Positions 1 through 38,690 of a stretch of DNA of 38,690 nt are shown here, piece after piece. Every line of letters starts with the position of its first letter. The first letter of the stretch is position 1. The DNA comes from a virus. The stretch covers positions 1 through 38,690 of the IMG/VR virus record IMGVR_UViG_3300037246_000615; one strand, written 5' to 3'. A program made the translations under genes and the position numbers. The notes under the pieces are model-generated. The model searched no databases. It saw nothing but the letters and a program-made list of their open reading frames with translations, and was not told where the DNA came from.

Positions 1-981
1 TTGGTTGATCTTCACCCTCTCCGGGGGGAGCGCCTGCTCGCATGAGGCGCATGTGTCTGGTCGTGCTGCGCGGCTGTCGATCTCACCCGTCAGTGCGTCT
101 GCTTGGTACCCGAGGGCAGAGATGGATGATATGAGTTTGCGTGCTTCCTCCTGCTCCTGCTCCAAGAACTCCTGGCCTGACAGGTCAGGGGGTACGCTCT
201 GCCTGAGTGTCTTCAGCTCCGACTCGATGTTCAGGGACACGCCTCGGATCTTGTTCAAGCGTGCGAGGACGGTGCTGGTGTGGGTGGCGTGGTCGCGCGC
301 CCATGATGTGTGCTGGGACTGGATGCCCTCCAGATTGGTACGGATGCCGTCGACCCGCTGGCTCTGGAACTTGGCCTCGGCCTTGGCGTTCTCCACCTTC
401 GCCTTCGCCTCGGTCAGCTTGTCCTTGGCGTTGGCTCGCCACGCCTCAAGGGAGTTGAGGGGGAGGATCTCTTCTATCACCGCACGTTGCTCGCTACCGG
501 GCAACGCTAGAAAAGATCGCTCCCGCCCCTGTCCGAAGAAGTCAGCCTGGATGAATGTCTTGTGGTCTCGCCCCAACAGCTTGTCGATCAGCGTTTGGGT
601 ATCCCGGTCCAACCTCTTAGAAATGTCTGTCCATACCTCCTCGTCTTCAGCCTTGACACTCAGCACCAGGGAGTTCGGCTTGCGCGCCCGGTAGATCCGG
701 TACGTCTTGCCATCCACTCCCTCAAACGTCAGCTTCACACCGCAGTGCTTGGCGTTCTTGATGCTGGTGTTCACCACTGAGTCAGCCTTCACCCCGTCCA
801 CCGTCTTGCCGTACATGCACCAGACCGGTGCGTTCCTGGCAATGCTGGACTTGCCCGCCATGTTCCCGTTGCCATCATCGTGGCTCCAGCCCGTGACGAG
901 GGTGAGTCCCCTGTCCTCAAGGCTGAGGTCGATGGTGCCAATGGAGAACACGTTGTGCGCGTGGAGGTGGAGGAGTTTCAT
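1..981 (-). CDS. SbcC/Rad50-like recombination ATPase (N-terminal part, cut by window edge)
   Basis: Seen: an open frame of 327 codons runs from ATG at 981 off the left edge. The N-terminus MKLLHLHAHNVFSIG is typical of Rad50/SbcC/T4 gp46. A P-loop follows at residues 31-46 (GWSHDDGNGNMAGKSS), with a few extra residues compared with the usual GxNGxGKS. A charged, coiled-coil-like stretch covers about residues 180-300, and CASC at 311-314 matches the CxxC zinc hook at the coiled-coil apex. The second coil and the Walker B half lie outside the window. Known: this family pairs with a Mre11/SbcD nuclease to process DNA ends for recombination-dependent replication. Context: the SbcD-like gene lies two small genes upstream. 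The start overlaps the preceding gene by 4 nt (ATGA). Confidence 0.88.
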   Translation of the reverse strand, partial: MKLLHLHAHNVFSIGTIDLSLEDRGLTLVTGWSHDDGNGNMAGKSSIARNAPVWCMYGKTVDGVKADSVVNTSIKNAKHCGVKLTFEGVDGKTYRIYRARKPNSLVLSVKAEDEEVWTDISKRLDRDTQTLIDKLLGRDHKTFIQADFFGQGRERSFLALPGSEQRAVIEEILPLNSLEAWRANAKDKLTEAKAKVENAKAEAKFQSQRVDGIRTNLEGIQSQHTSWARDHATHTSTVLARLNKIRGVSLNIESELKTLRQSVPPDLSGQEFLEQEQEEARKLISSISALGYQADALTGEIDSRAARPDTCASCEQALPPERVKINQ

Positions 982-1148
982 TCGCAGTAATTCCCTGCCT
1001 GCTTGATGGATGCTGCTACTAGGTCAGTAGCGATCTGAATGCACTCAGCGTGTGTAAATCTAGCAGTTGCTGCCAGCTCGTTGTACGTGAATAGGAACAT
1101 CTTCACGTTGGCTTTGGCGTAGCTTCTGCATGTCTCTTCGGGTGTCAT
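978..1148 (-). CDS. hypothetical protein, 56 aa
   Basis: A small frame fits exactly between its neighbours. Its ATG directly follows the TAG of the upstream gene, and its TGA overlaps the ATG of the SbcC-like gene as ATGA. The product is soluble and probably helical, with three cysteines (MTPEETCRSYAKANVKMFLF at the N-terminus). I recognise no domain. Its place between the sbcD-like and sbcC-like genes suggests co-translation with them but does not establish a role. Support rests on the precise junctions. Confidence 0.6.
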   Translation of the reverse strand: MTPEETCRSYAKANVKMFLFTYNELAATARFTHAECIQIATDLVAASIKQAGNYCE

Positions 1149-1415
1149 CTACCGGCCCATACCCGTGCGCTCTTGCGCGGCGTCCACGCACTCACCGGGG
1201 ATGTACTTGTACCCGCACCCGCACTTACAGTACCTGTCCCCAGTAGGGTTGACGGTGACTGTCGCTGGCTGGTGCTGCTTGACAACCTCGGTGGTCAGCT
1301 TGGTGGCGATGTTCTCAAGTCGCTCTGTGTCCCACGTCCAGTTGGGGGGAGGGAACTCGCTCTTCAGAATCCTGTAAATATCCGCCCATGTCTTCGCTAC
1401 GTCTGCTCCGCTCAT
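1149..1415 (-). CDS. hypothetical protein with C-terminal Cys cluster, 88 aa
   Basis: The start overlaps the SbcD-like stop by 4 nt (ATGA) and the gene ends in TAG directly before the next ATG. The N-terminal half reads as an amphipathic helix. The C-terminus carries CKCGCGYKYIPGEC, which could bind a metal. It loosely recalls the CxxC...P motif found in several other small proteins of this window, but lacks their terminal W segment, so I do not group it with them. Function unknown. Confidence 0.7.
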   Translation of the reverse strand: MSGADVAKTWADIYRILKSEFPPPNWTWDTERLENIATKLTTEVVKQHQPATVTVNPTGDRYCKCGCGYKYIPGECVDAAQERTGMGR

Positions 1416-2446
1416 ACCATCAACTCCTTGCCGACTTTGCGGCGTTCCTGTGAGATGCTATGCTCATCCTCGTACTCACGCACCAGCTCCGGTACGTTCA
1501 GTCCCTTGCCTGAGATGGCCTTGACCACCGTACTCTTGTATGCCTTGGGCTTGATGATGAACTCCACCGACGCTGCGCCCTCGGCCAGGATCTCCTTCCT
1601 GAGGTTCTCTATCGAGCCCTCTTCGAAGTTCTTCACCCGGATGTAGTTGTTCTTGAGGATACCAGCGGTCGCAGACATCGCGCCATCCTTTCCTAGTGAG
1701 GAACACCCCTGCATGTCCAGCATCCTGAACTCAGGGGTGTGGAGTTGAGCGGCGTACTGGATAATTTCCAGAGTCTCCGTGTCGAAGACAACGAACCCAC
1801 GTATGTCACCCAGGTCTGCCCACGTATGTTGCATGACTGAGCCCACATTCGTAGCCTTGACACCAACGTACTTGAGCGGGTGGTAGTGGCCAGTGAAGAC
1901 GTGGCGCACATGGTCAGGTATCATGTCGTAGTTCAGGATCTCGTTGATGACGAAGCCCGATGCCATCGGCACGTCCACCATCCCCTGGTGCATGAAGCAG
2001 TACTGCCCTGCCTCGGCGAAGAACTTCTTGAGTACCTCCACATCCTCCGTGTAGGGGAGGTAGCTAAACCTCCCGTTGGGATCATGCGTCGGCTTGTCTA
2101 TCACGCGCACGCCGTCGATGCCGTTGAGCCAGTGTAGTGAGTGGGTGGACATGTCCTTCGTGCCTGTGTCATGGTTGCCCACCAGCATGTCCATGTCCAG
2201 GCCCTCGGCCTGTATCTCTTTGATCCCCTCGTACGCTACCTTCAGCACCTGTTCATTCAAGATGCCGTGGGTGTGGAAGAGGTCACCGCAGAACACGACG
2301 TGGTCTATGTCGTTCTCCTGAATGTACTGAGCGATCTGGTGCATCACCTCACGCCCAGCCAGCAGCCTGGAGTTCACCCCGTCCACCAGCTTGGACCCGT
2401 AGGGCCAGTTGTGGAGGTGGATGTCAGACCAGATCAGTACCTTCAT
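1412..2446 (-). CDS. SbcD/Mre11-like nuclease (T4 gp47-type)
   Basis: A 344-residue metallophosphoesterase with the family motifs in order: D8-x-H10 (SDIH), CGD at 53-55, GNHD at 90-93, a later FMHQG histidine, and GHYHP near residue 190. These are the di-metal ligands of Mre11/SbcD. With the SbcC/Rad50-like partner it would form a nuclease-ATPase that trims DNA ends. I chose ATG 2446 because the protein then begins MKVLIWSDIH, with the first motif at the usual distance, and the start overlaps the RecA stop as ATGA. A longer in-frame start at 2482 would add 12 unlike residues inside the recA gene. Confidence 0.92.
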   Translation of the reverse strand: MKVLIWSDIHLHNWPYGSKLVDGVNSRLLAGREVMHQIAQYIQENDIDHVVFCGDLFHTHGILNEQVLKVAYEGIKEIQAEGLDMDMLVGNHDTGTKDMSTHSLHWLNGIDGVRVIDKPTHDPNGRFSYLPYTEDVEVLKKFFAEAGQYCFMHQGMVDVPMASGFVINEILNYDMIPDHVRHVFTGHYHPLKYVGVKATNVGSVMQHTWADLGDIRGFVVFDTETLEIIQYAAQLHTPEFRMLDMQGCSSLGKDGAMSATAGILKNNYIRVKNFEEGSIENLRKEILAEGAASVEFIIKPKAYKSTVVKAISGKGLNVPELVREYEDEHSISQERRKVGKELMV

Positions 2447-3528
2447 GTTCCCCAAGTCTCCATGATGCCCTGCTCCATACACCAGTCGACGAATTCACGG
2501 TACGCAGCGTGGAGGCCACCTCGGTCATTGACGACGTGCTCCCAGTTGTCCCTGCTGAATCCAACCATCTCATCATCACCAGCGAGGGCATCTATTGCGT
2601 AGTCTTGCGAGCCCTTCTTGTGCGTGACCCAGCCCGCCTTGACGCCTGCGTCCAGCAGGCTCCCGAGTGTGTCGAACCCGTGCGTGTTGTACAGCGCAAC
2701 CTCTTTGATGTCGGGCTGCGACATGCACGAACCCTTCAGTTTCTCCACGCGCATCGAGATCTTCTGTCCGATGCGGCGCTTCTGATCCTTCTCTCCTACC
2801 GTGATCCAGCCAGACCCCGTGAGGTTTACCCGCACGGTGGAGAACAACTTGATCGCGTGACCACCCGCCGCCTCGCTCTGCTTGGCGAACTTGAACGTCG
2901 CACACGTAGCGATGGCGTGGTTAATCATGAAGAGGTTGACCTTGGCCTTCGCCAGCTTCTCCATGACACGGCGCATCCCACCCCGGATCGCCCGTGCGTC
3001 CTGGCCGATGCGCTCTTCCTTGCCCATCTCATGCTTCTTCATGAACTCAGTCGCTGTCCCTGTCACGGAGTCAACGACGATGATGAAGGGCTTGCCATCA
3101 TTGCTAGCGAGGCGAGCGTCGACGATGGTAAGGATGGAGCGGAACACAGCCTCGATGGAGTCACAGTCCATGATGCGGAAGTTGAGGTCGGGGTTGATAC
3201 CACACTGGACGGCGCGCCTCTCATCCCAGGATTTCTCCGTGTCGATGAAGTAGCCACCGCCACCCATGCGCTGGGCCTCGGCGATGGCGTGGTAGGCCAG
3301 CGTCGTCTTGCCACAATGCTCGTACCCGAACAGCTCGATCACCCTGCCAGCAGGCCAGCCGGGGCGAGCGATGTTGAAGTCCAGCTCAGGTACGCCGGTC
3401 GGGATGCTGAAGGGGATGTAGCTGCTGATGGTGAGGTCGCCCGCCTTGTGCTGCGAGCTGAGCGGGTCACCCTTCGGTCCTGAGATCTTCTTGTCTACTG
3501 CCTTGAAGATGTCGTCGAAGCTGCTCAT
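2443..3528 (-). CDS. RecA-like recombinase (phage UvsX/RecA family)
   Basis: A 361-residue RecA-fold ATPase. Walker A is GYEHCGKTT at residues 68-76 (GPESSGKTT in bacterial RecA), ahead of FIDTEKSWDE, which matches the RecA glutamate region. Walker B is FIIVVDS near residue 150. A stretch after INHA (near residue 215) resembles the L2 loop region. The protein would form filaments on ssDNA and catalyse strand exchange. Its neighbours are SbcC/D-like nuclease genes, a gp32-like SSB and a probable UvsY-like mediator, i.e. a full T4-style recombination set. The start overlaps the preceding small gene by 4 nt (ATGA). Sequence divergence leaves open whether it is nearer to UvsX or to bacterial RecA. 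Confidence 0.92.
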   Translation of the reverse strand: MSSFDDIFKAVDKKISGPKGDPLSSQHKAGDLTISSYIPFSIPTGVPELDFNIARPGWPAGRVIELFGYEHCGKTTLAYHAIAEAQRMGGGGYFIDTEKSWDERRAVQCGINPDLNFRIMDCDSIEAVFRSILTIVDARLASNDGKPFIIVVDSVTGTATEFMKKHEMGKEERIGQDARAIRGGMRRVMEKLAKAKVNLFMINHAIATCATFKFAKQSEAAGGHAIKLFSTVRVNLTGSGWITVGEKDQKRRIGQKISMRVEKLKGSCMSQPDIKEVALYNTHGFDTLGSLLDAGVKAGWVTHKKGSQDYAIDALAGDDEMVGFSRDNWEHVVNDRGGLHAAYREFVDWCMEQGIMETWGT

Positions 3529-3719
3529 TTACGGAACCTCTCCCTGTTGAAGCGTATGTACTGTCTCTCGTCCATGTGGATGGGGTTGGCTTCCAGCTTC
3601 ACCTGTTGGCGGTGGGTTCGCCAAGCACTCACCGCCACGCTCATGAACAGCAGCGGGAAGATCATGAAGATCCATGCTGGGTTACATGTCATGAAGAAGG
3701 TGCCGATGGCCTCAACCAT
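3525..3719 (-). CDS. small membrane protein, 64 aa
   Basis: One hydrophobic segment (about residues 13-33) is followed by a basic, probably cytoplasmic tail rich in R, K and Q. It overlaps the upstream gene by 8 nt and the recA start by 4 nt (ATGA). No family recognised. Confidence 0.7.
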   Translation of the reverse strand: MVEAIGTFFMTCNPAWIFMIFPLLFMSVAVSAWRTHRQQVKLEANPIHMDERQYIRFNRERFRK

Positions 3720-4008
3720 TCGCCATATCCTCCAGGCTGGCCTCAGCCGTGGCTATCTCTTCTGTAGCGTGGCTGTCACCCCGCGACGCGTCGGCTATGC
3801 ACTCGACGCAGATGAGGCCACTGTCTTTCTCTGAGCATACAGCGCAGGCGAACTTGCGAACGAGGAAGATCTCCTTCCCTGTTCGGTTCTTCCATGCGCG
3901 GCACAAGTCTAGGTGCTGCCGCTTCCAGTCCGATGCGATGCGGAAGATGTCTGTTGTCTTGTCTTCTGATTCGAGTACTGACTTGACCAGTACCGTAAGG
4001 TCTACCAT
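3712..4008 (-). CDS. putative zinc-binding protein, 98 aa
   Basis: Two CxxC pairs (CAVC and CVEC, about residues 54-72) suggest one structural zinc. The N-terminal half is helical and charged, and the C-terminus is acidic. ATG 4008 has a clear Shine-Dalgarno (AGGGAGGAT) and lies after the hairpin that follows the SSB gene; a longer in-frame start at 4107 would intrude into SSB. Function unknown. Its position between ssb and recA suggests co-expression with the recombination genes. Confidence 0.75.
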   Translation of the reverse strand: MVDLTVLVKSVLESEDKTTDIFRIASDWKRQHLDLCRAWKNRTGKEIFLVRKFACAVCSEKDSGLICVECIADASRGDSHATEEIATAEASLEDMANG

Positions 4009-4026
4009 GTATCCTCCCTGGGAGAT

Positions 4027-4058
4027 GGCAGGGGACGGGAGCCACCCGTCCCACTGCC
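4027..4058 (-). terminator. GC-rich hairpin after the SSB gene, possible terminator or processing site
   Basis: Perfect arms of 8 bp (4032-4039 with 4045-4052, loop 4040-4044) are extended by GGCAG/CTGCC across one bulged base (A at 4053), giving a 13-bp stem. It lies between the SSB stop codon and the ribosome binding site of the next gene. No T-run follows on the minus strand, so a classical intrinsic terminator is not certain. It could instead protect or process the abundant ssb transcript 3' end. Confidence 0.5.
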
Positions 4059-4073
4059 TTACCCTCCCGCGTT

Positions 4074-4787
4074 TTACTCTGTTTCCGGCTCGTCCTTGTC
4101 CAGACACTCAGCCAGCTTCTCGTATGACTGAGGAGGATACACGCCTGCGAGCAGCGTGGGGGTAGTGATTTCGTACCCCTCAGCATCCAGTTTGTCGAGG
4201 ATGTTGGTGCGCTGCGGGATTGGCTTCGCACTGTACTTCGTGTCGAACCTCCCCTTGCCGCTGCGCTCGATCCGGAACTCAACGCCCTGCTGTAGGTTGG
4301 TGATGTCTCCCCAACCACCAGCGTGATCCGAGTCATACTCCATCAGTTCCTTGAAGACAAGCGCGCCTGACTTCAGGATGTGGATGCCATCCTTCAATGA
4401 CTTTCCATCAGGAGAAGAGTGGACGTACACATTGTAGAGGTACTGCTTCTTGGCGCGGAACCGCTTTGCCGCCAGGATGTTCGCCTCTTCCTTCGTGTCA
4501 TACAGCTCGTCGCCGTGCTCACAGATGGGGCACGGGTCGTCAAAGACACCGGGACATGTGTAGGTTTGATACTTGCCTTCAGGACGAAGGCCGTGTTCTT
4601 TGTACTCACGGAACCAAGACTTCGCATCTTCATGCGGAGGCAGGATGCGGACGTGAGTGATGCCCGCCTTGAGGAAGAGGACATCGCCGCTGTCGCTGCG
4701 CTGCTTCTTCGCCTCTGCGTATGCTTCTTGCATGAAGTCGGGATCGGCTTCTCCGAACCCCGGCGGTAGTCCATTCTGATCTGTCAT
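4074..4787 (-). CDS. single-stranded DNA-binding protein, T4 gp32-like
   Basis: 237 residues. The zinc ligands stand at H65, C78, C86 and C89 (H-x12-C-x7-C-x2-C), almost the same positions as His64, Cys77, Cys87 and Cys90 of T4 gp32. The zinc site lies within an OB-fold-like region (residues about 40-200, with FLKAGITHVRILPP at its start). The tail ends in an acidic DKDEPETE, as expected for a C-terminal protein-interaction tip. It would coat ssDNA during replication and recombination. It has its own strong promoter at 4835-4863, a short 5' leader, an AAGGAGC ribosome site and a hairpin just after the stop, fitting high expression as an almost separate transcription unit. Confidence 0.9.
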   Translation of the reverse strand: MTDQNGLPPGFGEADPDFMQEAYAEAKKQRSDSGDVLFLKAGITHVRILPPHEDAKSWFREYKEHGLRPEGKYQTYTCPGVFDDPCPICEHGDELYDTKEEANILAAKRFRAKKQYLYNVYVHSSPDGKSLKDGIHILKSGALVFKELMEYDSDHAGGWGDITNLQQGVEFRIERSGKGRFDTKYSAKPIPQRTNILDKLDAEGYEITTPTLLAGVYPPQSYEKLAECLDKDEPETE

Positions 4788-4834
4788 GTATGTTGCTCCT
4801 TGTCAGTATCCCCTAGGGGAATTGGTTATGATCT

Positions 4835-4863
4835 ATTATATGTTTTATTTCCACGGATTGCAA
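4835..4863 (-). promoter_or_regulatory. strong sigma70-like promoter P1 (class I)
   Basis: On the minus strand TTGCAA (4858-4863), 17 bp, then perfect TATAAT (4835-4840). Start of transcription is expected near 4828, about 40 nt before the SSB ATG. Two more copies occur at 14874-14902 and 20234-20262; the three share 29 of 34 positions, including spacer and flanks (AACTTGCAAT upstream and AAAACATATAATAG downstream). Confidence 0.85.
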
Positions 4864-4891
4864 GTTTATGTGGCCTTTTCTTTGCCTTGGC

Positions 4892-5329
4892 TCAAGAAAC
4901 TTTGGCCCCTGTGACCCTGATCTCTTCCTTCTGCTTGTAGCAGAGGGCTATCCCGAGGTTCACCTTGTCCCTGAGGGCACGGTAGAAGCCCTCAACCATC
5001 GTGGCCTGGGCCGTGGCCCTGAAGAACGCCTTCTTGGACGCTTGGTAGGCGTCGTCGAGGCGTACCTGCTCCTTGATACCGGGCTCCGTGGTCCGCACCC
5101 CATCCTCTGCCGCCTTCTCACGCAGGTTCTGGGCCGCTCTCGACGCTTGGAACTTCACGTTGGCCTCGCAGCGTAGGCAGTCAGCCTTTGTATCACCGTA
5201 GATCTCGGCGTAGTGGGCTATCTTCCTGGCCAGCCCGCAGAGATCCGTCTCCAGGGTGTCCTCATCGAGGTGCATGTCCTCGTCTATGTCCAGCTCTACC
5301 GTTCTGTTTTCCAGTTCAATCGTTACCAT
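4892..5329 (-). CDS. probable UvsY-like recombination mediator
   Basis: 145 residues, largely alpha-helical and charged. The layout resembles T4 UvsY: an acidic N-terminus with a D-E-D...L-D pattern (residues 15-30), then a helix with Y, E and K around HYAEIYGDTKADCLRCEANV, a basic middle, and a C-terminal helix ending near LCYKQKEEI. UvsY loads the recombinase onto SSB-covered ssDNA, and the RecA-like and gp32-like genes follow immediately. This is a judgement from pattern and context, not from a signature motif. ATG 5329 has an AAGGAG site and overlaps the preceding gene by 14 nt. Confidence 0.5.
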   Translation of the reverse strand: MVTIELENRTVELDIDEDMHLDEDTLETDLCGLARKIAHYAEIYGDTKADCLRCEANVKFQASRAAQNLREKAAEDGVRTTEPGIKEQVRLDDAYQASKKAFFRATAQATMVEGFYRALRDKVNLGIALCYKQKEEIRVTGAKVS

Positions 5330-5585
5330 CGAAATCTCCTTCCTCGAATATGAAACACCCAGGCGGCAGCGTGTGGTCTACCCGCATGGGTATCCCCTGC
5401 CACGTCATGTCCCTAGTAGTGATGTAGATGTCCTTCATGAACCGTGAGGTCTGTATCTCCATCAACATCTGATGCGAGACACGGAGGCGCAGGCCAGCAC
5501 CGTCGCAGAACTTCTGACCTCTCTTTATCATGACATGCCTAGCCACAGCGACCAGCTCCTTCTCCCACTCAAGTTCACCCCGCAT
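5316..5585 (-). CDS. hypothetical protein, 89 aa
   Basis: A soluble mixed alpha/beta protein with an acidic C-terminus (EEGDFDGND). Its ATG lies inside the last codons of the polymerase gene (11-nt overlap) and its end overlaps the UvsY-like gene by 14 nt, where the AAGGAG for the latter is embedded. No family recognised. Position suggests co-expression with polymerase. Confidence 0.7.
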   Translation of the reverse strand: MRGELEWEKELVAVARHVMIKRGQKFCDGAGLRLRVSHQMLMEIQTSRFMKDIYITTRDMTWQGIPMRVDHTLPPGCFIFEEGDFDGND

Positions 5586-8133
5586 TGAGTTCAGCCTCCG
5601 ACCAACTGCCGCCTACGCCCACCTTCATGGTGAACTCAAAGTCATCCAGCTCCTTGACCGGCTGACTGGCGATCTCTTGCAGCTTGGGTACGAACCACTT
5701 GAGGTGCTTCTTGTTCACCTCCCATGCCCCGGAGTCATGCACCGTGATGACTAGGTAGGCATCCTCTTCTTTCATGAGCCCAGCCTGGATACGATCCTCG
5801 ATGGCTGCGTCCATGTTGTTGAGGCACCGGACGGTGACCGAGTTGGCTGGTGACTGGATGCTGCCATTCACCGCCTGCCTCTCAGCCTCACCCCGTGCCC
5901 ACTCGTTGGGTGCGTTCATCATCGAGCCCATCCTCTTCATGCGCCCGAAGCGTGTGGTGTGGATACCGTTGAGCGCACTGACCTCGTTCACCGTGTCCGT
6001 GAAGTACCGGGCCACAGCAGGGAACCGTGCGTCCAGCGAGGCGAAGCCCCGCTTCACCATCGCCTCAGTGATCGGGTGTTCCTTCCCAGCCGGGTCCATC
6101 CACGTCAGCTTCATCAACGCGTACCCATCCACTGAGCCATACGTCCGACCGAAGTTGACGTTCTTCCCGATGGATCGGTTGAACTCTGTCACCTCATCCA
6201 GCGGGATCTCAAGGAAGGCCGCAGCCGTAGCCTTGTGGATGTCCACACCTGACCGGAACACGTCCAGCATGTGCTTGTCGTTGGCCATGATGGCCAGGGT
6301 GACCAGCTCGATCTGACTGTAGTCACCGTACACCATCTTGTATCCAGGGTTCACGATGAACATGTCCCGAAGGTTGCCCTTCTTCGCCTTGATGCGGTTC
6401 TCATCCAGCCGTGGGATCTGGTGGAGGAAGCGGGTGGACACACGGCCATTGACTGTGCCGTGGATCATCACGCCGATCCGTGCCCTGGCATCTGCTCCTT
6501 CCGACAGTTCCTTGGCGTTGTTCATGTACGTGCCGGTCAGCTTCACCAGCTTGCGGTGCTCCATGATGTCCTCGACCAGCGGGAACTTCGGGGCCAGCTT
6601 CATCAGCCGTGCTTTGTTGGTGCTGTAGCCCTTGGCTGTCCGCTTGTCTTCGATCTCACTGAAGTACCCGGCTGACTTGATGGCCTCCATCACGTCCGCA
6701 CTCGCCTTGGGGTTGAAGTCGGGCCACGTCCCAGCCTTGAGAGACTTCAGCAGCTCTTCCTGATCGTGCGTGAACTCCTCCGTCAGCTTCTCGATCACGT
6801 CCGTGTCCAGCTTCACACCGTACCACTCAGCCTTGAACAGGGTGCGGATGAAGGGGTGGACTTCCTCTTGGTACAGCTCCCACAGGTTGGCCTGCGCCTT
6901 GAGGCGGGAGAAGTAGATCGTCATCAACCGGAACGTACACTCCGCATCCTTGCTGCCGTACTTCCACATCAGATCATCAGGGATGCAGTCATACATGGCC
7001 TTCAGTACCCTGCCCCTGCCCACGATCTTCTTCAGCTCCTTGCTGTAGTCGCCGGTGTCCAGCTCCAGATCAGCGAGGTACTCAAGGTCGTGGGGCGGGT
7101 GCTCCCACAGGAGGTGATGCATCAGCATGGTGTCGAAGAGGAACCCCTTGACCTCTAGGCCATCGAGGTGCTTCCGCAGCACGCACATGTCATACTTGAT
7201 GTTGTGCGCGATCTTAGGGATGCTGGCGTCTTCGAAGATCTCCTTGAGCCTATCTATGATACGCTCCCTGATACCGGGAACGATCCACCGGGACTTCAGC
7301 TTCCAGTCTGTCCCGGCTGGGTCATGGTTGTAGAATGGCAGGACTGCGGTAGTCACCTCACCAGTGTCGTAGCCCCAGCAGAGCTGCATACAAATCATAG
7401 GTTCTTTCGACCACGGCAAACCCCTGGACTCAGTGTCAAAGGAGAACACCCCCTTCTCTTTGATCTTCTCGATCATCCAGTCTAGGTCAGCAAGGTTGTC
7501 GATCAGCTTGTAGGCGCAGTCCGGTGAGTCCGTGGCCACGGTCCACCCACTGACCACACTCTTGGCAGTCCGGAGGGACTTGACGATCTTGCTCTCCAGC
7601 TTGGGGTCAGGGTTCATGAACAGGGCGTTGGGGTCAGTGCTGACCACCACGTTCCACGTCTTGAGCAGGGTGGGGTCATGGGGGAACTGCTTCTCGATCA
7701 CCTGTCCCTGGAGGGCGTTGACTCCACCCTCACCCATGAGGTTGAACGCCCTGAGGGCGTCAGTGCCCATCAGCACCACCACGTCAGGGTTCACGGCCTT
7801 CAGCTCCTTGGCCAGATGGCCCATGCAAGCCTTGATCTCCTGCACTGAGGGCGGCCTCTTCGGAGGGCAGCACTTCACCAGCGAGGTGACGTAGACCTCC
7901 CGTGTATCTATGGTGGCCAGGGCCAGGAGATCCTTCAGTTTGTCTACGTTCCTCCCATTCCCCAGTAGCTGGGTGTCAAATGCGTCGGGAGCCTTCACCA
8001 CGATCATGATCTTGTGGGGTGAGGGGTCCACAGAGACCCCCTTGGGAGTCGCCAGGGCGACGCAGGAGCCACTTACTTGGCGGGCTCGGGTCAGTGCCCC
8101 CAGTTTGCACTGGGGATTCGTCTTACAGGGCAT
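5575..8133 (-). CDS. family A DNA polymerase with N-terminal uracil-DNA-glycosylase-like domain
   Basis: 852 residues in three parts. Residues 1-190 resemble family 4 uracil-DNA glycosylase: cysteines C3, C9, C88/C89 and C103 sit where that family binds a 4Fe-4S cluster, and VKCCPPKRPP matches its KCRPP region. However the GEAPG motif is VKAPD (46-50) and the HPS motif is TDPNA (166-170), so glycosylase activity is doubtful. Residues 225-410 are a 3'-5' exonuclease with D233, E235, D315 and YGSKD (392-396). Residues 420-852 are the polymerase: motif A DYSQIEL (604-610), motif B with R653, K657 and NFGRTYG, and motif C HDS (799-801) in place of the usual HDE. The replicative polymerase of the phage. 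The start overlaps the glycosyltransferase stop by 1 nt. Confidence 0.93.
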   Translation of the reverse strand: MPCKTNPQCKLGALTRARQVSGSCVALATPKGVSVDPSPHKIMIVVKAPDAFDTQLLGNGRNVDKLKDLLALATIDTREVYVTSLVKCCPPKRPPSVQEIKACMGHLAKELKAVNPDVVVLMGTDALRAFNLMGEGGVNALQGQVIEKQFPHDPTLLKTWNVVVSTDPNALFMNPDPKLESKIVKSLRTAKSVVSGWTVATDSPDCAYKLIDNLADLDWMIEKIKEKGVFSFDTESRGLPWSKEPMICMQLCWGYDTGEVTTAVLPFYNHDPAGTDWKLKSRWIVPGIRERIIDRLKEIFEDASIPKIAHNIKYDMCVLRKHLDGLEVKGFLFDTMLMHHLLWEHPPHDLEYLADLELDTGDYSKELKKIVGRGRVLKAMYDCIPDDLMWKYGSKDAECTFRLMTIYFSRLKAQANLWELYQEEVHPFIRTLFKAEWYGVKLDTDVIEKLTEEFTHDQEELLKSLKAGTWPDFNPKASADVMEAIKSAGYFSEIEDKRTAKGYSTNKARLMKLAPKFPLVEDIMEHRKLVKLTGTYMNNAKELSEGADARARIGVMIHGTVNGRVSTRFLHQIPRLDENRIKAKKGNLRDMFIVNPGYKMVYGDYSQIELVTLAIMANDKHMLDVFRSGVDIHKATAAAFLEIPLDEVTEFNRSIGKNVNFGRTYGSVDGYALMKLTWMDPAGKEHPITEAMVKRGFASLDARFPAVARYFTDTVNEVSALNGIHTTRFGRMKRMGSMMNAPNEWARGEAERQAVNGSIQSPANSVTVRCLNNMDAAIEDRIQAGLMKEEDAYLVITVHDSGAWEVNKKHLKWFVPKLQEIASQPVKELDDFEFTMKVGVGGSWSEAELNAG

Positions 8134-9002
8134 TACATGCCTCCTTTTATGGTTTCTAGCATCGTGTCCACACGGCTAGCCGCTGTGTGGTTGGCTAGGT
8201 ACTCTACATACCCGGCCGTTCGGATCTTGTCTCTCTCTCGTGGCCTGTCCAGATAGTGCTTGGCCAGCTCCGCAGCCTCATCTAGGGTGCGGAACCATAC
8301 GAGGTGCTCATGGTTCTCAAACAGCTCCTCCAGGCCAGGGAAGTACGCGACTAGGCAGAAGCCCCTGGATGATAGGATGTTGTACAGCCGGTTGGACGTG
8401 TACCCCGCCGCAGGCAGGGAGACAGACAGGCTGATGGGTGTGTTCTGATACAGCCACTTGGCATCTGGTGATAGGCTCTCCCCGCTGATGGTCACGACGG
8501 ACAGGCCAGCGTCCTTCAGAGTGTTGACCAAAGGCACACGATTCCAGCCATACTCCCTGCGTCCTATTAGTTGCCGGGTCGCCTCCGGTGACTGCACCAC
8601 CTCGTAGGATGTGGAGTCTCCCATGCTTCCCAAGAACACCACGTCGCAGTCCAGATCCCGGCCCTCTTCCACAGGGGTATCATCACCACACTGCGGCAGG
8701 TAGATTGTTTTCACCCCGTAGAAGTCCTCGTATTCCTTTAGGAAGTACGTGTTGCACAGCCCGATGTAGCTGGCTGTGGTCGTGGTTTTCCTGGGTGGTT
8801 TGCAGTCCATCATCCACCAGAAGATCTTAGCCGATGTCTCCACAGTGGGAGGACGGTTGTTGTGCCAAATCAAGGCATCGTAGGCATCGTAGTCATGCTC
8901 CTCGTCCATGTGGAGTAGATCAACCCCTCTCGCCTCAGCACATACGTTGAGAGAGCTTTGGATGTTGCCTGCTCTACCGCGGACAGAGATAGCGTACTTC
9001 AC
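8133..9002 (-). CDS. glycosyltransferase, CgeB/GT1-like
   Basis: 289 residues. The C-terminal third is characteristic: SNRLYNILSSRGFCLVAYFP is followed by an LEELF...HLVWF stretch and a terminal helical region with R...A.YVEY. This matches the glycosyl-transfer family 1 (CgeB-like) domain, where the SNR...E loop binds the sugar nucleotide. The N-terminal half is a divergent Rossmann-like domain. The acceptor is unknown. Being joined to the polymerase gene (stop and start share one base at 8133), it may modify phage DNA bases or a protein during replication, but this is inference from position only. Confidence 0.75.
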   Translation of the reverse strand: MKYAISVRGRAGNIQSSLNVCAEARGVDLLHMDEEHDYDAYDALIWHNNRPPTVETSAKIFWWMMDCKPPRKTTTTASYIGLCNTYFLKEYEDFYGVKTIYLPQCGDDTPVEEGRDLDCDVVFLGSMGDSTSYEVVQSPEATRQLIGRREYGWNRVPLVNTLKDAGLSVVTISGESLSPDAKWLYQNTPISLSVSLPAAGYTSNRLYNILSSRGFCLVAYFPGLEELFENHEHLVWFRTLDEAAELAKHYLDRPRERDKIRTAGYVEYLANHTAASRVDTMLETIKGGM

Positions 9003-9296
9003 TTACGGGGCTCCGCCACCTCGGCGCCCGTGACGCCGGTCATAGTTCTCATCCTTCTTCTTGTTGATGTGCTTGATGTGCCATTTCATCAATGGTTTCA
9101 GTAGCGTACGCACCAGCTTCAGCTTCGTGATTGTCCAGGCCACCTTGACCTCGGAGGACCGCTTGACAGTGGCGCAGATGGTCCCGTCTACTGTGTGGCC
9201 ACAGTACGGGCAGCACCCATCGCTGTACATCCTGGCGTTGGTGCCCATGACGTGGTCGCACCCTAAACAGAAATGCTCAGTTCTCCACCTACTCAT
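9003..9296 (-). CDS. zinc-ribbon-like small protein, 97 aa
   Basis: CLGC and CPYC pairs in the first 35 residues suggest a zinc ribbon, followed by a basic helical region (MKWHIKHINKKKDENYDRRH) and a glycine-rich tail. ATG 9296 has an AAAGGA site at suitable spacing and overlaps the previous stop by 8 nt; the alternative ATG at 9305 lies directly on the ribosome site. A basic tail could contact nucleic acid. No named family recognised. Confidence 0.72.
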   Translation of the reverse strand: MSRWRTEHFCLGCDHVMGTNARMYSDGCCPYCGHTVDGTICATVKRSSEVKVAWTITKLKLVRTLLKPLMKWHIKHINKKKDENYDRRHGRRGGGAP

Positions 9297-9507
9297 GCTT
9301 ATCATCCTTTCCGAATCGGACCCTCGTACTCCAGGCCCGCTCATGGTAGTAGTAGATCAGCACCCCCAGCACCAAGTCGATGAGCGCCAAGGCGCTGCCG
9401 AACACCCACGAACCAGTCAGAACGAAGCCGACCACGAAGTGGACGATCAGCATGATGCTCTTGTAGCTCAGCGTCTTGCAGATCGCTCTCCTAGGAAGGC
9501 TCGGCAT
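9289..9507 (-). CDS. DUF2061-like membrane protein, 72 aa
   Basis: The pattern KTLSYKS, a hydrophobic hairpin with LTGSW between the segments, then IYYYHERAW near the C-terminus matches the DUF2061 family of small two-helix membrane proteins. Function of the family is unknown. ATG 9507 overlaps the upstream gene by 17 nt. Confidence 0.65.
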   Translation of the reverse strand: MPSLPRRAICKTLSYKSIMLIVHFVVGFVLTGSWVFGSALALIDLVLGVLIYYYHERAWSTRVRFGKDDKHE

Positions 9508-9703
9508 TGATACACTCCATGTAGAACTCGTACTCGCAGGCTCTGTAGTCCTCGACATCCCAGCACACCTCATGCGAGAAGCCACCACAGTCCTGCCATG
9601 CCTTGCGCTGGGCCTGCTCGTTAGCGCAAGAGAAAGCAAAGACAATAGGCAAGACCATGAAGAGGAAGGCGTACAGTCCAAGACCTAGGTTCTCCTTCAT
9701 CAT
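9491..9703 (-). CDS. small exported or membrane-anchored Cys-rich protein, 70 aa
   Basis: A hydrophobic N-terminal segment (LGLYAFLFMVLPIVFAFSC) is followed by a polar domain with five more cysteines. The sequence around the first cysteine weakly recalls a lipobox but is not canonical. ATG 9703 overlaps the previous TGA as ATGA. Disulphides outside the cytoplasm are plausible. Function unknown. Confidence 0.65.
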   Translation of the reverse strand: MMKENLGLGLYAFLFMVLPIVFAFSCANEQAQRKAWQDCGGFSHEVCWDVEDYRACEYEFYMECINAEPS

Positions 9704-9858
9704 AGCCCCAGTGCGAGCGTGATGGCGTCTGCGCCCATGCTCAGCTTGGTGTCCCAACAGTACTCACAGTGGGGGCCTGCGCCATCCATAGAGATGATGA
9801 AGTCCTTCTCTTTCTCTACCTCGATTGTAATATCACACATCACGCAGTCTTTACTCAT
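9700..9858 (-). CDS. small CxxC-x(n)-CxxC protein, 52 aa
   Basis: CVMC (residues 5-8) and CEYC (near 31-34) form a likely zinc site in a 52-residue protein. Junctions are exact on both sides: TGATG with the upstream gene and ATGA with the downstream one. Function unknown. Confidence 0.68.
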   Translation of the reverse strand: MSKDCVMCDITIEVEKEKDFIISMDGAGPHCEYCWDTKLSMGADAITLALGL

Positions 9859-10328
9859 CATATGCTCCGGTCCAGAAGGACATCCTTCTTGGCCACGATG
9901 AAGCTGCCAACGCCGAAGCCGTACTGCTCATCATACCTAGCCAGCACGTACCCTTCAGTGTCCTGGGTGATGACGATGTGGTAGTACGCTGCTGTCGTAC
10001 CGCAGATCGCATTGTCAGCCAAGTGCTTGCCGAGGAGAGCATCCTCCTCGTTCATCTTGGCCCCACCTCTCTCGTAGATCTCAAGCTCGGTCACCAACTG
10101 CTGCCATGTGTTGAGCAGCTTGATGGAGGGCTGGCCGAGGTCAGGTGAGAAGCAGATCTCAGCCCTCTCTACCATGACTCCTGTGTCCTTGACGTAGGGC
10201 TCGTACTCCTGTCCCTTGGACAGGGTGGCACCCAGTGCGAGGATCCCCGCAATGACAGCGATCAAGACCATCCAGTTAGTTGCGGGTACTCTTCGTTTCC
10301 TGTGCTCGTTGACTCGGCTTCCGTTCAT
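9858..10328 (-). CDS. hypothetical membrane-anchored protein, 156 aa
   Basis: A basic N-terminus (NEHRKRRVPATN) is followed by one hydrophobic segment (about residues 19-37) and a soluble domain that would face the periplasm in a Gram-negative host. The start has an AAGGAGAAACAAG site. Two cysteines may form a disulphide. No family recognised. Its end shares one base with the next start. Confidence 0.75.
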   Translation of the reverse strand: MNGSRVNEHRKRRVPATNWMVLIAVIAGILALGATLSKGQEYEPYVKDTGVMVERAEICFSPDLGQPSIKLLNTWQQLVTELEIYERGGAKMNEEDALLGKHLADNAICGTTAAYYHIVITQDTEGYVLARYDEQYGFGVGSFIVAKKDVLLDRSI

Positions 10329-10455
10329 CTTGTTTCTCCTTGTACCGCACACAGCTCATGCACGGTTTGTGGTTACAGCCGTCGCTTGTCGGGGCACCGG
10401 GACACTCGTTGTTCCCAGGCCAGAAATGCCTGGCGCACCGGCAGCAGATAGTCAT
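10276..10455 (-). CDS. cysteine-rich small protein, 59 aa
   Basis: Seven cysteines in the first 36 residues (CCRC, then CPG, CNHKPCMSC) suggest zinc binding, followed by a basic, unstructured tail. ATG 10455 shares one base with the stop of the upstream gene. The 3' end overlaps the next gene by 53 nt, more than is usual here, so the true gene could be shorter in effect or a relic. Function unknown. Confidence 0.55.
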   Translation of the reverse strand: MTICCRCARHFWPGNNECPGAPTSDGCNHKPCMSCVRYKEKQDERKPSQRAQETKSTRN

Positions 10456-10757
10456 CACTTACACCAGCAGTGGCGGTACTTGGGCCGGTGTGGGCACCCT
10501 GGGCCTCTGGAACCCTTGGGGTTGCCGCGCACATCCCGTGCTGGCCGAGGGTTTGGTAACGTCTTGAGCGGGCGGGCCTTCTCCAGCTCAGCCACCCGCA
10601 GCAGCAGCTTGTTGATCTGCCCCTGCCACCGCCAGCAGTTCTCACAGAAGGGACCTCCCCCCTCAGCGTCATACTGGAACTCCTCATCCATGGACGTGTC
10701 GATCTCAACAGGGTGGGCGCATACCAAACAAGGCAGCATCCTGAGGTAGCTATTCAT
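10455..10757 (-). CDS. small zinc-finger-like protein, 100 aa
   Basis: CLVC and CENC (about 30 residues apart) form a likely zinc site, followed by a short coiled-coil stretch (INKLLLRVAELEKA) and a basic tail ending in a second Cys/His cluster (CPHRPKYRHCWCK). ATG 10757 follows the previous stop after four bases; an alternative in-frame ATG at 10775 would overlap that gene. Function unknown. Confidence 0.65.
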   Translation of the reverse strand: MNSYLRMLPCLVCAHPVEIDTSMDEEFQYDAEGGGPFCENCWRWQGQINKLLLRVAELEKARPLKTLPNPRPARDVRGNPKGSRGPGCPHRPKYRHCWCK

Positions 10758-10761
10758 TTGA

Positions 10762-10914
10762 TTAGGTACCCCCATCGTGGCGTTGCTTGCGCTGGTACTC
10801 GCCGCACGTATCACAGTACCTTTCCTGTACGAGCGCCTTCTCACCTGGGATACCCACGATACCCACCACAGTAACCTTGCTCCACTTGCCCCACTTGTGT
10901 CTCCAGAAACACAT
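10762..10914 (-). CDS. small HKW...CxxCG protein, 50 aa
   Basis: The protein begins MCFWRHKWGKWSKVTVV and carries CDTCG near the C-terminus. A HKW.KW start with a terminal CxxCG and basic tail is a layout I associate with small phage proteins of unknown role. AAGGGG, overlapping the RtcB stop, lies five bases before the ATG. Confidence 0.65.
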   Translation of the reverse strand: MCFWRHKWGKWSKVTVVGIVGIPGEKALVQERYCDTCGEYQRKQRHDGGT

Positions 10915-10916
10915 AT

Positions 10917-12146
10917 CTACCCCTTGATGTTGATGTGCTGTTTTAGTGTGTGCTTGACCTTGACGAGGTCCGACTGTGCTGCCATCACCGCATCAATGTC
11001 CTTGTACGCACCGCATGTCTCATCAATCACACCCTCGTCCTTCCGGCACGTCACGCCTTCGGTTGCCTTGATGTGGTCTTCGACTGTGAAGGTGCGCTTG
11101 GCTTCGGAACGAGACATGACACGCCCAGCGCCATGAGAACAGGAATTGAAAGACAGAGGGTTACCCAAGCCTTCAACGATATAAGAGCGATCGCCCATAC
11201 TGCCAGGAATGATGCCCAGATCGCCAACCCGAGCACGCACGGCCCCCTTACGCGTGACAAAAACGTTCGACCCATAGTGGTTCTCCTTCTGCACGTAGTT
11301 GTGGTGGCAGTTCACCACCACATCATCAGGGAAGATCGGGTGCCCTATTGTCCGACCCATCGCATTGAGGGTCAGGTTCAGCATGATGTCCCTGTTGACC
11401 TTGGCGTAGTTCTGTGCCCAGCCTACAGCCTGGACGTACTCGTCGTGGTACTGCGTGCCTTCGGGCAGGTACGCCAAGTCCTTGTTGGGTAGCTTGACGT
11501 GCCATGTCTCGCACTCGGCCTGTGCGAGGCGGATGAAGTGGGAGCCGATGCGGTTCCCGATGCCCCGTGACCCCGAGTGCAGCATGACCCACACCTCATC
11601 GTTCTCATCAGAGCACACCTCGATGAAGTGGTTGCCTCCACCCAGCGTACCGAGCTGGTACATGGGAGCGCCCCACTTGCGGATGGACTGGTGCTTAGGG
11701 TTCATGCTGATCTCATCGAACTCCTTCGACATCAGGCCCCACTCAGTGCCAGTGAGCCGGGGGATGGTGTCTTGCCACCGCCCCTTGTCCTTGAGCCCAC
11801 CGTTGTCGGTGCGCCCGTGTGGCACGGTCGCCACGATGGCGTCGTAGATCTCCTGCCGGAACTCATACACCTCGGACAGACTCACGTCGGTCAGACGTGC
11901 GGCAACCATGCCGCACCCAATGTCCACGCCCACCGCAGCGGGGATGATTGCACCCTTGGTAGCGATGACGCTGCCCACCGTGGAGCCCATGCCCCAGTGT
12001 GCATCTGGCATCACAGCCAGATGCTTGTGAATGAAGGGGAGCTGTGCTGTCTCACGTAGCTGCTGCTCTGCCTTGATGTCTAGCTCCACGCCGTCCACCC
12101 ATGCCTTCACCGGAACCGCCTGTTTGTTACCTGTCAGTACTCGCAT
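10917..12146 (-). CDS. rtcB: RtcB-type RNA ligase
   Basis: 409 residues with the RtcB metal and active-site residues: GVDIGCGM (D75, C78), GGGNHF (H173), HSGSRG (H190), NCHHN (H281 region), and SHGAGR with H338 as the guanylate-accepting histidine. RtcB joins 2',3'-cyclic phosphate or 3'-phosphate RNA ends to 5'-OH ends using GTP and Mn2+. In a phage it would most plausibly reseal tRNAs cut by host anticodon nucleases, or other cleaved RNAs. ATG 12146 gives the normal N-terminus; it lies within the 3' end of the primase gene with an AAGGAG site. A second RNA ligase of another family lies at 16586-17620. Confidence 0.95.
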   Translation of the reverse strand: MRVLTGNKQAVPVKAWVDGVELDIKAEQQLRETAQLPFIHKHLAVMPDAHWGMGSTVGSVIATKGAIIPAAVGVDIGCGMVAARLTDVSLSEVYEFRQEIYDAIVATVPHGRTDNGGLKDKGRWQDTIPRLTGTEWGLMSKEFDEISMNPKHQSIRKWGAPMYQLGTLGGGNHFIEVCSDENDEVWVMLHSGSRGIGNRIGSHFIRLAQAECETWHVKLPNKDLAYLPEGTQYHDEYVQAVGWAQNYAKVNRDIMLNLTLNAMGRTIGHPIFPDDVVVNCHHNYVQKENHYGSNVFVTRKGAVRARVGDLGIIPGSMGDRSYIVEGLGNPLSFNSCSHGAGRVMSRSEAKRTFTVEDHIKATEGVTCRKDEGVIDETCGAYKDIDAVMAAQSDLVKVKHTLKQHINIKG

Positions 12147-12987
12147 TGAGTAGCTCCTTGATCTCTTCCTTCGTGTGGTCATCGGGTTGCCCCTTGATGT
12201 AGATGCTGCGTGCGCTGATGCCAACCTTCTTCAGCATACGCTCTGCCTTCTGCGAGTTCGCTCCCTCATCCCAGAGGAAGGTGACTCGCTTGACCCTTGA
12301 GTGGACAAGCATGTCCACTTGCCGAGGGCTGAGGTACGATCCAAAGTTAGTGGTCACTCCGAGGTCACGTAACCACATGGAAACAAACGTATTCTCCACG
12401 AAGGTGATCTCTTCCCACAACTTGCACTCTTCCCAGCCCAGTATGAAGTTCGTGATCGCCACGCCCGATGCGTACTTGTAGCGCAGCGCGTCGGGGTCTA
12501 TGTCGGAGAACCACTCCGAGTGTGTGGCGTGTGTGTTCACACGCCGTGAGTTGTATTGCACCAGCTTCCCATCCTCATAGATGGGCACGATGATGTGCGT
12601 CTTGTTGGTATGCATGTCCCACTTCTGAATCATGTCCCACGTCACACCCCGCTCTGCCAACGCCGAGACAGCCACATCGTTCGGGCCGATCTTCGCTGCC
12701 CGAGGGGGCAGCGTCACCTCAACCGCCTTCCGTTCCTTCTTCTCCATCCCAGGTACGTACCCTGCCAGCTCAGGTGGGTACCCAACGATGTTGACCGTCT
12801 GCTCTAGGTTGAGCGTCGTGTGACACCCAGCCCTGTGGCAGTACCCGAGCACCTTCTTGATGTTGAAGTAGAAAGCCTCATGCCCACACGTAGGGCACGG
12901 GAACTTCAGCTCGTTGCCTTGGCGGTGCTCCACCTCGAATGCTCCGAGCATCCACTGGAGGATGTCAGCCTTAGTGTATTGGCTCAT
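12127..12987 (-). CDS. DnaG-like DNA primase
   Basis: 286 residues. An N-terminal zinc-binding domain carries C31, C34, C50 and C55 (CPTCG and CHRAGC), the primase site for template recognition. A linker and core follow, then a Toprim-like domain: E in ITFVENTF, the D in LWDEGAN and the terminal DDHTKEE correspond to the three acidic Toprim motifs, though the usual DxD is D-E-G. The protein is short compared with bacterial DnaG (about 580) and lacks its helicase-binding domain, as is common in phages. It acts with the DnaB-like helicase encoded at 14904-16307. The start overlaps the preceding tiny gene by 17 nt. Confidence 0.88.
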   Translation of the reverse strand: MSQYTKADILQWMLGAFEVEHRQGNELKFPCPTCGHEAFYFNIKKVLGYCHRAGCHTTLNLEQTVNIVGYPPELAGYVPGMEKKERKAVEVTLPPRAAKIGPNDVAVSALAERGVTWDMIQKWDMHTNKTHIIVPIYEDGKLVQYNSRRVNTHATHSEWFSDIDPDALRYKYASGVAITNFILGWEECKLWEEITFVENTFVSMWLRDLGVTTNFGSYLSPRQVDMLVHSRVKRVTFLWDEGANSQKAERMLKKVGISARSIYIKGQPDDHTKEEIKELLNASTDR

Positions 12988-13105
12988 AGTACTTGCTCCC
13001 GCACTCCAAGCAGTCCCAGGTGTGTCTGATGCGTACTCCGGACATGGTGACCACGGCCCTCAGCCGGTGCACCCGGTGTCGCTTCTTCCATTTCCTGAAG
13101 GTCAA
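12971..13105 (-). CDS. FRKWK-type small zinc protein with TTG start, 44 aa
   Basis: Read from a TTG at 13105, which overlaps the upstream stop as TTGA, the frame gives 44 residues starting MTFRKWKKRHRVHRL and ending with CLECGSKYYE plus PIH. Another gene 190 nt upstream (13298-13429) encodes 43 residues of the same pattern: FRKWK, basic stretch, CxxCG, YE. The shared length and motifs strongly support the non-ATG start. A likely zinc site with a very basic body suggests nucleic-acid binding. Its end overlaps the primase start by 17 nt. Confidence 0.6.
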   Translation of the reverse strand: MTFRKWKKRHRVHRLRAVVTMSGVRIRHTWDCLECGSKYYEPIH

Positions 13106-13305
13106 AACCGTGTGTCCTCATCGTTGGTCTTGGTGCGTGTCTCCTCCAGCTTGGCGATCAGACGGTCAGCCTGCTCGACTGCGTACCTGATGTCGAACTC
13201 GGTTGCCATACCCTTGCTGTCACAACCTGCGACCGCGAACGCCAGCGCCGCCTCGAATCTCTGCTGCGCGTACAGGAAGTACTCTCTCTCTTGGAAGTCA
13301 CTCAT
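13102..13305 (-). CDS. hypothetical helical protein, 67 aa
   Basis: Predicted mostly alpha-helical (ADRLIAKLEETRTKTNDEDT at the C-terminus). ATG 13305 overlaps the upstream stop by 8 nt and the end overlaps the following TTG start. No family recognised. Confidence 0.65.
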   Translation of the reverse strand: MSDFQEREYFLYAQQRFEAALAFAVAGCDSKGMATEFDIRYAVEQADRLIAKLEETRTKTNDEDTRF

Positions 13306-13429
13306 ACCAATGGACCCCGCAGTTGTTGCACTTGTATTGACTATCCGGCTTCCCCCCGCGCCCGTAGCGCCGCTTCCCGACAAGGCGCTTGGTCTTCTTG
13401 TGGATTGCTTTCCACTTCCTAAAGCTCAT
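13298..13429 (-). CDS. FRKWK-type small zinc protein, 43 aa
   Basis: Begins MSFRKWKAIHKKTKRL and ends CNNCGVHWYE. The body is very basic and a CxxCG pair sits near the C-terminus. It is a paralogue of the TTG-started gene at 12971-13105. GGGAGG lies before the ATG, which overlaps the FmdB-like stop as ATGA. Likely small nucleic-acid-binding protein; function unknown. Confidence 0.7.
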   Translation of the reverse strand: MSFRKWKAIHKKTKRLVGKRRYGRGGKPDSQYKCNNCGVHWYE

Positions 13430-13632
13430 ACCACACCTCCCTTGCCTGTCCACCCGCTGCCCTTTAGGACAAACGTGCAGCCAGCGATCAGCCTCTTGCA
13501 GGGCTCGCCGCACTCATGCATCCCATCAGCAGCACACTCCTCAACCGTACACTCAGTCAGCACATCATCCTTGATGCCCTGGACCGCCTCGAATTCGTGA
13601 CCGTCATCACACTTGTACACATACGTCGGCAT
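13426..13632 (-). CDS. FmdB-like zinc-ribbon protein, 68 aa
   Basis: The start MPTYVYKCDDGHEFEAVQ matches the FmdB/CxxC regulatory zinc-ribbon family (MPxYxYxCxxCGHxFE), with the second cysteine of the first pair missing and a Cys cluster CTVEECAADGMHECGEPC following. The end (FVLKGSGWTGKGG) also fits that family. Members are small and of uncertain, possibly regulatory, role. Junctions: shares one base with the upstream stop, ATGA with the downstream start. Confidence 0.72.
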   Translation of the reverse strand: MPTYVYKCDDGHEFEAVQGIKDDVLTECTVEECAADGMHECGEPCKRLIAGCTFVLKGSGWTGKGGVV

Positions 13633-13997
13633 CAGCGTGGTACCTGCCCAGGTATGTAGTTCAGACGACGCTTCCTCTCTGCCTCCCTAGGATCAGACTC
13701 TTGGAGTGCCCTCACCTCGGCCTGCTTGTGTGCCTCCACCAGACAGTTGGGGGGAGCGGCCGGGTCGCCACCAGGGAACTCGTACACCATCGCCTTCTCA
13801 TCCTCATCTAGCTGAGCCTCCCACCCATCGTATGCACAGATGGGGCGGTTGCCTCCTGCGTTGTGCTTGCGTGCGAACACACGCCACGCCAGATCCAGGC
13901 TGGCTCGCTCCTCAAACCACGGCTCCATCTTCCACACCAGCCACCACTTGAGCTGGGTGAAGGGCTCAATAAATACTCTGCCCCATGCTCCTCTCAT
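13632..13997 (-). CDS. hypothetical protein, 121 aa
   Basis: A tryptophan-rich N-terminus (about residues 1-30, FTQLKWWLVWKMEPWF), a charged middle, and a C-terminal helix with many E and R residues. ATG 13997 is chosen over 14009 because it overlaps the previous small gene as ATGA and has GGGAGG at normal spacing. No domain recognised. Confidence 0.7.
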   Translation of the reverse strand: MRGAWGRVFIEPFTQLKWWLVWKMEPWFEERASLDLAWRVFARKHNAGGNRPICAYDGWEAQLDEDEKAMVYEFPGGDPAAPPNCLVEAHKQAEVRALQESDPREAERKRRLNYIPGQVPR

Positions 13998-14086
13998 CTT
14001 GCCTCCCATCGCTTCATATTCTCATGTTCTAGGTACCTGATGGCGACCGCCATCAGAACCAGCAGAATCGCTACGATCCATCCCAT
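13994..14086 (-). CDS. 30-aa single-helix membrane peptide
   Basis: MGWIVAILLVLMAVAIRYLE forms one membrane helix followed by a short charged tail. GGGAGAAG precedes the ATG. The start shares one base with the upstream stop (TAATG) and the stop overlaps the next start (ATGA). Tiny, but both junctions and the ribosome site are convincing. Confidence 0.6.
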   Translation of the reverse strand: MGWIVAILLVLMAVAIRYLEHENMKRWEAR

Positions 14087-14250
14087 TACTTCTCCCTTTC
14101 TCGTCGGTCACATTCCTTATGGTATGCGTAGACTTCCTTGAACGACTTGCCGAACTTGTACTTCTGAACGAGGTACCCTGCTGCCTTCACACCCCAGAGC
14201 GGGCCGTATATGAACAGCAAGATCGCCACAATAATCAATAAGGTAGTCAT
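14086..14250 (-). CDS. small membrane protein, 54 aa
   Basis: An N-terminal hydrophobic helix (MTTLLIIVAILLFIYGPLWG) is followed by a basic, charged C-terminal half. ATG 14250 has AGGAGAAG at the right distance; the longer in-frame start at 14307 runs into the upstream gene. Function unknown. Confidence 0.68.
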   Translation of the reverse strand: MTTLLIIVAILLFIYGPLWGVKAAGYLVQKYKFGKSFKEVYAYHKECDRREREK

Positions 14251-14258
14251 GTCTTCTC

Positions 14259-14525
14259 CTATGGTAGCTGTTGGAGCCGGTGAGCAAACCAGATCGAGTC
14301 GGGGCATGTGGACTCACACTTCCAGCATGTCCGCTCGTTCACTGCATACTCCTGCACTCCATCTGAGTGTTTGTGCCAGAGGTGGTCGAGTTCGATCCGC
14401 CACTGGCCAACGTATATAGAGTCCTGCGTTGTGGAGATGAGCGTGTACACCCCATTGTCTGAGCCCCCTGGCATGGGTGGGTGTACCTGATATGTGCGCC
14501 GAGGTGCCTTGATACCTTTCAACAT
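14259..14525 (-). CDS. CxxC-P-W family small protein, 88 aa (member A)
   Basis: The C-terminal segment CWKCESTCPDSIWFAHRLQQ belongs to a repeated pattern in this window: CxxC, 3-6 residues, P, then a hydrophobic helix with W or H near the protein end. The N-terminal part is beta-rich, with W/H/D residues (GQWRIELDHLWHKHSDG). It is the first complete gene downstream of promoter P2 after a roughly 350-nt leader, with AGGAGG before ATG 14525. Function unknown. Confidence 0.75.
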   Translation of the reverse strand: MLKGIKAPRRTYQVHPPMPGGSDNGVYTLISTTQDSIYVGQWRIELDHLWHKHSDGVQEYAVNERTCWKCESTCPDSIWFAHRLQQLP

Positions 14526-14544
14526 GACGCCTCCTGAATATGAA

Positions 14545-14583
14545 AGCCCCTCGCCCCTGATTCAACAGGCGTGACGAGGGGCT
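14545..14583 (-). promoter_or_regulatory. stem-loop in the 5' leader of gene 14259-14525
   Basis: A perfect 9-bp stem AGCCCCTCG/CGAGGGGCT (14545-14553 with 14575-14583) encloses a 21-nt loop that has an inner CCTG/CAGG stem (14556-14559 with 1466-69 counted as 14566-14569). It sits about 10 nt before the AGGAGG of the next gene. Only a weak T-rich stretch follows on the minus strand, so it could be an attenuator or an mRNA-stabilising or translation-control element rather than a plain terminator. Confidence 0.55.
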
Positions 14584-14597
14584 GGTGTCCTGATCTC

Positions 14598-14611
14598 ACA
14601 GTACATACTGT
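14598..14611. promoter_or_regulatory. inverted repeat, possible operator
   Basis: ACAGTA and TACTGT arms separated by two bases. The loop is too short for an RNA hairpin, so a protein-binding dyad is the more likely reading. No matching site was seen near the other promoters. Confidence 0.35.
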
Positions 14612-14757
14612 AAAAAGAGAACCGAAAACACAAGACTGAGAGTACCTTTGGTACGAGTAGCTTTTCAGGATTGTTGTCTTCATTTATTACTTCTTCTAGT
14701 AGTGTTTGGTCTGCATAATGGTTTTATATCTTCGAGTTTACGGCTTTGCAGAGTTGA

Positions 14758-14811
14758 TTAATCTCTAGGCAAGCTGGTGCCTCTAGCACGTCTAACCTTT
14801 GCTACGTTCAT
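14758..14811 (-). CDS. possible 17-aa leader peptide
   Basis: ATG 14811 has GGGAGG five bases upstream and opens a 17-codon frame MNVAKVRRARGTSLPRD ending in TAA. It is the first ribosome site downstream of promoter P2. It could be a leader peptide controlling the downstream genes or a very basic micropeptide. Length alone makes it uncertain. Confidence 0.4.
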   Translation of the reverse strand: MNVAKVRRARGTSLPRD

Positions 14812-14873
14812 TTGAGCCTCCCTCTATGAGGTGTATGTCAGGGTGTTGGAAATCATTCCATTCTCCCTGCTCT

Positions 14874-14902
14874 ATTATATGTTTTCTTTTCAGGAATTGC
14901 AA
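14874..14902 (-). promoter_or_regulatory. strong sigma70-like promoter P2 (class I)
   Basis: TTGCAA (14897-14902), 17 bp, TATAAT (14874-14879) on the minus strand, placed just after the stop codon of the DnaB-like helicase gene. It would drive the leader region and the block that includes primase, RtcB and polymerase. It shares 29 of 34 positions with the copies at 4835-4863 and 20234-20262. Confidence 0.85.
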
Positions 14903-14903
14903 G

Positions 14904-16307
14904 TTATGCCTGCGCTGCCTTCCTCTTCTGCTCCCGTATCTGTGTCTCTCGCGGCGTTAGAGCGTTCGACCCAGCGCTCTCCGGTGTGCTAGTGTCGTCG
15001 TAAGTCTCCGATTCATATACCGTATTGGTAATCGACATCTTACTGAGGTCACATTCTAGCATAACAGGGCGAAATGACCGCCTACTGTGTCGCTGTTTGA
15101 GGGACGAGAACTCCATTGCGATCTTATCATCCCCAATGTCCTGCTGTGACATCCCTATCACGACCGTCGCCTCTTGCAGATGCTTGGTCGAAGCCTGTGC
15201 CATCTCCAGCCCCATCTTCGCACCCTTCATCATGCCCGAGCGGTTGGTCTGCGCTGCTGTCCACACCAGAATGTTGTGCCGCTTGGCGAACCGGGACAGG
15301 TCACGGCTGATCGCACCCAGCCAGTTCCATTCCTTATCCCGCCCGTACCCATCATCACACGGCTTCATCCTTTCCATGAAGTCGAGGATCAGCACGTCAG
15401 GCTTCCACCCTACTAGGTTGACCCACTTCATCATCTCTGCTTCGATGTCGTCAACGCTCACCTCACGGTTGATCTCCGTGATGTGGATGCGGTCATGCAA
15501 CCCTGACTTCCAATGCCGCTCCAGCCCCTTGTATGCGATGCCTGGGTCGTTGATGACCGAGGTCAGGTCAGTGCCGGTGATGCGAGAGAGCAGTCGCTCT
15601 GTCTCTTCCTCGATGGTGAGTTCGTTGGTCACGATCCACACCCTCTTCTGCTCTAGCTCAGCCATCTTGTGCGCCATCACGATGAGGACGCTCGACTTGC
15701 CTGCGCCTGTCGGGGCCATCACGATGCCGAGCTGCTTGGTACGCAGCCCACCACCTGACCAGTCGTCGACCACCTCGATGCCCGTAGGTATCCGGGTCAC
15801 CTCCGGGGTGAAGCCTGCTGTCTGGACAAGGTTCTCGATCGCCTGCCTCAAGTCCATCGTCCTATCCTCACCCACCTCCCCGTGCCTGTTGAAGAAGGTG
15901 TGCAGGGACTTGAGTAGCCCGCTGCCCTTCAGGTCAGCCTGCTTCTTCAGGAACGTCTGGTCGTTAGCCATCTCTTGGAAGTCTCTCACAACCCCCGTGT
16001 CACGCGCCTGATCCAGCGTGTACAGGATCGTACTCCGATCGGGAATAGTAGCAGTAATGCTATCCAACGCATCCTTATACCTCAGGTTGTAGGCTTCTTC
16101 ATCCTTGTCCTTGAACACCTTGTGCAGCGTGTTGATGGACGGCTGCTCCCCGTGTGTTCTGGTGAACGCATACAGCTCAGCCAGGATGGGGATGTACTCT
16201 GTCTTGTGCAACCAATCTGGTTTGAACGTGGTTGCGAATTTACGGGCATCTTCTGGTCGTGAGGACAGCGCATAAAGAAATGCTGCCTCATCAAAGTTAC
16301 TACTCAT
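14904..16307 (-). CDS. DnaB-like replicative helicase
   Basis: 467 residues. A helical N-terminal domain (about 1-165) is followed by a RecA-fold ATPase: Walker A APTGAGKSS at 198-206, the catalytic Glu region after VWIVTNELTIEEE, Walker B VLILDFMERM near 308, and a Q/R sensor region (VWTAAQTNRSG). This is the DnaB/gp41 type 5'-3' helicase that unwinds the fork and works with the DnaG-like primase (12127-12987) and the polymerase. The C-terminal tail (TPRETQIREQKRKAAQA) is basic and probably flexible. It is separated from the preceding gene by 9 nt. Confidence 0.9.
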   Translation of the reverse strand: MSSNFDEAAFLYALSSRPEDARKFATTFKPDWLHKTEYIPILAELYAFTRTHGEQPSINTLHKVFKDKDEEAYNLRYKDALDSITATIPDRSTILYTLDQARDTGVVRDFQEMANDQTFLKKQADLKGSGLLKSLHTFFNRHGEVGEDRTMDLRQAIENLVQTAGFTPEVTRIPTGIEVVDDWSGGGLRTKQLGIVMAPTGAGKSSVLIVMAHKMAELEQKRVWIVTNELTIEEETERLLSRITGTDLTSVINDPGIAYKGLERHWKSGLHDRIHITEINREVSVDDIEAEMMKWVNLVGWKPDVLILDFMERMKPCDDGYGRDKEWNWLGAISRDLSRFAKRHNILVWTAAQTNRSGMMKGAKMGLEMAQASTKHLQEATVVIGMSQQDIGDDKIAMEFSSLKQRHSRRSFRPVMLECDLSKMSITNTVYESETYDDTSTPESAGSNALTPRETQIREQKRKAAQA

Positions 16308-16316
16308 GTCGCCTCC

Positions 16317-16586
16317 TTACCATGTCAATAGTGCTGCTATCATCTTGATCCCATCGGGGATCTCTTCTCCACATGAGTGGCATGACTGCTTGCAGGCTAC
16401 GGCTGAATTTCCATCGGCCGTGTCCAGCTCCCAGTTCATCTCGCAGATGTGGTAGAACTTGTCTCTCCATATCTCGCTGTTGTTCATCGGCGTCGGGAAG
16501 AACCAATCACCGGCGTGCTGCCAGTGCTGATGGTGATTTCCGTTCTTCGTGATCTCCTCTCTCCATTCCTCGTAGGTAATACCCAT
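16317..16586 (-). CDS. CxxC-P-W family small protein, 89 aa (member D)
   Basis: Ends with CHSCGEEIPDGIKMIAALLT plus W, matching the family pattern CxxC...IPDGI...W at the extreme C-terminus. The N-terminal region is rich in H and W (NHHQHWQHAGDWFF) and acidic/basic pairs. Shares one base with the RNA ligase stop (TGATG). Function unknown. Confidence 0.75.
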   Translation of the reverse strand: MGITYEEWREEITKNGNHHQHWQHAGDWFFPTPMNNSEIWRDKFYHICEMNWELDTADGNSAVACKQSCHSCGEEIPDGIKMIAALLTW

Positions 16587-17620
16587 CAGAACAGGTCCGC
16601 TGCGAACTTCTTGGTCCGCAGGATACTGTGCTGCCGTAGCTTCTTGAAGTCAACGGTCGGGAACTTGTGCTTCTTCAGCGCCATCCATATCTCCTCTTCC
16701 ACTAGGTCGTGGAACACGGTGCCGAGCAGGCGAGGGATCAGCACACCACGGTGCCTCTCCTCTACCTGCTTGTACATGATGGCGAAGTCAGGGTCCAGTG
16801 CCTCACCAATGAGAACTTGGTTGCCATTCTTGATGTCCTCGTTCGTCAGCTCACACACGATCTTCGACCGCACCTTCTCTACCAAGAACTGAGTCACGAA
16901 CTCCTCAGCAATAGCAGCCTCCACTTGGAACTCGCCACCCTTCTCCAAGGTACCGAAGGCCCGCTTGTTCTCTTCCTTGAACTCATTCCTCACGATCTTG
17001 GCCCACGGCTGGTCACCACTGGTAGCCTGCCACCCGTAGTTCTTCAGCACGATACCCTCGCCTGCCCCTGCCCCATCGAGGATGAGGTACGAGTTCTGCT
17101 CCACCTCATACTGGAGCTGCTTGTCGCTGGGGTTGGTGAAGATGCACAGCGGCTCGATCACGTCCAGCCCTGCTGCCCTGATGGTGGGCTCCCACTGATC
17201 GTAGTGCAGGTAGCAGCCCTTGTTGTTATCCCACACATCGAACACGAAGAACCTACGCCACGCCTCCTGCCGGTACGTCTTGAGGGTGTGCGGCACCAGC
17301 CACTCACCGTAGATCTGCCAGTCTCTACCACCTGAGCGGTAGATCTCATAGAACTTCTCGGCTGTGTCCGGTTCATGCACCCACTTGTAGAAGCCCGCGT
17401 TGTCCGCATCCTCACTCAGCGTGCGGGCTCTCGACCCACACCCCACAGTCCATGCACCATTGATAGCACAGATACCGGGACCGCTTGACCTGGGTGTATC
17501 AAACCACACGCTGGCGTTGGTACCATCCAGCTTGGGGAACACGTACACATCTCCAAGAGTAATCCCTTCTACCTTGTCATGCCCGAGTCTCTCTACGTGG
17601 TCGTACCTGCGGAAGCTCAT
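16586..17620 (-). CDS. RNA ligase, T4 Rnl2-like
   Basis: 344 residues of the nucleotidyltransferase fold. Motif I is K30-L-D-G (KLDGTNASVW), K30 being the lysine that takes AMP; motif III is YGEW (104-107), IIIa FFVFDV, IV EGIVLK (188-193) and V WAKIV with K208. The order and spacing fit the Rnl2-type RNA ligase branch. It seals nicks in double-stranded RNA or in tRNA annealed to itself, and complements RtcB, which uses different end chemistry. ATG 17620 overlaps the upstream stop as ATGA. A kinase-phosphatase partner was not found in this window. Confidence 0.85.
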   Translation of the reverse strand: MSFRRYDHVERLGHDKVEGITLGDVYVFPKLDGTNASVWFDTPRSSGPGICAINGAWTVGCGSRARTLSEDADNAGFYKWVHEPDTAEKFYEIYRSGGRDWQIYGEWLVPHTLKTYRQEAWRRFFVFDVWDNNKGCYLHYDQWEPTIRAAGLDVIEPLCIFTNPSDKQLQYEVEQNSYLILDGAGAGEGIVLKNYGWQATSGDQPWAKIVRNEFKEENKRAFGTLEKGGEFQVEAAIAEEFVTQFLVEKVRSKIVCELTNEDIKNGNQVLIGEALDPDFAIMYKQVEERHRGVLIPRLLGTVFHDLVEEEIWMALKKHKFPTVDFKKLRQHSILRTKKFAADLF

Positions 17621-17769
17621 CCTGATGACCCCCAGACACACAGGATACACCCGTGCAACACCATGACCACCCCAACGAGAGCAGCCGCAGCCATTATTGA
17701 ACTGAACGCTGCCCCTATGAGGCAGCAGCCACCATATGCTAGACACAATCCTTGATTCGTGTAGCTCAT
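17617..17769 (-). CDS. small two-helix membrane protein, 50 aa
   Basis: Two hydrophobic stretches rich in G, A and C (LAYGGCCLIGAAFSSIMAAA and VGVVMVLHGCILCVWG). ATG 17769 has AAGGAGAAC at good spacing; its stop overlaps the RNA ligase start as ATGA. Function unknown. Confidence 0.65.
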   Translation of the reverse strand: MSYTNQGLCLAYGGCCLIGAAFSSIMAAAALVGVVMVLHGCILCVWGSSG

Positions 17770-17782
17770 GTTGTTCTCCTTG

Positions 17783-17959
17783 TCATGCATCTCTAGGTGT
17801 GAAGCAGTCACCACACACAGACTCACCGCTCTTGATGCTGTGCCACATCCAGCCCGCAGTCATTCGGTTGCATACCGTACAGTACCCGGTGCAACTGAAC
17901 TGCTTACTCGTCATGCACGTCTTGACCCACTCCTTGTCGTACACAATCTTGGGAGTCAC
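17783..17959 (-). CDS. zinc-finger-like small protein with GTG start, 58 aa
   Basis: The frame opens with GTG at 17959, overlapping the DNA ligase stop as GTGA and preceded by AAGGAGG seven bases upstream. It contains CTVC and CGDC pairs 22 residues apart (C27 and C30, C49 and C52), a likely zinc site, with W-x-W-H between. An internal ATG (MTSKQFSC) would give a 43-residue alternative. Function unknown. Confidence 0.68.
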   Translation of the reverse strand: MTPKIVYDKEWVKTCMTSKQFSCTGYCTVCNRMTAGWMWHSIKSGESVCGDCFTPRDA

Positions 17960-18963
17960 GACATGTCCTCCTTGCTTCTGAACCCCAGGAAAACAGGGAA
18001 CCGAGGCTTCGCCTTCACCCCTGATGGCTGGTGCTTGTACTTGAGGATGAACCCGACGTACACCTGACGATTCTGCCAGAACTCCTTGCGCTGCTTGTCC
18101 GTGAACCCCGTGCCACACTCAAACTCGATGCCTGTCGTGAGGTCACGGCACACGAACTTGCCCAGCTTCCCGGCTGGTACCTTCCCCGCCTTGGCTGTGC
18201 TCCTCTCTGTCCTACCAAGGGCGTTCTTCTTGGCCGGGTTCTGGTTGCTCATCAGCTCTTCGAACCCGATGACCTCTGCTTCGTCGTCCTGAAACACCTT
18301 GAGCTTGGCCATCATCCCACGGGTGCTGCGTCCGAATTTGTACCCCCCTTCGGGGTCACGGAAGATGGCACCCTCGTACCCTTCAGAGGCACACTTGTCC
18401 CAGAACAGCATCAACCCCCCGGAGTTGTAGCACTCCTCCGGTAGCACCAGGGTCACGAAGTCAGGGCGTGGTGCCTTGAGGCGCACCTTCATCACCTCCA
18501 TTCTGTTGCGGTAGGACAGGCTGTCCTTGTCCCACACATCGAACACCTTGTACTCAAAGTCAGGCTCGCCTTCGATCCGCATGATGGGACCAGACACCTC
18601 ACCAAAGGTGGTGGCACCCCTGATCCACAGCTCACCGTCCAACCCTTCCATGCCCCACTCTTGTAGCTTGGCCTGGATGTACTTGTTGGGGATCTTCTTG
18701 AGGCTGCGTGAGTACGGACGCCCACCACTCAGGGTGAGGCACCTGATCCCGTCGATCTTGGGAGTAGCTAGTACAGGGTACTTCACCTTCTTGATGTCCT
18801 TGCATGTCTCAGCCAACATAGGCTTCAGTTTCAACACCAATCGCTTCACCTCACTGTATGCCGCAGTCAACGCAGCATCGAACTTCGGCTGCACCGTAGC
18901 TGCTCGCACAGCGTGCCTCGCTCCCATGCCTCGCTTCTGTCTGTCCTTCGGTCCTTTGCTCAT
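17956..18963 (-). CDS. ATP-dependent DNA ligase
   Basis: 335 residues, similar in size to T7-type ligase. Motif I is ATPKIDGIRC with catalytic K69; GLDGELWI (E111) is motif III; FKVFDVW-like motif IIIa appears as YKVFDVWD; EGAIFRDP is motif IV; and MAKLKVF is motif V, after which an OB-fold domain runs to the C-terminus (VYVGFILKYKHQP). It seals nicks in phage DNA using ATP. ATG 18963 has AAAGAGG upstream. It is followed 4-nt-overlapping by a GTG-started small gene. Confidence 0.92.
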   Translation of the reverse strand: MSKGPKDRQKRGMGARHAVRAATVQPKFDAALTAAYSEVKRLVLKLKPMLAETCKDIKKVKYPVLATPKIDGIRCLTLSGGRPYSRSLKKIPNKYIQAKLQEWGMEGLDGELWIRGATTFGEVSGPIMRIEGEPDFEYKVFDVWDKDSLSYRNRMEVMKVRLKAPRPDFVTLVLPEECYNSGGLMLFWDKCASEGYEGAIFRDPEGGYKFGRSTRGMMAKLKVFQDDEAEVIGFEELMSNQNPAKKNALGRTERSTAKAGKVPAGKLGKFVCRDLTTGIEFECGTGFTDKQRKEFWQNRQVYVGFILKYKHQPSGVKAKPRFPVFLGFRSKEDMS

Positions 18964-19002
18964 CGTTTACCTCTTTGGACTTCATCCATGTTCATCTTCT
19001 TA

Positions 19003-19734
19003 TCATACATCGACGACAAATCCTGTAGTGTCAGCCTTGGCCCTCCCTCTGGCGATGAGGCCCACCACATAGCCCTTCTTGTCAAGGAACCTGAAGTCAT
19101 GCTCCATCCCAGAGATCACCTCGACTCCCCGGAACATGTCAGGCATCTCCTTCCTGAACACCACGGCCACGTTGCCGCCCTTGTCGGTGAGTGACTTGAC
19201 CAGCCTCGGTGTGGTGAACTCATCGTGGCTGTACGTCAGGTCGTAGTTGGCAGGCAAGTCCCTATCAAGGAACTGGCGCATCCTCAACTCACTCTTGGTG
19301 TAGTCGTAGAACTGCGTGTTGCTGAACGACTCCATGTGGAGGTACGTTTCCCACGGCACGTCACTCGTACCGTTCAACCTCGCCACGGGTAGCTTCCCTT
19401 TCTTGATGGCCCGTTTCTCTAGGTTGTCCAGCTCACCGGCCACCCTCGTTGCGTACCCGTACCGATCCTCAAAGAAGTCCAGGGTCTTGCCTATCCGTGA
19501 GCGGTGGATCATGTATAGCTCAAGGTTGCTGGCGGTCAGTGGTCCCTTGACTTGGCTGCGCCCTGCTGTGTTGAGGCAAGAGTCCCTGCACCCTGGCGTA
19601 GACCAAGGGCACACGGTACGCTCACCATCAGCCAGCGTGTCGGGGCACATGTGGTGGATCACCGCCTCGTACCCGAACTTCTCCAACATCTTCGCTGTCT
19701 TTGGATTCGTAGATGCGTTAGACAGTAGCGTCAT
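19003..19734 (-). CDS. GP88-like phage protein (DUF7227-type)
   Basis: 243 residues. The start MTLLSNASTNPKTAKMLEKF, the following cysteines (CPWSTPGCRDSCL), AGRSQ, ARLNGTSDVPWE and QFYDYTKS match a family known from mycobacteriophages as gene product 88. The three or four cysteines near residues 30-55 could bind a metal or Fe-S cluster. The biochemical role of this family is unknown; it often occurs among phage DNA metabolism genes, as here between a UvsW-like helicase and DNA ligase. ATG 19734 has AGGAGAGAG upstream. Confidence 0.78.
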   Translation of the reverse strand: MTLLSNASTNPKTAKMLEKFGYEAVIHHMCPDTLADGERTVCPWSTPGCRDSCLNTAGRSQVKGPLTASNLELYMIHRSRIGKTLDFFEDRYGYATRVAGELDNLEKRAIKKGKLPVARLNGTSDVPWETYLHMESFSNTQFYDYTKSELRMRQFLDRDLPANYDLTYSHDEFTTPRLVKSLTDKGGNVAVVFRKEMPDMFRGVEVISGMEHDFRFLDKKGYVVGLIARGRAKADTTGFVVDV

Positions 19735-19744
19735 GTTCTCTCTC

Positions 19745-19990
19745 CTATCTAACGTCTGCATTGTGCTGTGGGAGCCCACGGCGCTGGAGACAGGTGAGGT
19801 ACTTCGGATACCGGGTGAGCCAGTAGCACACCACGTTGTTGGGCTTGTCCACCCACTTCTGCACCTTGACCGGGCGTTCAAGCGCCTCTTCCAGGGTGGT
19901 TGGTTCGATGGCGTTGGCGAAGTCCACGCACGTCGTGGCCACGAACAGCCCAAGCACCAGTATCACTACCGTATACAGTACCACTCTCAT
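19745..19990 (-). CDS. small exported or membrane-anchored protein, 81 aa
   Basis: An N-terminal hydrophobic segment (VVLYTVVILVLGLFVATTCV) may be a signal peptide or anchor. The rest is polar with three cysteines. ATG 19990 overlaps the helicase stop as ATGA. Promoter P3 lies 240 nt upstream inside the helicase gene, so this is the first gene it serves. Confidence 0.68.
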   Translation of the reverse strand: MRVVLYTVVILVLGLFVATTCVDFANAIEPTTLEEALERPVKVQKWVDKPNNVVCYWLTRYPKYLTCLQRRGLPQHNADVR

Positions 19991-21447
19991 GTGATCTCCT
20001 CAATATCGAAGCCCTCTTCAAGCCACGTATCTCTACGCATCTTGGAGTGCTTCTTCATGACGTACCCGCTCATGTCTTTGAAGTCGATGAGTGCAAAGGA
20101 CTGCTTGCCCTTGGCGATGCGGAGCCCTCGGCCTATGCGTTGCAGCATGGCCACCTTGGACTTGCCGCCTCCGGCAAGTATGATTGAACGTAGTTCAGGC
20201 AGATCCATTCCCTCATCGAACACTGTTGTAGCTATTATATGTTTTGTTTTCCCGGATTGCAAGTTTGAAATCGTCTGTGTACGTACCTCCGTTGATGTGC
20301 TCCCTTGAACGACAGGAAGGAATAGGCCCTGTTGTTTCGCCATGTTAGACAGGTTCATTGCATGTGCAACCCTGTTCACCATGATGATTGCGGGCGTCGG
20401 AACTTTCTTTAATTCGCTAATGATTCTTTTGTTTCGATCTTCGTTCAATACGATTGCCGAGTCGTAGCACTCAGGCCACGCTGGTGGCCCAGACACAGGG
20501 TCCATCTTGATGATGGTCACCTTGGGCTTGGTCAGGTGCCCCGCCTTGATGAGTGTGTCGTTGCTGATCTCAAAGATGATGTCACCAGTGCAGCCCATCA
20601 AGAGCTGGTTGCTGTACTCATCCTTCATGAACGGCGTGGCTGTCAGCCCCCACCGTAGCATGGCATGGCGGAACTGCCTGCTCAGCAGGATGAATTGGTT
20701 GCCCTTGTCCAGCTTGGCAGCGCAGAGGTGGGCCTCATCGAAGAAGATCTGCTGCGCCTTGATGAACTGGTTGATCTTGCTCATGTCACCCTTCTTCAGG
20801 ATGTTGTGAAGCGTCTGGATCGTGGCCACCGTGATGCCCTGCGGCATGGGATCGAACACGCCATCCCCTATCTGCCCCGCCTCTATGCCGTAATGCTTGA
20901 ACCTGTCGATGGCCTGCTTGACTAGGTGCTTGCGGTGTACGATGAACACGGTGGGCATCTGGACTGTCTGGTACATGGCCACAGCCAGCTCCGTTTTGCC
21001 ACCTCCCGTTGCGATCTTCAGCACCCCACGGGGCCACGGGAAGTCAAGGAACATGTTACCCAGCGCAGCATCGAGTGCCTGTTGCTGGTAATCTCTGAGC
21101 TGCATGGTGTGCAGCCCATGTACCCCAGCGACAGGCGGGGCCATCACCCTCAGGTCATCGAACGCCATGATGGTGTCGGGTAGCGCAGCCACCAGCTTGT
21201 CGTGTATAAGCGGCAGCATACCAGTGGGGAACTGTGCCCCATTCATGGGATGCACCTTGCTTATGATGCTGGTCTTGCCGTCCCACCCTGCCTTCCCCTT
21301 GCTACGGAGGTACAGCTTGTGGTTGTGCATGTACTTAGCGCCGGGTGCCATGACCTTAGCCCCGGTGCGTACCACCTCAAGCGCAGCGATCTCCGCTGCG
21401 TTCTCTGGCTTGGCCAGACACACGGTGTTATCAAACTCAAACCTCAT
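19987..21447 (-). CDS. UvsW-like superfamily 2 helicase
   Basis: 486 residues. A distinct N-terminal domain (1-110) precedes LRDYQQQAL (motif Q-like), Walker A ATGGGKT (146-152), DEAH (237-240), LTATPF (269-273) and a C-terminal RecA fold with QRIGRGLRIAKGK (motif VI, near 443). The domain order fits T4 UvsW, which unwinds recombination intermediates and helps switch replication from origin to recombination-dependent mode. Consistent with the RecA-like, SbcC/D-like and UvsY-like genes. Odd: a near-perfect promoter copy (20234-20262) is embedded in the coding sequence. Confidence 0.88.
   Translation of the reverse strand: MRFEFDNTVCLAKPENAAEIAALEVVRTGAKVMAPGAKYMHNHKLYLRSKGKAGWDGKTSIISKVHPMNGAQFPTGMLPLIHDKLVAALPDTIMAFDDLRVMAPPVAGVHGLHTMQLRDYQQQALDAALGNMFLDFPWPRGVLKIATGGGKTELAVAMYQTVQMPTVFIVHRKHLVKQAIDRFKHYGIEAGQIGDGVFDPMPQGITVATIQTLHNILKKGDMSKINQFIKAQQIFFDEAHLCAAKLDKGNQFILLSRQFRHAMLRWGLTATPFMKDEYSNQLLMGCTGDIIFEISNDTLIKAGHLTKPKVTIIKMDPVSGPPAWPECYDSAIVLNEDRNKRIISELKKVPTPAIIMVNRVAHAMNLSNMAKQQGLFLPVVQGSTSTEVRTQTISNLQSGKTKHIIATTVFDEGMDLPELRSIILAGGGKSKVAMLQRIGRGLRIAKGKQSFALIDFKDMSGYVMKKHSKMRRDTWLEEGFDIEEIT
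20234..20262 (-). promoter_or_regulatory. strong sigma70-like promoter P3 (class I), inside the helicase gene
   Basis: TTGCAA (20257-20262), 17 bp, TATAAT (20234-20239). It keeps the same flanks as P1 and P2 while also being translated as part of the helicase C-terminal domain. It would give the exported small protein, GP88-like and DNA ligase genes an extra start point. Confidence 0.8.
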
Positions 21448-21449
21448 TA

Positions 21450-21764
21450 CTAAGTTCTCCTCTCACCATCTTCCAGCATCAACAGCACCACATCATTGGG
21501 CGGCAGGCCCTCATCCAGTATCCACGGTCGTGACCACACCCGGCAGTTGTCCCTCTCTATAGTGATCTTCTTCCACGGGGCACCATCATTCAGATCAACG
21601 ATAGCCTCCTGCAACCGGGCAAAGATCTCAGGCCCCAGGTAGACAGCATCCTTATCTGCGTGGGCGTGATGGATCTTCTTGAACTCTTCTATCCTCTCCC
21701 CGTAGATGTGTATTCTCTTGGTAACCTGGGCGTCGATCTCTTTCAGTGTCAGCTTATCACTCAT
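21450..21764 (-). CDS. hypothetical protein, 104 aa
   Basis: The N-terminal half is charged and helical (IDAQVTKRIHIYGERIEEFK), the C-terminal half mixed alpha/beta. Starts 8 nt inside the HNH-like gene. Its end carries the GAGGAG ribosome site for the helicase gene. No family recognised. Confidence 0.7.
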   Translation of the reverse strand: MSDKLTLKEIDAQVTKRIHIYGERIEEFKKIHHAHADKDAVYLGPEIFARLQEAIVDLNDGAPWKKITIERDNCRVWSRPWILDEGLPPNDVVLLMLEDGERRT

Positions 21765-22443
21765 CGGGCACCGGGCGTATCACTCTGTACTGCATGTGTC
21801 CTACCATGTTCTTCACCTTCTTGGTGATCTTCTTCTTGTTCTTCTCTGGATTCTCCAGCATGTCAGCGATGGTGTTCTTCCCTTCAATGAGGATCTCTGC
21901 CTCCTCATCCGTGTCAACCACGTACCTCATGCACGTAGCCACGTCAGCCAGCCTGATGTTCAACCTGTTCTTCAGCCTATCTATGGTGGCTCTGTCCTCG
22001 GTGCGGAACGCCACGGCTCGGAACAATTCCACGCACACATCGGCGAAGGAGTCCAGCCCTTGCACATCCTCACGCAGCTTGCGGGTGCTGCGGTAGCCGT
22101 GCTTGCACTCAGCACACACCACCACTAGGTTATCCACCCTTGCCTCACCACCCACGTTGAGCGGCACGTAGAACATGAGCCTCGCTGAGTTCTCGCTGTT
22201 CCTGCCGAGGTAGCTCAGTGTCTTGTCACAGAACACGCACCGTCCCTTGTACTCCATGAAGGTCGCCTCAGCATCAGCCTTGTTGACCTTGGTGTACGTG
22301 GCCCAGAAGATGTCCTTGCGTGTGGCCTTGCCGTATGCCTCATGGATCTCGGTGTTGATCTCGGCCAGTCCCTTGGTCAAGAAGGAACTCGTCGTCCTCT
22401 TCCGTGCCTTCTGTACTACCGGCCTACCCAGTGTCTTACTCAT
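21757..22443 (-). CDS. HNH-like zinc protein with degenerate active site
   Basis: 228 residues. CVFC (about 79-82) and CAEC (about 122-125) frame a stretch FYVPLNVGGEARVDNLVVV that is clearly built like an HNH core (DH-x-P-L-x-x-GG-x-x-x-x-x-NL-x-x-LC). The catalytic DH, however, is FY. The zinc-stapled beta-beta-alpha-metal fold probably remains, but nuclease activity is doubtful. The C-terminal half is helical and ends in a basic stretch rich in K (NPEKNKKKITKKVKN). A DNA-binding protein derived from a homing-type or phage HNH protein is the best guess. The start overlaps the upstream stop by 8 nt. Confidence 0.65.
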   Translation of the reverse strand: MSKTLGRPVVQKARKRTTSSFLTKGLAEINTEIHEAYGKATRKDIFWATYTKVNKADAEATFMEYKGRCVFCDKTLSYLGRNSENSARLMFYVPLNVGGEARVDNLVVVCAECKHGYRSTRKLREDVQGLDSFADVCVELFRAVAFRTEDRATIDRLKNRLNIRLADVATCMRYVVDTDEEAEILIEGKNTIADMLENPEKNKKKITKKVKNMVGHMQYRVIRPVPDE

Positions 22444-22855
22444 CAGTCTCCTCTACCCCGTACCACCCCGCTTCTCTTGCGTTCTTCTTGCTCTCCTCGA
22501 TATCGGCGATCCTACCCGCAAGGTACTTCTCTTCCCATGAGTCCTTGAATGGGTCAGCGAGGTACTGGATCACATCCATGTTGTGGATCGTCCAGATGGT
22601 GTGAAGATCATGCGGCGCCGCCTCCATGCAGTACCAGCACTTGCCCACCTGACTATCCTCCGCATCCAAGTACCGGATCTCGCACTCGACCTCGGCATCC
22701 TCCTCATCCCTGTACTCAAACTTCAGCGCATCACAGTCATGCCACATGTGCGATACAAACCTCTGAGTATCAGTCAGCTCCTTCTTCTGATCGTCCACAT
22801 CCTTGGCGTCAATCAGACACCAGCCACTCAGCGTTACCAACGGCTCACCTCTCAC
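22436..22855 (-). CDS. CxxC-P-W family protein with extended C-terminus, 139 aa (member E)
   Basis: The motif CWYCMEAAPHDLHTIWTIHN matches the family pattern, but here it is internal, followed by 50 residues of a charged helical tail. No ATG fits. A GTG at 22855 with GGGAGGAA eight bases upstream is the best start; a TTG at 22840 is an alternative with 134 residues. The end overlaps the HNH-like gene start by 8 nt. Function unknown. Confidence 0.65.
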   Translation of the reverse strand: MRGEPLVTLSGWCLIDAKDVDDQKKELTDTQRFVSHMWHDCDALKFEYRDEEDAEVECEIRYLDAEDSQVGKCWYCMEAAPHDLHTIWTIHNMDVIQYLADPFKDSWEEKYLAGRIADIEESKKNAREAGWYGVEETDE

Positions 22856-23132
22856 TCTGTAGTTCCTCCCAGTTGTGCATGATCCATGCACCCTTGATCC
22901 CATCAGGGATGGATACTTGGCAGCGCCAGCACGCATTGGCTTTGTTGGCCCACACGTACACTGACGCTACAGCCCTCTCACCGGGGCACTCATGCTTGAT
23001 GAAGGACTTCCCATTGTCATGGAACCATTCCGGCCTGATCGTACCTATGTTTGGCTCCTCCCATGATCTCTCAATCGACCAGCTATCCACCCTGAGTAGC
23101 ACCTCGTTCGGCTTGCGCTTTACTATGCCCAT
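22845..23132 (-). CDS. CxxC-P-W family small protein, 95 aa (member B)
   Basis: Ends with CWRCQVSIPDGIKGAWIMHN plus WEELQSER, the clearest example of the family motif. The N-terminal part is beta-rich with W and H residues. It lies directly before member E (overlap of 11 nt), so two members are adjacent. Ribosome site TGAGG, one base after the upstream stop. Function unknown. Confidence 0.75.
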   Translation of the reverse strand: MGIVKRKPNEVLLRVDSWSIERSWEEPNIGTIRPEWFHDNGKSFIKHECPGERAVASVYVWANKANACWRCQVSIPDGIKGAWIMHNWEELQSER

Positions 23133-23134
23133 GT

Positions 23135-23353
23135 CTACCTCATGTCCAACACGTCGTTGGCTGATTGGACAAGCAGCTCAAGCTGCTGCTCGGTGACGTA
23201 CATCTCTTCAAATTCATCTGCATGTGGTTGCACCGAGATAAAGTATCTATCCTCTGTGCTGTTGTGATAGATAACCACGCTCTCTGTTCCGAGGAAGCTA
23301 TCCGATGTTGCCTTGTGTGCGTACCCTTCGGGGATGCCGTCGAGTTCCTTCAT
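23135..23353 (-). CDS. hypothetical protein, 72 aa
   Basis: A small acidic protein with beta strands in the middle (SVVIYHNSTEDRYFISVQP) and a C-terminal helix (EQQLELLVQSANDVLDM). ATG 23353 shares one base with the preceding stop. No family recognised. Confidence 0.7.
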   Translation of the reverse strand: MKELDGIPEGYAHKATSDSFLGTESVVIYHNSTEDRYFISVQPHADEFEEMYVTEQQLELLVQSANDVLDMR

Positions 23354-23733
23354 CACGCACCTCCTCTTGTGTCTTGACCCTCAGCGTCGAAGCCCTCGTC
23401 ATTCTCCGCTATGCAGATGTCACAGCAGCCCGCCGATGAGCAACAGTGGGGACTATCATAAAGGTCAAGGTCAACGTCACCATTCTCCTTGATCTTCTTC
23501 TCCTCATACGGTGCAGCGATACGCCTGTCGAACTCAGCCAGCGTACCAATCAGGCACCCTCTGATCTTGGCGATGGTGTTGTAGCTGGGCTCCAGCTTGA
23601 ACCACCGGGCCACGATCAGGTAGAGGATGTAGGTCACATGCCCTGAGGTGTGGCCTTGTTCTTCCAGGCTACCGTTGAGTACGCCCAGCTCAGGTTCATA
23701 CAGTTTTCTGTCGTCCTGTGTGATGTACGGCAT
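23353..23733 (-). CDS. DUF6899-like phage protein, 126 aa
   Basis: Begins MPYITQDDRKLYEPELG and contains HVTYILYLIVARWF, SYNTIAKIRGCLIGTLAEF, then APYEEKKIKENGDV. This is a recurrent arrangement in phage proteins starting MPYIxQxDR (I believe DUF6899). A Cys-rich tail (CCSSAGCCDIC) is an addition and may bind metal. Role unknown. Confidence 0.68.
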   Translation of the reverse strand: MPYITQDDRKLYEPELGVLNGSLEEQGHTSGHVTYILYLIVARWFKLEPSYNTIAKIRGCLIGTLAEFDRRIAAPYEEKKIKENGDVDLDLYDSPHCCSSAGCCDICIAENDEGFDAEGQDTRGGA

Positions 23734-24053
23734 TAGAGATATTGACCTCCAAGTACGGGCTTCTCTTCCTTCTTCTCTTCACCACCGGGTGCCCCCGGCC
23801 CCTGGCCCCTGTGATGCATGATAGCTGCCCGTGCTTGGTCAACGTCAGCTTGCGTGATGGGACGCCCACCACCCATGCCACCGAGCGGGATCGTGTAGAT
23901 ACCACCCTCATCATCGTCACAGGTACTCGTTTTCTTCTTGATCTCCTTGACGTTTAGGTAAATCCCAAACAGTAGGAGGAGTGCTATCACAACCACCCCA
24001 CCCGCAGCAGCAGCGATGCCACCAACAAGTAGCAAGGTATTCAATGCGACCAT
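23733..24053 (-). CDS. single-pass membrane protein with Gly/Pro-rich tail, 106 aa
   Basis: An N-terminal membrane helix (about residues 5-33) is followed by a basic juxtamembrane segment (KEIKKK), a GG-rich linker, a short helix (QADVDQARAAIMHHR) and a P/G/E-rich end. It overlaps the sigma factor gene by 13 nt. No family recognised. Confidence 0.68.
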   Translation of the reverse strand: MVALNTLLLVGGIAAAAGGVVVIALLLLFGIYLNVKEIKKKTSTCDDDEGGIYTIPLGGMGGGRPITQADVDQARAAIMHHRGQGPGAPGGEEKKEEKPVLGGQYL

Positions 24054-25291
24054 AGCTTCTGTACCTCCTCAACGTCCTTCAGTTTGGCGATAGCTGCCTT
24101 CTCTATCAGCCTGATGCTCTCTCTACTGTATGCTGTGCCTCCTCCTCCGATGACACCGTACTCAGAAATGAGCAGCTCACCCACCTCTGTCAGTGCCTTC
24201 GGCACCTTGTCTGTCGGGTCATGGAACCACCGGAGCATGATGATCTGGAACTCCACGTCCTCAAGGTTGTCTTGCATCACCTCGATCAGTAGCTCCCTGC
24301 TGTCATGCTCCTCGATGGTATCCTCAGCGGTGGGCTGTTCCTTACTCAGCATCTCACCGATGGTGGTGGAGTTGGATCGGTTGTCTCTCCTGTATGGTTG
24401 ATCGAGGTGGATGTAGTTGCTCATCAGTATCTTGATGAGGTCATCTATCTCGTCCACATCGAACGTGTTACCCGCCGTCAGCTTCTTCCTCCCTGCCAGT
24501 ACCTTGTTCGCCCCTTGTGCAAGGGTGAACAGGTTGATGTCGTCAGGCACCAGCGCATCATACGCCTTCACGACTATCAAGACCCTCTCCATCTTGTTCC
24601 GAGGCACACGCACCAGCCTGCTGTTGGTGAGTATCCATTCCTTCAGCAGTTGCTCCGACCTACCATACGAGAAGGTACACAGCTTGATGCGGTGCCCCTT
24701 CGGGGTGCGGTAGTCTGGGTCGTATCTACGGACACTCTCCAGTAGAAACAAGTTCACCTGTTGTGCTGCGTCAGCCTCATCAATACTCAGCAGGTTAGAG
24801 GCGTACCTCTTGGCTATCTCCTGCCCTGCCATGAGCAAGGAGCAGACCAGCGTGTTCTCTATCGTGCTGATCTCATCCTTGATAGCCTGTAGCTTGGCTG
24901 TCGGACGGAGGTACTGTTCCATGTCATTGAACACCTCATCCGACAGGTTCAGCTCACCCAGTATCACATTGAGGTACTTCCCATTCCACGTCCTAGTCTT
25001 TGATGGGTCAAGCGTGCGCTTGAACTTCTCCTCGATGCCCTTGTTCAGCCCAGCCTTGCGAGGGTTGTAGTCAGCACTCAGCTTAGCCACTGACCTACCC
25101 GCTGCCCTTACCTCCTTGTACCTCTTCATGAAGTGCCTGACACACCGGGCACGTCCCAGTATGTACCCCCGCCGCTCGCCTCGTACCTCCTTGTATCTGT
25201 TGACCAGCCTGATCTCCTCTACTTCTGTGAGGTTCACTTGGTTTCTCCCGATGTCCTGATACGCTTGGGATGAGGGGCTAAGCAGCCTCAT
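24041..25291 (-). CDS. phage-encoded sigma70-family RNA polymerase sigma factor
   Basis: 416 residues. Around residues 155-230 is a region 2: an ASNLLSIDEADAAQQVNLFL segment, then RRYDP, an FSYGRSEQLLKEW segment corresponding to regions 2.3-2.4, and RLVRVPRN. Residues 290-330 resemble region 3 (HLDQPYRRD, IGEML, AEDTIEE). Residues 335-406 form region 4: DVEFQIIMLRWF, LTEVGELL, then SRESIRLIEKAAIAKLK, the helix-turn-helix that reads the -35 box. It would redirect host polymerase to phage promoters, as T4 gp55 does for late genes. Residues 30-130 are an unusual long insert compared with minimal phage sigmas. The end of the gene overlaps the following membrane-protein gene. Confidence 0.85.
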   Translation of the reverse strand: MRLLSPSSQAYQDIGRNQVNLTEVEEIRLVNRYKEVRGERRGYILGRARCVRHFMKRYKEVRAAGRSVAKLSADYNPRKAGLNKGIEEKFKRTLDPSKTRTWNGKYLNVILGELNLSDEVFNDMEQYLRPTAKLQAIKDEISTIENTLVCSLLMAGQEIAKRYASNLLSIDEADAAQQVNLFLLESVRRYDPDYRTPKGHRIKLCTFSYGRSEQLLKEWILTNSRLVRVPRNKMERVLIVVKAYDALVPDDINLFTLAQGANKVLAGRKKLTAGNTFDVDEIDDLIKILMSNYIHLDQPYRRDNRSNSTTIGEMLSKEQPTAEDTIEEHDSRELLIEVMQDNLEDVEFQIIMLRWFHDPTDKVPKALTEVGELLISEYGVIGGGGTAYSRESIRLIEKAAIAKLKDVEEVQKLWSH

Positions 25292-26244
25292 CGTATCGGA
25301 ATCCTTAGCTTGGTTGACTTACCCAACACTTGATGCCATGTGGGGAAGTCAGCCTTCTCCGATGACTGGTACCTGTGGTACACATGACCCTTGAGGTACA
25401 CCTGTTCGTTGGCTCCAAGTAGCACGGTCCCAGTCTCGTTGGATGTCAGTTCCTCCCAGTATGAGGGCTCTCTGTTGTTAAACCGCTCGGTCGCTTTGTT
25501 GAACGCCGATGCATCGGTCTTGAACTGAGCGCCTCTCGGTGACCTTATCACCTTGTCCTTGACATACAACGGAGTGCATCCACTCCCACCTCTGGCGTAC
25601 ACTGGCTGAACAATAAGATCCTCCAGTTTCAGCCCGTAGTCAAATGGGTTGGGCGGCTGCATCAGTAGATCCGTGTCCTCCTCACTGGTGGACAACGGAA
25701 CGAAGTTAGATGGCAGCGCCTTGAGTAAGTAACCAAGGTTCGACAACACACCCTCGGGCAAGACAGTATCCTTCACCGCCTCTTCCACTGACGCAACTCG
25801 TCTGCTCACCTGAGTAGCCGTGTTGTAGCTCCACTCCCATGTGGAGTACCTGCCTGGCTTGTACGCAGCGTCTTGCTCAAGCAACCACGGTGTCTCACCA
25901 AGCTCCAGAAGCAGCAGCCCCTTGGTATCATCGAACCCGATGATGCCTGACTCAATGAGGTGCTCATCACTCTCCTTCAGGATACCGCTGTTGAACACAG
26001 GCTTCGGAGACTGTACATCATTCGTCACTGAGTCCCGCAACCTATTGAAGTTGTTATGGAAAATACATACGTCGTGTCCGAAGTAAATCCCAATCAACTC
26101 ACCACCCCCAGGCACACCGTACCGTCTAGTGGCTCGGACAAGGAGTTGACAATTCTCTCCGTCCATCACCCTGTACCCGGCGTGCTGTCTCTTCTTGCCA
26201 AGACTCCCTGTCTTGAACAAGTTGATGAACTCAGCCGCTCTCAT
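25288..26244 (-). CDS. hypothetical protein, 318 aa
   Basis: A large soluble protein without recognisable motif. The N-terminus (MRAAEFINLFKTGSLGKKRQ) is basic and the rest is mixed alpha/beta with many W, Y and F. ATG 26244 is chosen with GGAGATG seven bases upstream; an ATG two codons earlier coincides with that site. The gene precedes the sigma factor with an ATGA overlap, so a role in transcription control could be tested, but nothing in the sequence shows it. Confidence 0.75.
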   Translation of the reverse strand: MRAAEFINLFKTGSLGKKRQHAGYRVMDGENCQLLVRATRRYGVPGGGELIGIYFGHDVCIFHNNFNRLRDSVTNDVQSPKPVFNSGILKESDEHLIESGIIGFDDTKGLLLLELGETPWLLEQDAAYKPGRYSTWEWSYNTATQVSRRVASVEEAVKDTVLPEGVLSNLGYLLKALPSNFVPLSTSEEDTDLLMQPPNPFDYGLKLEDLIVQPVYARGGSGCTPLYVKDKVIRSPRGAQFKTDASAFNKATERFNNREPSYWEELTSNETGTVLLGANEQVYLKGHVYHRYQSSEKADFPTWHQVLGKSTKLRIPIR

Positions 26245-26536
26245 TAGCATCTCCTACTGTTATCGGCTTCGTCAAGCCGGGGCTTGTCTTACCACACGCA
26301 CTACAGATGTACTGTGGGTCGAGCCCCGCCAACTGCCTATCCTCATTCTCATCCAATGGAGCGGGATAGAACCACTTGCTAAGCTCGGTGTTCGTTGCCT
26401 TGTGTTTGATGTTGCCAAAGATTCCCTTGTCTGTGAACCTGTCAATCACCTCCTTGTTGGTTGGTATGCCACCGCAGTAGTGGGTCACATCACCTGTCTC
26501 GTTCCTGAACCAGTCAGTTTCTTTAGCTAGACTCAT
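26231..26536 (-). CDS. hypothetical zinc-site protein, 101 aa
   Basis: A CSACG pair near residue 78 followed by TSPGL resembles the CxxC...P element of the small-protein family, but the terminal W/H helix is missing, so membership is uncertain. The middle has KWFYPAPLDENEDRQLAGLD. Overlaps the metallopeptidase/VWA gene by 14 nt. Function unknown. Confidence 0.68.
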   Translation of the reverse strand: MSLAKETDWFRNETGDVTHYCGGIPTNKEVIDRFTDKGIFGNIKHKATNTELSKWFYPAPLDENEDRQLAGLDPQYICSACGKTSPGLTKPITVGDANESG

Positions 26537-27989
26537 TGGTTAGCTTGACCTCCACCTTCTTGCCAAAGGGCACGCTCTGCCCCTCGCCATGCTCTTCCGG
26601 GTGTGCCCAGATCACAGGATAGCTGGGCTTCTCAGGGAAGTCAGTGTACAAGTCAGTGAACGCAACCACCATGCCCACCTTGTCGTTACGCAGGCTGTCA
26701 TTCACCTTCTCGAACACGTCGATGTGTGAGGTGCCACCCCGTGTGGCCTTGATCTTGTTGATGCTGTTCAGATCGTACTCCTCAATGTGATAGCACATCA
26801 CATCGTGGAAGTAAATCTTGAGGAACTTACACCCTGTCTCCCTCAAGATACCTGAGCACTCGGACACGAACTGAGTCAGATCCTCGTCACTGATGGACCC
26901 CGATGTGTCGATCATGATGATCGCTCCGTTGGGTGTCCGTGACCTAGACGGCATCATCATCGGTGTGTGGTGGGACCGCCTGCTCCTACGAGCGAAGGTG
27001 TACCTACCCTTGAACACTGATGTTGCTGCTCTCCTCAGGTGTTCCTTCCATGTCACACTCGGCTTGCGTACCAGTGCAAGGAACTCATCAGCGAAGGCGG
27101 GGTGCTTACCCTTACCCTTCGATGCGAGGGCTGCGGCGATGACGTACTGCTTGAACTTCTCAATGTCCTCGGCGCTACCGGGCTCTCCGTGCATGGCACC
27201 ACTGATGCAGCCACGCTCACCTACTGCGTTTTGTCCGTCTGATGAGGGTCCACACTGGGAGCAGGAGCCTCCCGGCCCTTGGCCATCTCCTTGCTGTGTG
27301 TCCCCACCCTGAGATCCAGGGTCCGGTTCATTTCCTTCCATGCCTCCTGCATCATGGCCTGGGCTTTGGCCTTGGCCTTCTTGCTCCTCACCCTTGCCCT
27401 GCCCCTGCCCAGGCTCTGCCGGGTCTTTATCTCCGTCGCCGTCACCGGGCGGCTTGTGTCCACAGTTACCTCCTGGGCTACCGTGAGGGCACCCACCGAA
27501 TGACTCTACCTCATCCGGGTTCTTGAGTAGATGGTAGTAGATTTGCTCCGTCGTACTATCACGGTGCTTCTCCATCAACTCTTGTGTGATGTTCTTCATG
27601 CTCACCCTTGACTGCTTGAGCCCCGAGTCAACCAAGATCGAATCAACCTTGATGTCAGCGGCGATGTTCCACACCTTGTGGTTGCCACCGTTCGGGAACC
27701 TGACGGCAGCACGTTGGACGAGGTGCATCACCTCATGTGCCAGCTCAAACATGGTTTCTTCCACGTTGATGAACCCGTTGACCCAATCAGGGTGGTAGTA
27801 CATGTTGCCCTTGTGATCCACGCAGGTAGTACCAACACCCGCTGTCCGTGACTCATGGAACACCATCCTCATGACCAGCTCACCGAAGAAGGGGAAGTGC
27901 ATGAGCAACTGCATCCTCGCCTTGATGAGCCGTTCCTTGGGGTCTTTCCCCGTGATGGTCTTGAGTTTCTTGTTGCCTGTGTCCCTCAT
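26523..27989 (-). CDS. DUF2201-like metallopeptidase fused to VWA-like domain
   Basis: 488 residues. Residues 1-165 form a zinc-metallopeptidase-like domain with HEVMH (85-89) and WNIAADIKVDS (107-117), whose aspartate is the likely third ligand. Residues 165-275 are a low-complexity linker of G, P, D, Q and E. The C-terminal domain is von Willebrand A-like, with a MIDAS motif DTSGS at 361-365. This arrangement fits bacterial VWA-like predicted metal-dependent peptidases (DUF2201). It is encoded two genes downstream of a MoxR-type AAA ATPase, the usual partner. ATG 27989 overlaps a 25-codon gene as ATGA; a GTG at 28040 is an alternative. Confidence 0.87.
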   Translation of the reverse strand: MRDTGNKKLKTITGKDPKERLIKARMQLLMHFPFFGELVMRMVFHESRTAGVGTTCVDHKGNMYYHPDWVNGFINVEETMFELAHEVMHLVQRAAVRFPNGGNHKVWNIAADIKVDSILVDSGLKQSRVSMKNITQELMEKHRDSTTEQIYYHLLKNPDEVESFGGCPHGSPGGNCGHKPPGDGDGDKDPAEPGQGQGKGEEQEGQGQSPGHDAGGMEGNEPDPGSQGGDTQQGDGQGPGGSCSQCGPSSDGQNAVGERGCISGAMHGEPGSAEDIEKFKQYVIAAALASKGKGKHPAFADEFLALVRKPSVTWKEHLRRAATSVFKGRYTFARRSRRSHHTPMMMPSRSRTPNGAIIMIDTSGSISDEDLTQFVSECSGILRETGCKFLKIYFHDVMCYHIEEYDLNSINKIKATRGGTSHIDVFEKVNDSLRNDKVGMVVAFTDLYTDFPEKPSYPVIWAHPEEHGEGQSVPFGKKVEVKLTNESS

Positions 27990-28063
27990 AGAAACACACT
28001 GACTATCTGCGCCACCAGATCCACTGGGATGTAGTGGCACATCACCTCATGTAGTATCCCCAT
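27986..28063 (-). CDS. 25-aa micropeptide between MoxR and VWA genes
   Basis: The frame MGILHEVMCHYIPVDLVAQI plus VSVFL starts sharing one base with the upstream stop (TAATG) and ends overlapping the VWA gene as ATGA. The precise double junction supports translation, perhaps only for coupling. Length makes it uncertain. Confidence 0.42.
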   Translation of the reverse strand: MGILHEVMCHYIPVDLVAQIVSVFL

Positions 28064-28293
28064 TACGGCTCCCATTCAAGGAAATCCTTGAAGCCAAGCA
28101 TGTTAGCGGGGGGTTTCTCCCCACACGCCATGCAGTCACCAACTTCTCTATCTTCAAAGCTAAAGCTAGTGGTGGCTGTCCACTGTGGCCCCGACTCCCA
28201 TGAGAAGGCACCCTCTTCGCACAGGTGAACAGTACGATACCCACCGCCCCAGAGCAGCAGCTTCCACTCACCATCCCGCACCAGCTCAGGCAT
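28063..28293 (-). CDS. CxxC-P-W family small protein, 76 aa (member F)
   Basis: The C-terminus CMACGEKPPANMLGFKDFLE plus WEP follows the family pattern with CxxC, P and a terminal W. The N-terminal part is beta-rich (EWKLLLWGGGYRTVHLCEEG). It sits between the MoxR ATPase and the VWA protein. ATG 28293 overlaps the MoxR stop by 8 nt. Function unknown. Confidence 0.72.
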   Translation of the reverse strand: MPELVRDGEWKLLLWGGGYRTVHLCEEGAFSWESGPQWTATTSFSFEDREVGDCMACGEKPPANMLGFKDFLEWEP

Positions 28294-29422
28294 CCGGGTT
28301 AGCGAGGTACGTGCCCCACCTCTTGTACATCTCCTGAAACTCAGGAGTCTGCGCTGCCTTGATCCGATCCTTCTCACTCAGCTTGTTGAACGCGATCGTT
28401 GTTGCCATCTTGGCGATGAGCAGGCCGTACTCTGGCTCCATCTCAACCCTAAGCACGTATGTCAGGGCGTCAACCCAGTGCTTGTGATACTTCGGCTGAT
28501 TGATGTAGTATTCCAACGCCGTGATGGTGGCATACAGCACATCAATCTCCGTCTTGTCAGGCACCCTTGCATTCTTCGGATCAGCCACGATCTCCTCTGG
28601 CCTGACCAGGGTGGTCGTGTTCTTGGCAAAGGTATTGAATTCCATACCAGTACCAGCACCGATGCACCCTACTGCGGTGGGATACAGCCACGTACCCTGT
28701 ACTCCACCAGCAGGGTCAGTCTTCCACATGCTCTTGCTCAGCAGCTCCCATGTCCTCGGTGTGGGAAACGCCTTCTCACTGGTTGATGTCTCGACGATCT
28801 CATCGAACCTGTTGAGTGCGTTGCCCTGCGTCCTGATGTACGCCGTGATGAGCGGGTGGATACCACCAATGTCGGTGGCCCAGTTGACCCACGCATCAAC
28901 GTCGGACTTGGCGTAGTAGTGCTTCATCCGATTGGCCAGAGCCAGCGGCATCTCAAACGCTGCTGACTTGTCCTCGACTCGGTTGCCTGCCCCTATGATA
29001 TAGACGTTCTCACGGAGGGGAAGGTTCCCAACTCTTTTCTCACCGAACACCTTAAAGCAGGCGGCTTGCGTCTGCTCATGCCCAGTCACGATGTCATCGA
29101 AGAAGATGACCATCGGACCCTGGTGCTCGGGCGGGGCGAACTCACTGGCGTTGTACGCCCACAGTGGCACCAGAATATCGGTAGCCACGTTGACCCCCGC
29201 CTCATTGAGATAGGGGTGAGGCACACCACTGATGTCAGTGGGCTCCGAGCAGCCAGCCAAGACCAGCACAATCTCATGGTCGTGGCCAAACGCCTGCTTG
29301 GTAGCCTCCGTCTTGCCAATCCCCGGCGACCCCCAGATCATGCTCGGGATCTCAGGCCCAAGCTGTCTGATGATACGCAGAATGTCAGCTACGTTCTGTT
29401 CTGACAGTTCCATGTCCTTCAT
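28286..29422 (-). CDS. MoxR-family AAA+ ATPase
   Basis: 378 residues. Walker A GSPGIGKTE at 31-39, Walker B VIFFDDI at about 105-111, then a sensor 1 asparagine (IIGAGNR) and an arginine in LANRMKHYY, all as in MoxR proteins. A large C-terminal helical domain follows. MoxR ATPases act as chaperones with VWA-domain partners, exemplified by RavA-ViaA, and the VWA/metallopeptidase gene lies just downstream. In a phage the target is unknown; maturation of a metal enzyme or of a virion component is possible. The ATG has GAGGAGAAG at suitable spacing. Confidence 0.88.
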   Translation of the reverse strand: MKDMELSEQNVADILRIIRQLGPEIPSMIWGSPGIGKTEATKQAFGHDHEIVLVLAGCSEPTDISGVPHPYLNEAGVNVATDILVPLWAYNASEFAPPEHQGPMVIFFDDIVTGHEQTQAACFKVFGEKRVGNLPLRENVYIIGAGNRVEDKSAAFEMPLALANRMKHYYAKSDVDAWVNWATDIGGIHPLITAYIRTQGNALNRFDEIVETSTSEKAFPTPRTWELLSKSMWKTDPAGGVQGTWLYPTAVGCIGAGTGMEFNTFAKNTTTLVRPEEIVADPKNARVPDKTEIDVLYATITALEYYINQPKYHKHWVDALTYVLRVEMEPEYGLLIAKMATTIAFNKLSEKDRIKAAQTPEFQEMYKRWGTYLANPDA

Positions 29423-29445
29423 TCGTTACTTCTCCTCTTCGTTGT

Positions 29446-29880
29446 TCACTTCCCTATGTCAGAGAGCAACACGAAGTGTGTCGCCGCTCGTAGTTTGTCT
29501 GGCATATCTTCCACTGGTTTCTCACAGTCACACTCAGGGCGTACCACACCCTCTTCCTCGTAGTCACCCCTCTTCTCCTTCGTGAAGGTGCAGAGGCCAT
29601 CTGTTCTCCCGTACCAGTGACGGGTATGCTGCAACCACGCCTCATGCTCGACCACCTTGAGCGTAGTCTCTTGCGGTGTTGGTCCCTCATGTACCCCGAT
29701 CACCTTGATGATCGACTCAGGCTTCAACTTGAAGCCCTCGCACAACACGGAGGGAGCATAGATGTAGAGCTGCTTGCTTGTTGTACTCACCTTCTTCGGT
29801 CGTTGTATTAACGCTAGATTCATACCTCTCACTCCACCTATGGCATCCCACCACAACCAAGCGACCTGTTCGTCAGTCAT
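29446..29880 (-). CDS. CxxC-P-W family-like protein, 144 aa (divergent member H)
   Basis: The C-terminus CDCEKPVEDMPDKLRAATHF plus VLLSDIGK has CxC, P and a hydrophobic helix, but no terminal W, so it is a divergent member of the small-protein family. The N-terminal part has W residues and a basic beta region (LALIQRPKKVSTTSKQLYIY). It is the first gene after promoter P4, with about 30 nt of leader. ATG 29880 is chosen for its AGAGGG site; ATG 29823 is an alternative. Function unknown. Confidence 0.62.
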   Translation of the reverse strand: MTDEQVAWLWWDAIGGVRGMNLALIQRPKKVSTTSKQLYIYAPSVLCEGFKLKPESIIKVIGVHEGPTPQETTLKVVEHEAWLQHTRHWYGRTDGLCTFTKEKRGDYEEEGVVRPECDCEKPVEDMPDKLRAATHFVLLSDIGK

Positions 29881-29911
29881 AGTGCAGCCCTCTTCTCCAG
29901 CCGACCCTTCA

Positions 29912-29940
29912 AGTTTAGCACAACTCGACCGGCCTGTCAA
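29912..29940 (-). promoter_or_regulatory. sigma70-like promoter P4 (class II)
   Basis: TTGACA (29935-29940), 17 bp, extended -10 GTGC-TAAACT with the hexamer at 29912-29917. It would start transcripts near 29905 for the gene at 29446-29880 and the MoxR/VWA operon. A GC-rich hairpin lies directly upstream. Confidence 0.8.
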
Positions 29941-29944
29941 ATCC

Positions 29945-29964
29945 GGCCCCTTTAGGGGGTGGCC
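29945..29964 (-). terminator. GC hairpin upstream of P4, possible terminator
   Basis: CCCC and GGGG arms (29947-29950 with 29955-29958) around TTTA, flanked by GGCC repeats at both ends. It overlaps the stop codon of gene 29952-30290 and precedes P4, so it may separate the right-hand small-gene block from the MoxR operon. No T-run follows, so efficiency is uncertain. Confidence 0.4.
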
Positions 29965-30290
29965 TGTACGTTTATGTCCATGTTCAACTTGTACATCTCC
30001 ACATCGAACACGTTGTCCTCTTTGATGATGATCCCCTTATCAATGTACTCCCTGAGTATGATCGGGAACTCCTTGTCTGTGATGGCAGCATACTCCTTGA
30101 TGTCCTCGGGGCTGATGGACACACCGGCCCCAGCCTTGAACAAGAACGCTTCCAAGAACATGCGCCTGTTGAACTCACCATGAGTGACAGGTGCAGACAT
30201 CGGAGCTACCGTTATATGACCCTGTTCATTTATGGTGACGATCGCTTGGATCGCTGACTGTAGCGCCTCGTTCAGCTTCGGTTCACTCAT
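29952..30290 (-). CDS. hypothetical protein, 112 aa
   Basis: A helical soluble protein with the middle rich in A, G and E (AFLFKAGAGVSISPEDIKEY) and a beta end (DVEMYKLNMDINVQATP). Overlaps the upstream stop as ATGA. No family recognised. Confidence 0.7.
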   Translation of the reverse strand: MSEPKLNEALQSAIQAIVTINEQGHITVAPMSAPVTHGEFNRRMFLEAFLFKAGAGVSISPEDIKEYAAITDKEFPIILREYIDKGIIIKEDNVFDVEMYKLNMDINVQATP

Positions 30291-30475
30291 CCCAGTATCT
30301 TCTCCTCTGTCTCATCCAGCTCACCACCCCAGCCAGAGAAGCATGAGATAACACTGATACCGGCCTGCTCTACAGCCACGATAGCTGCGACACGGGGCGG
30401 CAGATCGAACCCATCGGGCAGCTCAACGTCATCACGTACTACAATCTTGCACTCCCACACCTTGTACTTGCTCAT
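30287..30475 (-). CDS. hypothetical protein, 62 aa
   Basis: Small acidic protein with an N-terminal beta region (KYKVWECKIVVRDD) and a helix followed by CFSGWGG. ATG 30475 shares one base with the preceding stop (TGATG); ends in ATGA with the next gene. Function unknown. Confidence 0.7.
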   Translation of the reverse strand: MSKYKVWECKIVVRDDVELPDGFDLPPRVAAIVAVEQAGISVISCFSGWGGELDETEEKILG

Positions 30476-30753
30476 CATGTCACCTCGATTACGTACTGGA
30501 ACCAAGGACGCTGCTGCTTCTTCTTGTCCTTGTCACTTCTGTTCTCACCGTCGAGCATCAGGCACAGTTTCCTATGCCCCTCATGTATTGCATCCATCGT
30601 GTTGCCTCGGAAGTCCAAGTCAGGCTGATGGAAGATGTAGCGATGAGTCGGGAACTCATGCTTGATCTTGCACGCCCTCTTCTTGTCATCACAGGGCCAT
30701 GATGTGCCGTTGCAATACTTGGTCACGAACACACGGTACTTAATCTTTACCAT
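30475..30753 (-). CDS. hypothetical protein, 92 aa
   Basis: A basic protein, beta in the first half (MVKIKYRVFVTKYCNGTSW) with three cysteines, and a lysine-rich end (RSDKDKKKQQRPWFQYVIEV). ATG 30753 has GGAGGACAG upstream; it overlaps the preceding gene by 14 nt. Function unknown. Confidence 0.68.
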   Translation of the reverse strand: MVKIKYRVFVTKYCNGTSWPCDDKKRACKIKHEFPTHRYIFHQPDLDFRGNTMDAIHEGHRKLCLMLDGENRSDKDKKKQQRPWFQYVIEVT

Positions 30754-31090
30754 GCTGTCCTCCATACCATATTTGTAGCGCATCCCAGTTGTGCAGCCTC
30801 CACAGTGTCAGCAGCCCTTCGGGGATTGTAACGTGGCACCTTTTACACTCACCGTCCGTTGCGGCAGACCACGTACCTTGCCATATCTTACTGACGGTTC
30901 TTCCTTTATCACCTGTTTCTACGTAGCATACATGCTGTATCACAGAGGGAAACCCATTGTCCGTCGCTCTTCCCTCTGCCGTGTTCGTTGTATCGTTGGT
31001 GTTTATGGTGAACTTTCCCTCCTTGTGTAGTACCTCACCGAATGTACTCATGCCAAAATCACTCCATCTTGATGCGCTTACCACTCCCAT
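30740..31090 (-). CDS. CxxC-P-W family protein, at least 116 aa (member C)
   Basis: CKRCHVTIPEGLLTLWRLHN plus WDALQIW near the C-terminus is a full match to the family pattern, almost identical in layout to member B. The frame stays protein-like for another 20 codons upstream of ATG 31090 (KYDIEGWKTHLDRY), yet no ATG, GTG or TTG with a good ribosome site was seen there, so the true start is uncertain. ATG 31051 (MSTFGEV) is another option. Function unknown. Confidence 0.65.
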   Translation of the reverse strand: MGVVSASRWSDFGMSTFGEVLHKEGKFTINTNDTTNTAEGRATDNGFPSVIQHVCYVETGDKGRTVSKIWQGTWSAATDGECKRCHVTIPEGLLTLWRLHNWDALQIWYGGQHGKD

Positions 31091-31145
31091 GCCATCACCG
31101 ATGCCGATGTGTGATGTGTGGTTGGTGTGGTCGGTACTATACCTA

Positions 31146-31355
31146 TCAAGGTGCGTTTTCCACCCCTCTATGTCGTACTTGACCCGCTGCCGGGGGGTAG
31201 AAGTAGGAGCGGAGGTCGAACTTGTCCTCTTCGTCACAGTGTTTCTCCCAATGGTACTCGCACACACCTACCTCTTTGGTTCGGCGTGGTCCGAAGGCAC
31301 CGTACCCCAGAAGGGAGTGACGACGGCACCTCTTGATCTCACAGGTTGCCTTCAT
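31146..31355 (-). CDS. small treble-clef-like protein, 69 aa
   Basis: MKATCEIKRCRRHSLLGYGA followed by VCEYHWEKHC provides four cysteine/histidine pairs arranged like a small zinc finger. GAGGAAGAG precedes ATG 31355, which overlaps the preceding gene by 17 nt. Function unknown. Confidence 0.65.
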   Translation of the reverse strand: MKATCEIKRCRRHSLLGYGAFGPRRTKEVGVCEYHWEKHCDEEDKFDLRSYFYPPAAGQVRHRGVENAP

Positions 31356-31599
31356 GTCTCTTCCTCGCGTGCTCTTGGAGTGTGATGTACCCCTCGGAGG
31401 CTAGGGTCCACAACCCATACGCATTACCAATCAGGATCATGCTGAAGATGATTGACCCAGCCACCGGCACACCACCAAGGGTGACGACGACTGGACTACC
31501 CACCATGAACACGAACCACATCACCGTGGCTGCGATACCCACCGCACCATTGAGGAACTTGATCCGTGCTACCCATATGTTACCTAGCTTCTTGCTCAT
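31339..31599 (-). CDS. membrane protein with two or three helices, 86 aa
   Basis: Hydrophobic segments at about residues 15-36 and 41-63 (VGIAATVMWFVFMVG and VAGSIIFSMILIGNAYG), with a charged C-terminus (QEHARKRHEGNL). ATG 31599 has GGAGATAAG upstream; overlaps the preceding gene by 20 nt. Function unknown. Confidence 0.7.
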   Translation of the reverse strand: MSKKLGNIWVARIKFLNGAVGIAATVMWFVFMVGSPVVVTLGGVPVAGSIIFSMILIGNAYGLWTLASEGYITLQEHARKRHEGNL

Positions 31600-31828
31600 T
31601 CTTATCTCCCCAAGACAGCAGGAGGTCAGCATACTCTTGCAACCAACCAGCCAACTCCTTGTCTGTTATGTAGTATAGGTCGCCTTCTTCAAGGTCGAGC
31701 CTGTCACTTGGTACTGCGTTGCCAATGATCTGAGTTACCCGTTGATCCGGGCACATCTCGGCACAAAACTCCAACAAATTCAACACCTTACGCTTGTCAT
31801 CCTCCATCACTGGCTTGCGCTCAGTCAT
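31580..31828 (-). CDS. hypothetical helical protein, 82 aa
   Basis: Contains MCPDQRVTQIIGNAVPSD followed by LYYITDKELAGWLQEY, an order of elements I associate with small phage proteins of unknown role (PDQR..Q.I.NA...FYI.D..L). Starts 8 nt inside the upstream gene. Function unknown. Confidence 0.7.
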   Translation of the reverse strand: MTERKPVMEDDKRKVLNLLEFCAEMCPDQRVTQIIGNAVPSDRLDLEEGDLYYITDKELAGWLQEYADLLLSWGDKNEQEAR

Positions 31829-32117
31829 CCGTCTCCTCTCTATCAGCCGCCGTCAACATGGCTTCGACCTGTTGCTCGTCGAGATCCTCCATGAAGAAGA
31901 ACGATATGCCGGTGAAGAGAGAAGCGATGCGGCACAGGGTACGATCTTTGAACCCCATGTTCTTGGTGATGTCGATCGCCTCGTTGAGTCTCTCTTCGCT
32001 GCCTACCTCCGTGTCCTCTATCCTCTTCTTGAACTTGGTCAGTACCACAGTGTAGATACCACATGACACTCGACCAAACAGGAGAGACAACCACGTATCA
32101 CTCTTGACCTCATTCAT
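31821..32117 (-). CDS. hypothetical protein, 98 aa
   Basis: A helical protein; a central hydrophobic stretch (LCRIASLFTGISFFFME) could be buried or membrane-associated. Acidic C-terminus (DREETDD). ATGA overlap with the preceding gene. No family recognised. Confidence 0.66.
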   Translation of the reverse strand: MNEVKSDTWLSLLFGRVSCGIYTVVLTKFKKRIEDTEVGSEERLNEAIDITKNMGFKDRTLCRIASLFTGISFFFMEDLDEQQVEAMLTAADREETDD

Positions 32118-32335
32118 TCCACTTCTCCTTCGCCGATCAGTTCAACCTCGGTCCATGCCTTGAGGTGTACCATCTCACCACCTTTGTTGCGACACAGTGA
32201 GTACATGCCATCGACATGGAAGTACAGCACCACATCGTCGGTCTTGTGATCAGGGCTAGAAGGCGGGCCTTCCGTGTTCTCTAGTACCCTGACCCATGTG
32301 CCCTCTTTGGTGCGCGGCACATCATAGAGCTTCAT
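32114..32335 (-). CDS. small beta-rich protein, 73 aa
   Basis: MKLYDVPRTKEGTWVRVLEN, then VVLYFHVDGMYSLC and HLKAWTEVELI, forms an all-beta pattern typical of a small barrel. I have the impression that MKLYDVPR...WVRV proteins are common in phages, but their role is unknown. Overlaps its neighbours by 14 and 4 nt. Confidence 0.7.
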   Translation of the reverse strand: MKLYDVPRTKEGTWVRVLENTEGPPSSPDHKTDDVVLYFHVDGMYSLCRNKGGEMVHLKAWTEVELIGEGEVE

Positions 32336-32525
32336 GTTGTTTGTCCCTTTCTCGTTGGGCGACGAACGCTATCGCCTCATACTCAGCGTTGATCTCTTCG
32401 TTCAGCTCTCTGACGTAGCTTCGGAAGAAATCCTGCTCATCCTTACTGTACTGCCTGAAATCCGCCGACTTGGTGAGCTTGATGGTACTGTCCAGCGCAG
32501 CCTTCAGTTGGTCAAGATGCCCCAT
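32322..32525 (-). CDS. hypothetical helical protein, 67 aa
   Basis: Predicted helical throughout, with a charged middle (KDEQDFFRSYVRELNEEINA). ATG 32525 lies two bases after the preceding TAG, with GGAGGGGG upstream. No family recognised. Confidence 0.65.
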   Translation of the reverse strand: MGHLDQLKAALDSTIKLTKSADFRQYSKDEQDFFRSYVRELNEEINAEYEAIAFVAQRERDKQHEAL

Positions 32526-32526
32526 G

Positions 32527-32691
32527 CTACTGTCCCCCTCCGAACGTCCAATACAGGACATAGAACCACCCGAAGATACCGTGAGCAATCGTCCACCCAC
32601 TGAACCCATGTGTCATGTACGAGCAGAGCATCGCTGCCACTGTCCCGAACTTGATGCCCGTCGGTGTGATGTCAAACTTCTTGTCAGCCAT
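32527..32691 (-). CDS. small membrane protein, 54 aa
   Basis: Begins MADKKFDITPTGIKFGTVAA and continues with two hydrophobic stretches including FGWFYVLYWTFGGG. AAGGAGCAAC precedes ATG 32691. It is below the length at which such genes are usually called automatically, but both ribosome site and junctions are good. Function unknown. Confidence 0.65.
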   Translation of the reverse strand: MADKKFDITPTGIKFGTVAAMLCSYMTHGFSGWTIAHGIFGWFYVLYWTFGGGQ

Positions 32692-32700
32692 TGTTGCTCC

Positions 32701-32889
32701 TTACGGTCGTGGTCGGTAGACAATTCGTTCCAACTTGGTAACGACCTTATCTACGTCTGCTTGGACTTCTGCCCAATCCTTCTCTGACTGCACCGTGTAC
32801 TTGGTGCGTGCTTCGTGGGCCTTGATAGCCCACACTATGCCCATCGCCACGAAACCAATGATGGCACCAAAGAATATGTCAACCGCCAT
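32701..32889 (-). CDS. single-pass membrane protein with coiled tail, 62 aa
   Basis: N-terminal membrane helix (MAVDIFFGAIIGFVAMGIVW) then a charged helix (EVQADVDKVVTKLERIV). This N-anchored short coil resembles spanin or Rz-type shape, but no partner gene was recognised, so no function is assigned. GGAGAAGAG precedes the ATG. Confidence 0.66.
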   Translation of the reverse strand: MAVDIFFGAIIGFVAMGIVWAIKAHEARTKYTVQSEKDWAEVQADVDKVVTKLERIVYRPRP

Positions 32890-33178
32890 TGTCTCTTCTC
32901 CTCTGTTCGGCCATGCTCACGGCCTTGTGTAGCATCTTCTTGCTCATCACCATGTCATCAGGGTGCAGCACACCACTCAGCTCAACGAGTTGAGTGACTT
33001 TGGCACCCACCACCTTGTACCCCAGCATCCTCTTCAACGCAGCAGGCTGCGTATTGAACAGGCATTGGAGGTAGTTACTTGCCTCACCCTCCGTATTGAA
33101 GGGACCATGTGGTTGTTGCTGACCATCAGCACCCTCCACCATGACGATGCGCTTGTTCTCATGCTCAATCAGCAGCAT
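32879..33178 (-). CDS. hypothetical protein, 99 aa
   Basis: Contains a PHGPFNTEGEASNYLQCLF element: GPF, then an acidic loop and a helix. A similar element (YGPFVDDEEARTF) occurs in the gene at 35120-35374, so the two may be distant paralogues of a small beta-strand/helix fold. The C-terminal half is helical and basic. Overlaps neighbours by 14 and 11 nt. Confidence 0.68.
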   Translation of the reverse strand: MLLIEHENKRIVMVEGADGQQQPHGPFNTEGEASNYLQCLFNTQPAALKRMLGYKVVGAKVTQLVELSGVLHPDDMVMSKKMLHKAVSMAEQRRRDNGG

Positions 33179-33350
33179 CCTCGTTCTCCTCGTCCTCCTT
33201 GGTCATCCAGTTGGTTGCCCTGCATAGCAAACAGCCCAGTATCAGGACAAGTGGGCCAAACAGGTACACACCCATGCTCATGTTCACTATAGTCAACGCA
33301 AGCATGTACATACAGAACCCAAGGGCAGGCATTATGAGTAGCGTTTCCAT
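33165..33350 (-). CDS. two-helix membrane protein, 61 aa
   Basis: Two hydrophobic segments (ALGFCMYMLALTIVNM and YLFGPLVLILGCLLC) and an acidic tail (KEDEENEDAAD). ATG 33350 shares one base with the preceding stop. Function unknown. Confidence 0.68.
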   Translation of the reverse strand: METLLIMPALGFCMYMLALTIVNMSMGVYLFGPLVLILGCLLCRATNWMTKEDEENEDAAD

Positions 33351-33559
33351 CACAAGCCCCCTGTCACCCGTTTGAGCACACCTTCTAGGTAGATGAGGCA
33401 CGATGGGTGATGGTCGTTGATGCAACCAACGTCGTCACACCCACCCACTCGGCTCTTGAAGCAGGCCACCACACCACGCATGGCTGTGACCAGAGCCTTG
33501 ATCTTGTCCCGATTCAGGTTGCGCTCACCTATGACCTCAAGCAGCTCCTCATCTGTCAT
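33350..33559 (-). CDS. hypothetical Cys-containing protein, 69 aa
   Basis: MTDEELLEVIGERNLNRDKI is followed by CFKSRVGGCDDVGCINDHHP and a final cysteine, a possible metal or disulphide cluster. ATG 33559 overlaps the stop of the 27-residue lipoprotein-like gene as ATGA. Longer in-frame starts lie inside that gene. Function unknown. Confidence 0.65.
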   Translation of the reverse strand: MTDEELLEVIGERNLNRDKIKALVTAMRGVVACFKSRVGGCDDVGCINDHHPSCLIYLEGVLKRVTGGL

Positions 33560-33639
33560 ACCGCACAGCCCGATACCAACATACAGACCACGGCCACGGC
33601 ACATATGACACATGCAACCACCCAGTCTCTTGTCGTCAT
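33556..33639 (-). CDS. 27-aa lipoprotein-like micropeptide
   Basis: MTTRDWVVACVICAVAVVCM is followed by LVSGCAV. The end fits a lipobox (V-S-G-C), leaving a mature part of only three residues, or simply a small membrane peptide. GGAGAAG precedes the ATG; TAATG and ATGA junctions on both sides support expression. Function unknown. Confidence 0.52.
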   Translation of the reverse strand: MTTRDWVVACVICAVAVVCMLVSGCAV

Positions 33640-33851
33640 TACTTCTCCTTCCCACAAGTGGGGCAGACGTTGCAGTTGCACTTGCCTGCCTCTTCCAACA
33701 CCTTCTTGTACTTCTCGTACTCTCTGTCTTTCTTCTTTGCCCACCACTCAGCGTTGCTTCGGGCTATGTTGTAATCGTACTCTGCCCGCTGAAGTGGTGT
33801 TTTCTCGGTGCGGTAAGCCCTTCCGAGCCCACCAAACGGTTTGCTATTCAT
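33639..33851 (-). CDS. small basic protein with C-terminal zinc cluster, 70 aa
   Basis: A helical, basic body (AEWWAKKKDREYEKYKKVLE) ending in CNCNVCPTCGKEK, a compact Cys cluster that probably binds zinc. AAAGGAGAAG precedes ATG 33851, and promoter P5 lies immediately upstream with a leader of about 20 nt, so it should be highly expressed. Function unknown. Confidence 0.7.
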   Translation of the reverse strand: MNSKPFGGLGRAYRTEKTPLQRAEYDYNIARSNAEWWAKKKDREYEKYKKVLEEAGKCNCNVCPTCGKEK

Positions 33852-33879
33852 ACTTCTCCTTTTCACTGTCGACCCCCAA

Positions 33880-33908
33880 ATTGTAGCACATCCCGCCACG
33901 ACTGTCAA
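33880..33908 (-). promoter_or_regulatory. sigma70-like promoter P5 (class II)
   Basis: TTGACA (33903-33908), 17 bp, extended -10 GTGC-TACAAT with the hexamer at 33880-33885. The TGA stop of the upstream gene (33905-33907) lies within the -35 hexamer. Initiation is expected near 33873. Confidence 0.82.
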
Positions 33909-34099
33909 ATCCCGAACTGTAGGTAAGCGAGGACGCACCCTAGTACATACACCGTGTATATACCAGCACACTCCCACCATAGGGACGGTGCCTCAAAGGG
34001 AGGTGGTTTCGTTACTGCCTTGGAGCCCCATATTGAGTCCCAGTTTTCTAGTTGCATGTGGTAGTCCCAGCGTTCCTTGTACTCATCGAACGTCATCAT
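33905..34099 (-). CDS. hypothetical protein with C-terminal hydrophobic segment, 64 aa
   Basis: A charged, tryptophan-rich N-terminal half (YKERWDYHMQLENWDSIWG) and a hydrophobic end (GIYTVYVLGCVLAYLQF) that probably inserts in the membrane. GGAAGGAG precedes ATG 34099; ATGA overlap with the preceding gene. Function unknown. Confidence 0.67.
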   Translation of the reverse strand: MMTFDEYKERWDYHMQLENWDSIWGSKAVTKPPPFEAPSLWWECAGIYTVYVLGCVLAYLQFGI

Positions 34100-34383
34100 G
34101 TACTCCTTCCAAACTTCTCCGCTATCTCGTTGCGTCTGCGTTCGATGTCAACCCGCAGCTTAGCCTTGTCCTTCTTAGTTGCTTGTGGCCTGCACATCGC
34201 CAGTGTATCTAGCATGTTCCGCTCCATCCTTGCTAGGCTCCGTGCCTCTTCCTCCGCCATCCTCCGTCGCCAAGCTATCTCGCTTGGGATATGGAGTAAC
34301 CCAATGAGTACCGCACCACCAACCAGACCAAAGGGTATGCCCCACCACGGGTTTGATTCGAGGAGGGCGTTCAGCCATACCAT
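34096..34383 (-). CDS. single-pass membrane protein with basic helical tail, 95 aa
   Basis: A membrane segment (WWGIPFGLVGGAVLIGLLHI, residues about 13-32) then a long charged helix. The ribosome site GGGAGGTAAT is of the standard type repeated at several starts between 34 and 38 kb. Function unknown. Confidence 0.7.
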   Translation of the reverse strand: MVWLNALLESNPWWGIPFGLVGGAVLIGLLHIPSEIAWRRRMAEEEARSLARMERNMLDTLAMCRPQATKKDKAKLRVDIERRRNEIAEKFGRST

Positions 34384-34399
34384 ATTACCTCCCTGTGTC

Positions 34400-34468
34400 C
34401 TATAGGTTACATGACTGGAATGACATGATAGCCAAACCCAACGCCATGAAGAACATCCCTATTCTCAT
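34400..34468 (-). CDS. 22-aa hydrophobic micropeptide
   Basis: MRIGMFFMALGLAIMSFQSC plus NL, opened by a perfect GGGAGGTAAC ribosome site whose TAA is the stop of the upstream gene. The strong site in a gap otherwise without gene argues for expression. Function unknown. Confidence 0.5.
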   Translation of the reverse strand: MRIGMFFMALGLAIMSFQSCNL

Positions 34469-34469
34469 G

Positions 34470-34739
34470 TTACCTCCCTGTGTCCTTCTCCAACCGAGCG
34501 ACAGCACAGTCCATCAGGTACTCATCCATGCTATCCTCTGCTGCTATTGATAGCCATGCTTCTTCCTTTATCAAGTCACGCTGACGAAAGTGGTTCTTCC
34601 ACCAGTTCCTCGGTGTCCACTTAGGGAAGCACACCACCGACGAGGGTGTGTGCTCCGCGACTCTCTTCTTGCGTAGCACCACATCTATGGGTGTCCAGAC
34701 AGTCCAGTCAACACCCAGTAGTTCTCCTTTTATCCACAT
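34470..34739 (-). CDS. hypothetical Trp-rich protein, 89 aa
   Basis: MWIKGELLGVDWTVWTPIDV then a basic stretch (WTPRNWWKNHFRQRDLIKEE) and an acidic helix. ATG 34739 has GGGAGGTAAT, again combined with the stop of the upstream gene. Ends in GR-stop, whose AGGTAA serves the next gene. Function unknown. Confidence 0.7.
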   Translation of the reverse strand: MWIKGELLGVDWTVWTPIDVVLRKKRVAEHTPSSVVCFPKWTPRNWWKNHFRQRDLIKEEAWLSIAAEDSMDEYLMDCAVARLEKDTGR

Positions 34740-34740
34740 A

Positions 34741-34839
34741 TTACCTCCCATGTACCCTGCGCTCATGCTCCCACTGGCTGAGGGCTATGAGCCTGTTGAT
34801 ACCCACCACCACACCAAGCACCATCAAGAGGCCAGTCAT
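34741..34839 (-). CDS. 32-aa single-helix membrane peptide
   Basis: MTGLLMVLGVVVGINRLIAL forms one membrane helix, followed by a charged end (SQWEHERRVHGR). ATG 34839 overlaps the upstream stop as ATGA; its TAA lies in the ribosome site of the following gene. Function unknown. Confidence 0.58.
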   Translation of the reverse strand: MTGLLMVLGVVVGINRLIALSQWEHERRVHGR

Positions 34840-35108
34840 GCGGTCAGCTTGGCCTTGAGGTCCTCGGTCTGCACCGCAGCCTCATCAGCCAAGGCGAGCA
34901 GTCCACCGAATGTCTCTGGGCTCATGGCGAAGTAGTCGTTGAACTCATCACCCTCACCCTCCTTCGGTGTGCTGTCGATGATGTACCCTTGGATCTTGCG
35001 TATCTCAGACAGGTATATGTCCATGCAAATCGTCAGGTGTCGCCTTGCGGTTGCCGCTTTGTTGCGCTTCCTTGGGCGCAGCGCACCCAATAGTCGCTTC
35101 ACTGTCAT
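34836..35108 (-). CDS. hypothetical helical protein, 90 aa
   Basis: A basic N-terminus (MTVKRLLGALRPRKRNKAAT) then helices with an acidic middle. ATG 35108 is preceded by GGAGATGAC. No family recognised; a nucleic-acid contact by the basic end is possible but not shown. Confidence 0.68.
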   Translation of the reverse strand: MTVKRLLGALRPRKRNKAATARRHLTICMDIYLSEIRKIQGYIIDSTPKEGEGDEFNDYFAMSPETFGGLLALADEAAVQTEDLKAKLTA

Positions 35109-35119
35109 GTCATCTCCAA

Positions 35120-35374
35120 TCAATCGTCGCTTACGTCAAGCATCTCCACATGCAGGGCATGAGGAGGATACAACGGCTGCACCGTGGAAAGCACACCCTC
35201 CAGACCATGCGGTCCACATGCTACGAAGGTGCGTGCCTCTTCGTCATCTACGAAGGGACCATACACCAGCACTCCATCACCCGCTGGCCTCGCAAACACC
35301 ACGCAGCACTCTTCGTCCTCAAACGTGGCGAACTCCTCGTCCACCAGTTCCTTGATGTCATCTTCTATCGTCAT
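35120..35374 (-). CDS. acidic hypothetical protein, 84 aa
   Basis: Strongly acidic N-terminus (MTIEDDIKELVDEEFATFED), then a beta/helix element VLVYGPFVDDEEARTF similar to that in gene 32879-33178. AAGGAGATAACAC precedes ATG 35374. Acidic small early phage proteins can be anti-host DNA mimics, but nothing here shows that. Function unknown. Confidence 0.7.
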   Translation of the reverse strand: MTIEDDIKELVDEEFATFEDEECCVVFARPAGDGVLVYGPFVDDEEARTFVACGPHGLEGVLSTVQPLYPPHALHVEMLDVSDD

Positions 35375-35468
35375 TGTGTTATCTCCTTTGCACCACCATC
35401 TACCATAGGATACCAGAGCGGTCGTGCCGTAGCGTATGCCTACTCTGGCACCTATGAGACATGGTGTA

Positions 35469-36236
35469 TCAGTTACCGAAACGGAATGGATTGAAACCTC
35501 GACAGTCCCGATCTCTTCGGTCTGTCCTACCATCACCGTCGTTGTCCAACCCACGCCAACCACCAGCATAATCCTCATCGCGCTGATGACTACATGGATC
35601 TACTGGATGATTAGGGAACTCATCCAGTGGTGCCCTGTAATACTGAGGTTGAACATCCTCTCCAACCGGAGTATATTTATCAGGGTTAGCATCAGCATGA
35701 CAACTCTTACAAGTAGTCACACCTGATACCGTGTGGTGCTGACGTAAGCCTGCGCTCACACCAGATGACACGTTATCGTTCCCTGCATCCTCGTCACGAC
35801 CATGACACCCACCGCATCCAATAGGATTGCCGAGTGCTGGGTCAGTTGAGGAGTACCCTAGTGTCACAGGGTACTTGCCGCTCGTTCCATGACAGGTGTT
35901 ACATGAACCACGACTCATCTTGTCATTGATTACACGACGATGGATGTCGTGCAACCCTATGATAAGTCTCGGCTCATCACCCTCTTCAACAGGCTGATCG
36001 GTGTACTTCTCTCGCCATCGTCTACCATCAGCGAGAGATCGGTACTCATCTTGGAGGTAAGGTGTGCTGTTTGTCTCATCAGTGGCCCTAAAGGGGCCAT
36101 GACAAGTCGCACAGTTACCCACCGCCTGCTCTTGACCATCAGGATTCGTCACCTTGTGGTCACTGTATGTCTCGTATGCCCATGCACCCGGCGCCCAAAG
36201 GCACAAGCTCATAAGCACAAGGACGGTCTTTCTCAT
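35469..36236 (-). CDS. secreted tetraheme c-type cytochrome
   Basis: 255 residues. Signal peptide MRKTVLVLMSLCLWAPGAWA, with cleavage expected after AWA. Four heme-attachment motifs follow: CATCH, CNTCH, CGGCH and CKSCH. Extra histidines (YSDHK, LHDIHRR, RQHHT, FPNHP) could supply distal ligands, as in bis-histidine tetraheme cytochromes. The C-terminus has a DNDGDGRTDRRDRDC stretch of the calcium-binding DxDxDG type. Known: CxxCH binds heme covalently in the periplasm using host cytochrome c maturation. Inferred: electron transfer at the cell envelope of the infected host. It has a strong AAGGGAG site, lies among phage small genes on the same strand and ends 94 nt before the next gene. Confidence 0.9.
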   Translation of the reverse strand: MRKTVLVLMSLCLWAPGAWAYETYSDHKVTNPDGQEQAVGNCATCHGPFRATDETNSTPYLQDEYRSLADGRRWREKYTDQPVEEGDEPRLIIGLHDIHRRVINDKMSRGSCNTCHGTSGKYPVTLGYSSTDPALGNPIGCGGCHGRDEDAGNDNVSSGVSAGLRQHHTVSGVTTCKSCHADANPDKYTPVGEDVQPQYYRAPLDEFPNHPVDPCSHQRDEDYAGGWRGLDNDGDGRTDRRDRDCRGFNPFRFGN

Positions 36237-36348
36237 TTAGTTCTCCCTTGTATTGGAGCGTGCAAGGCCAAGCATAGGTATCTCCCAGCTTGATACAAGC
36301 GCCTTGCTCTAATGGTGTGCCCTTACACACCATCAAGGCAAGAGGCAT
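36160..36348 (-). CDS. possible Cys-rich small protein overlapping the cytochrome start, 62 aa
   Basis: ATG 36348 shares one base with the preceding stop (TAATG) and has AAGAGGT before it. The product is MPLALMVCKGTPLEQGACIK and continues with four more cysteines. Its last 77 nt overlap the signal-peptide region of the cytochrome in another frame, which is unusual for this window. Either it couples translation to the cytochrome or it is not a functional product. Confidence 0.48.
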   Translation of the reverse strand: MPLALMVCKGTPLEQGACIKLGDTYAWPCTLQYKGELNEKDRPCAYELVPLGAGCMGIRDIQ

Positions 36349-36464
36349 TACCTCTTGGTTCCGAAAATGTACCTGAACAAAGCGTACCCAACAACAGCGA
36401 TCGCCCCGTTCTGAGACACCTCGATCAGTGTCTGATGCCAGTTTGCACACTCAATGATCGTCAT
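36348..36464 (-). CDS. 38-aa membrane peptide
   Basis: MTIIECANWHQTLIEVSQNG then a hydrophobic end (AIAVVGYALFRYIFG). GGGGTGGTAAC precedes the ATG and includes the stop of the upstream gene. Function unknown. Confidence 0.58.
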   Translation of the reverse strand: MTIIECANWHQTLIEVSQNGAIAVVGYALFRYIFGTKR

Positions 36465-36465
36465 G

Positions 36466-36783
36466 TTACCACCCCGCTGCGTTGACCAAGCGTGTGTGCT
36501 CTCTGATTGAGAGCTGGAAGCTCGGTAGCTTGCCTTCATAGTGGCAGATCACCACCTCAGCCCATGTCTCGCACTCAAAGCATGGATCCTGCGGCGTCCA
36601 AGCACCACACACATCGCACCCTAAGGTAAGGCGCGAAGCGTCGTGTGTCTTACCAAGGCTCTGCTCCAGTGTGAATGACTCACCCTTGTGCCGTAGCCTC
36701 ACACTCCAGGCAAACGCAGCTATGAAGCCGAGGATCACCGTTGTTAGCACAAAGTACAGCATGATGAACTCGATGTCTGTCAT
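36466..36783 (-). CDS. membrane-anchored zinc-site protein, 105 aa
   Basis: An N-terminal membrane helix (FIMLYFVLTTVILGFIAAFA) is followed by CDVCG and CFEC (about 12 residues apart), a likely zinc site on the cytoplasmic side. ATGA overlap with the preceding gene. Function unknown. Confidence 0.68.
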   Translation of the reverse strand: MTDIEFIMLYFVLTTVILGFIAAFAWSVRLRHKGESFTLEQSLGKTHDASRLTLGCDVCGAWTPQDPCFECETWAEVVICHYEGKLPSFQLSIREHTRLVNAAGW

Positions 36784-36992
36784 GTCACCAGCCAGATGAC
36801 ACCTTCAGCGATGGCTCGCCATATCGTGACGATCACGATGGCACCCATGACACGGCCAACGATGCCACAGAAGTTGAACCCTTCCTCATTGGGGTAGATG
36901 GCACGAACCACCTCCATGAACCCACCCTTGAACGCCAGCCAACCTGGCGTGGTCGTCGTCTTGACATTCAGCCACACATCTTCATACTTCAT
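36780..36992 (-). CDS. small membrane protein, 70 aa
   Basis: A polar N-terminal half, then a hydrophobic stretch (VGRVMGAIVIVTIWRAIAEG) near the C-terminus. AGGAGAACAAC precedes ATG 36992. Function unknown. Confidence 0.66.
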   Translation of the reverse strand: MKYEDVWLNVKTTTTPGWLAFKGGFMEVVRAIYPNEEGFNFCGIVGRVMGAIVIVTIWRAIAEGVIWLVT

Positions 36993-37054
36993 TGTTGTTC
37001 TCCTACTACGGCTCCATGCCATAGCCTCATAACCCAGTCACCTGAGCTATGAAG

Positions 37055-37297
37055 CTATCGCTTCCACCTACACACATCAAGCCACGCAACCACGGTATCA
37101 GGAGCCACCGCACCACATGAGCATGTCTTTGGATCTCCTATCGCCATCTGCCAGCCATCCTGATGCTTGTGCCTCACACCGAAGTACGCACTGTCACCAG
37201 TGAACCCTTCCATACCGAAGCCATACCTCTCGATGCCCCAGTCAGGCTCAAATTCTATGACCGCAGTACTACTGGCCTCAAGTTCTATGTCCTTCAT
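37055..37297 (-). CDS. CxC-P-W family small protein, 80 aa (member G)
   Basis: Ends with CSCGAVAPDTVVAWLDVCRW plus KR, following the family layout with CxC, P and a terminal W. The N-terminal part is beta-rich and aromatic (DWGIERYGFGMEGFTGDSAY). GGGGGTAGC before the ATG includes the stop of the upstream gene. Function unknown. Confidence 0.7.
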   Translation of the reverse strand: MKDIELEASSTAVIEFEPDWGIERYGFGMEGFTGDSAYFGVRHKHQDGWQMAIGDPKTCSCGAVAPDTVVAWLDVCRWKR

Positions 37298-37298
37298 G

Positions 37299-37541
37299 CT
37301 ACCCCCTGATGGGTGCTGCTGCTGCCTCATACCCTGAGATGCGTGACCTCTTCAGCTCTCGCTTGTCCAGAAGGTGATCCTCAACGTCCTGAAGCATGTC
37401 GAACATCGCATGATCTCCGGTGCTCCAGTCTTGCACGTTGAGGTCTAGCCCATCCTCAAGCATGGTGCTTACGTCATCAAGCATCGAGGTCAGCACCTTG
37501 ATGTCACCCTTGAGCCTTGCAATAACGTGTACATACAGCAT
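37299..37541 (-). CDS. hypothetical helical protein, 80 aa
   Basis: A helical protein of alternating L and D/E (LKGDIKVLTSMLDDVSTMLE), probably a small coiled coil. GGGAGGTAAC before ATG 37541. Ends in RG-stop within the next ribosome site. Function unknown. Confidence 0.68.
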   Translation of the reverse strand: MLYVHVIARLKGDIKVLTSMLDDVSTMLEDGLDLNVQDWSTGDHAMFDMLQDVEDHLLDKRELKRSRISGYEAAAAPIRG

Positions 37542-37550
37542 GTTACCTCC

Positions 37551-37697
37551 CTATGACCCTATGGGGCCAAACATCTCGATCTGCTTCTTGATGTCATGCT
37601 CTGCCTCAGCCATGCACTCCATACACAGTGAGTTGCGCTTCGACCAAGGCATACGCAGACCACACTTATAACACATCTCGATCAATGCAGCGCTCAT
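37551..37697 (-). CDS. zinc-site small protein, 48 aa
   Basis: MSAALIEMCYKCGLRMPWSK with CYKC and a second CMEC pair 16 residues later, then a charged helix. GGAGGTAAC precedes ATG 37697. Probably a small zinc ribbon. Function unknown. Confidence 0.66.
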   Translation of the reverse strand: MSAALIEMCYKCGLRMPWSKRNSLCMECMAEAEHDIKKQIEMFGPIGS

Positions 37698-37698
37698 G

Positions 37699-37824
37699 TT
37701 ACCTCCGTTTGAACGCATCAAAGATTGCCTTGCTGTAGTTGTAGATACCCCATGCCTCGACCTCAGCCTCGTCATGGTCTTTACGACAGTACCACACTGT
37801 CTCACCCACCACTGTCTCACTCAT
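37699..37824 (-). CDS. hypothetical protein, 41 aa
   Basis: Begins MSETVVGETVWYCRKDHDEA and ends KAIFDAFKRR. A ribosome site GGAGTAGAC precedes the ATG, and its AGG-TAA stop forms the ribosome site of the next gene. Function unknown. Confidence 0.58.
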   Translation of the reverse strand: MSETVVGETVWYCRKDHDEAEVEAWGIYNYSKAIFDAFKRR

Positions 37825-37826
37825 GT

Positions 37827-38078
37827 CTACTCCTCGTTGTGCATGTTCCTTGCGTACTGCTCCTGGCTCTTGCGCCACGCTGCTTGGTGTGCCTTGACCT
37901 CTTCGGCCTCGTAATCAGGCACTTCAGCGGGTGGTTCTCGCAACGGTGGGTCTTTGACCACCTTCGCGGCAATATCAACGACACCACCAATGAGGACACA
38001 TACACCTACAAGCACAACCCCTACTCCACAGCTCACAGCCCCCATGAAGAGGAGTATTGGTCCCGCTAACGGCCACAT
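37827..38078 (-). CDS. membrane protein with charged tail, 83 aa
   Basis: A long hydrophobic N-terminal region of one or two helices (about residues 4-37, LLFMGAVSCGVGVVLVG) then a P/E-rich linker and a charged helix. CGGAGGTAGC before ATG 38078 contains the stop of the upstream HTH gene. Function unknown. Confidence 0.68.
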   Translation of the reverse strand: MWPLAGPILLFMGAVSCGVGVVLVGVCVLIGGVVDIAAKVVKDPPLREPPAEVPDYEAEEVKAHQAAWRKSQEQYARNMHNEE

Positions 38079-38079
38079 G

Positions 38080-38349
38080 CTACCTCCGGTCCTTGTATGC
38101 TCTGATGCCCCGAAGCACACCAGTCACAGTGTATGCGCTGACGCCGAACATCACAGCCAGCTCACCTCGTTGGACACCAAGCCGGTATCTTGCCCTCATC
38201 AGGGCTATGTTGTGGTCACTCACCTTACGACCACGGCCAGCCCATGATGTCTTGGCCCTGGCCTTTGCCGATTTCCTACGGCTTGCAGCAAGCAGAGCCA
38301 CGGCCTCCTCCATCAGTATGGCATCGCCATCGGTGCTGTAATCGTACAT
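38080..38349 (-). CDS. helix-turn-helix DNA-binding protein, 89 aa
   Basis: The C-terminal 40 residues read as a helix-turn-helix: IALMRARYRLGVQRGELAVM, then FGVSAYTVTGVLRGIRAYKD, a pattern typical of Hin/resolvase-like or HNH-associated DNA-binding segments. The middle is very basic (SRRKSAKARAKTSWAGRGRK). It is the first gene after promoter P6 with AGAGGAG before the ATG, so it is well placed as an early regulator of the small-gene block. Confidence 0.72.
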   Translation of the reverse strand: MYDYSTDGDAILMEEAVALLAASRRKSAKARAKTSWAGRGRKVSDHNIALMRARYRLGVQRGELAVMFGVSAYTVTGVLRGIRAYKDRR

Positions 38350-38377
38350 AGTTTCTCCTCTTCCGACCGACCGCTAA

Positions 38378-38405
38378 AGTATAGCACATCCAGCCGGGAT
38401 GTCAA
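38378..38405 (-). promoter_or_regulatory. sigma70-like promoter P6 (class II)
   Basis: TTGACA (38400-38405), 16 bp, extended -10 GTGC-TATACT with the hexamer at 38378-38383. Initiation is expected near 38371, about 20 nt before the HTH gene. Confidence 0.8.
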
Positions 38406-38414
38406 GTTGCGTAT

Positions 38415-38609
38415 CTAATGCACACCATCTGCCTTGTTGCGGGCATGTGCCTGAGCAATCTTCCGCGAGAGTCTCTTGTTGTCTTCACAGCTTGAGCACT
38501 GGTACTCCCCGGTCATGGCGTCTACAGTCTCTCCGCAAGCGTGCCGCACACCTTTCCTAATGCAGACAGTGTGGGGATCGAACCCTGAAATGATATGTAC
38601 GTTCTTCAT
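38415..38609 (-). CDS. small zinc-site protein, 64 aa
   Basis: MKNVHIISGFDPHTVCIRKG, then HACGET and CSSC, followed by a basic helical end (SRKIAQAHARNKADG). The cysteines form a probable zinc site. AAGGAGCAAG precedes ATG 38609. The reading frame stays open upstream to the window edge, so a longer form cannot be excluded. Function unknown. Confidence 0.65.
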   Translation of the reverse strand: MKNVHIISGFDPHTVCIRKGVRHACGETVDAMTGEYQCSSCEDNKRLSRKIAQAHARNKADGVH

Positions 38610-38631
38610 GTCTTGCTCCTTCACCATTGTC

Positions 38632-38658
38632 CATACCACAGCCCTCAACTGTGGTATG
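38632..38658 (-). promoter_or_regulatory. 10-bp stem hairpin upstream of gene 38415-38609
   Basis: CATACCACAG and CTGTGGTATG (38632-38641 with 38649-38658) form a perfect stem around a 7-nt loop, ending about 12 nt before the AAGGAG of the next gene. No T-run follows. It could end an upstream transcript or influence translation; the window edge prevents a firmer view. Confidence 0.45.
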
Positions 38659-38690
38659 AAGCATGGTGTGTTACAGATTTGATTCCTCAT

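Follow-up and report, generated by a model that had tools for sequence, protein, structure and literature searches.

Photosynthesis, sulfur and nitrogen genes are already known as phage cargo. Among the systems closest to the one described here is a phage-borne gene for SoxD, a c-type cytochrome, which has been proposed as a phage auxiliary gene in seep and sediment samples; the two phage copies of SoxD were reported to be without cytochrome motifs (PMC8190135). From an oxygen minimum zone, a viral norB/nirK moron has been described, in which the respiratory redox genes of a metagenomic virus are grouped like a moron and flanked by regulatory signals (PMC8115048). Multihaem cytochromes have also been found in Borgs, which are extrachromosomal elements (PMC9605863).

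The locus considered here lies in a window of 38,690 bp, meaning the whole stretch of DNA that was analysed, which is an entire IMG/VR record classed as linear and therefore probably a fragment. As judged from its sequence, the window carries a phage-encoded gene for an exported, intact protein with four heme-binding motifs. Like phage SoxD, this protein is put forward as c-type cytochrome cargo, but SoxD takes part in thiosulfate oxidation, whereas the protein of the window has four intact heme sites (PMC8190135). The norB/nirK moron is likewise respiratory cargo, although it comprises denitrification enzymes rather than a putative multiheme electron carrier (PMC8115048). Borgs share the presence of multihaem cytochromes, but are giant elements of Methanoperedens archaea, in contrast to the probable tailed phage examined here (PMC9605863). 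New in the present case is an intact multiheme cytochrome in such a phage, for which we found no report in the open-access literature and no match in phage collections.

The open reading frame occupies exactly positions 35469-36236 of the minus strand, begins with ATG and contains no internal stop codon. No other frame in the window has more than one CxxCH motif. The following features were recognized in the gene and its product.

35469-36236, minus strand: tetraheme c-type cytochrome gene, 255 aa (open reading frame, Pfam and homolog alignment)
36177-36236, minus strand: Sec signal peptide, residues 1-20, MRKTVLVLMSLCLWAPGAWA (sequence; cleavage site aligned with homologs)
36099-36113, minus strand: heme site 1, CATCH, residues 42-46 (CxxCH motif)
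35889-35903, minus strand: heme site 2, CNTCH, residues 112-116 (CxxCH motif)
35802-35816, minus strand: heme site 3, CGGCH, residues 141-145 (CxxCH motif)
35697-35711, minus strand: heme site 4, CKSCH, residues 176-180 (CxxCH motif)
35502-35594, minus strand: C-terminal Cys215...Cys245 segment with an acidic, calcium-loop-like LDNDGDG motif (both cysteines invariant in 13 homologs)

A preliminary description had proposed a 255-residue protein with a signal peptide, four CxxCH motifs and extra histidines, and the reading frame, the motifs and an alignment of 13 sequences all agree with that proposal. The signal peptide (MRKTVLVLMSLCLWAPGAWA) is followed by YETY, and the three closest bacterial homologs, when aligned, likewise have the A20-Y21 cleavage site. 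Among the histidines outside the heme motifs, H96, H99, H167 and H168 are conserved, while H27, H210 and H217 are not; H99 and H168 are invariant across the 13 sequences, and H96 and H167 are kept in most. These four conserved histidines are candidate distal ligands for the four hemes, a number that fits bis-His coordination with a geometry that is predicted only. In the phage copy, none of the eight heme cysteines has been lost, nor any of the four proximal or the four conserved candidate distal histidines. At the C-terminus, which gives a sub-threshold match to NF033662, Cys215 and Cys245 may be joined by a disulfide and the acidic loop may bind calcium.

Comparison of the protein with cytochrome families and viral databases, a check put forward in the preliminary description, gave a divided outcome. 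The Pfam models Cytochrom_c3_2 (PF14537; 28.4 bits against a curated cut-off of 25) and Cytochrome_C7 (PF14522; 25.8 bits against 24.8) both pass their gathering scores, if marginally, and indicate a class III-type multiheme CxxCH arrangement. However, their coverage is partial and leaves out the Cys pair and the acidic loop at the C-terminus of the phage protein. No viral relative was recovered, no NCBIfam family fits the whole protein, and a PHROG search gave no match up to E = 1. A search of the PDB found no relatives at E <0.01, and the family is without a solved structure. The structure prediction that had also been put forward was of no help, as AlphaFold2 supplied with the 13 homologs returned an unusable model (mean pLDDT 46.9).

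Bacterial homologs were found by searching bacterial genome contigs with the degenerate pattern YTPVGE[DN]V, which yielded 12 homologous contigs; a scan of genome contigs using peptide patterns from the phage protein alone returned no relatives. The 13 aligned sequences have 41 invariant columns, which excludes chance. The closest homolog, from a gammaproteobacterial MAG (L011), is 60% identical over its full length, and those from MAGs labelled Alphaproteobacteria (L007) and Deltaproteobacteria (L022) are each 56% identical, also at full length. Common to the 13 members are four heme sites, the Cys pair (215, 245), the LDNDGDG acidic loop and the conserved extra histidines. Together the bacterial proteins (L011, L007, L022, L014 and others) represent a solitary tetraheme family with the motifs AGLRQHH, YTPVGE and LDNDGDG, in which the order of heme sites, the conserved histidines, the Cys pair and the acidic loop are those of the phage protein. 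In the tree, the phage protein clusters with the three nearest bacterial proteins (support 90/98). Full-length homology, motifs, Cys pair and tree position all assign it to this AGLRQHH/YTPVGE family.

The phage gene nevertheless differs from its bacterial counterparts. The three closest bacterial genes have GC3 values of 0.70-0.75, and many bacterial members carry long C-terminal extensions, which in L013 terminate in what resembles a PEP-CTERM sorting tail. The distribution of the family is sparse and patchy: it occurs in 2/57, 1/11 and 5/80 genomes in three orders and in few genomes within classes, and no member besides that of the window was found in a virus. In the bacterial neighbourhoods inspected, the homologs are solitary genes, with no electron-transport operon, pathway or conserved operon around them. 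The L011 homolog was considered as a possible prophage gene, but this was rejected because its 37-kb surroundings look chromosomal; on the short contigs of L007 and L022, no phage-like genes were noticed by eye.

Across all collections scanned, the cytochrome was seen once in a phage. No homolog was found in 50,697 phage records, and IMG/VR scans that used the protein, a motif and two alignments as queries brought up no second viral member, although these scans had no positive control and very near records may escape them. A search of plasmids was empty, and an additional tetraheme query, which is given no weight, had no match among phages. The gene is also absent from all 15 relatives of the phage, most of which are fragments. 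The rarity in phages asserted by the preliminary description is borne out by these searches.

The window encodes a DNA polymerase, SbcC- and SbcD-like subunits, a UvsX-like recombinase, a DnaB-like helicase, a DNA ligase, RtcB and a sigma factor. The 15 relatives are IMG/VR contigs whose DNA polymerases are 61-84% identical to that of the window and which show long collinearity with it. Two of them reach 119 kb, and one of these (G011) encodes a terminase large subunit, a major head protein and tail proteins. One relative comes from Columbia River estuary sediment (3300005825; PMC6848030) and another from sample MaiPo-8 of Mai Po sediment (3300009506; PMC6461988). By this comparison, the window probably belongs to a tailed phage of sediment bacteria, from a lineage with genomes of ∼119 kb. 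A tRNA-based inference indicated no host, and an Rfam search of the window found no families.

Other features of these genomes were also observed. Several large proteins in the virion-gene region of G011 (L050, L051) have no PHROG match. Elsewhere in G011, a small open reading frame at 80002-80352 (L054:2-352) consists of many copies of the repeat AEGSKLYAEGENLH, and a run of roughly twelve small proteins that resemble one another and share a CxxC...PEGIQAMF-like motif is encoded at 84826-89724 (L054:4826-9724); single proteins resembling this set also occur in the window (22845-23132 and 30740-31267). The RtcB RNA ligase of the window (10917-12176) is 74-88% identical in some relatives and placed elsewhere or missing in others, a variation that suggests mobility. 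A small gene at 19745-19990 with an N-terminal hydrophobic signal is kept in most relatives (35-67%) and has no family match.

The surroundings of the cytochrome gene are best compared with those in G003, a 49-kb relative (IMG/VR 3300009506_000085) whose polymerase is 76% identical to that of the window and whose copy of an ATPase gene (window 28286-29422) is 93% identical. In the direction of transcription, these surroundings are as follows.

36466-36783, minus strand: 105-aa phage gene with homologs in G003 and G015
36348-36464, minus strand: upstream 38-aa phage gene, 50% identical in G003
36303-36342, minus strand: upstream intergenic RNA hairpin, conserved in G003 (L039:10577-10598), with two compensatory pairs
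36241-36249, minus strand: ribosome-binding site AAGGGAGAA before the cytochrome start; GGAGAACTA also stands before the G003 cargo start
35394-35466, minus strand: downstream intergenic hairpin, a predicted fold (z -4.2)
35120-35374, minus strand: downstream 84-aa gene, for which a homolog search found none
33350-33655, minus strand: downstream gene kept in relatives (43-68% identity)

The cytochrome gene is thus flanked by small genes on the same strand, whose starts are preceded by purine-rich Shine-Dalgarno sites like its own (AAGGGAGAACTAAATG), in keeping with the small same-strand neighbours and ribosome sites noted in the preliminary description. With phage genes on both sides, the central claim of that description also holds: a phage genome contains the gene for a secreted tetraheme c-type cytochrome. 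The distance to the conserved upstream phage gene is 112 bp, and that to the conserved downstream phage gene is 1.8 kb. All 17 pairs of the upstream hairpin are formed in both the window and G003, and two of them are changed on both sides; this compensatory count of 2 was reached by 122 of 500 shuffles, two sequences being too few for statistics. Sliding the partners, as a control, abolishes the pairing, and across IMG/VR the exact hairpin pattern has one other match, in G003. Promoter- and terminator-like sites are no commoner than in shuffled sequences, and hairpins lie on both sides of the gene.

The window and G003 have the same gene order along transcription: the 105-aa gene, the 38-aa gene, the hairpin, the cargo and the later gene at 33350-33655. 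The G003 cargo (G003 29870-30475, L039:9870-10475, minus strand) is a protein of 201 aa, unrelated to the cytochrome, with a cysteine-rich C-terminus and a twin-arginine signal that passes the domain cut-off of NCBIfam TIGR01409 and narrowly misses that of Pfam; it has no relatives in other IMG/VR contigs. Because the upstream genes, hairpin and ribosome-site letters are common but the cargo differs, the position appears to be a swappable slot for exported cargo. This can be extended to a lineage that has a dedicated exported-cargo slot, RNA-marked between the 38-aa gene and the cargo, which members load with different exported proteins (a Sec cytochrome here, a Tat protein in G003), and in which the cytochrome would steer periplasmic or extracellular electron flow of the host. 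We offer this extended proposal tentatively and give it a modest chance of being right.

The composition of the cytochrome gene is out of line with its surroundings. Its GC3 is 0.45, compared with 0.55-0.81 for the other genes of the window read in their correct frame, and few of them match the codon usage of the window as poorly, which marks it as foreign to the phage. This mismatch, the absence of the gene from relatives and the chance that a very near record escaped the searches would fit a bacterial cytochrome fragment joined into a phage contig during assembly. Such an artefact, however, presupposes two joins no more than ∼2.7 kb apart, between flanks whose phage genes have both kept their order, and one of these joins would have to lie after the conserved hairpin but before the start codon, yet leave a phage-like ribosome site. 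Moreover, the 112-bp upstream gap holds the hairpin conserved in G003, GGAGAACTA is common to G003, and GC content and GC skew are smooth through the region. The same upstream genes, hairpin and ribosome-site letters in G003 argue strongly against an assembly join at the cytochrome, which we judge unlikely, and an artefact of this kind has very little probability in our estimate. The preliminary description had held that absence from related phages combined with signs of contamination would speak against it; the gene is indeed absent from the 15 relatives, but codon usage foreign to the phage is the only sign of contamination found, and a recent transfer would account for it just as well.

Foreign codon usage also means that the gene could be a recent passenger, although its donor probably was none of the three closest bacterial homologs, given their GC3. 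A non-functional passenger, host DNA recently captured and heading for loss, would fit the single occurrence and the foreign GC3, as well as a branch length of 0.42 compared with 0.15-0.21 for bacterial relatives and 21 changes of its own at sites that are otherwise invariant, compared with 9-13 in other members. Yet the 255 codons are open, all heme cysteines and the proximal and conserved extra histidines are intact, and the ribosome site is phage-like. Differences to L011 amount to 0.29, 0.30 and 0.66 at codon positions 1, 2 and 3, and their concentration at third positions indicates purifying selection along the path to L011, although a single phage copy cannot show whether this constraint continued inside the phage. 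We therefore regard a decaying passenger as rather unlikely. A low probability is also given to an exported tetraheme protein with a non-respiratory role, such as envelope change, superinfection exclusion, heme or peroxide handling, or surface binding through the C-terminal acidic loop. The unrelated Tat-exported protein in the G003 slot suggests that export, not electron transport, may be the common theme, and the long C-terminal extensions of bacterial relatives, with the PEP-CTERM-like end of L013, point to the cell surface; four intact heme sites, however, are costly and would make little sense without redox chemistry.

The explanation toward which we lean, with somewhat better than even confidence, is that the cytochrome is a functional, horizontally acquired cargo gene (a moron or auxiliary metabolic gene) of an uncultured tailed phage, encoding a periplasmic or secreted tetraheme electron carrier for use during infection. 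A host-like gene in a genuine viral genome is supported by the synteny, the conserved upstream hairpin, the virus record and the virion genes of a relative. Counting against this explanation are the single phage occurrence, the foreign GC3, a family without known function or operon, and the pLDDT of 47. In the window, neither an electron partner nor a heme or maturation gene came to light; the electron partners, the host and the benefit to the phage are what we infer. The host Sec system would export the cytochrome, and the host cytochrome c maturation system would attach four bis-His hemes. As host proteins turn over, the cytochrome, placed in the periplasm or on the cell surface, could then carry, buffer or absorb electrons, and electron flow to respiration, extracellular acceptors or peroxide disposal might be sustained until lysis. 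The preliminary description had gone further, to a protein that adds to or replaces host respiration or extracellular electron transfer in a metal-reducing or sulfur-cycling host, a step for which the bacterial homologs inspected, solitary genes without electron-transport operons, gave no support.

Through this cytochrome, the virus may manipulate host electron handling in the outer compartment of the cell. If the protein is made, the electron economy of sediment bacteria would lie within direct reach of viruses, and phages would be a possible route for the spread of multiheme cytochromes between distant bacterial classes.
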